Source: Gracilaria domingensis (lineage: Eukaryota > Rhodophyta > Florideophyceae > Gracilariales > Gracilariaceae). Taken from it: a DNA stretch of 53,532 bases. The notes below the pieces were generated by a model that was not told the origin of the DNA, made no database searches, and saw nothing but the letters and a program-made list of their open reading frames with translations. The position numbers were made by a program, and so were the translations under genes. This document shows positions 1-53,532 of the stretch, in pieces. The first letter of the stretch is position 1. Each line of letters opens with the position of its first letter. The stretch lies in contig VCMS01000187.1 of assembly GCA_022539475.1 (NCBI GenBank), positions 256,634 through 310,165 of the forward strand, given 5' to 3'.

Positions 1-103
1 TGAGAGGCTACTATGGTAGTGGCCCTTTTTTGGGGTATGCCTAGGAAGGGTAGTATTTCTGCACGCGTGTGCCAAGTTGGCCCGAGAGCGGGTGCGCCGT
101 GGC

Positions 104-137
104 AAGCCTGCCACGGGTGCAAGCCTGCCACGGGTGC
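104..137 (+). repeat. 17-bp tandem duplication in the 5' LTR
   Basis: AAGCCTGCCACGGGTGC occurs twice (104-120, 121-137). The 3' LTR of the same element and the Gypsy-A2 LTR have it once, so the duplication arose after insertion, or in the parent after copying. Confidence 0.9.
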
Positions 138-204
138 ACACCTGTAGTGTATTGGCCGGCATCGCCGGATAGTTAGATATTTCAATTGATATTTTTAAGT
201 GCCG

Positions 205-232
205 TATATAAGTGGCGGCACTTGCCGCCACT
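205..232 (+). promoter_or_regulatory. LTR core promoter: TATA box running into a perfect palindrome
   Basis: TATATAA at 205-211 runs directly into a 10-bp inverted repeat (211-220 with 223-232, 2-base spacer). The same arrangement is in the 3' LTR (TATA at 11084-11090, palindrome 11090-11111). In Gypsy-A2 the TATA is changed to TACATAA and the palindrome has one mismatch. It probably sets the start of the genomic RNA and puts a hairpin at or near its 5' end. Confidence 0.6.
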
Positions 233-784
233 GTACGGGAAGTAAACCTCAAGGAGGCTTCTGGCTCTGACTTTCTTGCCGCTTGTAAACGGTCTTCGTC
301 CCTAATCGGACAAGCCGCCACAATTCCGGGCTAGTCATCCGACCTCTACCACTGAGGAGTTCTAGACCGTCCTCACGGCATCTTTTATGTTCTTTTATTG
401 TTATTATTTCCGTCATACGGCTCCTATCGCTCTGCCCTGTTATACAGGTTTGACCCACGTTGTTCGGGAATATTTCTCGATCTCGCGAGTCAGTGCACCG
501 TTGCACGGCTCGTTGGTTGCCCGTTTTGCCCAACACCGTTGGTTTGGATATCTCCACTCGCTGTGGATCGCAGGAACTACCCGGATTCTACGCCAATTGT
601 ACCCACCTCAATCTCCGGCTGCACGCCCAGGACGGGGCTGTCCGGATTTACACCCGGCCTGTGTCAGCCCTACGGAAGGGTTCTACCACCGACCCTACCT
701 CTATAGGGAGCGGGGCTCGAACACCCTGTAGGTGCGCTTTCCGCGACGCGGCTCTTGTTTGCCCATTCGTGGGATTGCACCACA

Positions 785-948
785 AACAGGTCTCCAGACC
801 TAGAATCGGCTTTATTGGCCAACATTTGTTGGAGTTGGTTCGTTTGTTTGGAGCCCAGATAGTTGGGAATCTCCGTTCTCACGGTTCTCTCATTGTCCGT
901 TTTCGGAAGTTGTTTTGGTTGCCAATGGGCCGACTGTGTCGCTGAACG
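785..948 (+). other. Gypsy-A1 leader with a palindrome where a primer-binding site is expected
   Basis: Right after the LTR end, AGGTCT and AGACCT form a perfect 6-bp inverted repeat (788-801, CC spacer). There is no TGG-initial stretch matching a usual tRNA 3' end. The rest of the leader is unremarkable and ends at the gag start codon. Confidence 0.5.
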
Positions 949-2958
949 ATGTCGTCCCGTCGCAGGAGTAGCGCGCCACGTGCGGCTTCTGTGCCCGGTT
1001 CGTCCGTCTTGCTGGCAAGTTTGCCTCCGTTGCCGAAGGACGCACTGGATTTCCCAGGCAATGGCAACCCGAAACCGGCTTCCCGGGGCCTCCGTTCTGA
1101 TAACGGAACCCCACCCACTCATGGGCCAACTGAATCCGCACCTGCGGCTGATGCCGCCGCAGCGGTTGACGTGATGTCGTCGCGGTCCGACGAGTATACC
1201 CTCCGCAAATTAGAGGCTCAGGTTCGCATCCTGCAGAACTCTCAAGTGAGCCTCATCCGGGATATTACGGAACTCCGGCAACGGCTCGATGAAGCCGGTG
1301 TCCGGGATGTTTCGAGCGACGTCCGTGTTTTACGGTCTGATGTCAACCAGATTATGGAACACCGACAGGTGTCGGCTGCCCTGCACGAGCAGGCTTCCGC
1401 ACGGCTGGACCGCCTGGCTACCCGTCTGCAGACGGTCGATCAAATCATCGTATCTGATGCTGTTGCGCCGGGAGCCCCGGTTTCTGAGGGTTCTCAGCAC
1501 TCGCGCCGTTCCCGGGATCGTCCGGCGAAGAAGAAGGTCAAGGTTGAGTCTGACTCGTCTTCTTCATCCTCTTCTGATGAGGAGGGCGCTCAGAAAGGAT
1601 CGTCTACCGACTCTTCGGACAGCGCGGAAGAGCGCTCTCGCTATCGTGCATCCCTTTCGCACGCTACTGAAGCCACCTCTCGTTTTGCACGAGGCCGTAC
1701 GAAAGGACGGAGACACCTTGGATTGAAGGAATTGAAGCCGACAAACGTACTGTATCGGAAGCTGCTATCGTACCGATATTATCGGTTTGATGACCCGACG
1801 CCACAGAAAACCCCACGTGGGACTGGCAAGGTGCGAAACCATCCCCGACAAATAGAGCTCACGCTGAAGCCCCACAAGTTCTCTGGGGAAGATCCAATTC
1901 TTGTCTTGGATTTTCTTGGCCGCTTCGTGGCGGAAGCCGATGTACTTCGGATGAGCGAGGCACAGGCCTACATTGCGCTGCCCTACTTCTTGACGGACGT
2001 AGCCGAAGAGCAGTACAATTCGGTTCGTGGGTCGACCCGAGCCTCCGAGGGAGGAGTTACTTGCTTGCCGGAAGCGGTACAATATCTCCTGTGCTCTTAC
2101 GCGACAGGCAATGCGATACAAGGTGCTATTCTTGCGCTGCGAGGCACGAAGCAAGAAGCCGAAGAGTCGGAAACCGTTTATTCGACCCGCCTCAATAAGG
2201 CTTTCCACAGATGTGGCAACGTGTTCTCCGCAGCTGAGCGGTGCAAGATGTTCGTCGATGCCCTAGATAGTTCGATCAGGACACTGGTTGCCCGTTATCG
2301 GGAGAACAAACGCCCGATTACTTATCTGGAACTCGTTCAATTTGCCCAAGCTGAGAGAGATTCAGCTCGAGCACGCGCTGGTGTCAAGACGCGCACGCGC
2401 CGACTCCTTCATGTAGAAGCCAGGGACTCTTCACTGCCTCACTCGCGAGGTTCTGTTCAAGGGGGTTACGATAACCTACACCTGTTACAGGACGATGGTT
2501 CAATGCCGAGTTCGGAATTGCCGTCGACGACGGAGCAGTCTACAGTAGACGTAGACCCCGCTCTGTACGCCGGACGTCAAGTCCCGGCATTGCCCGTGCC
2601 GCACTCTGGCGGATATCGAAGCCATCGCCCTGGATGGAGGGACCCGTATCCTTCTCGACAGGAGCGCCGGCCGACCAACGCGGATCTTCTTCGTCACCTT
2701 ATTTGTCATACCTGTTACAGGCCAGGGCACATCGCTCCGAATTGCTTAATGCCCATACGAGATATGGCAAAGATAGTGCCTCAGTATGAGTCGTTGACGC
2801 CCACCGAGCGGGAACGTGTTCCCGACAAATCGTACCTTCGTGCGAAGGCGAAGACTCAGCCTGGAAACCAGGAAACGGTGCCATCGAATGGTGGAACTGC
2901 AGCCGCCCCTGCGGAGTCACAACCTGCGCAGATTGGCGGCGAAGCTCAGAAAGATTGA
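949..2958 (+). CDS. gag: Gypsy-A1 Gag (capsid and nucleocapsid), intact
   Basis: 669-residue ORF opening the element; an in-frame TGA lies just upstream, so ATG 949 is the first possible start. Residues ~85-140 look coiled-coil (leucines in heptads among E/R). Residues ~200-225 are a Ser/Asp/Glu-rich run after a basic KKKVKV-like patch. The central part (~310-480) fits a retrotransposon capsid. A CCHC zinc knuckle, Cys586-Cys589-His594-Cys599, lies near the C-terminus; this fold binds genomic RNA in retroelement Gag. Expected to build the cytoplasmic particle. It is longer than many gypsy Gags because of the acidic N-terminal part. It is the only major ORF of this copy without a stop. Confidence 0.9.
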   Translation: MSSRRRSSAPRAASVPGSSVLLASLPPLPKDALDFPGNGNPKPASRGLRSDNGTPPTHGPTESAPAADAAAAVDVMSSRSDEYTLRKLEAQVRILQNSQVSLIRDITELRQRLDEAGVRDVSSDVRVLRSDVNQIMEHRQVSAALHEQASARLDRLATRLQTVDQIIVSDAVAPGAPVSEGSQHSRRSRDRPAKKKVKVESDSSSSSSSDEEGAQKGSSTDSSDSAEERSRYRASLSHATEATSRFARGRTKGRRHLGLKELKPTNVLYRKLLSYRYYRFDDPTPQKTPRGTGKVRNHPRQIELTLKPHKFSGEDPILVLDFLGRFVAEADVLRMSEAQAYIALPYFLTDVAEEQYNSVRGSTRASEGGVTCLPEAVQYLLCSYATGNAIQGAILALRGTKQEAEESETVYSTRLNKAFHRCGNVFSAAERCKMFVDALDSSIRTLVARYRENKRPITYLELVQFAQAERDSARARAGVKTRTRRLLHVEARDSSLPHSRGSVQGGYDNLHLLQDDGSMPSSELPSTTEQSTVDVDPALYAGRQVPALPVPHSGGYRSHRPGWRDPYPSRQERRPTNADLLRHLICHTCYRPGHIAPNCLMPIRDMAKIVPQYESLTPTERERVPDKSYLRAKAKTQPGNQETVPSNGGTAAAPAESQPAQIGGEAQKD

Positions 2959-3113
2959 GCACGGGAGCCTCCAGCAATGGAGAGGCGCCCCCAGCGACGG
3001 AGTTTAGAGCGCCTGAGGCTGAGAAGCTTCTCTTCCCGGCCACCATCCTTTCGAGGAAAATGGCCACTACAGACGTGGACTCTGAGCACCTTCGTGTCTT
3101 GTGTCGCTCGTAG

Positions 3114-4073
3114 ATACGGTCTAAGAACAGCCGGTTCCCGGATAGAGTCCTGGTCATGGGGAAACGTAACTCCAAAGTTTACGCCGACCTAGGTGTTTCC
3201 GACCAGTACATGGTTCGGTAGTTGTCCGTGCTCGATACAGGAGCTAGGCCAAACTTCTTGGTTGAATCGATAATTCCGCCGCAGTTGCGGTCTCGCGTTC
3301 GTGCGGCGCCGCATATTGACATAGCGGATGCGAACAATCGCCCACTCTCGACTTTGGGAGTAATAGACCTGCTCGTCAAGCTTGGCCGTTACGTGGCGAA
3401 GCTCGATTTCTTGGTTTGCAAGCAACTCGCTGCGCCGGTTATCTTCGGCTGCGACTTCTGTGACCGCTTCGTCCATGCAATTCGACCGCGGAAGCGAACC
3501 ATCGAAATGGAAGATGGGACTACTGTACCGATCGTTGGGCGTCCACTTCGACGGGCTTTGAAGAAGCAAATCCCTTTGCCTGCTGCGCAGGAGCCTACAA
3601 CCGATGAACGGAAGTCCACAAAGCTCCAAGTAGCTCGGCCTATTTGCATCCCGCCTGAATCGCAGGTCTGGATTACTGTGGCGTCTCCACAATGTGGCTT
3701 ACAAACGGTGCAACCGTTGCCTGCGTTGCAGGAGAAGCATCAGCTCGCCCTGGCTAATGGGATCGTTTTCGTCGAACCCGAGAAGCCTTTTCAGATGCTG
3801 GTCGCGAACTTCAGCCGTTTCCCTCAACGGTTGGTTAGGAGCCAAGTTATTGGATCACTGCTTCCGCGCTCCGCGGCCATAGTGCCTACCCAGGTCTCTA
3901 TTGCCGAAGTTCTTGGTACTCTCGAAACTGAGGAGGGGGAGGCGGAACGGAACAATTCCGAACCGAAGACTGGACCGAACATTTCGTCGGGAGATGCTAA
4001 GCCGACTGCACCGGATGCGGGTAACTGCAGCCTGGCGAAGGAAGCGATGCCGAACCCCGTCGGAAAGAAATGA
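3114..4073 (+). pseudogene. Gypsy-A1 protease (retropepsin-like), broken
   Basis: The frame reads into a retropepsin core: LDTGA at ~3234-3248 holds the catalytic Asp-Thr-Gly, and VIFGCDF about 70 codons later matches the second conserved strand. A TAG at 3219-3221 sits just before LDTGA, where related proteins read through, so it looks like a substitution. The enzyme would cut Gag-Pol in the particle as a homodimer. The frame ends in TGA at 4071; pol continues in another frame, so a frameshift is also needed. Confidence 0.85.
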
Positions 4074-4074
4074 T

Positions 4075-5520
4075 AACGACCTTAGTGCTGCTGACACGAA
4101 GGATAAGGCAGTACAGGAACTGGAGTCTCTGGATCTTGAACACGTCCTAATGCAGCACATGCTCGAAGAGTTCACGCCCATGTGGGATGGCACACTGGGT
4201 AAGATTGGCACTACCGAACATCGGATTGATTTGCTACCGAATATTCGGCCCATTTCAGAGCACCCTTACAGGGCAGGAACTACAGCTCGCCAGGAGGAGA
4301 AAGCTCAAGTTGAGAAAATGCTCTGCGCTGGAGTTATCGAGCCGGCTCAGTCACCCTGGGCATCGCCGGTGGTGCTCGCGCCCAAAGCTGATCGGTCTTG
4401 GCGATTTTGCATCGATTACCGCAAGCTTAACGCGGCTACAGTCAAGGATGTGTATCCTATCCCACGAATAGATGAATTCATCGATTCATTGGGCGACGCG
4501 AAAGTTTTTACGACCCTAGACGCAAATTGGGGCTATTGGCAAGTTCCCGTAAGGGCTGAAGATCGTGACAAGACAGCCTTCGTTTGCCATGAAGGATTAT
4601 ACCGATTCAATCGGATGCCCTTTGGGTTAACGAACGCGCCAGCCACATTTCAACGTGCTGTAAACATTTAGCTCACCCGCTTCAAGTGGAAGACTTGCCT
4701 GGTCTACCTGGACGACATCATTGTCTACTCCAACAACATGGACGAACACTTGACCCACGTACGGGATGTGATGCGAGTCCTACGAGATGCAGGCATTACG
4801 CTCAAACTCAAGAAGTGTGAGTTCTTCACCGAAACCGTCAGATATCTCGGCCATGTTATCCGTCCTGGACGGCTGTCGATAGACGAGGTTCCCGTGAAAT
4901 CCCTCAAAGAGGCTAAGCATCCGCGGACGCAGACGGAACTCCGATCTTTTCTCGGCTTGTGTAATGTCTAGCGCCGCTGCATACCGAACTTTGCGGACAT
5001 TGCGGCGCCGTTGAATGAGCTCCTCCGCAAAGGACAGCCAGTCAACCTGGAAGAATTCGACGATCGCAAAGCTGCGGCTTTCTCGTCGCTCGTGGACGCG
5101 GTGACATCGCCACCCATTTTATCCCTACCTAGATCTGGCTTGCCGCATGCAATAGAGACGGATGAGAGCGACTACCAAGTTGACTGTGCATTATTCCAGA
5201 CCACCAAGGAAGGCCAGCGATTGCCAATTGGGTATTGGTCAAGAAGCCTCAACGTTCACGAGAGGAATTGCTCGGTATCCGAGAAGGAGTGCTTGGCAGT
5301 TGTCTGGGCACTGCAGACACTGCGACCCTATCTGATGGGAACTCATTTTATCGTTCATACCGATCATTCGGCATTGCGCTGGGTACTCTCTATTGCAGAG
5401 CCATCTGGCCGCTTGATGCGGTGGAGACTTCGCCTGTCGGAATTCGACTTTGAAATCCGCTGCAAGAAAGGACTCCTGAACACTCAGGCTGATGCACTGT
5501 CCGGCTTGGAAACAGCGGCT
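4075..5520 (+). pseudogene. Gypsy-A1 reverse transcriptase and RNase H, two in-frame stops
   Basis: RT motifs are in order: WRFCIDYRKLN, FTTLDANWGYWQ (first catalytic Asp), MPFGLTNAPATFQ, and YLDD at 4705-4716 with both catalytic Asps. RNase H follows with TDESD (TDASD-type in most elements; Gypsy-A2 has MDASD), NVHERN-S-SEKE and HTDHSAL. TAG stops at 4669-4671 and 4969-4971 break the frame; Gypsy-A2 has Tyr at the second position. The protein would copy genomic RNA to DNA in the particle. Confidence 0.93.
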
Positions 5521-6735
5521 GAAGCTGCGCCAGTCGATGACCTGGAAATACCGTGCTTCCTCGCGGAAGACGGCTCGAGCGATGCCGATGAAGATTCGGA
5601 AGGATGGGACATCTACGATGTTGTTTTAGCCGTGTCAGACCCGCGCCCAGAACCGGGTTCTTTCGTACCGATCAAGCCGGAAAACCTCATCAGGGAGCAG
5701 CACACGGACCCTTTCTGTACGGAGATTCGTAGCCGTCTGAACGGCGGAGCACGACTGCCTTTCGTCGAGAACGTCCAGGGATCCCTCATCCGAACTGTCG
5801 GGCGCAGGACACAGATTGTGGTTCCTCACTCACTTCAGTCACGAGTACTGCATCTGTCGCACTATGCGAAGCTCTCAGCCCACCCTGGTGGCAGGGAGTT
5901 GTACTATACCTTGAGGAAGGACTTCTACTGGCCAGCGATGGCTTTTGATGCGTATGACACTGTTCGTGGGTGTTCTGATTGCGCGAAGAACCGCGTCAAA
6001 CTGCGTAAGTACTCCAAGAAGTTGGTACTCTTCCCTGCTAGGGCTCCACTGTAGTTCGTGGCTATTTACTTGCTCGGTGAGTTTATTCGCACCGGTCAGA
6101 GAAACTGGTTTCTACTGGTGATCACCGACCGCTTTTCTAAGCTGGTACGGACTGTGCCTTTGAAGAAGGTTACCGCCAGTGCGGTCGCTCAAGCTTTCGT
6201 TACACACTGGATTTTTGTCTACGGACCGCCGATTGATCTGTTATCGGACAATGGACCGCAGTATACGGCTAAGTTCTTTCAGGACGTCTGCCGCATCTTG
6301 CGGATCCAAAATTGGCTCACGACAACATATCATCCCCAGAGTAATGGGCAGGTTGAACGTTTTAACCCCACAGTTCTCATTGCATTGCGGACGTTCGTTG
6401 CCGAGCATCCGTCGGAATGGGATCAATACACCGATGCGGTGATATATGCCTACAATACGCAGGTTCATCGCACTACTCAGATCTCGCCGTTCGAGCTTGT
6501 GCTATCACGCGTTCCACCTTCTATGGCTATTGAGCCACAGCCAACTGTGGATAAATTCCCCTCGCCCCATCTACACAGGGACGCCTGGAAGGCCTGGCTC
6601 AAGAACATCATTACTACAGTTAGGCTAAACATAGATAAGGCACAGGCCGCGTACAAGCGGAATTTTGACGCACGAATGCGTAAGGATGCCCCTCAGATCA
6701 GGGAAGGTAACTACGCCTTCCTACGAAAGAAGTAG
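5521..6735 (+). pseudogene. Gypsy-A1 integrase, catalytic Asp lost
   Basis: Starts with an HHCC zinc domain (HLSHYAKLSAH ... CSDCAKN), then the rve core. The second catalytic Asp (LSDNGP) and the Glu (PQSNGQVERF) are present, but the first Asp is Tyr (codon 6067-6069); Gypsy-A2 has VAIDLLGE there. TAG stops at 6052-6054 (Gln in A2) and 6733-6735 (Tyr in A2). It would insert cDNA into the genome; this copy is inactive on three counts. Confidence 0.92.
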
Positions 6736-8154
6736 TATAACCCGGAGAAGAAGAAGAGGCATAAGTTCTCTCCTATCGCGGACGGCCCCTACATGGTTAT
6801 TTCTGTTACCGATACGACGGTTGTCCTCGATATCGAGGGAGAGCACGAGCGTTTCCCGCGGAATCGCGTAACGCCTGCGCTAAAGCCTGCTTCTCAGGAA
6901 TCACAACCGCCATCGTCGGCTTCTACCGCACCTACGGCGGGAACAGCCGTCGAAACGGAAACGCGCGCTCAACTGTCTGTTCTGCCGCACGCGAACCGCT
7001 GACTTGTTGATTTGCCGGCAAAGCCGGAAACTAATCCGTCAGTCTCGACTGTCGCACATGTCCACACGCCGATACTGGCCCCTCAAGGGATGCTCACCAC
7101 CGCCCCCGACGCTCCAACTGAGGAGGGGAAGGAGGAGGTAAGTCGCTCGATTCGCTCGATTTCGTTGTCACCGTCGCCGATGGAAGTGCCTTTGCAAGCC
7201 TCTGTGTCGCACGCAAGTCGTGGGGAAAGCACGCGGACGCGTGAACTGCCGGAGAATCGGAAGGAAGCGAACAAAGCGTTGTTATTGCGGCAGTCTGAAG
7301 GGTAGCACACCACTTCGGTGGCATACGAAGCCGGAAACCCGGAAGGACACCGCAGTGACGCTGCTTCAGAAGCCGCCGCTCAGCCCGCGGATAGTAAGTA
7401 CTGTATCGCCATCAAAGACGCATGCCCAGGAGCACGACCCGGTTGCGCAGCGTGAGACCGGTGCGCCGGAAAGAAGTGCCACAGACACCGCAACAGCCGC
7501 GCCGCATGCGGGAGGTACACGCTTGCCGGAGCCGGAGCCCGACAGCGGGAGCACTAATGCATCAAGAAAAGCCGGAAGTCCGGGTAAACAGTGTGTCGAA
7601 GGAAACCGTACCGTTATGGCAGACCCGATTTCGCGAGATTTTATCGAAGCATCGAGTGATGAAGCCGTTGGCAACACGGAGGAACCGCCGCTATAGCGAG
7701 CCGACATGCCACAGTAAGTGGGCAGCAGACTAATGCTGCGCGCACGCCCATAACGCGCCAAGTGTCTGGCTTCGCGGTCGATCCGCCTCTAGTGGAGGGT
7801 GACAAAACACGAGCCGGGCACGTGCCCGCTGTACCGCTCGCGGCCGCCGAAAAAGTAAATTCCGAATTTGAATCGGCAACGCACAGCCGTGCAACGGCGC
7901 AGGCCTCACAGCCAGCAATGCGTGGCAAGACGTCGCCTCGGTACGAGCCACGGCACCAACCGCCGGCAGGCCGCAGTGCGGACCGTTCACCGTCACTTCG
8001 GGAGATCATGCCGGAACACGGGAAGCTCTCTATCCGAGAATATCAAAGCTCGGTAACATCCTAACAACATTGAAAAGAGAACCAGAAGTATGGAAGCCTG
8101 AATTTCAGGAAACCACCATGGTCAAAACGGCCCTCCCCTGGCGTACAGGATGTC
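6736..8154 (+). pseudogene. Gypsy-A1 integrase C-terminal tail, frameshifted
   Basis: The GPYMVISVTDTTVVLDIEGEHERF block (6784-6855) is the SH3-like integrase C-terminal segment. After it comes a long Pro/Glu/Lys/Ser-rich, probably disordered stretch. It contains TGA 7000-7002 and TAG 7303-7305 and then wanders among frames. Gypsy-A2 keeps the corresponding ~480 residues open, so the breaks are decay. Confidence 0.8.
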
Positions 8155-8478
8155 TTGCCGTCAGAACGGCAGCCGCAAGCAATTGACGAAGCCCACGACG
8201 GCAGAAGTAACGACAACGCCCCAAAAGAGGACTCAGGGACCAAGCTGCACACCCAGCATGAGGTCCTTGACGAGGAGTATGTCATCGACCGTCTGATAAG
8301 TCAGGGCTACGCCCCTGACGGGGAGCTACTGTATCGAGTCCGTTGGTACATCTACGCCTCTTCTGAGGATACACATGAGCCTATCGAGCATTTGCCTCGC
8401 TCTAAGGTCTTGCAGTACCACCGTCGCACACGGACACCGATACCGGCTACGCTGGACAAAGCCCAAGTGGGTTGGTGA
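8155..8478 (+). CDS. Gypsy-A1 C-terminal chromodomain segment of Pol
   Basis: Open segment in the pol frame. From about codon 42, YVIDRLIS ... LLYRVRWYIYASSEDTHEPIEHL ... VLQYHRR follows the chromodomain pattern (V-D-R-L, Y-R-V-R-W, T-x-E-P, then an L-x-x-Y helix). In chromoviruses this domain sits at the integrase end and steers insertion to modified histone tails. Here it is separated from the integrase core by a very long linker. Gypsy-A2 has the canonical WYGY where this copy has WYIY. It is a fragment of a broken polyprotein, not a separate gene. Confidence 0.75.
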   Translation: MPSERQPQAIDEAHDGRSNDNAPKEDSGTKLHTQHEVLDEEYVIDRLISQGYAPDGELLYRVRWYIYASSEDTHEPIEHLPRSKVLQYHRRTRTPIPATLDKAQVGW

Positions 8479-8640
8479 CCCACAACTGGTGCGATATGCC
8501 GTCTCAGGACGGAATATACCACTTCACGCGGATGCAACGATGTTGTTACTAACAAGCCGCCCTAGGCGGACGCTACTGAAAAGCAGCGACATGCCGCTCT
8601 ATGCGGACAGCTCTTGCTGAACGAACAAGCCGCGGGACGC
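8461..8640 (+). repeat. Array of short stem-loops downstream of pol (Gypsy-A1)
   Basis: Consecutive ~18-25-bp units each hold a small inverted repeat: GCCGTctcagGACGGA near 8498, GCCGCcctagGCGGA near 8556, GCCGCtctatGCGGA near 8593, and weaker ones between. The same kind of array, with different loops, is at 40822-41045 in Gypsy-A2. It lies exactly between the converging ends of pol and the opposite-strand ORF. Confidence 0.6.
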
Positions 8641-8948
8641 TGGAGCCACTTACAGTGGAGAAGAAGAAGAAAGAAGCCTTCGAAGAAGGAGAAGAAGCCC
8701 GGACACTGGAAGGAAGACTAAGAAGTTTATCACTAAAGCAGCTTCAGCGGAAAGTTAGCCCTCCCCCGTGGGTCATTCGCAACAGCCTCTACTGAGGTAT
8801 TGCCCGCTGAGAAGGGGCGAGATCAAGAAGCAAAATTCATGAGCCAATCCTAATCAGGCTGAAGTTTACCTCTAACTATGGAGCTCTGCCCCTCATCTGG
8901 GTCTACTAATCACTACAAAGCCCCACCGGGAGCCCCGTAAAGTGGAAG
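8641..8948. other. Gypsy-A1 non-coding stretch
   Basis: Purine-rich (GAAGAAGAAG near 8658) and shared with Gypsy-A2 (~40580-40820, reversed). I see no coding signal. It separates the stem-loop array from the end of the opposite-strand ORF. Confidence 0.5.
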
Positions 8949-10757
8949 CTAAGCACCCGATGGCCCAGCACCTGGGAGGATACCACCGCCGGGGGCACCG
9001 GAGACGTGCTGCTCCGCGATGGCTTGCAGATCCGACTCGTCGGTTACCGTATCAGGAACGGCCACGCCCACGCCTCGAAGGAAGACGCGGATGACCGACG
9101 CTCGCGATGTGAGCGTAGTGTTGCCGTCTCCGGCGAAAGCCTCGACCTGAGCCCAGGGAGAAGTTGAAACAGGAGCCGCTGGCGCCGGTGCCTCGACGAC
9201 AACTACCTCGTCGTCGTCTCCTATCAATTCGGGCTCTGGTTCGTTCTCCACGCTCTCTGGGCTTCCCTCATCATCCATGGGGCTTCCTCCCTCGGCAGGG
9301 TTCTGGCCGTCGTCATCGACGTAGACGAACCCTTGTGGGTGCCCTTCGGGGATGTATCGGTCCTCTTGGCGACGCTCATCCGCTTCGGCCGGTCTAATCA
9401 CCTTCCAATCCCATGGGTCGAAGTAGACGAAGTCCTCGGAGTTAACGTTACGCCCGGGAGAGCGATCGTTTTGCCGTCGGACTCCGCCGGATACCTGACT
9501 CGCTCGCACCTCATCCCAGTCGATCTGATCAATGACATCCACCAATGCAGTGGCTTCTCGCGCATTGCGAACTGAGCTGAGTACTTCGGAAGGGTCCAAG
9601 TCTCGGATACACTGCCGGATGAGGTCCGGAATATGCCAGAGACGGAACGCATCGTATGCCTCCATGAGGAGGAAGGCCGCTACACGGACGGCCCATTCAG
9701 TGGCTAGGAGGCTCCACAAGCCGCGAGGCGGATCGTTAAAGAAGTATGACCCTTTGTACGTAAGACAGGGCAGGAGCTCGACATGGCACCCCCGTCGGAC
9801 TTCCACCGCATGCCAGAACGATGGCAGCGGCAAGTAGTGCCCACGACGGGAGTGTCCAGCGATTCTTTCAACTTCCGTACATTGGTACGGCGCCAATATC
9901 CCGAACCGAGAACGCCACTTCTTCTCAAAACGGAGGCCTTCGTGGAACTGAGACCGTCCTTGACGACGGAGATACCGGAACTCGGTGCGAAGAATGGGCC
10001 GTGCCCACAGTATCAACTCCTGATGAGGTTGAAAAGTGTCCGAATATCGGTCAATCTCGTCCAATGAGTTGGATAGATGGTCGCCATAGCCCACCTCGCC
10101 GAACGTTCGGTATCTTGCCACATCATACTGGTACTGCGCCGGAACCGGATACTCGTTAGGAGCCCGGAAGTGTCGGGCATACCCGATGCGGGCCATCTCG
10201 TTGCGAGCAAATTGTATCGATTCATTTCGACCTACGAACAAGCAACTCGGGTTGACCGCGACGCGGGTTCTCCAATCACACGAACGGGTAACATCTACCG
10301 GAAGCCCACCAGGGAGTAGACCGTCAACGGCGAATGAGTCAACGAGATCAGTATCCGAGACGGCATCGGCGTCGAACCACGGAGCCTGAGCAAACAGGAA
10401 GCTATGCCGGTGAGGGTCCCGGATATGTAAGGCGCCTGCTGTGGGCTAGCCACCCAGAGATGCGGGCACTTCGGCATTGAACCAGTCCCATACGGGCGCG
10501 GAGCCAGCTTGAGCTGGAGCGTAATCCTGTCGGGAAGAAACCGGTTGAGAGGTAGCCGCCGACTGCGGAAGAGGTACAGACCGGAACGGCGGGTTGGACA
10601 CATGGATACGTGCCGCCGAGGACGGAGGGCCGTTCGGTGCGTTGAACATCGCGGGAGGGCTCGTATTGGCGAGGTTCGCTACTGACACCGGAGGTGTTGG
10701 TGGCTCCGAACAGTTCTCGGCAGACCCGTCTTGAGAGACTTCCTCATATACCTCCAT
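8949..10757 (-). pseudogene. Gypsy-A1 opposite-strand accessory ORF (~600 codons), one nonsense codon
   Basis: Reads towards pol from ATG 10757, 54 bases inside the 3' LTR. It is a single frame of 603 codons broken only by TAG at 10446-10448; Gypsy-A2 has Trp (TGG) there. The N-terminal ~100 residues are Pro/Ser/Ala-rich. The middle (from FVGRNE) is a folded-looking domain rich in Tyr, Trp and Arg, with GYARHFRAPNE and YDVARYRTFGEVGYGDHL as landmarks. The last ~150 residues are acidic (DDDEVVVV) and Gly/Pro-rich, ending PGAGPSGA in both copies. I recognise no family. Protein-level similarity to the Gypsy-A2 version along its whole length argues that it was a real gene. Some plant gypsy elements also carry antisense extra ORFs, so the arrangement has precedent. 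The function is unknown. Confidence 0.8.
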
Positions 10758-10797
10758 CGCGAGGCGTATCGAGGCGACGAAGTCGCTGTCTTAGCCT

Positions 10798-10810
10798 GAG
10801 AAGAGAGAGA
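10798..10810 (+). promoter_or_regulatory. Gypsy-A1 polypurine tract
   Basis: GAGAAGAGAGAGA directly before TGTAGAGC. It would prime plus-strand DNA and fixes the left end of the 3' LTR. The equivalent in Gypsy-A2 (38655-38667, reversed) is GAGAAGGGGTAGA. Confidence 0.8.
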
Positions 10811-11663
10811 TGTAGAGCAAAACGCCCTTTGTGGGGATGCACCGAGGTGTTTTTCATAGTTTGTTGATCCGTTACCGGCTTCGACACCTCAGGTTATGAG
10901 AAACTATTGTGGTAGTGGCTTTATTTTGGGGTATGCCTAGGAAGGGTAGTATTTCTGCACACGTGTGCCAAGTTGGCTCGATAGCGGGTGCGCCGTGGCA
11001 AGCCTGCCACGGGTGCACACCTGTAGTGTATTGGCCGGCATCGCCGGATAGTTAGATATTTCAATTGATATTTTCAAGTGCCATATATAAGTGGCGGCAC
11101 TTGCCGCCACTGTACGGGAATTAAACCTCAAGGAGGCTTCTGGCTCTGACTTTCTTGCCGCTTGTAAACGGTCTTCGTCCCTAATCGGACAAGCCGCCAC
11201 AATTCCGGGCTAGTCATCCGACCTCTACCACTGAGGAGTTCTAGACCGTCGTCACGGCATCTTTTCTGTTCTTTTATTGTTATTATTTCCGTCGTACGGC
11301 TCCTATCGCTCTGCCCTGTTATACAGGTTTGACCCACGTTTTCCGGGAATATTTCTCGATCTCGCGAGTCAGTACACCGTTACACGGCTTGTTGGTTGCC
11401 CGTTTTGCACAACACCATTGGTTTGGATATCTCCACTCGCTGTGGCTCGCAGGAACTACCCGGATTCTACGCCAATTGTACCCACCTCAACCTCCGGCTG
11501 CACGCCCAGGACCCGGCTGCCCGGATTTACACCCGGCCTGTGTCAGCCCTACCGGAGGGTTCTACCACCGACCCTACCCCTATAGGGAGCGCGGCTAGAA
11601 CACCCTGTAGGTGCGCTTCCCACGACGCGGCTCTTGTTTGCCCACTCGTGGGATTGCACCACA
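10811..11663 (+). repeat. Gypsy-A1 3' LTR (853 bp)
   Basis: Begins TGTAGAGC after the polypurine tract and ends CACCACA, giving TG...CA ends. Homologous to 1-784 and, reversed, to 37795-38654. The TATA plus palindrome is at 11084-11111. Confidence 0.93.
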
Positions 11664-12104
11664 ACGTCATAGTCTTCTTCAATCTTGTCAGTGCCGCTTT
11701 GCTCAGGTCTTACAGTAAATCTGTATCTGCCATCGAGATGAACCTGTACATTTTTGTTATTACAAGTGAGTCTCAAAATGTCGCTCATTACGCTTCATCA
11801 AAAATGATATGTATCTCTTATTGTTTTATAGGCGAGGTTTAAGTGAAACATAGCATACTTACATCCACAAGACCACAAGCAGCCAGAATACTCGGTTTTC
11901 ATGTCGTATTTAAATCTTTCCGGCAAAAGTACGCCTTATTAAACAGCGTTATATTGCGAGAAATTGCTATATAACGCGTTTGGAGAGGTGGAACTTTTTG
12001 GTTCAGCATATTACTATGGTAATTACACAAGGGTTCTGTTTTGGATGCACACCAAGGCCCACACCTTCATCTCTTTGCGCTTCCAAACAAAGGGCTCTGG
12101 TAGA
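11664..12104. other. Flank between Gypsy-A1 and Copia-C
   Basis: AT-richer than the element. On the minus strand, 11788-11664 is an open stretch of 42 codons (MSDILRLTC...) that runs into the LTR boundary, possibly a piece of an older gene or element cut by the Gypsy-A1 insertion. Otherwise I see no gene. Confidence 0.3.
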
Positions 12105-12384
12105 TGTTGAAAATGCTTCTTGGAAGCTTTAGAAGCAACTAGACACTTCATTGTTCTGGAAGAGTCCAGAAAGTTTTATAACAATTTTTTGTGTAGAATA
12201 TCTTTATGGCTCATCTTAGAAATATGTATATGAGTCTAGAAACACTTAGAACAATTAGAAAACTATTTAAAAAGGCTAGACGGACTAGGTTTAATAGAAG
12301 AAAGAAGTCAAGCCAAGTCATCTCGATAAATCAACACTGCGTTTATTGAAGTCTATCCTAAGTCAAGTACTATATTATACAACA
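12105..12384 (+). repeat. Copia-C 5' LTR (280 bp)
   Basis: Begins TGTTG and ends CAACA, a 5-bp terminal inverted repeat, just before a copia-type primer site. No second copy is in the window, so the left edge rests on the termini alone. Confidence 0.6.
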
Positions 12385-12386
12385 TT

Positions 12387-12403
12387 AGTTATGGGCCCAG
12401 CCC
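12387..12403 (+). promoter_or_regulatory. Copia-C primer-binding site (initiator tRNA-Met half type)
   Basis: AGTTATGGGCCCAGCCC follows the LTR end. GGTTATGGGCCCAG-like sites pair with the anticodon-stem half of initiator tRNA-Met in copia elements. Compare 20283-20300. Confidence 0.7.
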
Positions 12404-12593
12404 ACGTCTGAAAGAACCAGATAGTACAACGCGCTTAGAAGTCGGCCATTTTGAAGAGAATCTCGAACCACACAGTAGAAGTTCAAAAGAGTACATATTT
12501 ATTCGAAATTGTACTGTACGGGAATTTGAAAAACCCGGAAATTAAGTGAACAACTGTGCATTTGCGTGCAGTATCGAAGCGAGTACATCAAAT

Positions 12594-13029
12594 ATGGACA
12601 TTGAATAAAGAAACAAATTTCAAATCGAGAAGCTTAATGGAGACAATTACTTCTCGTGGAAATTTCGTATAACCAACTATCTGAAGAAAAAAGGGTGGTG
12701 GAAAGCTGTAGTCGAAGAAGAAAGTAATGCTACTGCAAACGAAAAAGCATTAATAGATATTTGTTTATCAGACGATGATAATCAAATTTTCTATGTCGAG
12801 GAGTGCAAAACCGGTACTGAAGCCTGGCCTGCTCTTGGAGAAGTGTATGAAAATAAGGGCATCGCACATAAAATGGATGTTCAAGAGAAATTTACAACAA
12901 CAACGCTTATTGAAGGAGAATCTGCAAAACAGCACATCGAAGAGGTTAAAAGGCTTAAGACCAAACTAAGGCATCTCAGTGTTAATGACACAAAAGAGGA
13001 ATATATTATGAGGCTGGTCCGTAACCTTC
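12594..13029 (+). pseudogene. Copia-C Gag, N-terminal half
   Basis: ATG 12594, then TAA at codon 5 (12606-12608), then an open frame of ~140 codons. FQIEKLNGDNYFSWKFRI is the standard copia Gag start (DUF4219/UBN2 type: K-L-N-G-x-N-Y-x-x-W). The frame is cut in codon Leu by Gypsy-B and resumes at 34892. Confidence 0.85.
13025..13029 (+). other. Target-site duplication CCTTC (left) of Gypsy-B
   Basis: CCTTC is repeated at 34887-34891. Removing one copy together with the element restores the Copia-C gag frame. Confidence 0.9.
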
Positions 13030-13349
13030 TGATGGAAAAGGTTGACTCTGTGTCCACAGTCGGTCTTATTGGTTTACACAGCAATGAAATATACTGTGTA
13101 ATATCTGTGCTATATTTTGTTGAATTTGCGCTTGTGATACAACAAAGACACGTATGTCATATGATCTACAAGAACAGATTGCTCTTGTGAACGATGTTTT
13201 TGGGCATTGATAAAACAAAGACTCCGTCGAAAGACGGAGGCAAACCCCAGAGAAGAGAGCAGAACCGGGGGTGTGCCCTTTTTTGATCCTTTGCTTCTAC
13301 AAACTATCTAACAGACTTGCAGTACCGCTTTGCGCAGAATTCGACAACA
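13030..13349 (+). repeat. Gypsy-B 5' LTR (320 bp)
   Basis: TGATGGAAAAGG...GACAACA. Matches 34566-34886 over its full length with scattered changes. It contains CTCCGTC-gaaa-GACGGAG, a perfect 7-bp hairpin near 13229, kept in the other LTR. Confidence 0.92.
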
Positions 13350-13359
13350 AAGCGCTTTG
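13348..13359 (+). other. CAAAGCGCTTTG palindrome at the Gypsy-B LTR/internal boundary
   Basis: A perfect 12-bp palindrome overlaps the LTR end by two bases. The same 12 bases sit at the same place in Gypsy-B2 (18791-18802). It occupies the usual primer-binding position; no standard tRNA complement is visible. Confidence 0.6.
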
Positions 13360-13387
13360 ATCGAAAAGTAAGAATACTGTTGCGTGG

Positions 13388-13809
13388 TTGTACTGCACTA
13401 GTGGTATAGCATCTGATTATGGAGTTATCGCTCTCATCAAAGCTCAAGAATTAACGGAAGTAACTCAGCCGGCATTGACTCGATTTGAAACTGAATACTG
13501 CGCTTACAAAGAGAAATGCAACGATTTCAATCGAAGCAGAGGTCCGAATGAGCAAATTTCTAATGCCACTATCCGAGATTGCATCGAAAGCAAGACTCTT
13601 CATGCCCTGTGCATCTTGGGAGAAATCGAAGGAGCGAATACTGTGGAATAAGCCCCGCCAGAAATGGTCACGGCTTGGATTGACAGAGCGTTGTCGGCCG
13701 CTCCACGAGATGTGGGGGAGAGAATCGAGTCTGCTGTAGCGTCTGTTAATTTCAAGAGGTGCGTCGAAGACCCCGCAGGAGCAGTTATATCGTTTGTTAT
13801 TTTTCTTAT
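13388..13809 (+). pseudogene. Gypsy-B Gag, N-terminal part
   Basis: Open from 13388 with one TAA at 13649. Its homologue is on the minus strand at 18366-18620: both share the SNATIRDCIES...LHALC / SVASVKDCMDS...LRALC block and a later (E)DP(A/C) segment. That pairing identifies it as Gag of the same family although no named domain is obvious. It stops matching at ~13809, where the AT-rich insert begins. Confidence 0.7.
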
Positions 13810-15174
13810 TGTCGAATGTTGTAATATTATTTCGAGGCTGTAAGGAGGTTGGACACGTAATACTGTGATGCATAATCATTTGGACTTCTATGACTATTTC
13901 TGAACACTATTAAGTGTAATAATAGACTGAAGGACACTACATTAGCATCGCAGATAATATTTAGGAGAGTTAGTTTTAAAGTAGTATAAAAAGGAGCTTG
14001 ACAAGCTTGAACGTCGACAGCTCCAACAAGAATCAACAACAATATATTAAGAACTAAGTCAATATTATTTGATTTTGATGCAAATGCAAATGAGCTAAAG
14101 AATTATGTTTTGGAGGTTGGCAAGTATTCTATTACTATGTTGGATACTTTGAAGGAATGTAAATTCAGAGGATGCCATTTATAGAGTTTACGGCTACGTT
14201 TTCCGAACACATGATCATGCATATGTCTTTAGCGCTTGCCGAACAGTGGTTTAACTTTCTTGAATTTTCTGCAGCCCTTTTGGAAGAAGAACGTGAAATT
14301 GGATACAGAGAAGCGCTAATTAAATGTCTCACAAGGAATAATTTTGACACGCTGGTGAACAGAGAAAACTGTCGTGGTTTTCTGGAATTATTTCAAAATC
14401 GTGAGTGAATTGAAATAAAATTTTGTGTTAAGGACTTATTACAAGAACCGGAGAACGAAAAGTACAAGGAAATTATTGGACTGGCGAAAATAGAGACAAA
14501 TTTTGATGGAAACAATTTTGGATATTTAATATTAACTTTGTCGGAGAACCTCAGAAATTTTTTCATGAATTTCTACCATTTTATTTAGAAAAATCGTTTA
14601 TTTGGACATATGGGAAGGATTGGCAGAAATGTATGCAGTGTACGAAAGGTTTTAATATAGACAAGTGGAAGGAACAGAAAAGCGTTTTGAACCTCAAACA
14701 TATTTGGAAATCTTTACAGGAACACACCAATTTCAAACAAAGAACGAAGTCATATTTTTCTTTTGATAGATCCAAAATGAATTGCTTGGGTGAAGCCAAT
14801 AGATATGGAAGAGATCATCTCGAATATTTACAGTTTTTTACTCAAAGTATTTTTCTGATTGCTAAGAACTGGTAATTTGAAATTTTCAGAAAAGTGAGGC
14901 TTTGTGGGTGGTTTGGAAGTTTTTTTTTATCGCGGCACGTTTTCTACTGGTTGAAGCAAACAGACCTTCGGAGAACGAAATCGCATTGGACTTACGTTTC
15001 AGTATTGTTAACAACTTTGGGAACTAAATGGAACCCACAGATATATTTTATGGCGCATACTTCATGGCTAGAACTCGAGAAATAACAACATTCTTATTTC
15101 AATTAATTTGAACAAGCTGTTCAAAATGAAAATTCTGTTAGTGTCGAATGTTGTAATATTATTTCGAGGCTGTA
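13810..15174. mobile_element. AT-rich 1.36-kb insert with 33-bp direct end repeats
   Basis: An identical 33-bp sequence is at 13810-13842 and 15142-15174. Its complement contains TAATATTAC within a small stem-loop (TCGAA ... TTCGA arms). The interior is markedly AT-richer than the surrounding elements. It has a TATAAAAA box at 13985-13992 and several broken open stretches, of which the longest are 14172-14408 and 14633-14875 (+); I recognise no protein. It may be an integrated small circular replicon or an unclassified transposon. The 33-bp left copy abuts Gypsy-B gag, and the right copy abuts Gypsy-B2 pol. Confidence 0.5.
14172..14875 (+). pseudogene. Unidentified broken reading frames in the AT-rich insert
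   Basis: Two open stretches (78 and 80 codons, from 14172 and 14633) lie in the same orientation downstream of the TATA box, with further short open runs between. Composition is Lys/Phe/Asn-rich. I looked for rolling-circle Rep motifs (HUH, YxxK, Walker A) and a transposase signature and found none that convinces. Possibly remnants of one protein broken by frameshifts. Confidence 0.25.
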
Positions 15175-15179
15175 TCGAG

Positions 15180-16467
15180 CTAAGCAATTCTTCTGTAACG
15201 CCGAAGTCCTTGTGTCGAAAACACTTCAACCTGCGACTATGAACCTCCTCTCTAGATTCGTCCAAAAGAGACTCAACCAAGAATATGTAGTCAGAACGGC
15301 ATTCGATAACACGAAAGGGTCCGATCCATTTAAGTTCATGCTTTCGAGAGGCTTCGCGCTGCAATACACCACGTAACATGAAATCCCCTGTTCCAAAATT
15401 GATAGCCCGTACGTTTGTTTCCGATTGTGCGCCTCTACTGCCTGTTGACGCTTGCGTGTGGAACGCACGGCGACATCATTTTGCATGCCTTGGAGCGCTT
15501 TCTGCGTTGCAATGATACTCTTTACCTGCCTACGGCGAATTTCTTCAAGGTCAAACACTTCGATCTTGTTTCCAACCTTTCTAGTTACCGCGGGGAGTAG
15601 AATATCCTTCTGATGACCGGTAAATACGGTGAGCGAACAGGGCTTGCCCAACCGGTGAAGGATAGATTTGTTCAATGCGGATTGACCTACAGGCATAACA
15701 TTAGGCCAGCAGTTCTGAGGCAGTTGGTACTCAGATAGCAGTGCACGAACAGCTCGCAAAAGCTCTCGATTGACTACTTCGACTGTCCCATTCGACCATG
15801 GACAGTAAGTCAATCTGAAATGATGAGCGGACTTGGTACTTTCTTTCAGGAGGCGAACCACTTCGTTTTAAAAGTGAGATCCTCGATCAGATACCCACTG
15901 GTATACCACACCGAAGGCGGGAAATCATTTGATGAGGGTTTCACAGACCACTTCAGCGGCAGTTTCCTTGGTTGTAACCAACCATACGTATCCACTGTGA
16001 TCATCCTTCACTACAAGAACGTACAAAAGACCATCTCCTGATGGGGAGAGGTAGCAAAAGCCGAAATTAATTAGTTCGTTGGGCTGGTCAGCATGCAGAG
16101 CGTGACCGAGAGGCCGAGGGACGAATTTCTCCCACTCGGTGCGAAGACAGTGCAGACAGGTTCCACCAAATGATCGAATGTCTTCGTCCATTTTGTTCCA
16201 ATAGAAGTAAGCTCTCGTTGTCGCCAAGGTTACATTAAAGCTATGATGTCCATCATTTCCAGTGTGAGCGGCAATAACTACTCGAAGTTTCATCAAAGTA
16301 CTGTCCGATGGTAGCCACAGAACGTCTTTGTCGTTCCTAACACCGTCCGCAGTAAGTCTGAAAAATGTAGGATACTCCTCACTGGTATCTGACTGGGCAT
16401 TCTTTATGTCCTCGATGCTCAGCCAGTCCAACTTAGAGTCCGTTTCAGCGTCAATTGATGCCATCAT
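15180..16467 (-). pseudogene. Gypsy-B2 integrase, broken
   Basis: HHCC zinc domain at the start (HTGNDGHH ... CLHCLR), then the rve core: the first Asp is lost (INFGFCY, where Gypsy-B has YFDYCY), the second is in WVSDRGSHF, and Glu is in SNGTVEVVNRE. A stop and frame change lie around 15860-15925, and another near 15380. The C-terminal beta domain (GPFRVIECRSDYIFLVE) and RRLKCFRHKDFG follow, and similarity to Gypsy-B ends at ~15175, before the chromodomain. Confidence 0.85.
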
Positions 16468-16936
16468 GAGGGCTTTGAGTCGAAAAACCTTGGAGGCGTG
16501 AACAAAGTGTGACGGGGTTGACAGCCAATCGTGTGAGCATGTCTGCCCACACGTTCTGCTCTCCCGGGAGATGCTCTACTACATAATGAAAGGCACTGAG
16601 CTTCAAAGCCGACTTTAAAAGCTTGCTGGCGGTCTGTTCCGAGATCCTCGGGGTTCTGCCGTACGGATCATACAAGTACACAAGGTTTGAATGGTCAGGT
16701 AAGATGGTTACCTCATGTCCGTATACGAGATAATCGAGTAAACACATCGCTTCTACCACAGCGAAACCCTCTTTTTCAAGAACGGACCAGTTTGCGGCTG
16801 ACCCAGTGAATGCCTCTGACAGAAAGCAAAGCGGTTCATGTGCCTGGCCTTCGACGACTTTTGATATATCACCCATTAGAATCTGAGTGCGCATAGCTGA
16901 CCATTGTTTGTCAACCGCGTTAGTGTATAGACACAT
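16451..16936 (-). pseudogene. Gypsy-B2 RNase H fragment
   Basis: MCLYTNAVDKQWSAM corresponds to the LFTDASETHWSA start of RNase H in Gypsy-B, with the first Asp replaced by Asn. FLSEAFTGSAANWSVLEKEGFA and DHSNLVYLYDPYG complete the domain. The start overlaps a frame change. The C-terminal end overlaps the opening of the integrase frame by 17 bases. Confidence 0.82.
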
Positions 16937-17344
16937 CTAATGACCTGTCTTCTGATGAGCAAGTTCCACAGAGGCAGCGATTTGTTCTTTGATGTTGCTG
17001 AACGTGGCATCGTGTATGCTGCCCCATGAGCAGGAGGGTGAGAGATTGGGAAGTGATCGCTTGGTTCTCTTTCATGCTTTTGCATAGAAGTCCTCGAGAA
17101 GTTGATGTAGTGGCTGGATGCGCTTACCCTAGCAACACCCATTGTCATTGAATCATCATGCGGCGGTAAATGAAATTGATGCCTTTCAATAAAATGTAAG
17201 GGCACTTTCGAGGAATTTAATTTTTTCAAAGAATCGCCCTCATGGAAATGTAAGTGAAACAAAAACTTACCTACTTTTCTATGACGCTGGTCATATTACC
17301 TTACTATACCAGTCATCTTGTCTGCAAGTGTACTGAAAAACCTT
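16937..17344 (-). other. Gypsy-B2 deletion scar where the reverse transcriptase should be
   Basis: Protease ends at 17345 and RNase H begins at 16936 with only ~400 bases between; RT needs ~800. No RT motif is present. There is an open frame (17262-16876) without recognisable content. The sequence is AT-richer than its flanks and may include a small foreign piece. Confidence 0.5.
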
Positions 17345-18660
17345 TTAGTTTTCCCTTAACGAGTTTTGCCTGGGCTGGGAAGGATTGATATCATTGATGT
17401 GCTTTTCATGTATGTCGCTTCTAACCTGCGGCAGATGGCTGCCAAGGTTGAACCCAATAGAGTTCAGGAATGGGCGTCCCAACAGTACCTCGTCCATGAC
17501 CTCATCGACGACAAAGAACTCGACACCGCGCACTCGGACAGGAATTTTGGAGCCAGGTGGGAATATAGTGATCGCCAGTATAACTGAGCGTGAAGCTGAG
17601 GCTTTCCCTGTAGATTTGAATGCGCCTTCGAGCGATATAGGTTTGTCAAGAACCTTCACGCAGATTCCTGGGATTGCAGAGGTCACCCCATCGAGCATAT
17701 TGGAATCAATGGGGCTGAAATCCGCGCCGGTGTCTCCGAGGACTGTATCGAAAAGAGCGCCTTCCAATACTATTCGAAACCAGGCGCTTTCAGCATCCTT
17801 CGTTGAGTCAAGGAGCTCCTCACTCACCCTTACTGCTTTTGCTCTCTTAGCGTCTTTTGTAGCGTAATGCTTTTCGAAAAGCTCCATCTTGCGCTCCACA
17901 GACAAAATCGGACAGTCCTTCAGACGATAGATTCCTGTACAATCAGGGTTCAAACAAGGATCTGTGCATTCGGGGTCCTTGCGTTTCCCAGAACGTCGGG
18001 CCTCTTTACCATGGCTACAGCCAGCTGGTTTACTTGCTTTGTCAGGTCTAGGAGAATTGTCTTGTTGACATGAACGATTGCGTGGTTGTCGAGACCTTGG
18101 CTTTACGCCTGCCATAGCAGTTTCGGTAAGTGAGACATCTAGGGCGATGTTTTCAATCTCATCTTTGAAACGTTTGATGTCCGCCAGCTGATCCTTCTTC
18201 CAACCTCTTCGAAGCATTTTGATGCGTTCCTGCAAGACTTCCGGCTGAAATTTGTGAACAAAACGATCGAGAAACTTTATCGCTATGTCGCTGTCTTTCA
18301 AAACTTCTGACGCATTGTTTTGGTCAAGTGCAGTTATAAAATCAATGATAAAGTTGTAAACGCCTCTAGCAAGGGTCCTCCTTGTTGGGTTTGTACGTGA
18401 CGCTTCGTAACGTAGAGTCTATTTGTTGGGACAGATCTTTATGTGTAGACAAAGAGGCTTTTCTGAACCATATCTTTACCATTTCTGCCCTAGCTTCCTT
18501 CACTGTAGAAGCACCTACAATCTTTCCTATTAGACACAGAGCACGTAAAGTGGCGGAATCCATGCAGTCCTTTACGGATGCGACTGAAAGCTCCGCGTTC
18601 TCATCACGATATTTGGTCACATCAGTGACTTTCTGACGATAGGCGGCGTACGCAGTTTAG
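17345..18660 (-). pseudogene. Gypsy-B2 Gag and protease
   Basis: Gag runs from ~18660 through 18366, then after a stop at ~18366 continues 18301-17345. An unusual zinc knuckle, CLNPDCTGIYRLKDC, has Tyr where Gypsy-B has His. The protease follows in the same frame: VLGDTGADFS holds the catalytic DTG, and EVLLGRPFLNSIGF is the conserved second motif. Gag and protease share one ORF, as in many gypsy elements. Stops near 18360 split it. Confidence 0.82.
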
Positions 18661-18800
18661 AACTTTATAAGAGACGGTTAATCCACGGTTTTCAGTGATG
18701 GAGGCTGGATCACTGAAACGACACCATAGTTGGACGCGGCCATGTTTGGCACTGTACAAACAAGTCCAAACACTTCTGGTCTTCCAAAAACAAAGCGCTT

Positions 18801-19168
18801 TGTTGATTCGTGTTAGACCTGCTTGCACAACGCGGTCGCGAATACGGCGTCGCTCCAAACGAGAGCAAGAGAGAGCACACCCCACCGGTTGCCCCTTACT
18901 GATGTGGGTTGCATACTGAGATTGGGAGGCTCTTATGATTGCCCCTCGCCAAGCAAATTGTTCTTTGCATTGACGAGATTACTAAACTGATCATCTAAAC
19001 TATCAATCTGTGTGGCGTTGAGAGCCAGACGTTCTACAGCATAGATTACGAGAGACAGTTGATAGATCTTGCGATATAGCATTGCGTGTATGTTTGCGAT
19101 GTCATACAGTACGCATTTGCGCACATTGGCACATCCATTGCTACAAAGATGGTGAGTAGAAATCATCA
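18801..19168 (-). repeat. Gypsy-B2 5' LTR (368 bp)
   Basis: On the minus strand it starts TGATGATTTC and ends CGAATCAACA, immediately before the CAAAGCGCTTTG palindrome shared with Gypsy-B. Similarity to the Gypsy-B LTR is patchy. No second copy is in the window. Confidence 0.6.
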
Positions 19169-19366
19169 CTACTCCGACAGAGAACGAAAATGAAACGTTC
19201 GCTTCGGAACAAAAGTGAAAAGGGGGACACCAAACTGTTCAGACGCGAAGCAGTCTCTCTTGCAGTCGAAATTTCGCAGAATGAAATTGCTCGCTCTCGT
19301 GTCAGTGCCTCTCATAAGAGATTTCGCGAAGATACGTGGAGTTCAGAAGGGAAACCACAAAAGAAC
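19169..19366 (+). pseudogene. Gypsy-B Gag, middle fragment
   Basis: From about 19180, KMKRSLRNKS and AVSLAVEISQNEIARSRV align with KMLRRGWKKD and NIALDVSLTETAMAGV of Gypsy-B2 Gag. So Gypsy-B resumes here after the Gypsy-B2 LTR, until Copia-A interrupts at 19366. It continues at 29588. Confidence 0.65.
19362..19366 (+). other. Target-site duplication AGAAC (left) of Copia-A
   Basis: Repeated at 29583-29587 directly after the 3' LTR. Confidence 0.85.
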
Positions 19367-20282
19367 AATTGAAATGAGTGAATTGCGCGCAACATAATGG
19401 CAAACTACCATGTTGCTTGAAGGGAGGATAGTGAATTACAACGCCGTCAAACATGTGGAATTACCTACAAGAAGACAGCTGGATACAGATGTGCGCATTT
19501 GCGTTTTACGTGCTTTAATTTAGAAAACTGTCAAAGTCTGTCGACTCACGGTCCTCTACGTCCTTCAGGAGCTAGAGTTCCGGACCAACGGGGCCCATTG
19601 TCTCGGCGCCTTTTGGCGCTGTTGGACTGGACGACGATGGGGAGCACAGTGGCGACCCTGGGCAGGGCTGCATGTGCAGACGGACTAACGGCCCCCGCTG
19701 GGGCTGCGTCGCGCTGGTCGTCAGAGACCGATACAAACAATAGTACAGTTGTAGAAGATAGTTTATTGACAAGTGATGAATAAAGACAGTGAAGTCGTTC
19801 AACGAACACTAGCTTTCTACTTATGTACTGCTTTGAGATAGCGTAAATCTGCTAAACCGCGTATCTCCCCGCTGAGCCCGGTTAGTTACAGGAGCTCTGA
19901 AAAGACGCATATGCGCCTCTAATAAATCAAATACAGTATATCCCCGATATATATATCTCGAGAGATATATACAGTATCTCTATCAATGCAGTTGAGGCTC
20001 CACTGCCACAAAACACAAATATCACTCTTCTGACCACCAGGGTCCCAAACAACCCGACATCGAGGTTCATATCTCAAACATTCTTCATCAACACGCTCGA
20101 CAAAAACTGATCAGTAGATGCAACCACGTAGGCATAAGCTGTAGATCTATCGTGATCTACAGTACCTCGATTACTTCCGCTGTGTGAAATTCTCTGTTCT
20201 TCTGCTACAAAAGTAAACTGCTGAGAGGGGATGGCAAGAGAATTAAGTCAGCCCCAACCCTAATACAAGCTTATTCCGAATT
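19367..20282 (+). repeat. Copia-A 5' LTR, interrupted by a solo LTR
   Basis: 19367-19528 and 20103-20282 together match the 337-bp 3' LTR (29246-29582). The ends AATTG...CGAATT are set by the AGAAC duplication and by the primer site that follows. Confidence 0.9.
19529..20102 (+). mobile_element. Solo LTR (574 bp) inside the Copia-A 5' LTR
   Basis: TGTCAAAG...CTCGACA with AAAAC at both sides (19524-19528, 20103-20107), and absent from the 3' LTR of Copia-A. A 10-bp inverted repeat (19950-19959 / 19962-19971, TATATATCTC arms) lies in it. Orientation is uncertain. The parent element is not in this window. Confidence 0.82.
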
Positions 20283-20300
20283 GGTTATGGGCTCAGCACC
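20283..20300 (+). promoter_or_regulatory. Copia-A primer-binding site
   Basis: GGTTATGGGCTCAGCACC directly after the LTR, of the initiator tRNA-Met half type used by copia elements. Confidence 0.8.
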
Positions 20301-20407
20301 TCTTGGAAACCTGCAACCTTTTCTCCTTGACTCTTGCGTTTCTTGCTTGTGTTTCCTGGCTTTTCTGTGTGAAAGGAAATCGTTCTACATCAGCTCCATA
20401 CTGTGAA

Positions 20408-20971
20408 ATGGACTACTCTAAAAAGATACCCAAGTTCTTCGGCCGCGCCGGGGAAGATTTTCTTCTTTCGTGCGCGCGAACAAAGGCTCTAGTGCAGGCG
20501 GAAAGTGTCCTACGTTTCGTAACCGTAGATGTCGCTGGAGGGATGGACGACCTGACAGAGAAAGAAATCATTGTTGTCGCTAAAGCCCGTGCGCTGCTCA
20601 TGCGCGCACTTGGAGACAAGCCGTTACGTCTTTGCCTCTCTGAACAAAGCAACCCGCATTTGATGTGGAAGAAGTTGAAGGATCGTTACGCTGTGTCCAA
20701 TGTTGTCTCCCGAGTTCAACTGCAATCAAAGCTGACCAGGATGCGGTATACAGGACAGTCGATGCAAGATTACGTAGATGCCTTTGAGGAGATCTTTAAC
20801 CGCCTGGCAGGAATGGGTACAGCAGTCGTGGAAGAGATGCAAGTCGCCATATTTTTGGCTTCGTTTGGCGCCAAGAACTGCTCAGTATATGGCAGTACTG
20901 TTGCAATCTTGCAGACATGTGACTCGAATGTCTCTTGGGAGGTGGTGACGGCGCGTCTATTGCAAGAATAG
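20408..20971 (+). pseudogene. Copia-A Gag
   Basis: MDYSKKIPKFFGR at 20408 is the likely true start; an upstream in-frame ATG (20303) would add 35 hydrophobic residues overlapping the primer site and is less likely. The body is UBN2-type copia Gag (LMWKKLKDRY, then a Q-LTRMRY block, then VSWEVVTARLL). TAG at 20969 interrupts the frame, which then reopens into the zinc knuckle, so this was a continuous Gag-Pol frame. Confidence 0.85.
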
Positions 20972-20992
20972 GAAGAGCGACTTGGTCCAGCC

Positions 20993-21463
20993 ATGGTTGA
21001 GAATGGTTTTGCTAGTGATGGAACTGCCTTGCAATTGTATCACAGAACGAGAGCGTGCGCTCGTAGGCAAAAGAGAGATACTCGCTCATGCTACGCGTGT
21101 CGGAAGAGAGGACACATAGCACGCAACTGCCCGAAGAGGAATGCTCAACGCCGAGATGAAGAAAATGAGGATATTCGCAGTCGAAGAAATGAATCGGCTG
21201 GAAGTGCGACTCTGCTCAAGGCAACAGTATCAAAGCATAAGATTGTACTGGACTCCGGAGCTTCGAAACATATGGTGCGTGACGCATCAGCTCTGAGAAA
21301 CCTCCGCCGAATCAGTAGGAAGTCAGTGACACTAGGTGACTCCAGGACTTTGATTGAGGACATGGAGGGCGATCCAGTGGTACGCACACGAGTGCAGAAT
21401 GGGGCAAATATCGTGAAGTACGATGTTTTTCTTCGTAGTGCACTGCTCGTACCAGACATTTAA
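20993..21463 (+). pseudogene. Copia-A zinc knuckle and protease
   Basis: CYACRKRGHIARNC is a CCHC nucleocapsid knuckle. IVLDSGASKHMVRD is the copia protease active site (Asp-Ser-Gly). It is in the same frame as Gag and integrase; it ends in TAA at 21461, shortly before the integrase part reopens. Confidence 0.88.
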
Positions 21464-21484
21464 GACGTTCTAGTATCATGTTCT

Positions 21485-22835
21485 GTGTTGTGTAATGAAG
21501 GCATGACACTTGTCTTCAAGAGTACTGAGTGTACTGAAAGCAGCAATGGAAACGTTCTCCTTCGAGCCCGACTGGAAAGTGGAATATATATCATCAACGG
21601 GCATCTGAATCTGGTGGACTCTAGGGAAACGGCTTGTATCGCAAGGTCAAGGATTACAGATAATCTGTGGCATGCCAGACTCGACCATGCGAGTCGGTAC
21701 ATCGTACTGAATCTGTTGCAATCAAATGCTGTGCAACCTTTACGGTCCAATACCTTTACGAAAGAGGTCTGTGCGACTTGCGCGAAAGCTAAACTATCTT
21801 GGTGCAGACATCATCGAAATCCAGCTCGCGCCGCTTCTGTCTGTGAAGTCAATCACAGTGATGTCTGCGGACCGATGTCGGTAAAGTCGCTTGATGAATC
21901 CAGATTCTTTGTCTCCATTAAGGATGACTATTCTGGATACGTTCTAATTAAGCCAATCAAACGTAAGAGCCAAATCGCCTCTGAATTTATTGACTTTGAA
22001 GCTTGGGCAGAACGTCGAACGAACCGCAGAATTCAGCAACTCAGGAGTGATCGCGGGGGAGAGCACGTGGCCTTGAAGGATCATTTCCGCCAGAAAGGAA
22101 TCGAATGGAGGCCATCTTCCTCGTACTCACCGAATGCGAACGGTGTAGCTGAAAAAGCTTACAAGACTATTGTGGAATGCGCTAGATCTCTGCTGCTCGA
22201 TGCAGGACTTCCCAAGCAGTTCTGGGCTGAAGCAGTATCTCATGCTGCTGATATTCGAAACAGATTTTTCTGTCCTACGTTGAAAATTGTGACTAGTTTC
22301 GAACTGTTTACCGGTAGCAAGCCTAGAATTGATCATCTGCGTGTTTTCGAAAGCCATGCATGGGTCCATGTTACGAAACAGAATCGGAAGAAGATTGACC
22401 CGAAAAGCAGAGAAGGAATTGTCGTTGGCTGTTACGATAACAATCAATACAAGGCCTGGCTCAAGGACACCGAGTCTGTGGTAGTTGCCACTGATGTAGT
22501 CATTGATGAAGCATCTTTTCCAGGCTTCACCTGGTTTAGGACTCGAGAGCAGGAAGGATTAGTAAAAGAAACTGTATCTGCAGAAGAAGAAATATTTGGA
22601 ACGGACTTCGAGGAAACAAAAGTAAATGGTACAGAAGGACAGGAAGTGCAGGAAGAGAACCCGGAGGCAGTTGAGCACTGCACGACGGATATTGATGAAG
22701 ACAGAAATGAATGGCAGACACACCTCTCCTCGAAGCCTTCAACTTATGGTACTACTGTTGAACGGTATGCACTTAAATCCCCGTTTGAAAGTGTCGAGGG
22801 TCAAGGATGGAGGGGACTCCAGACATCCTGCGCCG
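21485..22835 (+). pseudogene. Copia-A integrase
   Basis: GAG_pre-integrase zinc region LWHARLDHAS ... CATCAKAK, then the rve core: Asp in VNHSDVCGP, Asp in LRSDRGGEH, Glu in NGVAEKAYKT. All three catalytic residues are present. The open frame continues past 22835, but copia-like content fades there, at the Copia-B junction; a CGCCG at 22831 resembles the CGCCA after the Copia-B 3' LTR. Confidence 0.88.
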
Positions 22836-23083
22836 TGTTCAACGACGGCGGCTAAAGCGCTGGATGCGCCGTTGTCGACGGTCGCGCTAGCCGCCGCCGC
22901 CGCCGGCGCAGTAGTATTTAGATATGAATCGGTAGAAGTCCTGTTTAGTCTAGTGGTAACTATTCTATCGTATTCAATCTATCTACTCAGTAAACGAGAG
23001 CTTTACGACGGTCTTAGGCCGAGCGCGACGCAGCCCTACGCAGGGCCGTAAGTCCGCAAACGCGACGCAGCTCCCCGCAGCCG

Positions 23084-23115
<32 letters not shown>

Positions 23116-23182
23116 CCACGGCCGCTAGTTCGCAGTCGCGCATCCCGCCAGCCCACCCGGCCGGCCAGCCACGTCCATGTTG
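22836..23182. repeat. GC-rich low-complexity stretch at the Copia-A/Copia-B junction
   Basis: Contains a (GCC)n run at ~22893-22907 and a run of 31 C at 23084-23114, between pieces of ordinary composition. Copia-B's 5' LTR should begin here, but the sequence does not match its 3' LTR. It is either a diverged or rearranged LTR or foreign filler. No gene seen. Confidence 0.5.
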
Positions 23183-23261
23183 ACGTTGCTTGGAGAGAGT
23201 CCTGCCGGCTCTCTCCTCCGAGACAACTCTTTTGTCGCATCCCACTCTTCTTTCTCTGATA
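23183..23261 (+). repeat. Copia-B 5' LTR, recognisable right end only
   Basis: 79 bases match the end of the 3' LTR (to 27654). They include a perfect 8-bp hairpin, GGAGAGAG / CTCTCTCC (23192-23199, 23209-23216), conserved at 27586-27610. Confidence 0.8.
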
Positions 23262-23278
23262 GGTTATTGGGCCTACTC
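23262..23278 (+). promoter_or_regulatory. Copia-B primer-binding site
   Basis: GGTTATTGGGCCTACTC follows the LTR end; a variant of the initiator tRNA-Met half site seen in Copia-A. Confidence 0.6.
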
Positions 23279-23336
23279 GTAACACTACTGTGTACATCGC
23301 TATTTCAATTTTCTTTCTTTTCCTTCCATTGTAACC

Positions 23337-24047
23337 ATGGAAACGGAAAAAATCCGAATCAAGCCTTTTGACGAAAAGGACGATTATAAGCTCTGGCGCA
23401 TACGAATCGAAGCCGCATGTGACGCCAAGGGCATCGGAAATGTTTTGCAACAAAGCCATAATCCTTATTCCAGTGACGACGATAAGCGCAAAGAGTTCGA
23501 AACTAACCAGAAAAAGGCTAGTGGAATGATCGTCGCCGCAGTCTCCAATGAAGCACTACGCGTTGTCCAGTCAGAAATTGGACAGCCCAATAAGATGTTG
23601 AAACGTCTTGACGACCGATATGCGTCAAAGTCGACCGCATCCCGTATTGCCAAAATGTGTGAACTTGTCACCCTTCGTTACTCTAGTATTGAACAAAACA
23701 TGGGCAAGCACATTGACAAGATGGCCGGTATCGTAGAACAACTGGCAAGCAGGGACACTAAACTCCCAGAAGAACTCTCTGTTGCTCTTTTGGTCTCATC
23801 AATTTCTGCCTCATATCTTAATCCAGTTTGCGCCGCCATCAAAACACTTCCATCTGAGAATGTAACTTGGGACACTGTGTCATCCCGTCTTCTAGATGAA
23901 ACTAGAGCTCTGGCTAGCACTCGATCTGAAAGAGCAAATTCTGCCAGACCAAAGTGTGGTATTTGCAAACGGCTTGGCCACACTACTAGAAACTGCTTCC
24001 TGAATCCCCGAAACCCTAAAAAAACTGAATCTCAAGGAAAGCAGTAA
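23337..24047 (+). CDS. gag: Copia-B Gag, intact
   Basis: 236 residues from ATG 23337 (context CCATGG). Opens METEKIRIKPFDEKDDYKLWRIRI, the copia Gag signature with the F-D-x-x-D-Y-x-x-W spacing. The middle is helical and UBN2-like. A CCHC knuckle, CGICKRLGHTTRNC, is near the C-terminus. The ORF ends at TAA 24045, and further stops lie before the protease frame opens, so Gag is separate or pol expression needs recoding. Confidence 0.9.
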   Translation: METEKIRIKPFDEKDDYKLWRIRIEAACDAKGIGNVLQQSHNPYSSDDDKRKEFETNQKKASGMIVAAVSNEALRVVQSEIGQPNKMLKRLDDRYASKSTASRIAKMCELVTLRYSSIEQNMGKHIDKMAGIVEQLASRDTKLPEELSVALLVSSISASYLNPVCAAIKTLPSENVTWDTVSSRLLDETRALASTRSERANSARPKCGICKRLGHTTRNCFLNPRNPKKTESQGKQ

Positions 24048-24165
24048 CAACTTCTCTGAAAAATAGAATAACTACAGTAATTCTGCAGAGAAAAAGGACA
24101 AACAGAAGGATAACTATTCGTCGAATGCGAAACCAACACGCAATCGAGCAGCAGTTGCAAGGGCA

Positions 24166-24372
24166 ATGATGGCTCAAGTCCCCACCTCTGAACTTCTTAT
24201 GTTGGACTCAGGAACCACAACGCACCTCACACTCGATTCTTCAAACCTGACTCAATCTGAGTCATGTAATATTCCAATCTCCCTTGGCGATGACTCTACC
24301 ATAATTGCCACCGAGCAAGGTACTCGAAGTGTTAATTGGAATTATAATGGGTCACAACTTCTGTGTCTTTAA
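24166..24372 (+). pseudogene. Copia-B protease fragment
   Basis: LLMLDSGTTTHLT carries the Asp-Ser-Gly active site of copia proteases, with GDDSTI matching the flap region. The frame is lost at 24372 and the downstream half is in the frame opening at 24363; a one-base shift joins them. Confidence 0.82.
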
Positions 24373-25802
24373 GTAACACACTCGTCTCCTCTGAACTGGC
24401 TATGAGCCTGCTCTCAATTCCGGCATTAACGTCTAAAGGTATCGCAGTTCTCTTTCTACCAGACTTCGCCCTCTTAATTGACATTGAGAACGAATTTAAA
24501 GTCATTAGCTCCGCTCCGAAACTTCCAGACGGATTGTATTACATCTCTGAAAACTTTGAAAAGTCTAACATATCTCTGGAAAATGCAAGCATCAATCGTG
24601 CAATGATGGCTAGAATACAAGAGATTGCAACTACTTCATCCAACTGTAGTCAGTCCGGAGCCACAATTGAATCAGAGACTAATGCTAGTCAATCAGATGA
24701 GAACTGTGATTCTGATTCTGAACCAGATGGTGTCACAGAAATTGATACCAGTTCCGGCAATACCGAAGTCGTTTCGAACGAGTCAAACAAGGATTCAGAG
24801 GTCACTCTTTGGCACTCAAGGTTTGCTCACGCTATATCCAAGAAGGACATTACTCAAATGATCCAGAAAAACCTTCTACCAATCAACCGCGAATTCAAAA
24901 CTGATTGTACTCCATGTGCTGTCAGTAAGTTTCGAAAGAAATATGGCGGGAGCTTAACCTCCAGGATCCGTCCTGGTCATCTACACACTGACATAACCGA
25001 TGTCGGTACAGTGTCTGAAGATGGCTATCGCTATTATCTCATTGTGGTTGATGAGTACAGTCGTTTTCTGATTGGAAAACCTCTACGAAACAAAGTTGAT
25101 GCATCGGACTTTCTTATTGGCATGATAAATTGGTTTGAACGCCAGTCCGGAAACTATGTACGCTCTCCACATTCTGACGGTGGAAAAGAATTCTATCGTG
25201 CTAAGAAACATTTTGAGAAGCTCGGTATTAGATGCTCACAGACTAGCACGAATACACCAGCATCTAATGGCCTTGCTGAACGTTATATTGGGATCCCTTT
25301 GGGTCCAATGAGAGCTGAACTCAATCAAGCTAAGCTTCCCAAGCGTTTCTGGAACTACGCTCTAAAGCAAGTAATTGATGCTCGTAACCTCGCGGTTCAT
25401 CGCAAAACAGAACAAATTCCATATGTGACGCTGCTTGAGGAATATCCGCCATATGCGAAACATATGAAAGCGTTTGGTTGTCGAGTCTTAGTGCTTCGCA
25501 CAGAGGATCGGACTCGCAAGTTGGACACCCGACTAACAAATGGCCTCAATCTGGGACATTTTCAAGGTGGTATGTACAGTATCCTTACATCTGAAGGAAT
25601 CGTCCAAACGAAACATGTTCGGTTCTTTGAGTCAGAATTTCCAGGACTATCACTTCTCAGCCATATAACTCCCAGTACAGAGGACAACGGTTATGGCCAC
25701 CCTGAATTTGGCGTTCCAAACACAGACACCATCGACGAAGATGACGATACCAGCTCCGCACTCACATCATTAACGCACTATCCATTGCATGATTCGACGT
25801 AG
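24363..25802 (+). pseudogene. Copia-B protease end and integrase
   Basis: 479 open codons. After the protease end come LWHSRFAH ... CTPCAVSK (zinc region) and the rve core: LHTDITDV (Asp), PHSDGGKEF (Asp), SNGLAERYIG (Glu). The catalytic triad is complete. TAG at 25800-25802 ends the frame, which continues open afterwards, so RT belonged to the same polyprotein. Confidence 0.9.
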
Positions 25803-27455
25803 GACTCTGACATAGGTGGATATCTCTCCGACTGTGACGATGAAATCGCTACAGCCCACTGTTCCGTTGCGCAGGCAATGCCATCCGAAATCAGTACAGG
25901 AGACGAACCAACTCTCTGAGAAGCTCTGAAATCTCCAGAAGCTTCGTTCTGGATGGAATGTATCAAGAAGGAATTTGAAACTATTCAAAACCTAAAAACC
26001 TACGTTGATGCTGAAGCTGATCATGGCCAACCGATTCCTTCTGGTATAATCCTCCGACTGAAGCGAGACCATAGTGGTGCGCCCTCGCGCTTCAAAGCTC
26101 GTCTCGTAGCCAGAGGAAACTTTCAGATAGACTACAACAAGTCAGTGTTGTATGCTCTAGTTCTGAACTTTGAATTGTTCCGACTCATACTCGCCGTGGC
26201 AACTTCCAAAGGCTGGGATCGTCAACATGTGGATATAAAGGGAGCCTTTCTACATGCAAAGATCCCTGAAGATAATCCAATTTGGATACGACTTCCCAAA
26301 ATCTCAGGAATCCCAGAAGCCAACGGTAGAGTCGTTAAACTTGTCAAATCTCTTTATGGCACTCGTGAGGCACCCAGACTGTGGTTTGAAAATTTATCTT
26401 CGTACTTAGTATCAATTGGATTCAAACAAGCGGCCTCCCATCCCTGCCTCTTTTCGTATCATGACAGCGACGAATTGGTGCTCTTTTTGGCATACGTCGA
26501 TGACCTTAGCATTTTTGGACCATCGCGACTTACGGAATGGACTAAGAAGAAACTTTCAGAATACTACGACGTTAGTCATCTAGGACGAACCGATCTTTAC
26601 TTGGGCGTTTCTATCAAAGAAACGGATTCTGCTGTATATCTTCATCAACAGCCTCTTATTGACAACATTATCTCAATGTGAAATATGACATGTGCTAATC
26701 CTCTTCCTCACCCTTTGCCAGACGGACACTGCCTCTATGATGCAAGAACACCTGTTACAGAAGAGGATTCCATTCAAATGGAAACTGTTCCGTACAGAAA
26801 GGCACTTGGATCTTTGCTTTTTCTAAGCACCCGCACACGTCCTGACCTTGCTACCGCCGTTTCCCTACTTGGAAAATTTGCTTCATCACCGAAACCCGAG
26901 CACTGGAATCATCTGAAAAATGTCGTGCGTTATTTGAAAGGCACAAGAAACTTTGCTTTAAAACTCCTTAAAAACATTGAGATTAATATTGAGGCTTGGT
27001 CTGATGCAGATTGGGGCCGAGATCTAGAACGACGTCGGTCCAGGGGGGGTCACTACATCAGCATTGGAGGTTTTCCAGTTATCTGGAGCTCAAAACTTCA
27101 AAAGTCAACCGCCCTATCTACTTCAGAGGCCGAGTTTTATGCACTATCGGAATGCACTCGTCAGATACAATGGGTTCATAACGTTATGACTGAAATTGAA
27201 CTACCTCTACTGGAACCGGTTCCCATTCATCAAGACAACCTAGGAACAATCAAATGGTCCAAAGAGTATCTTGGAATGAGAAGGGTTAAGCACGTGGACA
27301 TTCGTTTTAATCATGTCTTAGATGCCGTCAAAAGCGGTTTGGTCGACATTCGGTTTGTTCCTTCCAAGGAGAATCATGCAGATATCATGACGAAGACTCT
27401 GACTGGAACTCTTTTTGTTCCTCATCGTAATGCCCTCTGTGTTGCTCCCTTCTAA
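25803..27455 (+). pseudogene. Copia-B reverse transcriptase and RNase H
   Basis: Same frame as the integrase, with TGA at 25917 and TGA at 26679. RT_2 motifs: FKARLVARGNFQ, HVDIKGAFLHA (first Asp), SLYGTREAPRLWF, FLAYVDDLSIF (YVDD intact). RNase H: WSDADWG, STSEAEFYALSE, HIDI-like VDIRFN and KENHADIMTK. The domain set is complete and catalytic residues are preserved. TAA 27453 precedes the polypurine tract by a few bases. Confidence 0.92.
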
Positions 27456-27460
27456 GGTCC

Positions 27461-27468
27461 AGGAGGGG
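27461..27468 (+). promoter_or_regulatory. Copia-B polypurine tract
   Basis: AGGAGGGG immediately before TGTCGGCATTACG. Confidence 0.75.
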
Positions 27469-27654
27469 TGTCGGCATTACGTCCTCTCATATATTTGAAT
27501 CACTATGGTTTATTTTGTACGGTCGTATCCTATATTAGTCTACGACCATTTGTGTACCTGATGCTTGTCTACATAAACGTCTCTTGGAGAGAGTCCTGCC
27601 GGCTCTCTCCTCCGAGACAACTCTTTTGTCGTATCCACTCTTCTTTCTCTGATA
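27469..27654 (+). repeat. Copia-B 3' LTR (186 bp)
   Basis: From TGTCGGC after the polypurine tract to TCTCTGATA. Only its last ~80 bases match the 5' side. It is followed by CGCCA and the resumed Copia-A frame. Confidence 0.85.
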
Positions 27655-28416
27655 CGCCAGCGAAGAGCACCAACGCGACTTGATCCTACGAAGGCCATGA
27701 CTGCAGTTGTTACTCCACTGCACGCACCAGCAACTGTACGCGAAGCGCTGCAAATGCCGGACGCGAACTGTTGGCAAATCGCGATCGATGATGAGCTCGC
27801 ATCTCTGCAAGCGCAATCGACTTGGGAAAGAGTACAGAGAAGACCCGATATGAATCCAATTGGAACAAGAATGGTCTTTCTGCGGAAAACCAACACAATG
27901 GGTCATACTGTACCTCACAAGGCACGATTAGTCGTTCGTGGATTTATGCAGTGCTTATTGGAACGGACGTATGCACCAGTTATGGATTTCAGCACAGTCT
28001 GTCTTGTGCTACCGCTGGCGCTGCAGAGGGGATACATCATTCACCAAATGGATGTCAAAACGGCGTTTTTGCATGGTGAGATTGATGAAACAATATATGT
28101 TATACCTCCCCATTGTCTGCAGCTTTGTAATGAGAATGAGGTTCTCAAGCTTAGAAAGAGTCTCTACGGGCTCAAGCAAGCCCCTCGTCAGTGGTTCAAG
28201 AAGTGGAAAGAAGTCATGGATGGGCTTAAGTTCCGGTCTTCGCTCTCGGATGAATACGTCTATGTGAGAGATGATGTGTGGTTGATGATTTACGTGGATA
28301 ATATAATCATCATTTCACCTCGCAAGAAGCACATGGACATTGTGAAGAATCAGATTTCCCAGAGTCTCGACGTCAAGGACTTGGCCACTCTCCAAATTCT
28401 TAGGAGTTACGTTTGA
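27655..28416 (+). pseudogene. Copia-A reverse transcriptase
   Basis: An Arg-rich linker (RQRRAPTRL) leads into RT_2: HKARLVVRGF, QMDVKTAFLHGEI (first Asp), SLYGLKQAPRQWF, and MIYVDNIIII where the second Asp of YVDD has become Asn. A frameshift near 28395 moves the continuation (FLGVTFESRI) to another frame. Two separate lesions make it inactive. Confidence 0.9.
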
Positions 28417-29188
28417 GAGTAGGATTGAAAGCGTCTTTCTGCATCAAGAAGATTACGTCGTGAAAATACTCAGGCGCTTTGGAATGGAGAACTCGAAACC
28501 GGTCTCAACGTCTATGACTGAGTTATGTGCCCGACAGAACTGCACACAGGACACATTCAATCAGAAGATGTACCAAGAAGTCATTATCTGTTTGTTGTTC
28601 CTTGCAAAACGCACTCGACCAGATCTTAATGTCTCAAAGACTCTACTTTCCCTACGATGCGCCCAACTGCGCGAATGCGACATTAAGGCATTGAAACGTA
28701 TTCTCCGTTACCTCCGTAGAACGAGCAACTACGGCTTGAGGCTGTCAACCATTCCCCGAGAGTTGAGTGCTTTTGCAGATGCGGACTGGGGTAGTGATGT
28801 CGAAACACGCAAATCGAACAGTGGGTTTGTTCTAATGCTTGGCGAGAGTACAGTAGCTTTACGATCTCTGAAGCAATCAGTCATGGCGCTTTCTACTTCT
28901 GAAGCAGAATACGTTGCCGCAAGTGAAGCCTGCAGATTTGTACTGTGGATGCGCGATCTTCTACACGATCTGGGAGTGAAGCTCGAGATACCCACACCTC
29001 TGTTTCAGAACAATCATACTGCTATCGACTCGGAGACGAACGGAATACGAGGTGCCAAACATGTGGCACTTCAAGACAACTTTGTTCGCAACATGATTGA
29101 GCAACGAGTGGTACTTATCAAGAAGCTATCTACAGAAGAGATGCCCACTGATTTGATGACCAACCTCTTCCACTCAGCCCGTTTATGA
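28417..29188 (+). pseudogene. Copia-A RT end and RNase H
   Basis: Continuation after the frameshift: KPVSTSM, LLFLAKRTRPDLN, FADADWGSD (catalytic Asp), STSEAEYVAASEA, QNNHTAI, KHVALQDNFVRN. Ends in TGA just after KKLSTEEMPTDLMTN, the usual copia end. Confidence 0.9.
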
Positions 29189-29233
29189 AGTATTTGATCT
29201 TTCTTGGTGCTTGCCCGGATGTGCACCGAAGCA

Positions 29234-29245
29234 AACAAGAGGGGG
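29234..29245 (+). promoter_or_regulatory. Copia-A polypurine tract
   Basis: ACAAGAGGGGG directly before the 3' LTR start AATTGGAATGAG. Confidence 0.75.
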
Positions 29246-29582
29246 AATTGGAATGAGTGAATAGCGCGCGACGCAATGGCGAACTAAAATGTTGCTTGAA
29301 GGGAAGATAGTGAATTACAACGCCGTCAAACATGTGGAATTACCTACAAGAAGACAGCTGCACGCAGATGTGCGCATTTGCGTTTTACGTGCTTTGTTTT
29401 AGAAAACTGATCAGTAGATGCGACCACGTAGGCATAAGCTGTAGATCTATCGTGATCTACAGTACCTCGATTATTTTCTCTGTGTGAAATGCTCCGTTGT
29501 TCCGCTACAAAAGTAAACTGCTGAGAGGGCATGGCAAGAGAATTAAGTCAGCTCCAACCCCAATACAACCGTAATCCGAATT
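29246..29582 (+). repeat. Copia-A 3' LTR (337 bp)
   Basis: Uninterrupted version of the 5' LTR; ends CCGAATT before AGAAC (29583-29587), the target duplication. Confidence 0.92.
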
Positions 29583-29587
29583 AGAAC

Positions 29588-29888
29588 TGCCAATTTGAAA
29601 AAATAGAAATTCACCGTTCGTCACGAAGGAAGAAGACCCCGGTGGCGCGAAGAGTCGAAGGTCGAGAAGGAATGGACGAAGAAGTGTCTGAACCCTAACT
29701 GTTCCGAAATCCATCCTGTGAAATCCTGTGCTATCACCAGCCTGGACCAACGTAAAATTCTGCTAGACGAACAATTTAAGTCTAAGAAGTCTATAAAGAC
29801 ACTTAGGACCGACCTTCGTTCTGCCCGCAAATCTGGGGAAGGGAGATACCAAGTTCGTGTCGAAGACAGAATGACTGCAGTCGCCTAG
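29588..29888 (+). pseudogene. Gypsy-B Gag, C-terminal part
   Basis: Resumes after Copia-A. The knuckle CLNPNCSEIHPVKSC (C-x4-C-x3-H-x4-C) matches CLNPDCTGIYRLKDC in Gypsy-B2. A frame change lies upstream of it around 29650. Ends with a stop at ~29886. Confidence 0.72.
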
Positions 29889-29949
29889 GGAGATTAGGGT
29901 GCGGCTTGCAGCGCACTTCCGAAGTCGATGTTCGAAGAAGCATTGAAAC

Positions 29950-31207
29950 TCGAGCCTGTAATTTAAGTCAATGTCTTCTACAAACCTGTTCAGCTTGAAG
30001 GAGCTTTCAAGGTGAAACTTAGCGCAACTGCCTCTAAGTCGGCAATGCTTTCGATTACGATTTTCCTTCCTGGTTCGAGCATTCTACTACGAATTAGATA
30101 TGTCAAGTTCTACGTTGTGGATGGGGACATGACCGAAATTTTTTTAGGTCGACCTTCCTTACAAGCGATTGGATTTGATCTTGATGAACATTTGGAGAAA
30201 GTATATTCGGAGGTTCATGGAAAGCGATTCGCCGATATCAACAAGGAGAGATTGAAGCTCTCTGCTGCACAGTACAGTGAACTAGTGTACCAGGACTGTG
30301 AAGATGATCCTATCGCACTGCCGGAGACCAATTCGGCTGGAATCGGCAAGGACACCGATGAGTATATTGATAACGCTTTCGCGAACATTTTGTGTACAGC
30401 AAAAGACAAGGGACTTTCTGAACGGGACTTTCTGAAGCGACTAAGTGACATTCTGAAAGAGAATAGAGATGCGTTTCGCATAAAGCTTGGTCCGGACCCA
30501 CCAGCAAAGATTCCTCCACTTATCATTACTCCCGTGCGCAACGCCAGACCATTCCGATCACCACAGCGAAGATATGCTCCCCAACAGCGAGACTTTATCA
30601 TTCAGAGTATTCGCGAATTGGAAGCAGTAGGGGCAGTCTACAAGAATCGGGGAGCAAGGTGGGCAAGTCCTGCTTGAGCGGTTCCAAAGCCGGGATCATC
30701 GAAGCTCAGATTCACTGTAGACCTTAGAGCCCCAAACTCACAAACTATACCAGTTCAGTCCGCAATGCCACACTTGCAATCAAAACTACAGAATGTAGCT
30801 GGAAGCAAGTGTTTTGCCAATATTGATCTGGGGCATGGGTATTAGCAAGTACCGCTTGCTGAAGAATCGCAATAATTTATGTCGATTCAGACGCCAATAG
30901 ACGTATACTCTTCGCGTCGCCTCCTCCAAAGAGGAAGTGATTCGGGAATCTACTTGCAGGCTTTTCTACAGAAGAAGTTCGAAGGAAAGGTCAAGAACAT
31001 GATTCAATGGCTGGATGATTTTATTTTTTACGCCTTCACTGAAGACGAGCTTTTAGACGATCTGCAGATTTTCCTAAATATCTGCAGAGCATTGGGAGTG
31101 AAAGTTCACGCCGAGAAGTTGAACCTTTTTGACGCAGAAGTTCAGTTCTTTGGCAGACTTATTTCGGCTGAGGGCACGCAATACACCATCCTCGTCATTT
31201 CCAATCA
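29950..31207 (+). pseudogene. Gypsy-B protease end and reverse transcriptase
   Basis: LEGAFKVKLSATASKSAMLSI and EIFLGRPSLQAIGF match the second half of the Gypsy-B2 protease; the DTG-containing half is missing or unreadable. RT follows: PFRSPQRRYAPQQ, GAVYKNRGARWASPA, then TGA ~30675; LRFTVDLRAPN; FANIDLGHGY then TAG ~30853; WLDD at 31008-31019 in place of YxDD. At least three stops. Confidence 0.85.
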
Positions 31208-32110
31208 ATGTTGGAAATGAACAAGCCGGAGAGCGCAGATCAATTACAGCAGCTCTTATGTGTTACGAATTGGATGAGAAACTCCATACCCTCATACGCA
31301 GAGATTATTTCTCCACTTCACGTTTTAATGGAGAGTGTTTACCGCAAAGTGGGTAGTCGCACAAAGCAATCAACTCGCAAAATTTTCCTTGCCGGCTCTT
31401 GGGGCACTGAGTATGACAATTCTTTCCAGAATCTGAGACAACAACTAGCCGCCTCAGTTAAATCTGCGCATATGAAGCCTTGGCATCAACTTTGTCTGTT
31501 CACAGATGCTTCAGAAACGCATTGGTCAGCAATATTGACTCAGGTTCCAGAATACCAACGGCGTAGAGACGTAGAAGATCAGGACCACGCACCATTATAT
31601 TTCCTATCTGGAACATTTACTGGGTCCGCTTCAAATTGGAGTATTGTAGAGAAAGAAGGATACGCTATCGTCGAGGCTATGTGTCGTTTGGACTACTTTG
31701 TGGTTGTGGACTAAGTTGCTATACTTACCGACCATTCTAATCTTGTGTATCTGTTCGATCCGTATGGAAAAAACCCAGGAGTAGCGAGACACACGGCGAG
31801 CAAGTTAATGCGCCGGGCCATCAAACTTAGTGCTTTCCGTTTGGTCATTGAGTTCCTGCAGGGTGATCGAAACGTATGGGCGGATATGCTGACGCGGTGG
31901 GCTGTCCAGCCTAAAAACGCCTTGAATTCCAATGGTGTCCGACGAATCAAGACTCTGCTACTTGCCCCAAGCAGTCCTGGATTGGATCAGAAGTTAGATT
32001 GGCCGAAGCTTTCCGAGATTCTCGTCTCGCTGAGAGAAGCCGCAGAAGAACCCATGATGGGATTCAAATCTACCGAAAAAGAAGTAGTGAATGACAAGGA
32101 ACTACACTAG
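31208..32110 (+). pseudogene. Gypsy-B RNase H
   Basis: NKPESADQLQQLLCVTNWM is the RT thumb/connection. CLFTDASETHWSAIL holds the catalytic Asp; FLSGTFTGSASNWSIVEKEGYA and TDHSNLVYLFDPYG follow. A stop at ~31712-31714 splits it. The FLSG-x-F-x-G...EKEG style is shared with Gypsy-B2. Confidence 0.87.
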
Positions 32111-32119
32111 ATACCCACC

Positions 32120-32273
32120 AGCGACAGGCTTCTACAGTTGAGAATACTGATTGCAGCTCACACAGGCGTAGAAGGACACTGCAGCTCAGGGGTAACGAGA
32201 CCCGCTGTACGAGCACACTTCTGTTGGAAACATATGAAACAGGATATTGATTCATTTGTTGGCTCATGCATTT
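32120..32273 (+). pseudogene. Gypsy-B integrase zinc domain (left piece)
   Basis: IAAHTGVEGHCSSG and FCWKHMKQDIDSFVGSC match IAAHTGNDGHHSFN and FYWNKMDEDIRSFGGTC of Gypsy-B2. The domain breaks between its two Cys pairs at the 1.04-kb insert and resumes at 33314 with HCL. Confidence 0.78.
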
Positions 32274-33313
32274 TGTGAAGTGGGAACTCTACAGTTTATG
32301 ATTGTTATTGCATCTATTTGATATCCTATACTACATAATGTGGGTGCGGTGCACTGCTGTAAGTACAGTCAGGAGGAGATCTTGACTTGGCATGCGTGCA
32401 TTGCCCGAAGGCAATGCCATGTGTGCTAAACTGGCCAATGACGTCACACTACTCTACAAATAGGAGTACTACTGCATCTAGTTAGTAACTATAGTGCGTT
32501 ATTGCATTTCTTGTCCCTTCTAGAGGGTTCAAAACTCTATATAAAGGGTCAGATAGACGCCTAGCGGTGTCTCGACCTAACACAACATTGCGTTCATCAA
32601 CTTTATTATTCTATCAACCTTACCCAATCCCTTGGGCAGTGCAGATAAGTAATTTATTACTGCGTCTAGGCCTCTGTACCTTTCTAACATCTTTTAAGAT
32701 TGTGCGTTTTGTGAGAGCACTGCTCTACTCAACAGATAACTCAGTACCCGTCGAAGCGCCCTAGGCGTGGACTGGAATCGGGTAGTGTGTAGCAAAGGCG
32801 CTTCTGTCATCAGTGAGCCCTACCGGAGCTTCGGCTCGGATAACGGTGTCGGTCGAGAGACCTGGTGCTACACGGACTTTGGCGCTGGACGGGAAGCTGT
32901 CCGTTGGGTTTTCTTTGAGTGCCACGTAACGTCTTCTGCGAGAGACTAGCTTGGGCATTGAGTGAAGACTTATCTTCAGTTAGTAACTCTCCTTGGGACG
33001 TCTCGTAGGAAGTCTATACGCTTGTCTCTGGACGCGCAGAGATAAGTTTGGCTGCAGAATTCGCGTGCAGTCTGTTGTTGTCCGTTGTTCGTTTTCTTTG
33101 ACTGGTGGTTGTCCAACCACTAGTTTGTCCTTTTCCTTTCTTTGCCTGGGATCTTCCCCTGGACATACTACGTTTATTTCTTTGGTGGATTCTGGCCCAC
33201 ATTGGTCTCTTTTGAGTGGCTGGTTGTTCTACCCAGAATCTTTTTCTGCTACGAGAGGCAAGTGTAAAAGTCTGTAAACACCCGCGTCGTTTGCCACCAA
33301 AATGACGTCCAGA
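32274..33313. mobile_element. LTR-like 1.04-kb insert in the Gypsy-B integrase
   Basis: Flanked by CATTT (32269-32273) and CATTC (33314-33318), a near-perfect 5-bp duplication placed exactly where the integrase zinc domain is split. It begins TGTGAAG. It contains TATATAAA at 32538-32545 and a perfect 8-bp hairpin (32398-32405 / 32410-32417). No coding capacity is recognised, so it is best read as a solo LTR. Confidence 0.65.
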
Positions 33314-34319
33314 CATTCACTGCCTTTGTACTCAAACTGGAAGGGTGGTACCTCGTCCTCTTGGTCCAGCTCTTCATGCAGACAAACCGAACCAAATGCT
33401 ATACTTTGACTATTGCTACACGTCAAAGGGAGAAAACAATTTCTGTTACTTCCCAGTACTTAAGGACGATCACAGTGGCTACATATGGCTTCTGCCTGCT
33501 GAACAAGCAAACGCAGAGACGACCGCAGATGCCTTACTGCAATGGTTCGCCGCATTCGGAGTAGTGAGCCAATGGGTATCCGATAGAGGTTCTCATTTTC
33601 GCAACGAGCTTGTAGCTCTACTACGTGATCGTTTGAAAGCCTCACATCACTTTACTTTATCCTACTGCCCATAGTCAAATGGGACTGTCAAAGTAGTGTG
33701 TCGAGAACTCCTGCGGGCCTCACGAGCACTGCTTTCAGAGTTCCAGTTGCCGCAGAAATGTTGGCCCTGTGTTATTCCGGTAGTGCAATCTGCACTAAAC
33801 AACTCTATCCTTGATCCTCTGGCCAACCGTTTTCCGCTGACGGTATTCAGTGGACTGCCCCAAGACTCTCTGCTAACTGCTATAAAAAGATCCGATGAAG
33901 ACATTGGGCGTGTCTTAGATCCGAAGGAGGTTGTTGTCAGGCAGAAACTGCAGGTTGAAAGCATTCACAGAGTATTGGATAGAATGCACAAGGAATTTTC
34001 CGAACGCACTAACCGAAAGAGACAACAAGTAGTGAAGTCACATAATAGGAAAACTGGAGTCAGGCCCATAAAATTTTCTGAAGGCGATTATGTAATTCTT
34101 GGTCTTCTACAGCGAGAGAAGGGTAGGAAGCCGAGTCTTCGTTGGAAAGGCCCATGTCGGATTAGAGAGACTCGGTCTAATTACGTATTTGTAATTGAAA
34201 ACCTTCTGTCAGCCTCCAAGGAAGAGATTCATGGGAGAAGACTGAAGCGTTTTAGGAACAAAGACTACGAAATGACAGAAGAACTGAAGAATCATTTGGC
34301 ATACCAGGAAGGAGAGTAG
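33314..34319 (+). pseudogene. Gypsy-B integrase core and C-terminal domain
   Basis: VPRPLGPALHADKPNQ, then FDYCY (Asp), WVSDRGSHF (Asp), then TAG 33672 and SNGTVKVV, where the catalytic Glu is Lys. The rest is open for ~200 codons and ends with the SH3-like GPCRIRETRSNYVFVIE and RRLKRFRNKDYEM. TAG 34317 separates it from the chromodomain in the same frame. Confidence 0.87.
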
Positions 34320-34322
34320 CTA

Positions 34323-34526
34323 GTGATTGATTCTTTTGAATATATTCGCCGGGGGCGGGACGGAGTTGACCTGCTAGTGAAATGGAAAGGGGTTTCCGAC
34401 GAGGAGTGTGACTGGGTTGCCGCCTCTTCTTTGAAGGATGATGTTCCCATTTTGTTCGAGGATTATCTTCACGAGCTGCGCTGTACTGGGACACGTCGGC
34501 AGAGATCTATGGCCAACAGTCTATAA
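34323..34526 (+). pseudogene. Gypsy-B chromodomain segment
   Basis: IDSFEYIRRGRDGVDLLVKWKGVSDEECDWVAASSL...FEDYL fits a chromodomain: aromatic-I, LLVKWKG, a Trp before the C-terminal helix. It is in frame with the integrase after a single TAG, as expected for a chromovirus Pol end. It was not duplicated in Gypsy-B2, which is truncated before it. Confidence 0.75.
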
Positions 34527-34565
34527 CTACGACACTCCCCTTTCGTATCTTGTCGCATGGGGCAC

Positions 34566-34886
34566 TGATGGAAAAGGTTGACCACAGTCGGACAGACCGG
34601 TTTTATTTGTCTACACAGCAATGAAATATAATGTGTAATATGCATGTTATATTTTGATGCATTTGCGCGTGTACTACAACAAAGACGCATATGGCATATG
34701 ATCTACAAACAACATATCGCTCTCGTGAGCGATGTTCTTGGGCATTGATACAAATAAAGCCTCCGTCGAAAGACGGAGGCAAAGCCCAGAGGAGAGAGCA
34801 GAACGGATGTGCCCTTTTCTTGGTCCTTTGCTTCTACACACTATCTAACTGACGTGCAGTACCGCCTTGCGCAGAATTCGACAATA
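34566..34886 (+). repeat. Gypsy-B 3' LTR (321 bp)
   Basis: Matches 13030-13349; starts TGATGGAAAAGG, ends GACAATA, followed by CCTTC (34887-34891). Confidence 0.92.
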
Positions 34887-34891
34887 CCTTC

Positions 34892-35211
34892 CAAAAAGCT
34901 ACGAAAGTTTGGTTGTAACTCTCAAAAATGTTGCTGAAAAACTCACCATAAAAGAAATTAATGCGACACTTTTACGTGAGGAATCAAGAGAGAACTCTAA
35001 TCAAGAAAGGGAAAAGTCTAAATATCTTCCGCAAGGGAAGGTAACTAATAAAAAATCGTTATTCCCATTCAAATGTTATTATTGCCAGAGGAAAGGGCAT
35101 AAAATGGCAGACTGCCTCCTTCGTAAAACGAAAAGAAAAAGGTCAGGGAAAGGAGACGGAATAGTTCAGTTTAGTGGAAATTTTTTTGATGGCCGAATAA
35201 AAGAGTTCTAA
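34892..35211 (+). pseudogene. Copia-C Gag, C-terminal half
   Basis: Continues the frame left at 13029: LPKSYESLVVTLKN and TIKEINATLLREE are typical copia Gag, then the knuckle CYYCQRKGHKMADC. Ends in TAA 35209. Confidence 0.87.
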
Positions 35212-35230
35212 AATTTTTGGAACATGGTAT

Positions 35231-35644
35231 ATGGACCCCGGAGCCCCCTTTCATGTGACCGATTACGACAGTTGGTTCAATGAGGGAAGAATGGGAAAAG
35301 CTAACTCGTTCAAAATTAAGTTGGGAGATGGGACTGCAGTCGAGTACACAGAAAAAGGAAATGTGGACATGAAAATTTATTCAAATGAAATGAAGAAAAT
35401 ATCCATCCAGCATGTTTTGTTTGTTCTACAGATCTCTACAAATATTTTATCGGTCGGGCAGATTGATGAACGCCGCCAAAAAATATATATTGGAAATACA
35501 TTATGCACCGTTATCTCAAAATTCTCGAAAGAAGAACTTCTGGAAATGAGAAATGAAAATTCTATCTACAGCTTCAAAATTTGTATAAGTATGGAACAAA
35601 ATTATTCGGCATATTCTGCTACCGCGACTGAACAGAAACTATGA
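35231..35644 (+). pseudogene. Copia-C protease
   Basis: MDPGAPFHVT replaces the usual D-S-G-A-S-x-H: the active-site Ser is Pro. The LGDGT flap and VLFV...NILSVGQ follow, as in copia protease. Ends at TGA 35642. Confidence 0.8.
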
Positions 35645-36284
35645 CACGCCAGACTGGAACATGGAGGAAAATCTGCTATGCAGAAAATAATCAGAGAAAA
35701 GATTGCACAAGGTCTAGTAGAAAATTTGGAACGAAAGAACATAAGCAAATGAAAAGGATGTGCCCCTGGAAAAATGAGCAAGAAAATCGTTTTAGTCCAT
35801 AGAAATTTATCAGTCTAAAGCAAAATTTGAACTGATACACACAGATCTCCGTAGACCGATGAGCACAAAATTTGAACGAAGCAAGTTATATTTTATAACA
35901 TTTACTGACGACTACAAAGGAAAATCGTTCGTTTACTTTCTTCAAAGAAAAGATGAAACCCTAAGAAAAACCCAAGAATGTTTTAAAATGATTGAAAATC
36001 AAGAACGCGGTACAGTAAAACGAATTAGAAGCGACGTTGAAGGAGAATATATTTCCAAAGCATATCAAAATTATTTGAAAGGAAAAGAAAATTTCCATAA
36101 CATTACAGGAGCCTATCAAACTCATCAAAATGGTGTTGCAGAGAGTATTAATAGAACACTCTATGAAAAAGCTAAATGTATGCTTTATTTTCATTGTTTT
36201 CCAAAATCGTTTTGGGCAGAGCCCACTGAAACTGCTAACACTATAAGAAATTTTCTACTTACGAAAAATTTGAGGAAACTGTAG
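35645..36284 (+). pseudogene. Copia-C integrase
   Basis: HARLEHGGKSAM and a degraded Cys pair lead in. LIHTDLRRPM (Asp), IRSDVEGEY (Asp) and NGVAESINRT (Glu) form the triad. Several stops before 35859; open from 35859 to TAG 36282. Confidence 0.82.
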
Positions 36285-36383
36285 TCCCTACGAGAAATGA
36301 GCGGGAGATAAACCAAGTATTTCTTATTTTAAAATATTGGGGTGCAAGGCTTAATTGTTTATACCGAAGAATAAGAGAAAGAA

Positions 36384-37080
36384 GTGGGATGCAAATCGAA
36401 ATTTTGTACATTTTTGATATACCAAGGAAACAATTATCGCTTCATGGACGATGTTACCCAAAGAGTAATTGTCAGTGGTGCTGCAAAAGGTTTGGAATCA
36501 CCCGAAAATCAATATACCAAACCAGAAATAATTATTGACGAAAGCGATATGATAACGATGGAGGAATTAAATGAATCGGGAGATTATCTTGAAAATTCTG
36601 GGAATAATTCTGCGGGTCACCAACTTGAGCAGCTAGAACCTCAGACTTCTCGCAGAAGCATCAGGACACACAGACAGCCAACATGGCTGACATATGAAGA
36701 TGCTAATGTTCATGAAGACAACTCTGTCAATAGCGGACAATGAAATTTTTGTGGGGTACATTGCAAAGAGCAAAATATTCTCGGCAAAGTATATGTCGAC
36801 GATTTGGTCATTGCAAGCACTGGTAATTCTGCAATCAAAATTTTGAAAGAAAAATTGAGTTCAAAATTTAGTATGAAAGACTTGAGAGTAATTCGTCACG
36901 CTCTAGGATTTTAAATTGACTACAACAGAGAACAAGAAATAATAAAGTTGTACCAGGAGGACTACGCAGAGAAAATATTGCTAAAATCTGATATGAAATC
37001 TTGCAAAAAAATGAATACCACTATAGAATCAAACGTAATTTATATGAAAAGTGATCAGACAGCAGCTGTTCCCAAGGCTG
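36384..37080 (+). pseudogene. Copia-C linker and reverse transcriptase fragment
   Basis: 36384-36743 is the acidic integrase-RT linker (RRSIRTHRQPTWLTYEDAN). The RT is represented only from VYVDDLVIAS on (~36790), so the N-terminal fingers are deleted. KFSMKDLRVIRHALGF and YAEKILLKSDM follow, and homology ends by ~37080. RNase H and the 3' LTR are absent. Confidence 0.8.
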
Positions 37081-37097
37081 TAACCCAATACATTGCT

Positions 37098-37220
37098 ATT
37101 GCAATATATTGCAATATCCAATAAAAAATACATATTGCATGTCAATGACTCCATTGCAATGTATATCGTGCTTTCTGCCCATATTGCAATACGTATGGCT
37201 CGAAAGGTTTATATTGCAAT
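37098..37220. repeat. Cluster of five ATTGCAAT palindromes
   Basis: Perfect copies at 37098-37105, 37108-37115, 37153-37160, 37183-37190 and 37213-37220, within AT-rich DNA at the broken end of Copia-C. Several have an added TAT on the left. Confidence 0.7.
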
Positions 37221-37794
37221 TAATATTGGTCTTACAACACGAATAATTTTTGATTTCGTTCACAGCATCTTGACAACGATAGAGCTGAAACAAAATCTCA
37301 CGTCACAAGTATGCATTACAACCTGACGGTAACGCTTCATGACCATACGATTTCTGTAATCGAAGCCACAGAACAATTCAAATCGGCATATTTACATAAG
37401 AGATCAATTACGAACGCCAGAAATCTAGCAAAAAATCTACCACAACATCTCAGCATTTGCGTGTTCTTTTATAGTCCCCTATGCAAGGGCTTAAACAACT
37501 TTTAAAATTTCTTTCCCAAGGAGCTTCTTATTGACTTCCACGAGAACTCCAAGCAACCGTGGAGTTTTCATCTGAAACCATCAGGTAGATTATACGATGT
37601 CTATCGCAAACCGAAGACCGACGAAGAAGCAAATGGTTAGCGCGTTGATGAAGTACCATGGGAAAGAAGTTCGAAGCCATAAACACAGCACAACAGGTAA
37701 AATGATTTCGCGTGTTTACATCCACTACAAATCTCCTAAGGCTACCTGCGTGTCTCCAATTGTTTCTTTTTTGGACAAAACCGGATCTAATAAT
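37221..37794 (+). other. Flank between Copia-C and Gypsy-A2 with an open fragment
   Basis: 37597-37794 is open for ~66 codons (MSIANRRPTKKQ..., basic) and runs into the Gypsy-A2 LTR; an alternative frame, ~37500-37640, is also open. No family recognised. It may be part of a gene or element cut by Gypsy-A2. Confidence 0.3.
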
Positions 37795-38654
37795 TGTGGT
37801 GCAAACCCGGTGACGGGAAAACAACAGCCGCGTCGCGGAAGAGCACCGACAGGGGTGTTCAAACCCTGCTCCCTACAGGGGTAGGCGCAATGACAGAACC
37901 CTCCGATAGGGCCAACACGAGCTGGGTGTAAATCCGGGTGGCCCCGACCTGGGCGTGCAGTCAGAGGTGAAGGGGGTAGAATCGGGGTAGCTATCCGGAT
38001 GGTTCCGGCGAGCCACAGCGAGTGAAGGTATCCAGACCAACGGTATGGGACGACGAGAGATTAGCAAGCCAGCCGCACTGCGGAGCGCTGACTCGAGATA
38101 ACGGGAATAAGTCCCGAGACTACTGGACCAAACCTGTATGACAAGGCAGAGTATCGAAGAGCCGTAAGACGGAAGTAAAAACAATAGAGTAGATAGTAAA
38201 GGTGCCGTGACGACGGATTAGTACTCCTCAAAGATGGAGGTTGGTTGATCAGCCCGGAATTGCGGCGGTATTCCCCAGGATGGGGCTTGTGACCGTGCGC
38301 AAGCGGCAAGAAGATCAGAGCCAAAGGCCTGGCTAAGGTTTACTTCCCGTACAGTAGCGGCAAGTGCCGCCACTTATGTACGGCACTTGAAAATATCAAT
38401 TGAGATATCTAACTACCCGGCAATGCCGGCCAATACACTACAGGTGTGAAACCATGGCAGGCTTGCCACGGCGCTCCCGCTATCGGGCCAACTTAGCACA
38501 CGTGTGCAGAAATACTACGCTTCCTAGGCATACCCCAAAATAGGGCCACTACCACAGTAGCCTCTCATAACCTGAGGTGTCGAAGCCGGTAATGGATCAA
38601 TAAACTATGAAAAACACCTCGGTGCATCCCCACACAAGGGCGTTTTGCTCTACA
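37795..38654 (-). repeat. Gypsy-A2 3' LTR (860 bp)
   Basis: On the minus strand TGTAGAGC...CACCACA; homologous to 10811-11663. On the plus strand it ends GCTCTACA at 38654 beside the polypurine tract complement (38655-38667). Confidence 0.93.
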
Positions 38655-38707
38655 TCTACCCCTTCTCAGGCTGAGACACCGACTCCGTCGGCTCGACACG
38701 CCTCTCG

Positions 38708-40511
38708 ATGGAGGTATATAAGGAAGTCTCCCAAGACGGGTCTGCCGAGAACTGTTCGGAGCCACCAACACCTCCGGTGTCAGTAGCGAACCTCGCCATC
38801 ACGAGCCCTCCCGCGATGTCCAACGCACCGAACGGCCCGCCGTCCTCGACGGCACGTATGCAAGTGTCCAACCCGCCGTTCCGGTCTGTTCCCCTTCCGC
38901 AGTCAGCGGCTGCCTCTCAACCGGGCTCTTCCGGACAGGATCACGCTCCAGCTCAGGCTGGTCCCGCGCCCGTATGGGATTGTTTCAACGCCGTGATGCC
39001 AGCTACGCTGGGTGGGTGGCCTACCGCAGGCGCGTTACGCATCCGGGATCCGCACCGGCACAGTTTTCTTTTCGCCCAGGCTCCCTGGCTTGACGCCGAG
39101 GCCGTTCGGGATACCGAGCTCGTCGACTCGTACGCTGTCGACGGTCAACTCTCTGGTGGGCTTCCTGCTGACGTTACCCGTTCATGGGACTGGATGCCCG
39201 CGTTGCGGTTATACCGAGTTGCCTGTTTGTAGGTCGAAACGAGACGAGACAGATCGCTCGCAATGAGATGGCCCGGATTGGGTACGCGCGACACTTCCGG
39301 GCTCCAAATGAACATCCGGTGACGGCACAGTACCAGTACGACGTGGCACGTTACCGAACTTTCGGCGAGGTCGGCTACGGCGACCATCTAGCCAACGCGT
39401 TGGACGAAATTGACCGATATTCGGACACCGTTCAGCCGCAGCAGGAGTTGATCCTGTGGGCGCGGCCCATTCTTCGCGCCGAGTTCCGGTTCTTCGCCGT
39501 CCTGGACGGTCTCAATTTCATGAAGGCCTCCGGTTCGAGAGGAAATGGCGTTCCCGCTTCGGGGTACTCGTGCCGTACCAGTGCACGGAGGTGGAGCACA
39601 TCGCGCGTCACTCCCATACTGGGCGATACCTGCCACTGCCGTCATTCTGGCCTGCGGTCGAAGTCCCACGAGGGTGTCACGTAGAGCTACCGCCCTGTCT
39701 AACTTACATAGGCTCGTATTTCATGAACGATCCCCCTCGCGGCCTGTGGGGCATCCTGGAAACGGTATGGAGCGTCCGCGTTGCGGCTTTCCTCCTCATC
39801 GAGGCATATGATTCCTACCGAGTTTGGTTCACCCCGGAGCTCATCCGGCAAGCGATCCTAGCGTTGGATCTCTCCGAAGTGCTCGGCTCGGTCCGCAATG
39901 CGCGCAAAGCGACCGCGTTGGTGGACGTCATTGACCAGGTTGAGTGGAATGAGGTGCCTGCTAGTCAGGTTTCCGACGGGGTTCGTTGGCAGTCGGACGG
40001 TTCTCCCGGACGGAACGTCAATGCCGGCGACTTCGTATACTTTAACCCATGGATTTGGGAGATAATTGGTCCCGCTGGGGCGGCTGGTCGCCTCCGAGAG
40101 GAGCGGCATATCCCAGATGGGCACCCGCGTGGGTTCATATACGTCGATGACGACGGTGATGACCCTACTGAGGGAGGGAGCCCCATGGATGAAGGGAGCC
40201 CAGTGGGCGTGGAGGTTGTACCGGAGCCCGGAGCTAAGGGCGACGACGACGAAGTCGTGGTTGTTGTCTCACCCGCTGTAGCGGCTCCCGATCCGACCGG
40301 CCCGTGGGCTCAGGACGTAGCATCCGCCGGGGGCGGCAGTTCCTCTCTCACTCCGCGAGCGCCGGTCATTCGCGACTTCCTCCGAGGCGTGGGAGTGGCC
40401 GTTCCCGATACGGTGACCGACGAGGCGGAGTTGCAAGCGATAGCGGCACAGCGCTTCTCCGGGGCTCCCGGTAATGGGGGCACCCCAGGTGCTGGGCCGT
40501 CCGGCGCGTAA
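38708..40511 (+). pseudogene. Gypsy-A2 opposite-strand accessory ORF, two frameshifts
   Basis: Homologue of 10757-8949 along its full length, including the Pro/Ser-rich start (MEVYKEVSQDGSAENC), the GYARHFRAPNE domain, the acidic DDDEVVVVV run and the PGAGPSGA end. Single-base losses near 39196 and 39495 shift the frame; the Gypsy-A1 nonsense codon is Trp here. The lesions differ between the copies, so the parent ORF was open in both lineages. Starts 54 bases from the LTR, so its promoter is probably in the LTR read backwards. No known domain recognised. Confidence 0.8.
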
Positions 40512-40821
40512 TTCCCCGGCTCGCGATCCCTGACGGGCCACGGTAGTCCGCGATAGACCCCGATGATGAAGGGCGACTCAATAGTTAGAGGTAAACTTCT
40601 CCAGCCTTGCTGGCTTGGCTCACTCTTTTCCTCTTGTTCTCCCCTTTCTCAGTGTGCAATACCTCGTTTCAGGCTGTTGCGAATGGCCCACAAGAGGAGG
40701 GGGGTAACTTTTCCGCACAAGCGGCTGTAGCGATAAAACTTCTTAGTCTTCCTTCCAGTTTCCTGGCTTCTTCTCCTTCTTCTTAGGCTTTGTTCTCCTT
40801 CATCTTCTTCTCCACTGTAAG
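40512..40821. other. Gypsy-A2 non-coding stretch
   Basis: Shared with 8641-8948. CTTCTTCTCC-rich on the plus strand. No gene seen. Confidence 0.5.
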
Positions 40822-41045
40822 TGGCCTCCGCATTTTGAGGCGTGTGTTCCCAGCTTGAAGCTGTCCGCATTGAGCGGCTTGTTCCGCCTAAGGAGGCTTA
40901 TTAATCTCAACTTAACTTAGTTGCATCCGCTTGAAGCAGAATATCCTGGCCTAATGCAATATTATCCGCATGAGGCGGCATATTCCGTCTGAGACAGCTG
41001 TGCTCAATTGAGTTGTGGGTGGTCAACCCACTTGGGCCTTGTCCA
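40822..41045 (-). repeat. Array of degenerate stem-loops downstream of pol (Gypsy-A2)
   Basis: About ten units of 17-22 bases, each with short inverted arms around a TNA-type loop: TCCGCATTGAGCGG (40864-40877), TCCGCATGAGGCGG (40965-40978), TTCCGTCTGAGACAG (40983-40997), CTCAATTGAG (41003-41012), and TGGTCAACCCACTTGGG. Same position as 8461-8640. Confidence 0.65.
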
Positions 41046-41190
41046 GCGTAGCCGGTATCGGTGTCCGTGTGCGACGGTGGTACTGCAAGACCTTCGAGCG
41101 AGGCAAGTGCTCGATAGGCTCGTGCGTATCCGCTGAAGAGGCATAGCCGTACCAACGGACTCGATACAGTAGTTCCCCGTCAGGGGGTGT
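41023..41190 (-). pseudogene. Gypsy-A2 chromodomain, split from Pol by one base
   Basis: DGELLYRVRWYGYASSADTHEPIEHL...VLQYHRR, a full chromodomain match with the canonical WYGY. One extra C in a C-run near 41190 (CCCCC against CCCC in Gypsy-A1) puts it out of frame with the 1119-codon Pol ORF. This is the only lesion seen in the Pol end. Confidence 0.8.
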
Positions 41191-44100
41191 AGCCGTGACA
41201 TACTAGACGGTCGATAACATTTTCCTCATCGAGGACCTTCCGCTCAGGATGCGGCCTGGTCGAGGAATCCTCTTTCGAGGCGTCATCGCTCCTGTTCCCG
41301 TCGTGGGCATCGCCAAATGTAGGTGGATTCCGTCCTGACGGCAACATATCCTGCACACCAGGCAAAGGCGACGTTGACCATGGTGTTTTCCTGACTGTCA
41401 GGCTTCCAGTTTCCTGGTTCTTCTTCCCATGCTGTTGGGCTGTAAACGGACTTCGTTCTTCCCGAATGGCGAGCTCCCGGCGTTCCGGCATAATCTCCCG
41501 TTGCGACGGTGAACGGTCCGCAACGCGGTGTGCCAGCGAGTGGTGTTCTGGCACATGCCGTGGCAACGGTTCGCCGCGCACTGCGGTTTGCGACACCTGC
41601 GCCTTTGCATGGCTGTCAAGAGCCGATTCAAACTCGGAATTTTCTGAACCGGTTTTAGGCGGCGCCAGGTCTGTGGCTGGCACGTGCCCGGCTTGTGCAC
41701 TGTAATCCTCGGTTGGAGGCGGATCTCCCACGGGGCTCGACACTTGGCGCGCCGTGCGCTCGTCGGCGGTGCTTGAGTGCTGCTCACTTGCTATGGCTTG
41801 ACTGCTTGCCACACTGGTGGTTAATTCCATATTTTCGAGGGCTTCGGCACTTGGTGCTGCACCAAAATCTCCCGAAGTCGGGTCTGCCGTAACACCACGG
41901 TCTTTCTTCACTAACTTCTCTCCTTCCGGTCTTCCGGGTTTGCGAATCACCGTAGTAGTGCCTTCCAACTCAGGCTTTCGTGGTAACGGCGCGTCCTTCT
42001 CTTCCGGTCTTCCGGCTTCGATCGTCAACGGATCGGCGTCCTTCTCCGAAGGCCTCAGCAAACCTGTGCGACTCTTCCGGCTTTCCGGCAGCGAATCCCT
42101 TACCACATCGGTTCTGTGCTCCCGTTCTCGGGCCTGCGAACGTAGCTCCTCCTCTTGAGGCTTGCGCGGTACCTGCGCGTCGTCCTTTTCATTCCGGGTT
42201 TCCGGCTGTGAGTCGCGCGACGTCGCGCGCTCGTGCGAAACAGAAGCCTGCAAGGGCGATTCCGTCGACGACGGCGACAATGAAATCGAAAGACTTACCT
42301 CCTCCCCATCCTCAGCTGGAGAGTCGGGGGCGGTGGTGAGTATCCCTTCAGGGGCCAGTATCCGCGTGTGGACGTGTGCGGCAGGCGAGACTGACTGGTA
42401 AGATTCCGGCTTGTCTGGCAAATCCGCAAGTCCGCGATTAGAATGCGGCAATAATGACAACGAAGTGCGCTCTCCCGTTGTTGCAGCTTGTTCCACAGTA
42501 GGCGTAGTGCTGTCCGGCGTTGCCGGTTGCTTTTCCTGAGAAACAGGCTTAGGCGCAGGCGTTACGCGATCCCGCGAAAACCGCTCGTGCTCCCCCTCGA
42601 TATCGAGGACAACCGTTGTATCGGTAACAGAAATAACCATGTAGGGGCCGTCCGCGATAGGAGAGAGCTTGTGCCTCTTCTCCTTTTCCGGGTTATAATA
42701 CTCCTTCCGTAGGAAGGCGTGGTCACCTTCCCTGATCCGAGGGGCATTCTGTCGCACTCGTGCGTCGAAATTTCGCTTGTAGGCGGCTTGTGCCTTATCA
42801 ATGTTCTGCCTAACCTTAGGAATAATGTTCTTTAGCCAGTCCTTGCAGGCGTCCCTTTGTAGACGGGGCGAGGTGAACCTATCCAAAGTTGGCTGTGGCT
42901 CAATAGCCACCGAAGGTGGAACGCGTGATAGCACAAGCTCGAACGGCGAGATCTGAGTAGTGCGATGAACCTGCGTATTGTAGGCATATGTCACCGCATC
43001 GGTGTATTGATCCCATTCCGACGCATGGTCGGCAACGAACGTCCGCAATGCATTGAGCATTGTGTGGTTAAAACGTTCAACCTGCCCATTACTCTGGGGG
43101 TGGTATGTTGTCGTAAACCAGTTTTGGATCCGCAAGATGCGGCAGACGTCCTGAAAGAACTTAGCCGTAAAGTGCGGTCCATTGTCCGATAACAAATCAA
43201 TCGGCGGTCCGTAGACAAAAACCCAGTGTGTGACGAAAGCTTGGGCGACCGCACTGGCGGTAACCTTCTTCAAAGGCACAGTCCGTACCAGCTTAGAAAG
43301 GCGGTCGGTGATCACCAGTAGAAACCAGTTTCCCTGACGGGTGCGAATAAACTCACCGAGCAAGTCAATAGCCACGAACTGCAGTGGAGCCCTGGCAGGG
43401 AATAATACCAACTTCTTGGAATACTTCCGCAATTTGACGCGGTTCTTCGCACAGTCAGGACATCGACGAACAGTGGCATACGCATCGAAAACCATTGCTG
43501 GCCAGTAGAAATCCTTTCTCAAGGTGTAGTACAACTTCCTACAACCAAGGTGGGCTGCCAACTTCGCATAATGCGACAGATGCAGTACTCGTGACTGACG
43601 AGTGTGCGGAACCACAATCTGTGGATTGTTTTCGACAGTTCGGATTAGAAATCCTTGGTCGTTCTCGACGAAAGGCAACTGAGCTCCACCGTTCAGACGG
43701 CTGCGGATCTCCGTGCAAAAACGGTCAGTATGCTGCTCCCTGATGAGCTCTTCCGGCGTAATTGGTACGAAAGAGCCCGGTTCGGGTTGCGTGTCTGACA
43801 CGGCTAACACAGCGTCGTAGATGTCCCACCCTTCCGTTTCTTCATCGGCATCGCTCGAGCCGTCTTCCGAGAGGAAGCACGGTATTTCCAGTTCATGAAC
43901 TGGCTCGGCTTCAGCCGCTGTTTCCAAGCGGGACAGTGCATCAGCCTGAGTGTTCAGGAGTCCTTTCTTGTAGCGGATTTCAAAGTCGAATTCCGACAGG
44001 CGAAGTCTCCACCGCATCAAGCGGCCAGATGGCTCTGCAATAGAGAGTAGCCAGCGCAAGGCCGAATGATCGGTATGAACGATAAAATGAGTTCCCATCA

Positions 44101-44594
44101 GATAGGGTCGCAATGTCTGCAGTGCCCAGACAACTGCCAAGCACTCCTTCTCGGATACCGAGTAATTCCTCTCGTGAACGTTGAGGCTTCGTGACCAATA
44201 TCCAATTGGCACTCGTTCGCCATCTTCGGTGGTCTGAAACAGAGCACAGCCAACTTGGTAATCGCTAGCATCCATGTCGATGGCATACGGCAAACCAGCC
44301 CTAGGTAGGGATAAAACCGGTGGCGATGTCACCGCGTTGATCAGAGACGAAAAAGCCGCCGCCTTGCGGTCGTCGAATGCTTCCAGTTGTACTGGCTGTC
44401 CCTTGCGAAGAAGCTCGTTCAGAGGTGATGCAATATCCGCAAAGTTCCGAATGAAGCGGCGATAAACGTTGCACAAGCCGAGAAAAGATCGGAGTTCAGT
44501 CTGCGTCCGTGGATGCCTAGCCTCTTTGAGGGATTTCACCCGAACTTTGTCGATAGATAGCCGTCCAGGACGGATGACGTGGCCCAGATACCTG
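41180..44594 (-). pseudogene. pol: Gypsy-A2 Pol: RT end, RNase H, integrase and long tail, one open frame
   Basis: 1119 codons are open from 44539; similarity extends to 44594, so the start is a truncation, not a true start codon. It contains RT thumb (HPRTQTELRSFLGLCNVYRRF), RNase H with MDASD and HTDHSALRW, the HHCC integrase domain, and the rve core with all three acids (VAIDLLGE, LSDNGPHF, SNGQVERF). Then comes the SH3-like end and a ~480-residue charged tail rich in Arg-Lys-Pro-Glu motifs leading to the chromodomain. It ends with a premature TGA at 41180-41182 created by the frameshift. It is the best-preserved Gypsy-A integrase in the window. Confidence 0.92.
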
Positions 44595-44626
44595 CGTCTG
44601 TCTCTTGCAGATGCTAGTTTTTGGCG

Positions 44627-44727
44627 AGGGTCGTCCAGAAATTGGCAAGGGTCGTCCAGTAAATTTTTTGAAAAAATATCGAGATCAATTATTTCAAAAT
44701 CTGCAGATAATTGCTTGGGTCGTCCAG
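44627..44727 (+). repeat. Three direct copies of GGGTCGTCCAG
   Basis: At ~44628-44638, ~44649-44659 and ~44717-44727. The first two also share the preceding TTGGC(G/A)A. They lie within 135 bases of the junction with Gypsy-A2, as subterminal repeats do in CACTA-type elements. I found no inverted copy at the right side of the window. Confidence 0.7.
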
Positions 44728-45091
44728 AATCGCTGTGCAGTAAATACTGGTGGGTTTTCCACTCGTGCTAGTTCTTTAGTCGAGGGCTACCTGAACTGTA
44801 TTTCGCGAAGTCTAGGTTCAGTTTCCATTAAGGTGCACATTACACGATACCTTCTGCGGAATGATACCCTGCAACGCATGGAATACTAGTGCTAGTACAG
44901 ATGATGTCCATTATGAAATCATACCGTTTTATTCGTATCTATTCTTCTATCGACCGCTTTTGCTAACCACTATTTCGCTATATTACATGTACCATTTCCC
45001 CATGATGGATCGGATGTAGGCGCAATCTGCAGCAGATGCCGCAGACTGCACGTCCACCATCGGCTGTATCGGTAGAACAAATACGCACTCC

Positions 45092-45124
45092 GAGAGGATG
45101 AGGCGCGAAGCGCCTCATCCTCTC
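45092..45124. repeat. Perfect 15-bp hairpin with GAA loop
   Basis: Arms 45092-45106 and 45110-45124 are exact inverted copies. The tip reads GCGAAGC, a sequence known to form an unusually stable DNA mini-hairpin. Confidence 0.9.
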
Positions 45125-45125
45125 C

Positions 45126-45177
45126 GTTCCTCATGTAGGGAACCATGCCCAGATGCATGGTTCCCTACTTGAGGAAC
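45126..45177. repeat. 23-bp hairpin with one mismatch, next to the first
   Basis: Arms 45126-45148 and 45155-45177 pair with a single T-T mismatch (45134/45169) around a 6-base loop. Only one base separates it from the previous hairpin. Confidence 0.9.
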
Positions 45178-45486
45178 CTGCACCTGCAACTCGTGAGCTA
45201 CGTCCGCATCAAAAGTCATTTACCTGTATACGCAAGCAGAAAGTATCCATAAGTTAGTCAATGATCCGTTGGATACATTTGAAATGCGATGGAACGTACC
45301 ATTGATAAGAGCAAAACAGAAACGTTGCGCTAGAAAAGTCGAGGGACCTAGTAACTCGCAAAATGAAAAAGAAGAAGGAAAGGGATCGGTTAGATTGCCA
45401 GCCCACCATCATCGTAAAGCGCGAAAGGTGTCGAAGCGAGAACTCACAAGCAAGGACACCAAGAATGCCCATGCAGCAAACATACC
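45178..45486. other. Non-coding stretch before the minisatellite
   Basis: No gene supported. A plus-strand open frame begins at 45269 but runs into the repeat array and has repeat-derived composition. Confidence 0.4.
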
Positions 45487-45925
45487 GCAAGATGCGATAA
45501 ACGAGAGAGCAGCCTATGTCGCAACCAAGTACCAGAATCGACTATCCCGCAAGCCAGTCAACCAAGATCGCCAATACAAGAAGATCAACGTAAGGCGCGA
45601 GAAGAGAGGCGAGTCTATGAGGCAACCAAGTCAAACCATATCGCCAATGCACCAAAAGTAACGCAAGACGCGATAAGAGAGAGACCATCCTATGGCGCAA
45701 CCTAGTCAACCAAGATTGCCAATGATGAACCTATCGCCCGAGCCAGTCAACCAATATCAACCAATATCGCCAATACACCAAAAGCAGCGCAAGACGCGAG
45801 AAGAGAGAAGAGTCTATGGCGGAACCAAGATCGCCAACAAACCAAAAGTAGCGCAAGATGCGAGAAGCTAGAGACGCCTATGGCGCAACAAAGTGAACCA
45901 AGATCGGCAATACCGCGTGATAGGT
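45487..45925 (+). repeat. Degenerate minisatellite, ~65-125-bp units
   Basis: At least five tandem units start GCAAGA(T/C)GCGA(T/G)AA (45487, 45591 variant, ~45663, ~45790, ~45851) and contain a CTATGGCGCAACCAAG core and a CAAGATCGCCAATAC core. Unit length varies by internal loss. Confidence 0.75.
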
Positions 45926-46645
45926 TACAGGAGCAGTCAGAGATCGATCTTGAGAGACGAAATGAAACTGGTTGCGTACTTACAGTCGTTGTGGACGTCG
46001 GAAGAAATACAAAGGACGCACGTCAAATAATGGTTACCTTCAATCACGTCAATGTTAGTAGCAAGACGTAGAACAAGATGGAACATATCGTAAGCAGAAC
46101 GTAGTTGAACAAATGGAACGAGTTGGAGGCTGAAAACGGGAACCCGGTAACCCAAAGCTTATTTTCTGCCGTTTACATGTCGAATAGCGCGAAAAAACGT
46201 GGTGAGGATGGGTTAGTTTAGAGCAAAGATACATAGAAGAATATGGAAGAGAACCTACGAAAAGACTGCACGGAATACATCCGTGAGATACGGATGACTC
46301 CGTCCTACTTTTTTCGGCCCTCTACTTTAAGGAACCTCCATAAAGTACAGGGAGGAAAAAAGAAGGACGGAGGGGAGTATAACGCGAGGATGTGGATGGC
46401 ACGGATCACGACGGTAAGGGAAGGTCGGACGTCGGAGGCGCGGCGGCGGCGGCGGAGGGAAGAGATTTATTTTTCTGTGCGAGATTGGACAGGTGTACAG
46501 CGTACAACGTTGCGAAACCACAGGTTTATAACCAGTGGTAGATAATACGAGAAGTACACCCTTGTGTTGAGGTCGACGTGTACCTACGTTCCTTTTTGAA
46601 CGAAAGCACGTGATTTAAACTCAAAATATATTCTCCGTTCTCAGC
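45926..46645. other. Upstream region of the transposase gene
   Basis: Contains a GGCGGC repeat near 46440 and an A/T-rich AAAATATA about 20 bases before 46646. No coding sequence supported. The promoter is presumably here. Confidence 0.4.
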
Positions 46646-49600
46646 ATGACGTCGATCTTGACTGTCGCTCGACCTCCTTCTCCCTTCGGACGCCCTTCCC
46701 TTGCAGTCTTTGTCGTCGTTTCTCGTTCAGTTCTTCTTCCCATGGTCTACTACTGTACACATAAGAAGCGTGGGTGCCCCTTCGTTACTCGCCGAGGAGT
46801 CTTATCCCTTCAACAGCATGTCAACCATTGCCCGTTTCGTCTGAAAGCAGCGCTGGAAGACGACAATAGCCGGCCCATTCGGAGAAGCAAGCGTCTCAAG
46901 CTTTCCGCACCCGCGCCCGCATCTTCCGAAACGGTCACTGCCCCTTGTCGCCTTCCCGAGCCTCCAGTGTCCGAGGACATCGTCGACCCCACTCCGTGCG
47001 CCCCTCCCATTCCGGACACTTCGCATTGTGTTTCTTCTTCCCCGGCTCCCGCGTCATTAGAGCGAGAACACGGAAGCAGTTCCCGCCCAGTGCCTTCTGA
47101 GGAGGCCCTCGGTGATTTGCATATGGATTATCTCACGGTTTGTCTGGCTTCAGTAGCTTCCAACCTTGGTCATCGTGAGGCAGACGAGCGAATTGGGCTA
47201 CTTCGGGACCCGCGATTCTCGCAAAAGCGATTCAACGAGACCATAACAAGTTCCAAGCGCTGTACAGAACTGAAGAAGGCCATTTTCGAACGATACGCCT
47301 CAAAGGACGGTTTCAATCGCAGAACTGTCTCGCCAGAAGGATGTAAGTTCAGCGCCACCCTCTACACGAGAGACCCCGTTCAGACACTTGTGAAACAGCT
47401 CCAGTTGGCTAACAACGAAAACACATTCTTCCACCCTATACCTCAGACCCACTCCACGAAAATATCTCACCCCATGTCCGGCTCTCTCGCAAGAGACGCC
47501 ACCTCAAAACTTAAGGAAATGGTCATGGGCTCTTTGGATAGTAGAATAGTGTGGTACTCCCAAGAAATAAGTTACAGTGAATCTTTCGTAGGTCTTCTGC
47601 AGGTATACACCGATAAGTCTTCAACAACTCTAAAGCAAACATCGGTTACCGCCTATCCTCTTCACCTCATATTTCTCAACTTCTCCGACGAGCTTCGCCG
47701 TAAGTGTATCCGTGATGACCTCACAGTAGTGGCATACTTCCCTACCACACTGATCGAGGTTTCCGCATCTGAAGCAGACGCAATGCCATTTGTTTCTAGC
47801 AAGTCTCTACGCGAGTCCAGGATGCAAATCCTTCAAGAATCTCTTCGTCAAGTCCTGGAGCCCATTCTAAATCTCACGCAGAAAGGTTTTCAGTTCATCG
47901 GCGAAGACAAACTAAGTCGAGTGTGCCATCCTCTGCTTGCAAGTTATTGTGCGGATATTCCTGAGGCTAAGGACATTCTGTCTATTCTTCATGGCACCAA
48001 AACGGAAAGCCCGTGTCATAGATGCAAAGCCCCTCGCTCATCTTTATGCAGTCCTATTCCCACCTCATTCAACGGACGTTCTCAAAAGCACACGAAAAGC
48101 ATCCGAAAGACATACACAGCTATCTTGCAACATGCACAAAAAGACGAGGCGGAAAGACGTCCACGTCGTGCGAGGGAGAGGAGATCTCAAGCGGATACTC
48201 TGATGCGTTCAAATTCCATATCTCTCATTCCTTCGTTCCTCGAAACTTCCGTAAGCCTTGGAATGATCCCGGGATTGTCTCCATACAGTCTGTTCTCATT
48301 CGAACCATTACACAACTTGCATCTCGGCATCTCAAAGTTGATAAAAACGGCCACAATCGAGAGACTGCAGTCAGAAACCCTGTGCACCACAATAAGAACA
48401 TCTGCATCGCGTTCATTTCGAACGATACGCACCCAACTCCTCAACCATGCAAACGCAATTCTAGCTGCCATAGAACGCGATTCTCCTGCCAAAGGTTTAC
48501 ATATCGATTTCTCCACGCAGGAGAAAGGCAAATCTTTGAATGGTATCTTCACGAAAGACGGTCTCCGTGGAATGCTGGAGGCCAAAAACTACAAAGCACT
48601 TGACATGGTCTTTCCCTTCATAGGAGCATTCTTTGACATATGCTGTGGAGAACAGGACGTTGCCCCAATCACAACCGTTTTCTCTCAGTACTCGGACTTG
48701 CTCTCGACCTTATTCAGATACAATCGTGACCCGTATTGGACTGAAAGCTCTCTCCTGTGTCTTAGTTCGGAGATTGAAGCCTTCAAGCGTTCCGCAACAA
48801 AGACTCTGGCGGATTTTCATCCCTCCAGACTGGGAACTCTGAAGTTTCATCTTCTCGATCATCTCGTGGACGATATTCGCCGTCTGGGAAGTATCAAGTA
48901 TTACGACGCAGGCATATACGAACATGCACACCTGCTATTTAAAAGACACTACAAAAAGACGTCCAGAAGAACAGCAACGGCTGTGGAGGAGACTATTCGC
49001 TCCATTGAGCACGGACATGTTAGAAAGCAATGGAATGGCAATACTCCTTACCAGCGTAATCCAGGTTTACCAGGAACTTCCACACAGCTTCCTCGGTTTG
49101 CAATGAGAGGGCGTTCTTTCACTTTACGAGCTCTTCAACATTGTGTTTCAAGTATGTCCAGTTCAAAAACATGGACTGCTGTTAGAGAAATGTTCTCAAG
49201 TACGGACACAAGGTCGATTCTTGATCAAATTGGTGAACAGGCCCTTCCTCCTTTCCTCAGTCTCGTGAAAGAAACACTGGATGAGCACTCTATTACATAC
49301 TTCCCAGAAAAGACAAGGATAACTCTGGTGAATTCGGCCGTCGTGAAAGGCGGTTTCGTTCCGACTCTTGAACACTTCGATTCGTCTTCTAAGGCACTTA
49401 AGCTGGGACGACCCAAATACCCCATCATCCAACGTGTCTTCGCTTCTCCAGCATTTGGTCCCAGTAGAAAGCCAAAGTTTTCCACTGTATTGGTAAGCGG
49501 AGAAGATTCAGAGACTTGGGTTGCCCAGGTAGTCGCTCTGATTCGAATATCTCTCCTTGATTCTGCACTTACCGCACCAGAGGTGGCATTCGTCCGGTAT

Positions 49601-49921
49601 TTCGAGGTTTTACCCCCCGCAACAAACATCGACCACATACTGAAATGCATATCTTTACGGTGGGCTACAAACGATGAAAAGAACCACACTCTTCCGTTCC
49701 CTCGTCATTCCAAAGCGGAGACTATCGTAGAGCTAACTCCTTGGTACGGGATGGTTCCGGCTTCTGCACTACAGGGAACTGTCCATGTTGTTCGATCAAA
49801 CTACCCTGCTCCACCTTTTTGTCCTCCACTTCAATGGTTCCAACACCGATTCTACATCAATCGATTCTATCATGATTCAGATGAAGGACCAACTGAGCAC
49901 GTTGATCTTGTACAGCCTTAA
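46646..49921 (+). CDS. Zinc-finger transposase-like protein (Plavaka/CACTA-like)
   Basis: 1091 residues, uninterrupted. Met33 (46742, context CCCATGG) is the more likely start: it opens MVYYCTHKKRGCPF, a zinc finger with Cys37, Cys44, His58 and His61/Cys62; the 32 residues before it are hydrophobic and low in complexity. A Ser/Pro-rich linker follows (~95-145). Transposase-like landmarks: Cys457-x2-Cys460 (SPCHRCK), FEPLHNLHLGISK (552-564, like the D-x-x-H-N-x-x-L-G of CACTA-type proteins), and TLKFHLLDHL...YYDAGIYEHAHLLFKRHYKKTSRR (731-771), where Glu759 could be the catalytic Glu. These resemble Plavaka/CMC cut-and-paste transposases, but I cannot fix the full DDE triad by eye. It would act in the nucleus on element ends. 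Tail-to-tail with the coiled-coil gene. Confidence 0.7.
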   Translation: MTSILTVARPPSPFGRPSLAVFVVVSRSVLLPMVYYCTHKKRGCPFVTRRGVLSLQQHVNHCPFRLKAALEDDNSRPIRRSKRLKLSAPAPASSETVTAPCRLPEPPVSEDIVDPTPCAPPIPDTSHCVSSSPAPASLEREHGSSSRPVPSEEALGDLHMDYLTVCLASVASNLGHREADERIGLLRDPRFSQKRFNETITSSKRCTELKKAIFERYASKDGFNRRTVSPEGCKFSATLYTRDPVQTLVKQLQLANNENTFFHPIPQTHSTKISHPMSGSLARDATSKLKEMVMGSLDSRIVWYSQEISYSESFVGLLQVYTDKSSTTLKQTSVTAYPLHLIFLNFSDELRRKCIRDDLTVVAYFPTTLIEVSASEADAMPFVSSKSLRESRMQILQESLRQVLEPILNLTQKGFQFIGEDKLSRVCHPLLASYCADIPEAKDILSILHGTKTESPCHRCKAPRSSLCSPIPTSFNGRSQKHTKSIRKTYTAILQHAQKDEAERRPRRARERRSQADTLMRSNSISLIPSFLETSVSLGMIPGLSPYSLFSFEPLHNLHLGISKLIKTATIERLQSETLCTTIRTSASRSFRTIRTQLLNHANAILAAIERDSPAKGLHIDFSTQEKGKSLNGIFTKDGLRGMLEAKNYKALDMVFPFIGAFFDICCGEQDVAPITTVFSQYSDLLSTLFRYNRDPYWTESSLLCLSSEIEAFKRSATKTLADFHPSRLGTLKFHLLDHLVDDIRRLGSIKYYDAGIYEHAHLLFKRHYKKTSRRTATAVEETIRSIEHGHVRKQWNGNTPYQRNPGLPGTSTQLPRFAMRGRSFTLRALQHCVSSMSSSKTWTAVREMFSSTDTRSILDQIGEQALPPFLSLVKETLDEHSITYFPEKTRITLVNSAVVKGGFVPTLEHFDSSSKALKLGRPKYPIIQRVFASPAFGPSRKPKFSTVLVSGEDSETWVAQVVALIRISLLDSALTAPEVAFVRYFEVLPPATNIDHILKCISLRWATNDEKNHTLPFPRHSKAETIVELTPWYGMVPASALQGTVHVVRSNYPAPPFCPPLQWFQHRFYINRFYHDSDEGPTEHVDLVQP
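49918..49921. other. Shared TTAA: overlapping stop codons of convergent genes
   Basis: TAA of the plus-strand gene is 49919-49921; TAA of the minus-strand gene is the complement of 49918-49920. The two CDSs overlap by four bases with no intergenic space, inside CCTTAAACATTAAGG. Confidence 0.92.
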
Positions 49922-52314
49922 ACATTAAGGGCTCCATCTTCTACATGTTCACCTTGTGGTGCCTTTTCTTGTGATCCTGTGTTAATTCCGAAATCGTTCA
50001 TGTCCATTTCCTTGAACTCCATATCCCCTTCCTCGCATTCACCAACGAAGCAATCGCTAATAGACCCCAATCTTCGGCTCACACTGTCAATAAGAAATTG
50101 TTCTTTCACAGTGAGGTAAAGTCTTCCGTTCGACGGCATTCGATATCCAAATGTAGCCTCTCTCATGTCATTACCAAGAACCTTAGTCCAATCTTCCGTT
50201 GTCGTTCCAAAATTATGAAACTCGCTGGAATTGGTCCTCAAGACATGTTGCCTAACATCCCCCAGAACATTCTTTAAACACAGAGGTAGCAGTTCAGCAA
50301 ACTTCTTTGTAAACAGTTTCTGTCTCTGGCCACCCCTTGACACATCCGTACTTAGAAGGCTCACAACCGTCAACACCCAAGCGTCCAAACGTGCGAGCAA
50401 CAGTATTGTGCCATCTAAAAAGGTGCCCGTATCCTTGTCTTCCACATCATACCCAATAAACTCCTTCAGCACTTGTACCCCGACACGGTTTCGGAAGAAC
50501 AAGTCTTGATCTTCCGTCGGCATATCCTCGACATTGTCCGCATTGGAGTACTTTAGACGAACAAATGGGGCTTTTCTCCACCATGAAGTGTTCGGTACAC
50601 CATTTTCGTCAAGACGCAGTATGTTCTCCTGCGCTTCCTTCAACTGCATTGTGAGTTCGTCAGCATTCTCTTCTACCAGCTTTGTTCTTCTCCAAATCAG
50701 ATCGTACCCCAGGAGCAGAAATAGTATATCCCTCGTATTTCTCTTACGAACGCCCACGACGTCACTCATGGTCTGCCGCATTCTCTGCCTAAGGCACATA
50801 TCTGCACAAAGTTCCAGTATACACCTGTCGGTAAGAGATGCTTTTCTAATACCTTCCCAGCTCAACTCCTTCAACTCGCTTTCAACCATTTTCTTCAGCA
50901 AAGCATGTGGCCCCCCCTCTACCGACGGTGTGAACATGCCAAAACTGCCCAAGAGCTCCACGGGGTTTTTAGGAACCATGTATGAACCACCTTCCTCCGG
51001 CTCAATAAGCCCTTCCCCACTCTCAGTTGCGTCTTCCACCTTCTCGGCACGGTTACCCCAATTTCGGGTGAGCGACTCACCTTCGAGCCATAGCTCACTT
51101 GTTTCTCTCCTTGCCCACGTCAGCATGTTGTGATACACTGCTCGAGCAACCCCTCGAAACTCGTCGCACACCTCAATTTTATGCTTCTTTCGACCTGTCT
51201 GCCCAGGTTCACCAGCACGTGTACTCCTATCTCCCTCCTGTTTCAGTGCCCCTCTTAGCCCTTCAATGACTAGATCCTTCTCTTCAAGCCTCTTTTTCAA
51301 AGCCGTACTCTGCTCTTGGGCGACCTTCACTAGAATTCCCCGAACCATCAAGTCCTCTTGTAGCGTCTTAACCTTTTCTTTCAAGCAATTCAGTTCATTT
51401 AAAAGATCAGGTCTGTTCATAGAGCTTGAATTCACACCAGTTTGGATATCTTCCGTTATTTCCCTAGCTTCTTCGGCGACAGGCCCCGGTAATGCCGCAG
51501 GATTCGGTGTTATTTCGTTATCGGAACTATCCTCATGTGCCATAGCCTTAGCCACGAGAGGCTGCAGGCGTTCTGTGTCCACCCTTGGCACGGCTCCGAG
51601 CTCCAACTCCCGTGTATGTCCTCCTCCATGGCATGGTATATCAGATGAATTGGGCCTCGTACGAGCTGCAACGGCCCCCGTTCTGGAAAGAGGGGAAGGT
51701 CGAAAAGTAACTCGTCTATCAGTTGTCTCTCGATTTCTTATTGTGTTTCTCCCTTGTCCGGACCCATTGCGAGGCATGATACGATTCATAGCGGCCCCAG
51801 TTCTAGAAGAGAGGGATGGACGTGACGATCTTAATATACTAGGACTCTCACGACTTCTCGTCATTGTCCCTCGTTGTCCAGATCCACTGGGCGGCGTAAC
51901 CCGCGCCCCAGTAGCTCCGGTCTTCGATATCGGCCGGGGACATGAAGGTTTTGGTGTCATACGAACCTCTTCGGTTCCAGTTGTCATGCCCTCCTGTCCT
52001 GACCCGCTGGGCCGAGTTACCTCATCTTCTTGAGGAGCAGAGACAGATGCACGATTTGCATTATCGGTAGTTGACGGCACGACATCGTTCGCTGATCCAC
52101 GAATTCTTGACGCAATCCCGGAAGACGCTCCGCTGCGAGATGGGCGAGAGGGTCCTGTAGAAGGACGCCCACTGACTCTCTCCTTCGTCGAGGACGACTT
52201 CCGTTTAGGAAGTGCGGTGCTTGTAGCCTGATTCGTATCATCCGATGCTCTTCTCTTCTTCTGTCCACTCTTGTTCCGCTGCGTACTATTTCGCTTTCTC
52301 GGCGTTATACCCAT
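49918..52314 (-). CDS. Large basic / coiled-coil protein of unknown function
   Basis: 798 residues from ATG 52314, uninterrupted. Residues 1-55 are strongly basic (PRKRN, KKRRAS, PKRKSSS), likely nuclear localisation. Residues 99-218 are three exact-length 40-residue repeats sharing P-x-x-GSGQ and a (S/R)-(R/K)-TGA end (start V99, V139, I179). Residues ~303-362 are a likely coiled coil (LNELNCLKEKVKTL ... KKRLEEKDLVIEGL). The second half is a folded, acidic domain with WWRKAPFVRLKYSNAD and FFRNRVGVQVLKEFIGYD; I do not recognise it. Convergent and stop-overlapping with the transposase, downstream of the SET gene on the same strand. Its place suggests a transposon accessory or DNA/chromatin-binding partner; that is inference. 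Confidence 0.75.
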   Translation of the reverse strand: MGITPRKRNSTQRNKSGQKKRRASDDTNQATSTALPKRKSSSTKERVSGRPSTGPSRPSRSGASSGIASRIRGSANDVVPSTTDNANRASVSAPQEDEVTRPSGSGQEGMTTGTEEVRMTPKPSCPRPISKTGATGARVTPPSGSGQRGTMTRSRESPSILRSSRPSLSSRTGAAMNRIMPRNGSGQGRNTIRNRETTDRRVTFRPSPLSRTGAVAARTRPNSSDIPCHGGGHTRELELGAVPRVDTERLQPLVAKAMAHEDSSDNEITPNPAALPGPVAEEAREITEDIQTGVNSSSMNRPDLLNELNCLKEKVKTLQEDLMVRGILVKVAQEQSTALKKRLEEKDLVIEGLRGALKQEGDRSTRAGEPGQTGRKKHKIEVCDEFRGVARAVYHNMLTWARRETSELWLEGESLTRNWGNRAEKVEDATESGEGLIEPEEGGSYMVPKNPVELLGSFGMFTPSVEGGPHALLKKMVESELKELSWEGIRKASLTDRCILELCADMCLRQRMRQTMSDVVGVRKRNTRDILFLLLGYDLIWRRTKLVEENADELTMQLKEAQENILRLDENGVPNTSWWRKAPFVRLKYSNADNVEDMPTEDQDLFFRNRVGVQVLKEFIGYDVEDKDTGTFLDGTILLLARLDAWVLTVVSLLSTDVSRGGQRQKLFTKKFAELLPLCLKNVLGDVRQHVLRTNSSEFHNFGTTTEDWTKVLGNDMREATFGYRMPSNGRLYLTVKEQFLIDSVSRRLGSISDCFVGECEEGDMEFKEMDMNDFGINTGSQEKAPQGEHVEDGALNV

Positions 52315-52351
52315 GCTGTGGAGATAAACAGGGTAATGAAACGAAATTGTT

Positions 52352-52382
52352 GGGGAGGGGGGAGGGGGTGGGGGGGGGGGGG
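52352..52382 (+). repeat. G-rich tract (G-quadruplex-prone) between the SET and coiled-coil genes
   Basis: G4-A-G6-A-G5-T-G12 or longer. On the minus (coding) strand it is a long C-rich pyrimidine tract 40-70 bases before ATG 52314, followed by TTTATCTCCACAG, so a 3' splice site of a 5'-UTR intron is possible. Confidence 0.7.
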
Positions 52383-52565
52383 TGCATGGTTCAGATATTC
52401 CGGGAGACTCCGCAGTTCCTGCTTTTTAGGAATTTGAGGTGCCCAATGGGTCGCAAATATCGCCGTTACAGATGAAGAGCTCCAGTGTACATGTACAACA
52501 ACGCGTATTGCAGGCAGCTGCAACACTCACAAGCATATTTACTTTCTATTCGCTACTGAACTCAT

Positions 52566-53397
52566 CTATTGCTCCAATGTCAGAGCCCAGTCCCAGGCGT
52601 ACTGCTCTCCGTAGTCGAAATACAACTCTTCGCCCCTCTCAATATCTCTTACTGCTCTACAACGAAGTAGAGCATAGTTAGAAAGGTCTGACTTGAACTG
52701 TATCACGGACTTCGCTTCCACCACCTGCACATTGGCACTTCGAGTCCTGTTTGACCGGGGCTCCGATAAATCGGGATCCCCGGCATGATATCCGGCGTCG
52801 TTAATGTAGCCCCCGATACAAAAAGGCGCCGGGACAATGTAGACTTCGCTCTCCTTTCTATCCTGAGCCTGTCCTGGTCTGTTCCTCAGGTGCAGAAACT
52901 CCGTACCAGTCACAGTGACCATCATAGAAAACAACTTGTACCGCACTGGAGTTGCTCCGAGACAGCCACTTCCATACGTTAAGTGTCTTTCCTTCCGGTT
53001 CGTCAGATCCGTGTATACCAAAGTTCCATAGAAATGACAGATAGTTTCCCCAGCCAATATCTTATGTTCCGTGAACACCCCATACCAGCACGGGGATGTC
53101 GGATCTTAGAAGATGCTATATGTAAGCGATATCGATTGGCTTCAACAGTCAACAGCATATGCATATCCATAAGATTCAGAGCTCCTCGGTACTTCTCCTC
53201 CCAAAGATCTACAGTACGCTCTCCACACTTGTCGGCAAAGTCCCAGTCCTTCCAGTATCTTCCTAGGAACTGAGTAATATGTCCAGGCATCACTTGGTAC
53301 TGGGGGTAACCAAATGGAGCCTCCCATTCAAGCCGACCTCGGTCCCGATGTGGAACCCGTTCATAGGTCGTTGAAGCCGCATCCACCACTCCTGTTC
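52566..53397 (-). pseudogene. SET-domain protein methyltransferase, frameshifted
   Basis: Two overlapping frames, 53389-53003 and 53078-52566, join at a G-run near 53075-53085: loss of one base separates KIRHPRAGMG from VFTEHKILAGETICHFYG. Together they give the SET start (G-x-G-V-F-x-x-x-x-I-x-x-G-E-x-I-x-x-Y-x-G), the mid part with YINDAG (SET pseudo-knot N-D) and SANVQVVE, and the end GEELYFDYGEQYAW with the conserved Asp-Tyr-Gly. SET enzymes move methyl groups from S-adenosylmethionine to protein lysines, usually histones. About 170 residues precede the SET core (GYPQYQVMPGHITQFLGRYWKDWDF). A TGA at ~53396 closes the frame upstream; a further open frame at 53460-53340 may be more of it. 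It could be a true pseudogene or a one-base sequence error. Confidence 0.75.
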
Positions 53398-53532
53398 AAC
53401 CAGGATGTCATTCTTCCCCCCGAATAACTTCGGCCATAAGAGTCGTTAGATGGTGCTTCGCATGGCTGAAACATGGCCTATTCTTCTCGCACACCCAAGA
53501 ACGTTCTATGCTTGGTCAGAGGAATAGCACGC
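53398..53532 (-). other. Possible further 5' part of the SET gene
   Basis: On the minus strand a frame reading NDILVEQEWWMRLQRPMNG is open from ~53460 down to ~53340 and overlaps the SET frame. It is either the real N-terminal part after another frameshift or chance. The window ends here. Confidence 0.3.

What the first reader, a model, noticed from the sequence alone, without database searches (positions are those of the whole stretch)
44595..53532. Transposase + convergent coiled-coil protein + SET methyltransferase as one mobile module
Seen: a Gypsy-A2 copy stops dead at 44594 and the new unit holds a zinc-finger Plavaka/CACTA-like transposase, a tightly packed convergent partner and a SET-domain gene on the partner's strand. 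Known: DNA transposons can carry chromatin or DNA-modifying genes (for example TET/JBP dioxygenases linked to KDZ transposons in fungi). Inference: here a histone-lysine methyltransferase has been recruited, perhaps to modify chromatin at donor or target sites or to escape silencing. I know of no described element with this exact trio.
Basis: partly seen in the sequence, partly recalled or inferred. Interest (0 to 1): 0.88.

Follow-up and report, generated by a model that had tools for sequence, protein, structure and literature searches.

The report
Seaweed jumping gene carrying chromatin-writing enzyme
A very large, very abundant jumping gene in the genome of what is almost certainly a red seaweed carries, besides its transposase, a single protein that joins a bacterial-type DNA methylase to a histone-methylase-like SET domain, which suggests that the element writes its own chromatin marks.

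Summary
The window's right end is the left 8.9 kb of a DNA transposon cut off by the contig end. Left terminus: 44595. The longest copy read through (C20) is 22.8 kb; 9 of 11 copies examined show 2-bp target duplications; 554 left and 572 right ends were counted. Transposase: Plavaka (Pfam). The "SET gene" is the C-terminus of a 1045-aa protein fusing a bacterial-type N6/N4 DNA methylase to SET; an unnamed database protein aligns across the fusion region at 44-51% identity. Long copies also carry a ParB-like protein beside a palindrome cluster, HAD proteins and unknown genes. Short (~10.3 kb) copies exist; one sampled looks like an internal deletion. Host: very probably the alga Gracilaria domingensis. 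Giant CACTA-like and Plavaka-linked elements are known in algae and protists, as are algal transposon-borne ParB-DNA methylases; SET occurs in oomycete transposons. I found a methylase-SET fusion in a transposon nowhere in print, but the key Bostrychia paper could not be read. Function (self-marking, probably against silencing) is inference.

The parts
44595..53532 (+). Left 8.9 kb of a DNA transposon of the Plavaka group (up to 22.8 kb elsewhere), truncated by the contig end
   Evidence: Homologous to C137, C91, C591, C50, C20 and others, mostly at 95-99%; copies followed to both ends: C20:34726-57565 and C50:136919-155902
44595..44609 (+). Left terminal inverted repeat CGTCTGTCTCTTGCA; the right end of C50 reads TGCAGAACACAGACG (12 of 15 positions match inverted)
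   Evidence: 554 left and 572 right ends in the genome
44628..44727 (+). Three subterminal direct repeats GGGTCGTCCAG
   Evidence: Read in the sequence; same three in C137, C164, C91 and C50
46646..49921 (+). Plavaka transposase, 1091 aa; only one CxxC (residue 457) and one H(3-4)H (735) in the protein, then E759; Cys/His cluster near residue 37
   Evidence: PF18759, 68.6 bits; motif positions; 42 scored copies, all 99-100% identical
49918..52314 (-). 798-aa accessory protein of unknown function, convergent with the transposase, the two stop codons overlapping
   Evidence: no Pfam or PHROG family; 56 scored copies
52566..53078 (-). SET domain = C-terminal part of the methylase-SET fusion gene (frame broken at about 53080 in this copy)
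   Evidence: PF00856; full 1045-aa ORF in C171 (L037:5984-9121) with PF01555 55.9 bits and PF00856 32.3 bits
53003..53389 (-). Linker between methylase and SET, in another frame of the same gene; most of the methylase domain lies past the contig end in this copy
   Evidence: ORF compared with the 1045-aa ORF; indels

Best explanation
SHOWN: a high-copy DNA transposon of the Plavaka group, 22.8 kb in its longest copy read through, encodes its transposase, a convergent 798-aa protein, a 1045-aa protein fusing a permuted N6/N4 DNA methylase to a SET domain, a ParB-like protein next to a cluster of about 24-bp palindromes, and further genes; it inserts with 2-bp duplications and many copies are nearly identical. 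INFERRED mechanism: the transposase cuts at the CGTCTGT ends and reinserts the element. The methylase-SET protein acts on the element's own DNA and the nucleosomes over it, writing an adenine (or N4-cytosine) methyl mark and a histone-lysine methyl mark together; the ParB-like protein, perhaps bound at the palindromes, provides self-recognition. The likeliest use is to keep the element's chromatin permissive against host silencing. The identity (shown part) is about 0.93 sure; the figure below is for the whole statement with its mechanism.
For: Ends, duplications and copy number. Gene linkage. Both domains over curated cut-offs in one uninterrupted frame; frame intact end to end in C164 and C171, and 9 of the 150 listed SET matches lie in a 1055-aa open frame with no stop. 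Fusion region alignable at 44-51% identity in an unnamed protein, P0001. Methylase nearest among solved structures to DpnA and CcrM adenine methylases, E 2.5e-9 and 4e-7, with DPPF before the SAM motif, the permuted order. Constraint on the fusion gene: 30 nonsynonymous and 26 synonymous variants, p 0.0001 to 0.003 depending on the assumed transition bias. ParB-like: PHROG 3264, E 7e-4. Palindrome cluster in 4 of 4 copies examined. Precedents for self-marking or anti-silencing transposon proteins: PMC12477816 and PMC12730594 (passages).
Against: No activity was measured. Most copies of the fusion gene are broken: only 9 of 150 listed SET matches sit in the complete frame, and in C20 and C50, the two copies followed to both ends, methylase and SET lie in different frames. 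The SET domain is divergent: the usual NHxC motif (recalled) reads NDAG, and no PDB chain matches it better than E 0.28 as a single sequence or 0.013 with the two-sequence profile. Pfam finds the methylase in P0001 (35 bits) but no SET, since that protein stops half-way through the domain. Methylase motif I reads FAGTF (FVGTF in C171, FGGAF in P0001) rather than the FMGSG of DpnA, so activity may be altered or lost. Transposase and 798-aa genes show weaker constraint (about 0.6 and 0.9) and the ParB-like gene none (1.07); the counts rest on 4-10 distinct copies per gene. None of the 12 paired copies of 10.1-10.9 kb holds a listed methylase or SET match, so the protein seems not to be needed in cis. 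Both AlphaFold models failed.
Confidence: 0.48

Rival explanations
1. Self-restraint: the methylase-SET protein silences the element family (or its rivals) to limit copy number or damage, rather than protecting it from silencing.
For: The closest working analogue of a bacterial amino-methylase joined to chromatin, bdelloid N4CMT with its chromodomain, serves transposon silencing (PMC8885841, abstract and passages). Frequent short copies would be what escape from self-silencing produces.
Against: The family has 554 left ends, and all 42 listed transposases are 99-100% and most listed SET copies at least 94% identical to the query: recently and strongly active.
Confidence: 0.2
2. Passenger cargo: the extra genes were captured and persist by hitch-hiking, with no role in the element's life.
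For: HAD-type proteins look metabolic; the 798-aa and ParB-like genes show little constraint among the copies read; only 9 of 150 listed SET matches lie in the full intact frame; short copies are common.
Against: The fusion gene is constrained, its fusion region is alignable in an unrelated record, and DNA methylases recur in transposons of several algae (PMC12477816).
Confidence: 0.21
3. Replication or partition: ParB-like protein, palindromes and methylase form a virus- or plasmid-like maintenance module, with the SET an accessory.
For: ParB-like hit beside a cluster of GTGTTAGGGTANNTACCCTAACAC-type palindromes.
Against: No replication gene was seen in the proteins scanned; ParB similarity is weak (E 7e-4, no Pfam or NCBIfam match). 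Insertions with 2-bp duplications show a chromosomal life style.
Confidence: 0.08
4. The trio is an accidental juxtaposition of a Plavaka element with a separate host or mobile SET gene.
For: 29 of 42 listed transposases have no listed SET nearby, partly because hit lists are capped and contigs end there.
Against: Constant spacing and shared ends; common ends around the whole C20 copy with a matching dinucleotide.
Confidence: 0.02

Closest known systems
Giant EnSpm/CACTA transposons of red algae (Chondrus crispus; Bostrychia moritziana)
   Same: Red-algal, CMC-related; 16-20 kb with 4-5 ORFs in Chondrus (PMC6431247 passage); multiple accessory genes in red algae, citing the Bostrychia paper (PMC12477816 passage)
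   Different: Whether they carry a SET or a methylase-SET fusion could not be checked: the Bostrychia paper is not held and the Chondrus report was not looked up
ParB-DNA methylase accessory proteins of algal transposons (Sola1-1_Ec32 of Ectocarpus; similar ones said to occur in green and red algae)
   Same: 21.5-kb transposon, N4/N6 methylase on the strand opposite the transposase, ParB-like domain (PMC12477816 passage)
   Different: There ParB and methylase are one protein in a Sola element; here the methylase is fused to SET, and ParB-like is a separate gene in a Plavaka element
Plavaka families of fungi with TET/JBP dioxygenase
   Same: Plavaka transposase with an epigenetic accessory enzyme; 2- or 3-bp duplications (PMC12730594 passages)
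   Different: Termini TGT..ACA or CATCA..TGATG there, CGTCTGT..ACAGACG here; TET there, methylase-SET here
HarbingerS and MuDR transposons of Phytophthora with SET
   Same: SET histone methyltransferase carried by a DNA transposon (one sentence in PMC12730594)
   Different: Other superfamilies; no DNA methylase is mentioned in that sentence
Plavaka giant repeats of Amoebidium
   Same: Plavaka transposase beside clusters of intron-poor genes up to 50 kb, with relatives in red algae or dinoflagellates (PMC11244446, section 7)
   Different: Tyrosine recombinases are the genes named; no methylase-SET is mentioned in that section
Bdelloid N4CMT (bacterial amino-methylase plus chromodomain)
   Same: PF01555 permuted methylase fused to a eukaryotic chromatin domain (PMC8885841 abstract and passages)
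   Different: A host gene with a reader domain, not a mobile gene with a histone-writer domain
DIRS retrotransposons with Dam-like methylase; DNMT-bearing retrotransposons
   Same: Selfish element encoding a DNA methylase (PMC5890265 passages)
   Different: Retroelements; 'SET domain' does not occur in that paper's text

Membership tests
Plavaka superfamily of DNA transposons | Transposase with the Plavaka domain PF18759 | tested here: met
   68.6 bits against cut-off 26.3, residues 234-491
[quoted passage not shown]
   Exactly one CxxC (457) and one H(3-4)H (735) in the protein, then E759. That E759 is the catalytic E is by position only, and the catalytic D residues were not mapped
Plavaka superfamily of DNA transposons | 2- or 3-bp target site duplication | tested here: met
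   2 bp in 9 of 11 paired copies; C50 and C29 do not match
PlavakaA or PlavakaB sublineage | Termini TGT..ACA (A) or CATCA..TGATG (B) | tested here: not met
   Termini are CGTCTGT..ACAGACG; it is filed as Plavaka but under neither sublineage
Beta-class (permuted) N6/N4 DNA methylase | PF01555, with the catalytic DPPY-type motif before the SAM-binding motif | tested here: met
   PF01555 55.9 bits against 26.7; DPPF at 511, DMF at 713. Motif I is atypical (FAGTF). Base specificity not testable here
SET lysine methyltransferase | SET domain above Pfam cut-off | tested here: met
   30.2 bits (window) and 32.3 bits (C171) against 22.4
SET lysine methyltransferase | Canonical GxG, NHxC and catalytic tyrosine motifs (recalled) | tested here: inconclusive
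   GMG and FDYG (FNYG in C171) are present; NHxC reads NDAG. Activity not testable here
ParB/Spo0J family | ParB-N domain | tested here: inconclusive
   PHROG 3264 E 7e-4; no Pfam or NCBIfam match
TET/JBP or other 2-oxoglutarate dioxygenase (557-aa protein) | Dioxygenase fold or domain | tested here: inconclusive
   HTD and a later H and R seen by eye; no Pfam, NCBIfam or PHROG match, no PDB match below E 0.4, and the model failed
Self-synthesizing or viral element (Polinton, virophage) | DNA polymerase B, capsid or packaging genes | tested here: not met
   No such family among the 11 proteins or the 341-aa protein; smaller ORFs and stretches hidden by N were not scanned

The most novel reading that the evidence does not exclude
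The element encodes a dual epigenetic writer, a DNA-amino-methylase fused to a histone-lysine methylase, that with a ParB-like self-recognition protein and an on-board palindrome array stamps matched DNA and histone marks on the element's own copies: a transposon with its own portable, two-layer epigenetic identity.
Probability: 0.35. Interest if true: 0.85.

Novelty: new variant of a known kind. Interest (0 to 1): 0.63.

Why it matters
How eukaryotic transposons counter or use chromatin silencing is open, and the cases I met in the papers cited here involve one borrowed enzyme type at a time. Here both writing activities sit in one polypeptide on an element that, by a rough estimate (554 left ends times the mean size of 47 paired copies), makes up about a tenth of a seaweed genome. 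The DNA mark, the histone mark and copy-level variation (intact against deleted copies) can all be read by standard sequencing of one alga, so the self-marking idea is directly testable.

Tried and rejected
Led nowhere: structure prediction of the 557-aa protein and of the methylase-SET half (mean pLDDT 28.8 and 29.9), so no fold search was made; homologue search with an 819-aa piece of the methylase-SET protein (6966 candidates, no hit); PDB searches with the ParB-like and 557-aa proteins; viral-contig scans (for the fusion, one short 40%-identical methylase stretch out of 63 candidates; for ParB-like, none).

Rejected: (1) Fungal host: dropped after the 557-aa protein matched a Gracilaria domingensis record at 94% identity over 95%. 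(2) A 'core' 10-kb element into which the methylase block was inserted later: the sampled short copy keeps the 3' end of the 798-aa gene, which fits deletion from the long form; one copy only was sampled, and only 200 bases of it. (3) CG as part of the duplication: the duplications are two varying bases outside CG. (4) A telomere role for the TTAGGG-bearing palindromes: considered, not tested. (5) Ketopantoate-reductase identity of the protein near the right end (334 aa in C20, about 415 aa in most listed copies): by eye only, no family match.

Limits: genome hit lists are capped (150, 56, 42, 66, 120 and 128 scored of 494, 902, 1778, 822, 833 and 663 candidates), so every 'k of n' is of listed hits. 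In one search, 94 of the 100 listed left ends and 98 of the 100 listed right ends were entered; the 100 listed are themselves the first of 554 and 572. In one search copies covering less than 90% of a gene were dropped, identical rows were counted once, codons with two or three changes and new stops were left out of the ratio, and indels were ignored, so frame-broken copies are included.

Full report
OBSERVATION. The three genes are present at the stated coordinates. The transposase matches Plavaka, PF18759, at 68.6 bits (cut-off 26.3) and the last ORF matches SET, PF00856, at 30.2 bits (cut-off 22.4); the 798-aa protein matches nothing in Pfam. The Gypsy copy ends at 44594. The window is the right end of contig C187 of a 77.9-Mb, 680-contig assembly, and the contig ends with the window.

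THE WHOLE ELEMENT. Comparing the window with other copies, the left boundary is base 44595: CGTCTGTCTCTTGCAGATGCTAG follows unrelated flanks, apart from a one-base difference in one of two C53 copies; the ten further left ends fetched begin with CGTCTGTCTC too. Past the contig end the homology continues and stops together in C20 and C50 at ...TTGCAGAACACAGACG, or ACAAACG in C20. C20:34726-57565 is a 22,840-bp copy (with 356 N) and C50:136919-155902 an 18,984-bp one (with 1,026 N). The flanks of paired ends show identical dinucleotides in 9 of 11 copies: C2, two on C8, C9, C19, C20, C26, C27, C60; not in C50 and C29. With up to two mismatches the genome holds 554 left and 572 right ends, none for the reversed control. 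Of 47 paired ends, 12 are 10.1-10.9 kb and 6 are 22.2-23.0 kb.

LINKAGE. 43 of 56 listed copies of the 798-aa gene have a listed SET 233-267 bp upstream on the same strand; 8 of 42 listed transposases have a listed 798-aa neighbour, all 8 with coding ends 2 bp apart (stop codons not counted); 13 of 42 transposases have a listed SET 2638-2653 bp beyond their end. 92 of 128 listed methylase matches have a listed SET downstream on the same strand, 82 of them at 332-337 or 214-215 bp; 29 of 66 ParB-like matches have a listed methylase divergent within 8 kb. 22 of 32 listed SET copies on contigs C1-C71 have a perfect left end in the right orientation within 12 kb, 0 of 32 in the wrong one. Against the module: 29 of 42 listed transposases have no listed SET. 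Some lie at contig ends and the lists are capped, but short copies are real: in C158 the transposase lies 1.7 kb from the gene near the right end, against 13.9-14.6 kb in the six other copies measured. The 200 bp read there contain the 3' end of the 798-aa gene at 99% identity, as expected of an internal deletion.

THE METHYLASE-SET GENE. In C164 and C171 the frame containing SET is open for 1045 aa from its first ATG without an intron. The C171 protein passes both curated cut-offs: N6_N4_Mtase at residues 506-743 (55.9 bits) and SET at 873-1032 (32.3 bits). 9 of the 150 listed SET matches lie in a 1055-aa open frame without a stop; the rest are shorter or interrupted, and in C20 and C50 methylase and SET are in different frames. 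In the solved-structure search the methylase part is nearest to DpnA and CcrM adenine methylases, with DPPF (511) before the SAM-motif region (713), the permuted order. DPPF suggests adenine (recalled), but PMC8885841 notes that specificity cannot be read from the domain (passage). A 378-aa protein of unnamed origin, P0001, aligns across the methylase end, the linker and the first part of SET at 44% identity in the alignment and 51% in the local match; Pfam sees its methylase but not its half SET. Variants among the few distinct copies read: 30 nonsynonymous, 26 synonymous, p 0.0001 to 0.003. In the window copy the frame is broken within the SAM-binding part of SET; the last 40 bases of the contig carry four more indels against all nine copies that reach them, so I do not read the break as biology.

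OTHER GENES of long copies (coordinates in L032 and L040): a cluster of palindromes with arms GTGTTAGGGTA/TACCCTAACAC, 3 to 5 of the forward arm in each of 4 copies; a 674-aa protein with a ParB-like match (PHROG 3264, E 7e-4); a 557-aa protein with HTD..H..R by eye but no database support; two HAD-type proteins; a protein resembling ketopantoate reductase by eye only (334 aa in C20); and a 341-aa protein near the right end.

HOST. The 557-aa protein matches 'hypothetical protein FGB62_128g110 [Gracilaria domingensis]' at 94%. Searched back, the best place in this genome is on contig C128, 99% and 97% in two pieces, agreeing with the number in the locus tag; 78 Mb is the size given for G. domingensis in PMC10388701 (passage).

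MECHANISM. Shown: insertion with 2-bp duplications, high copy number, some intact frames, constraint on the fusion gene. Inferred: methylation of the element's DNA and nearby histones. Direction unknown. I lean to anti-silencing because the family is so successful and because TET-bearing relatives are interpreted that way (PMC12730594 abstract); self-silencing is a main rival, by analogy with bdelloid N4CMT (PMC8885841), and so is plain cargo.

NOVELTY. Known: giant EnSpm in red algae (PMC6431247; PMC12477816); ParB-methylase accessory proteins in algal transposons (PMC12477816); SET in Phytophthora HarbingerS and MuDR, TET in Plavaka (PMC12730594); Plavaka giant repeats (PMC11244446); Dam or DNMT in retrotransposons (PMC5890265). 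I found no description of a DNA methylase-SET fusion in a transposon in ten text searches, of which the listings and the passages or sections cited were read. Two cited sources, the Bostrychia paper and an older review, are not held, so 'new' is provisional.

Noticed in passing
G000:C187:25976-38167 (outside the window, same contig): Matches to the gene near the right end (25976), ParB-like (31523), methylase (36547) and SET (37688) in consistent order: probably a second copy of the element on this contig.
   Followed up: no
window:4839-11173 and 38291-44594: Two Gypsy copies in inverted orientation, 74-92% alike in the aligned pieces; the right one is interrupted by the element at 44594.
   Followed up: partly
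window:41180-44539 (-): The Gypsy polyprotein ORF continues for some hundreds of residues past the integrase region as a low-complexity tail; seen by eye, what it is was not examined.
   Followed up: no
L032:1112-1925, L029:4446-5030: Palindromes with CCCGCGGGC flanks and a TTAGGG core, between the methylase-SET and ParB-like genes; a candidate binding array or origin.
   Followed up: partly
contigs C228, C62, C58, C105, C180, C151: These contigs begin within about 1.3 kb of a SET or methylase copy: the repeat seems to break the assembly.
   Followed up: no
C164:29241: A copy with an internal deletion joins the middle of the transposase to the region behind SET; its methylase-SET frame stays intact.
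   Followed up: partly
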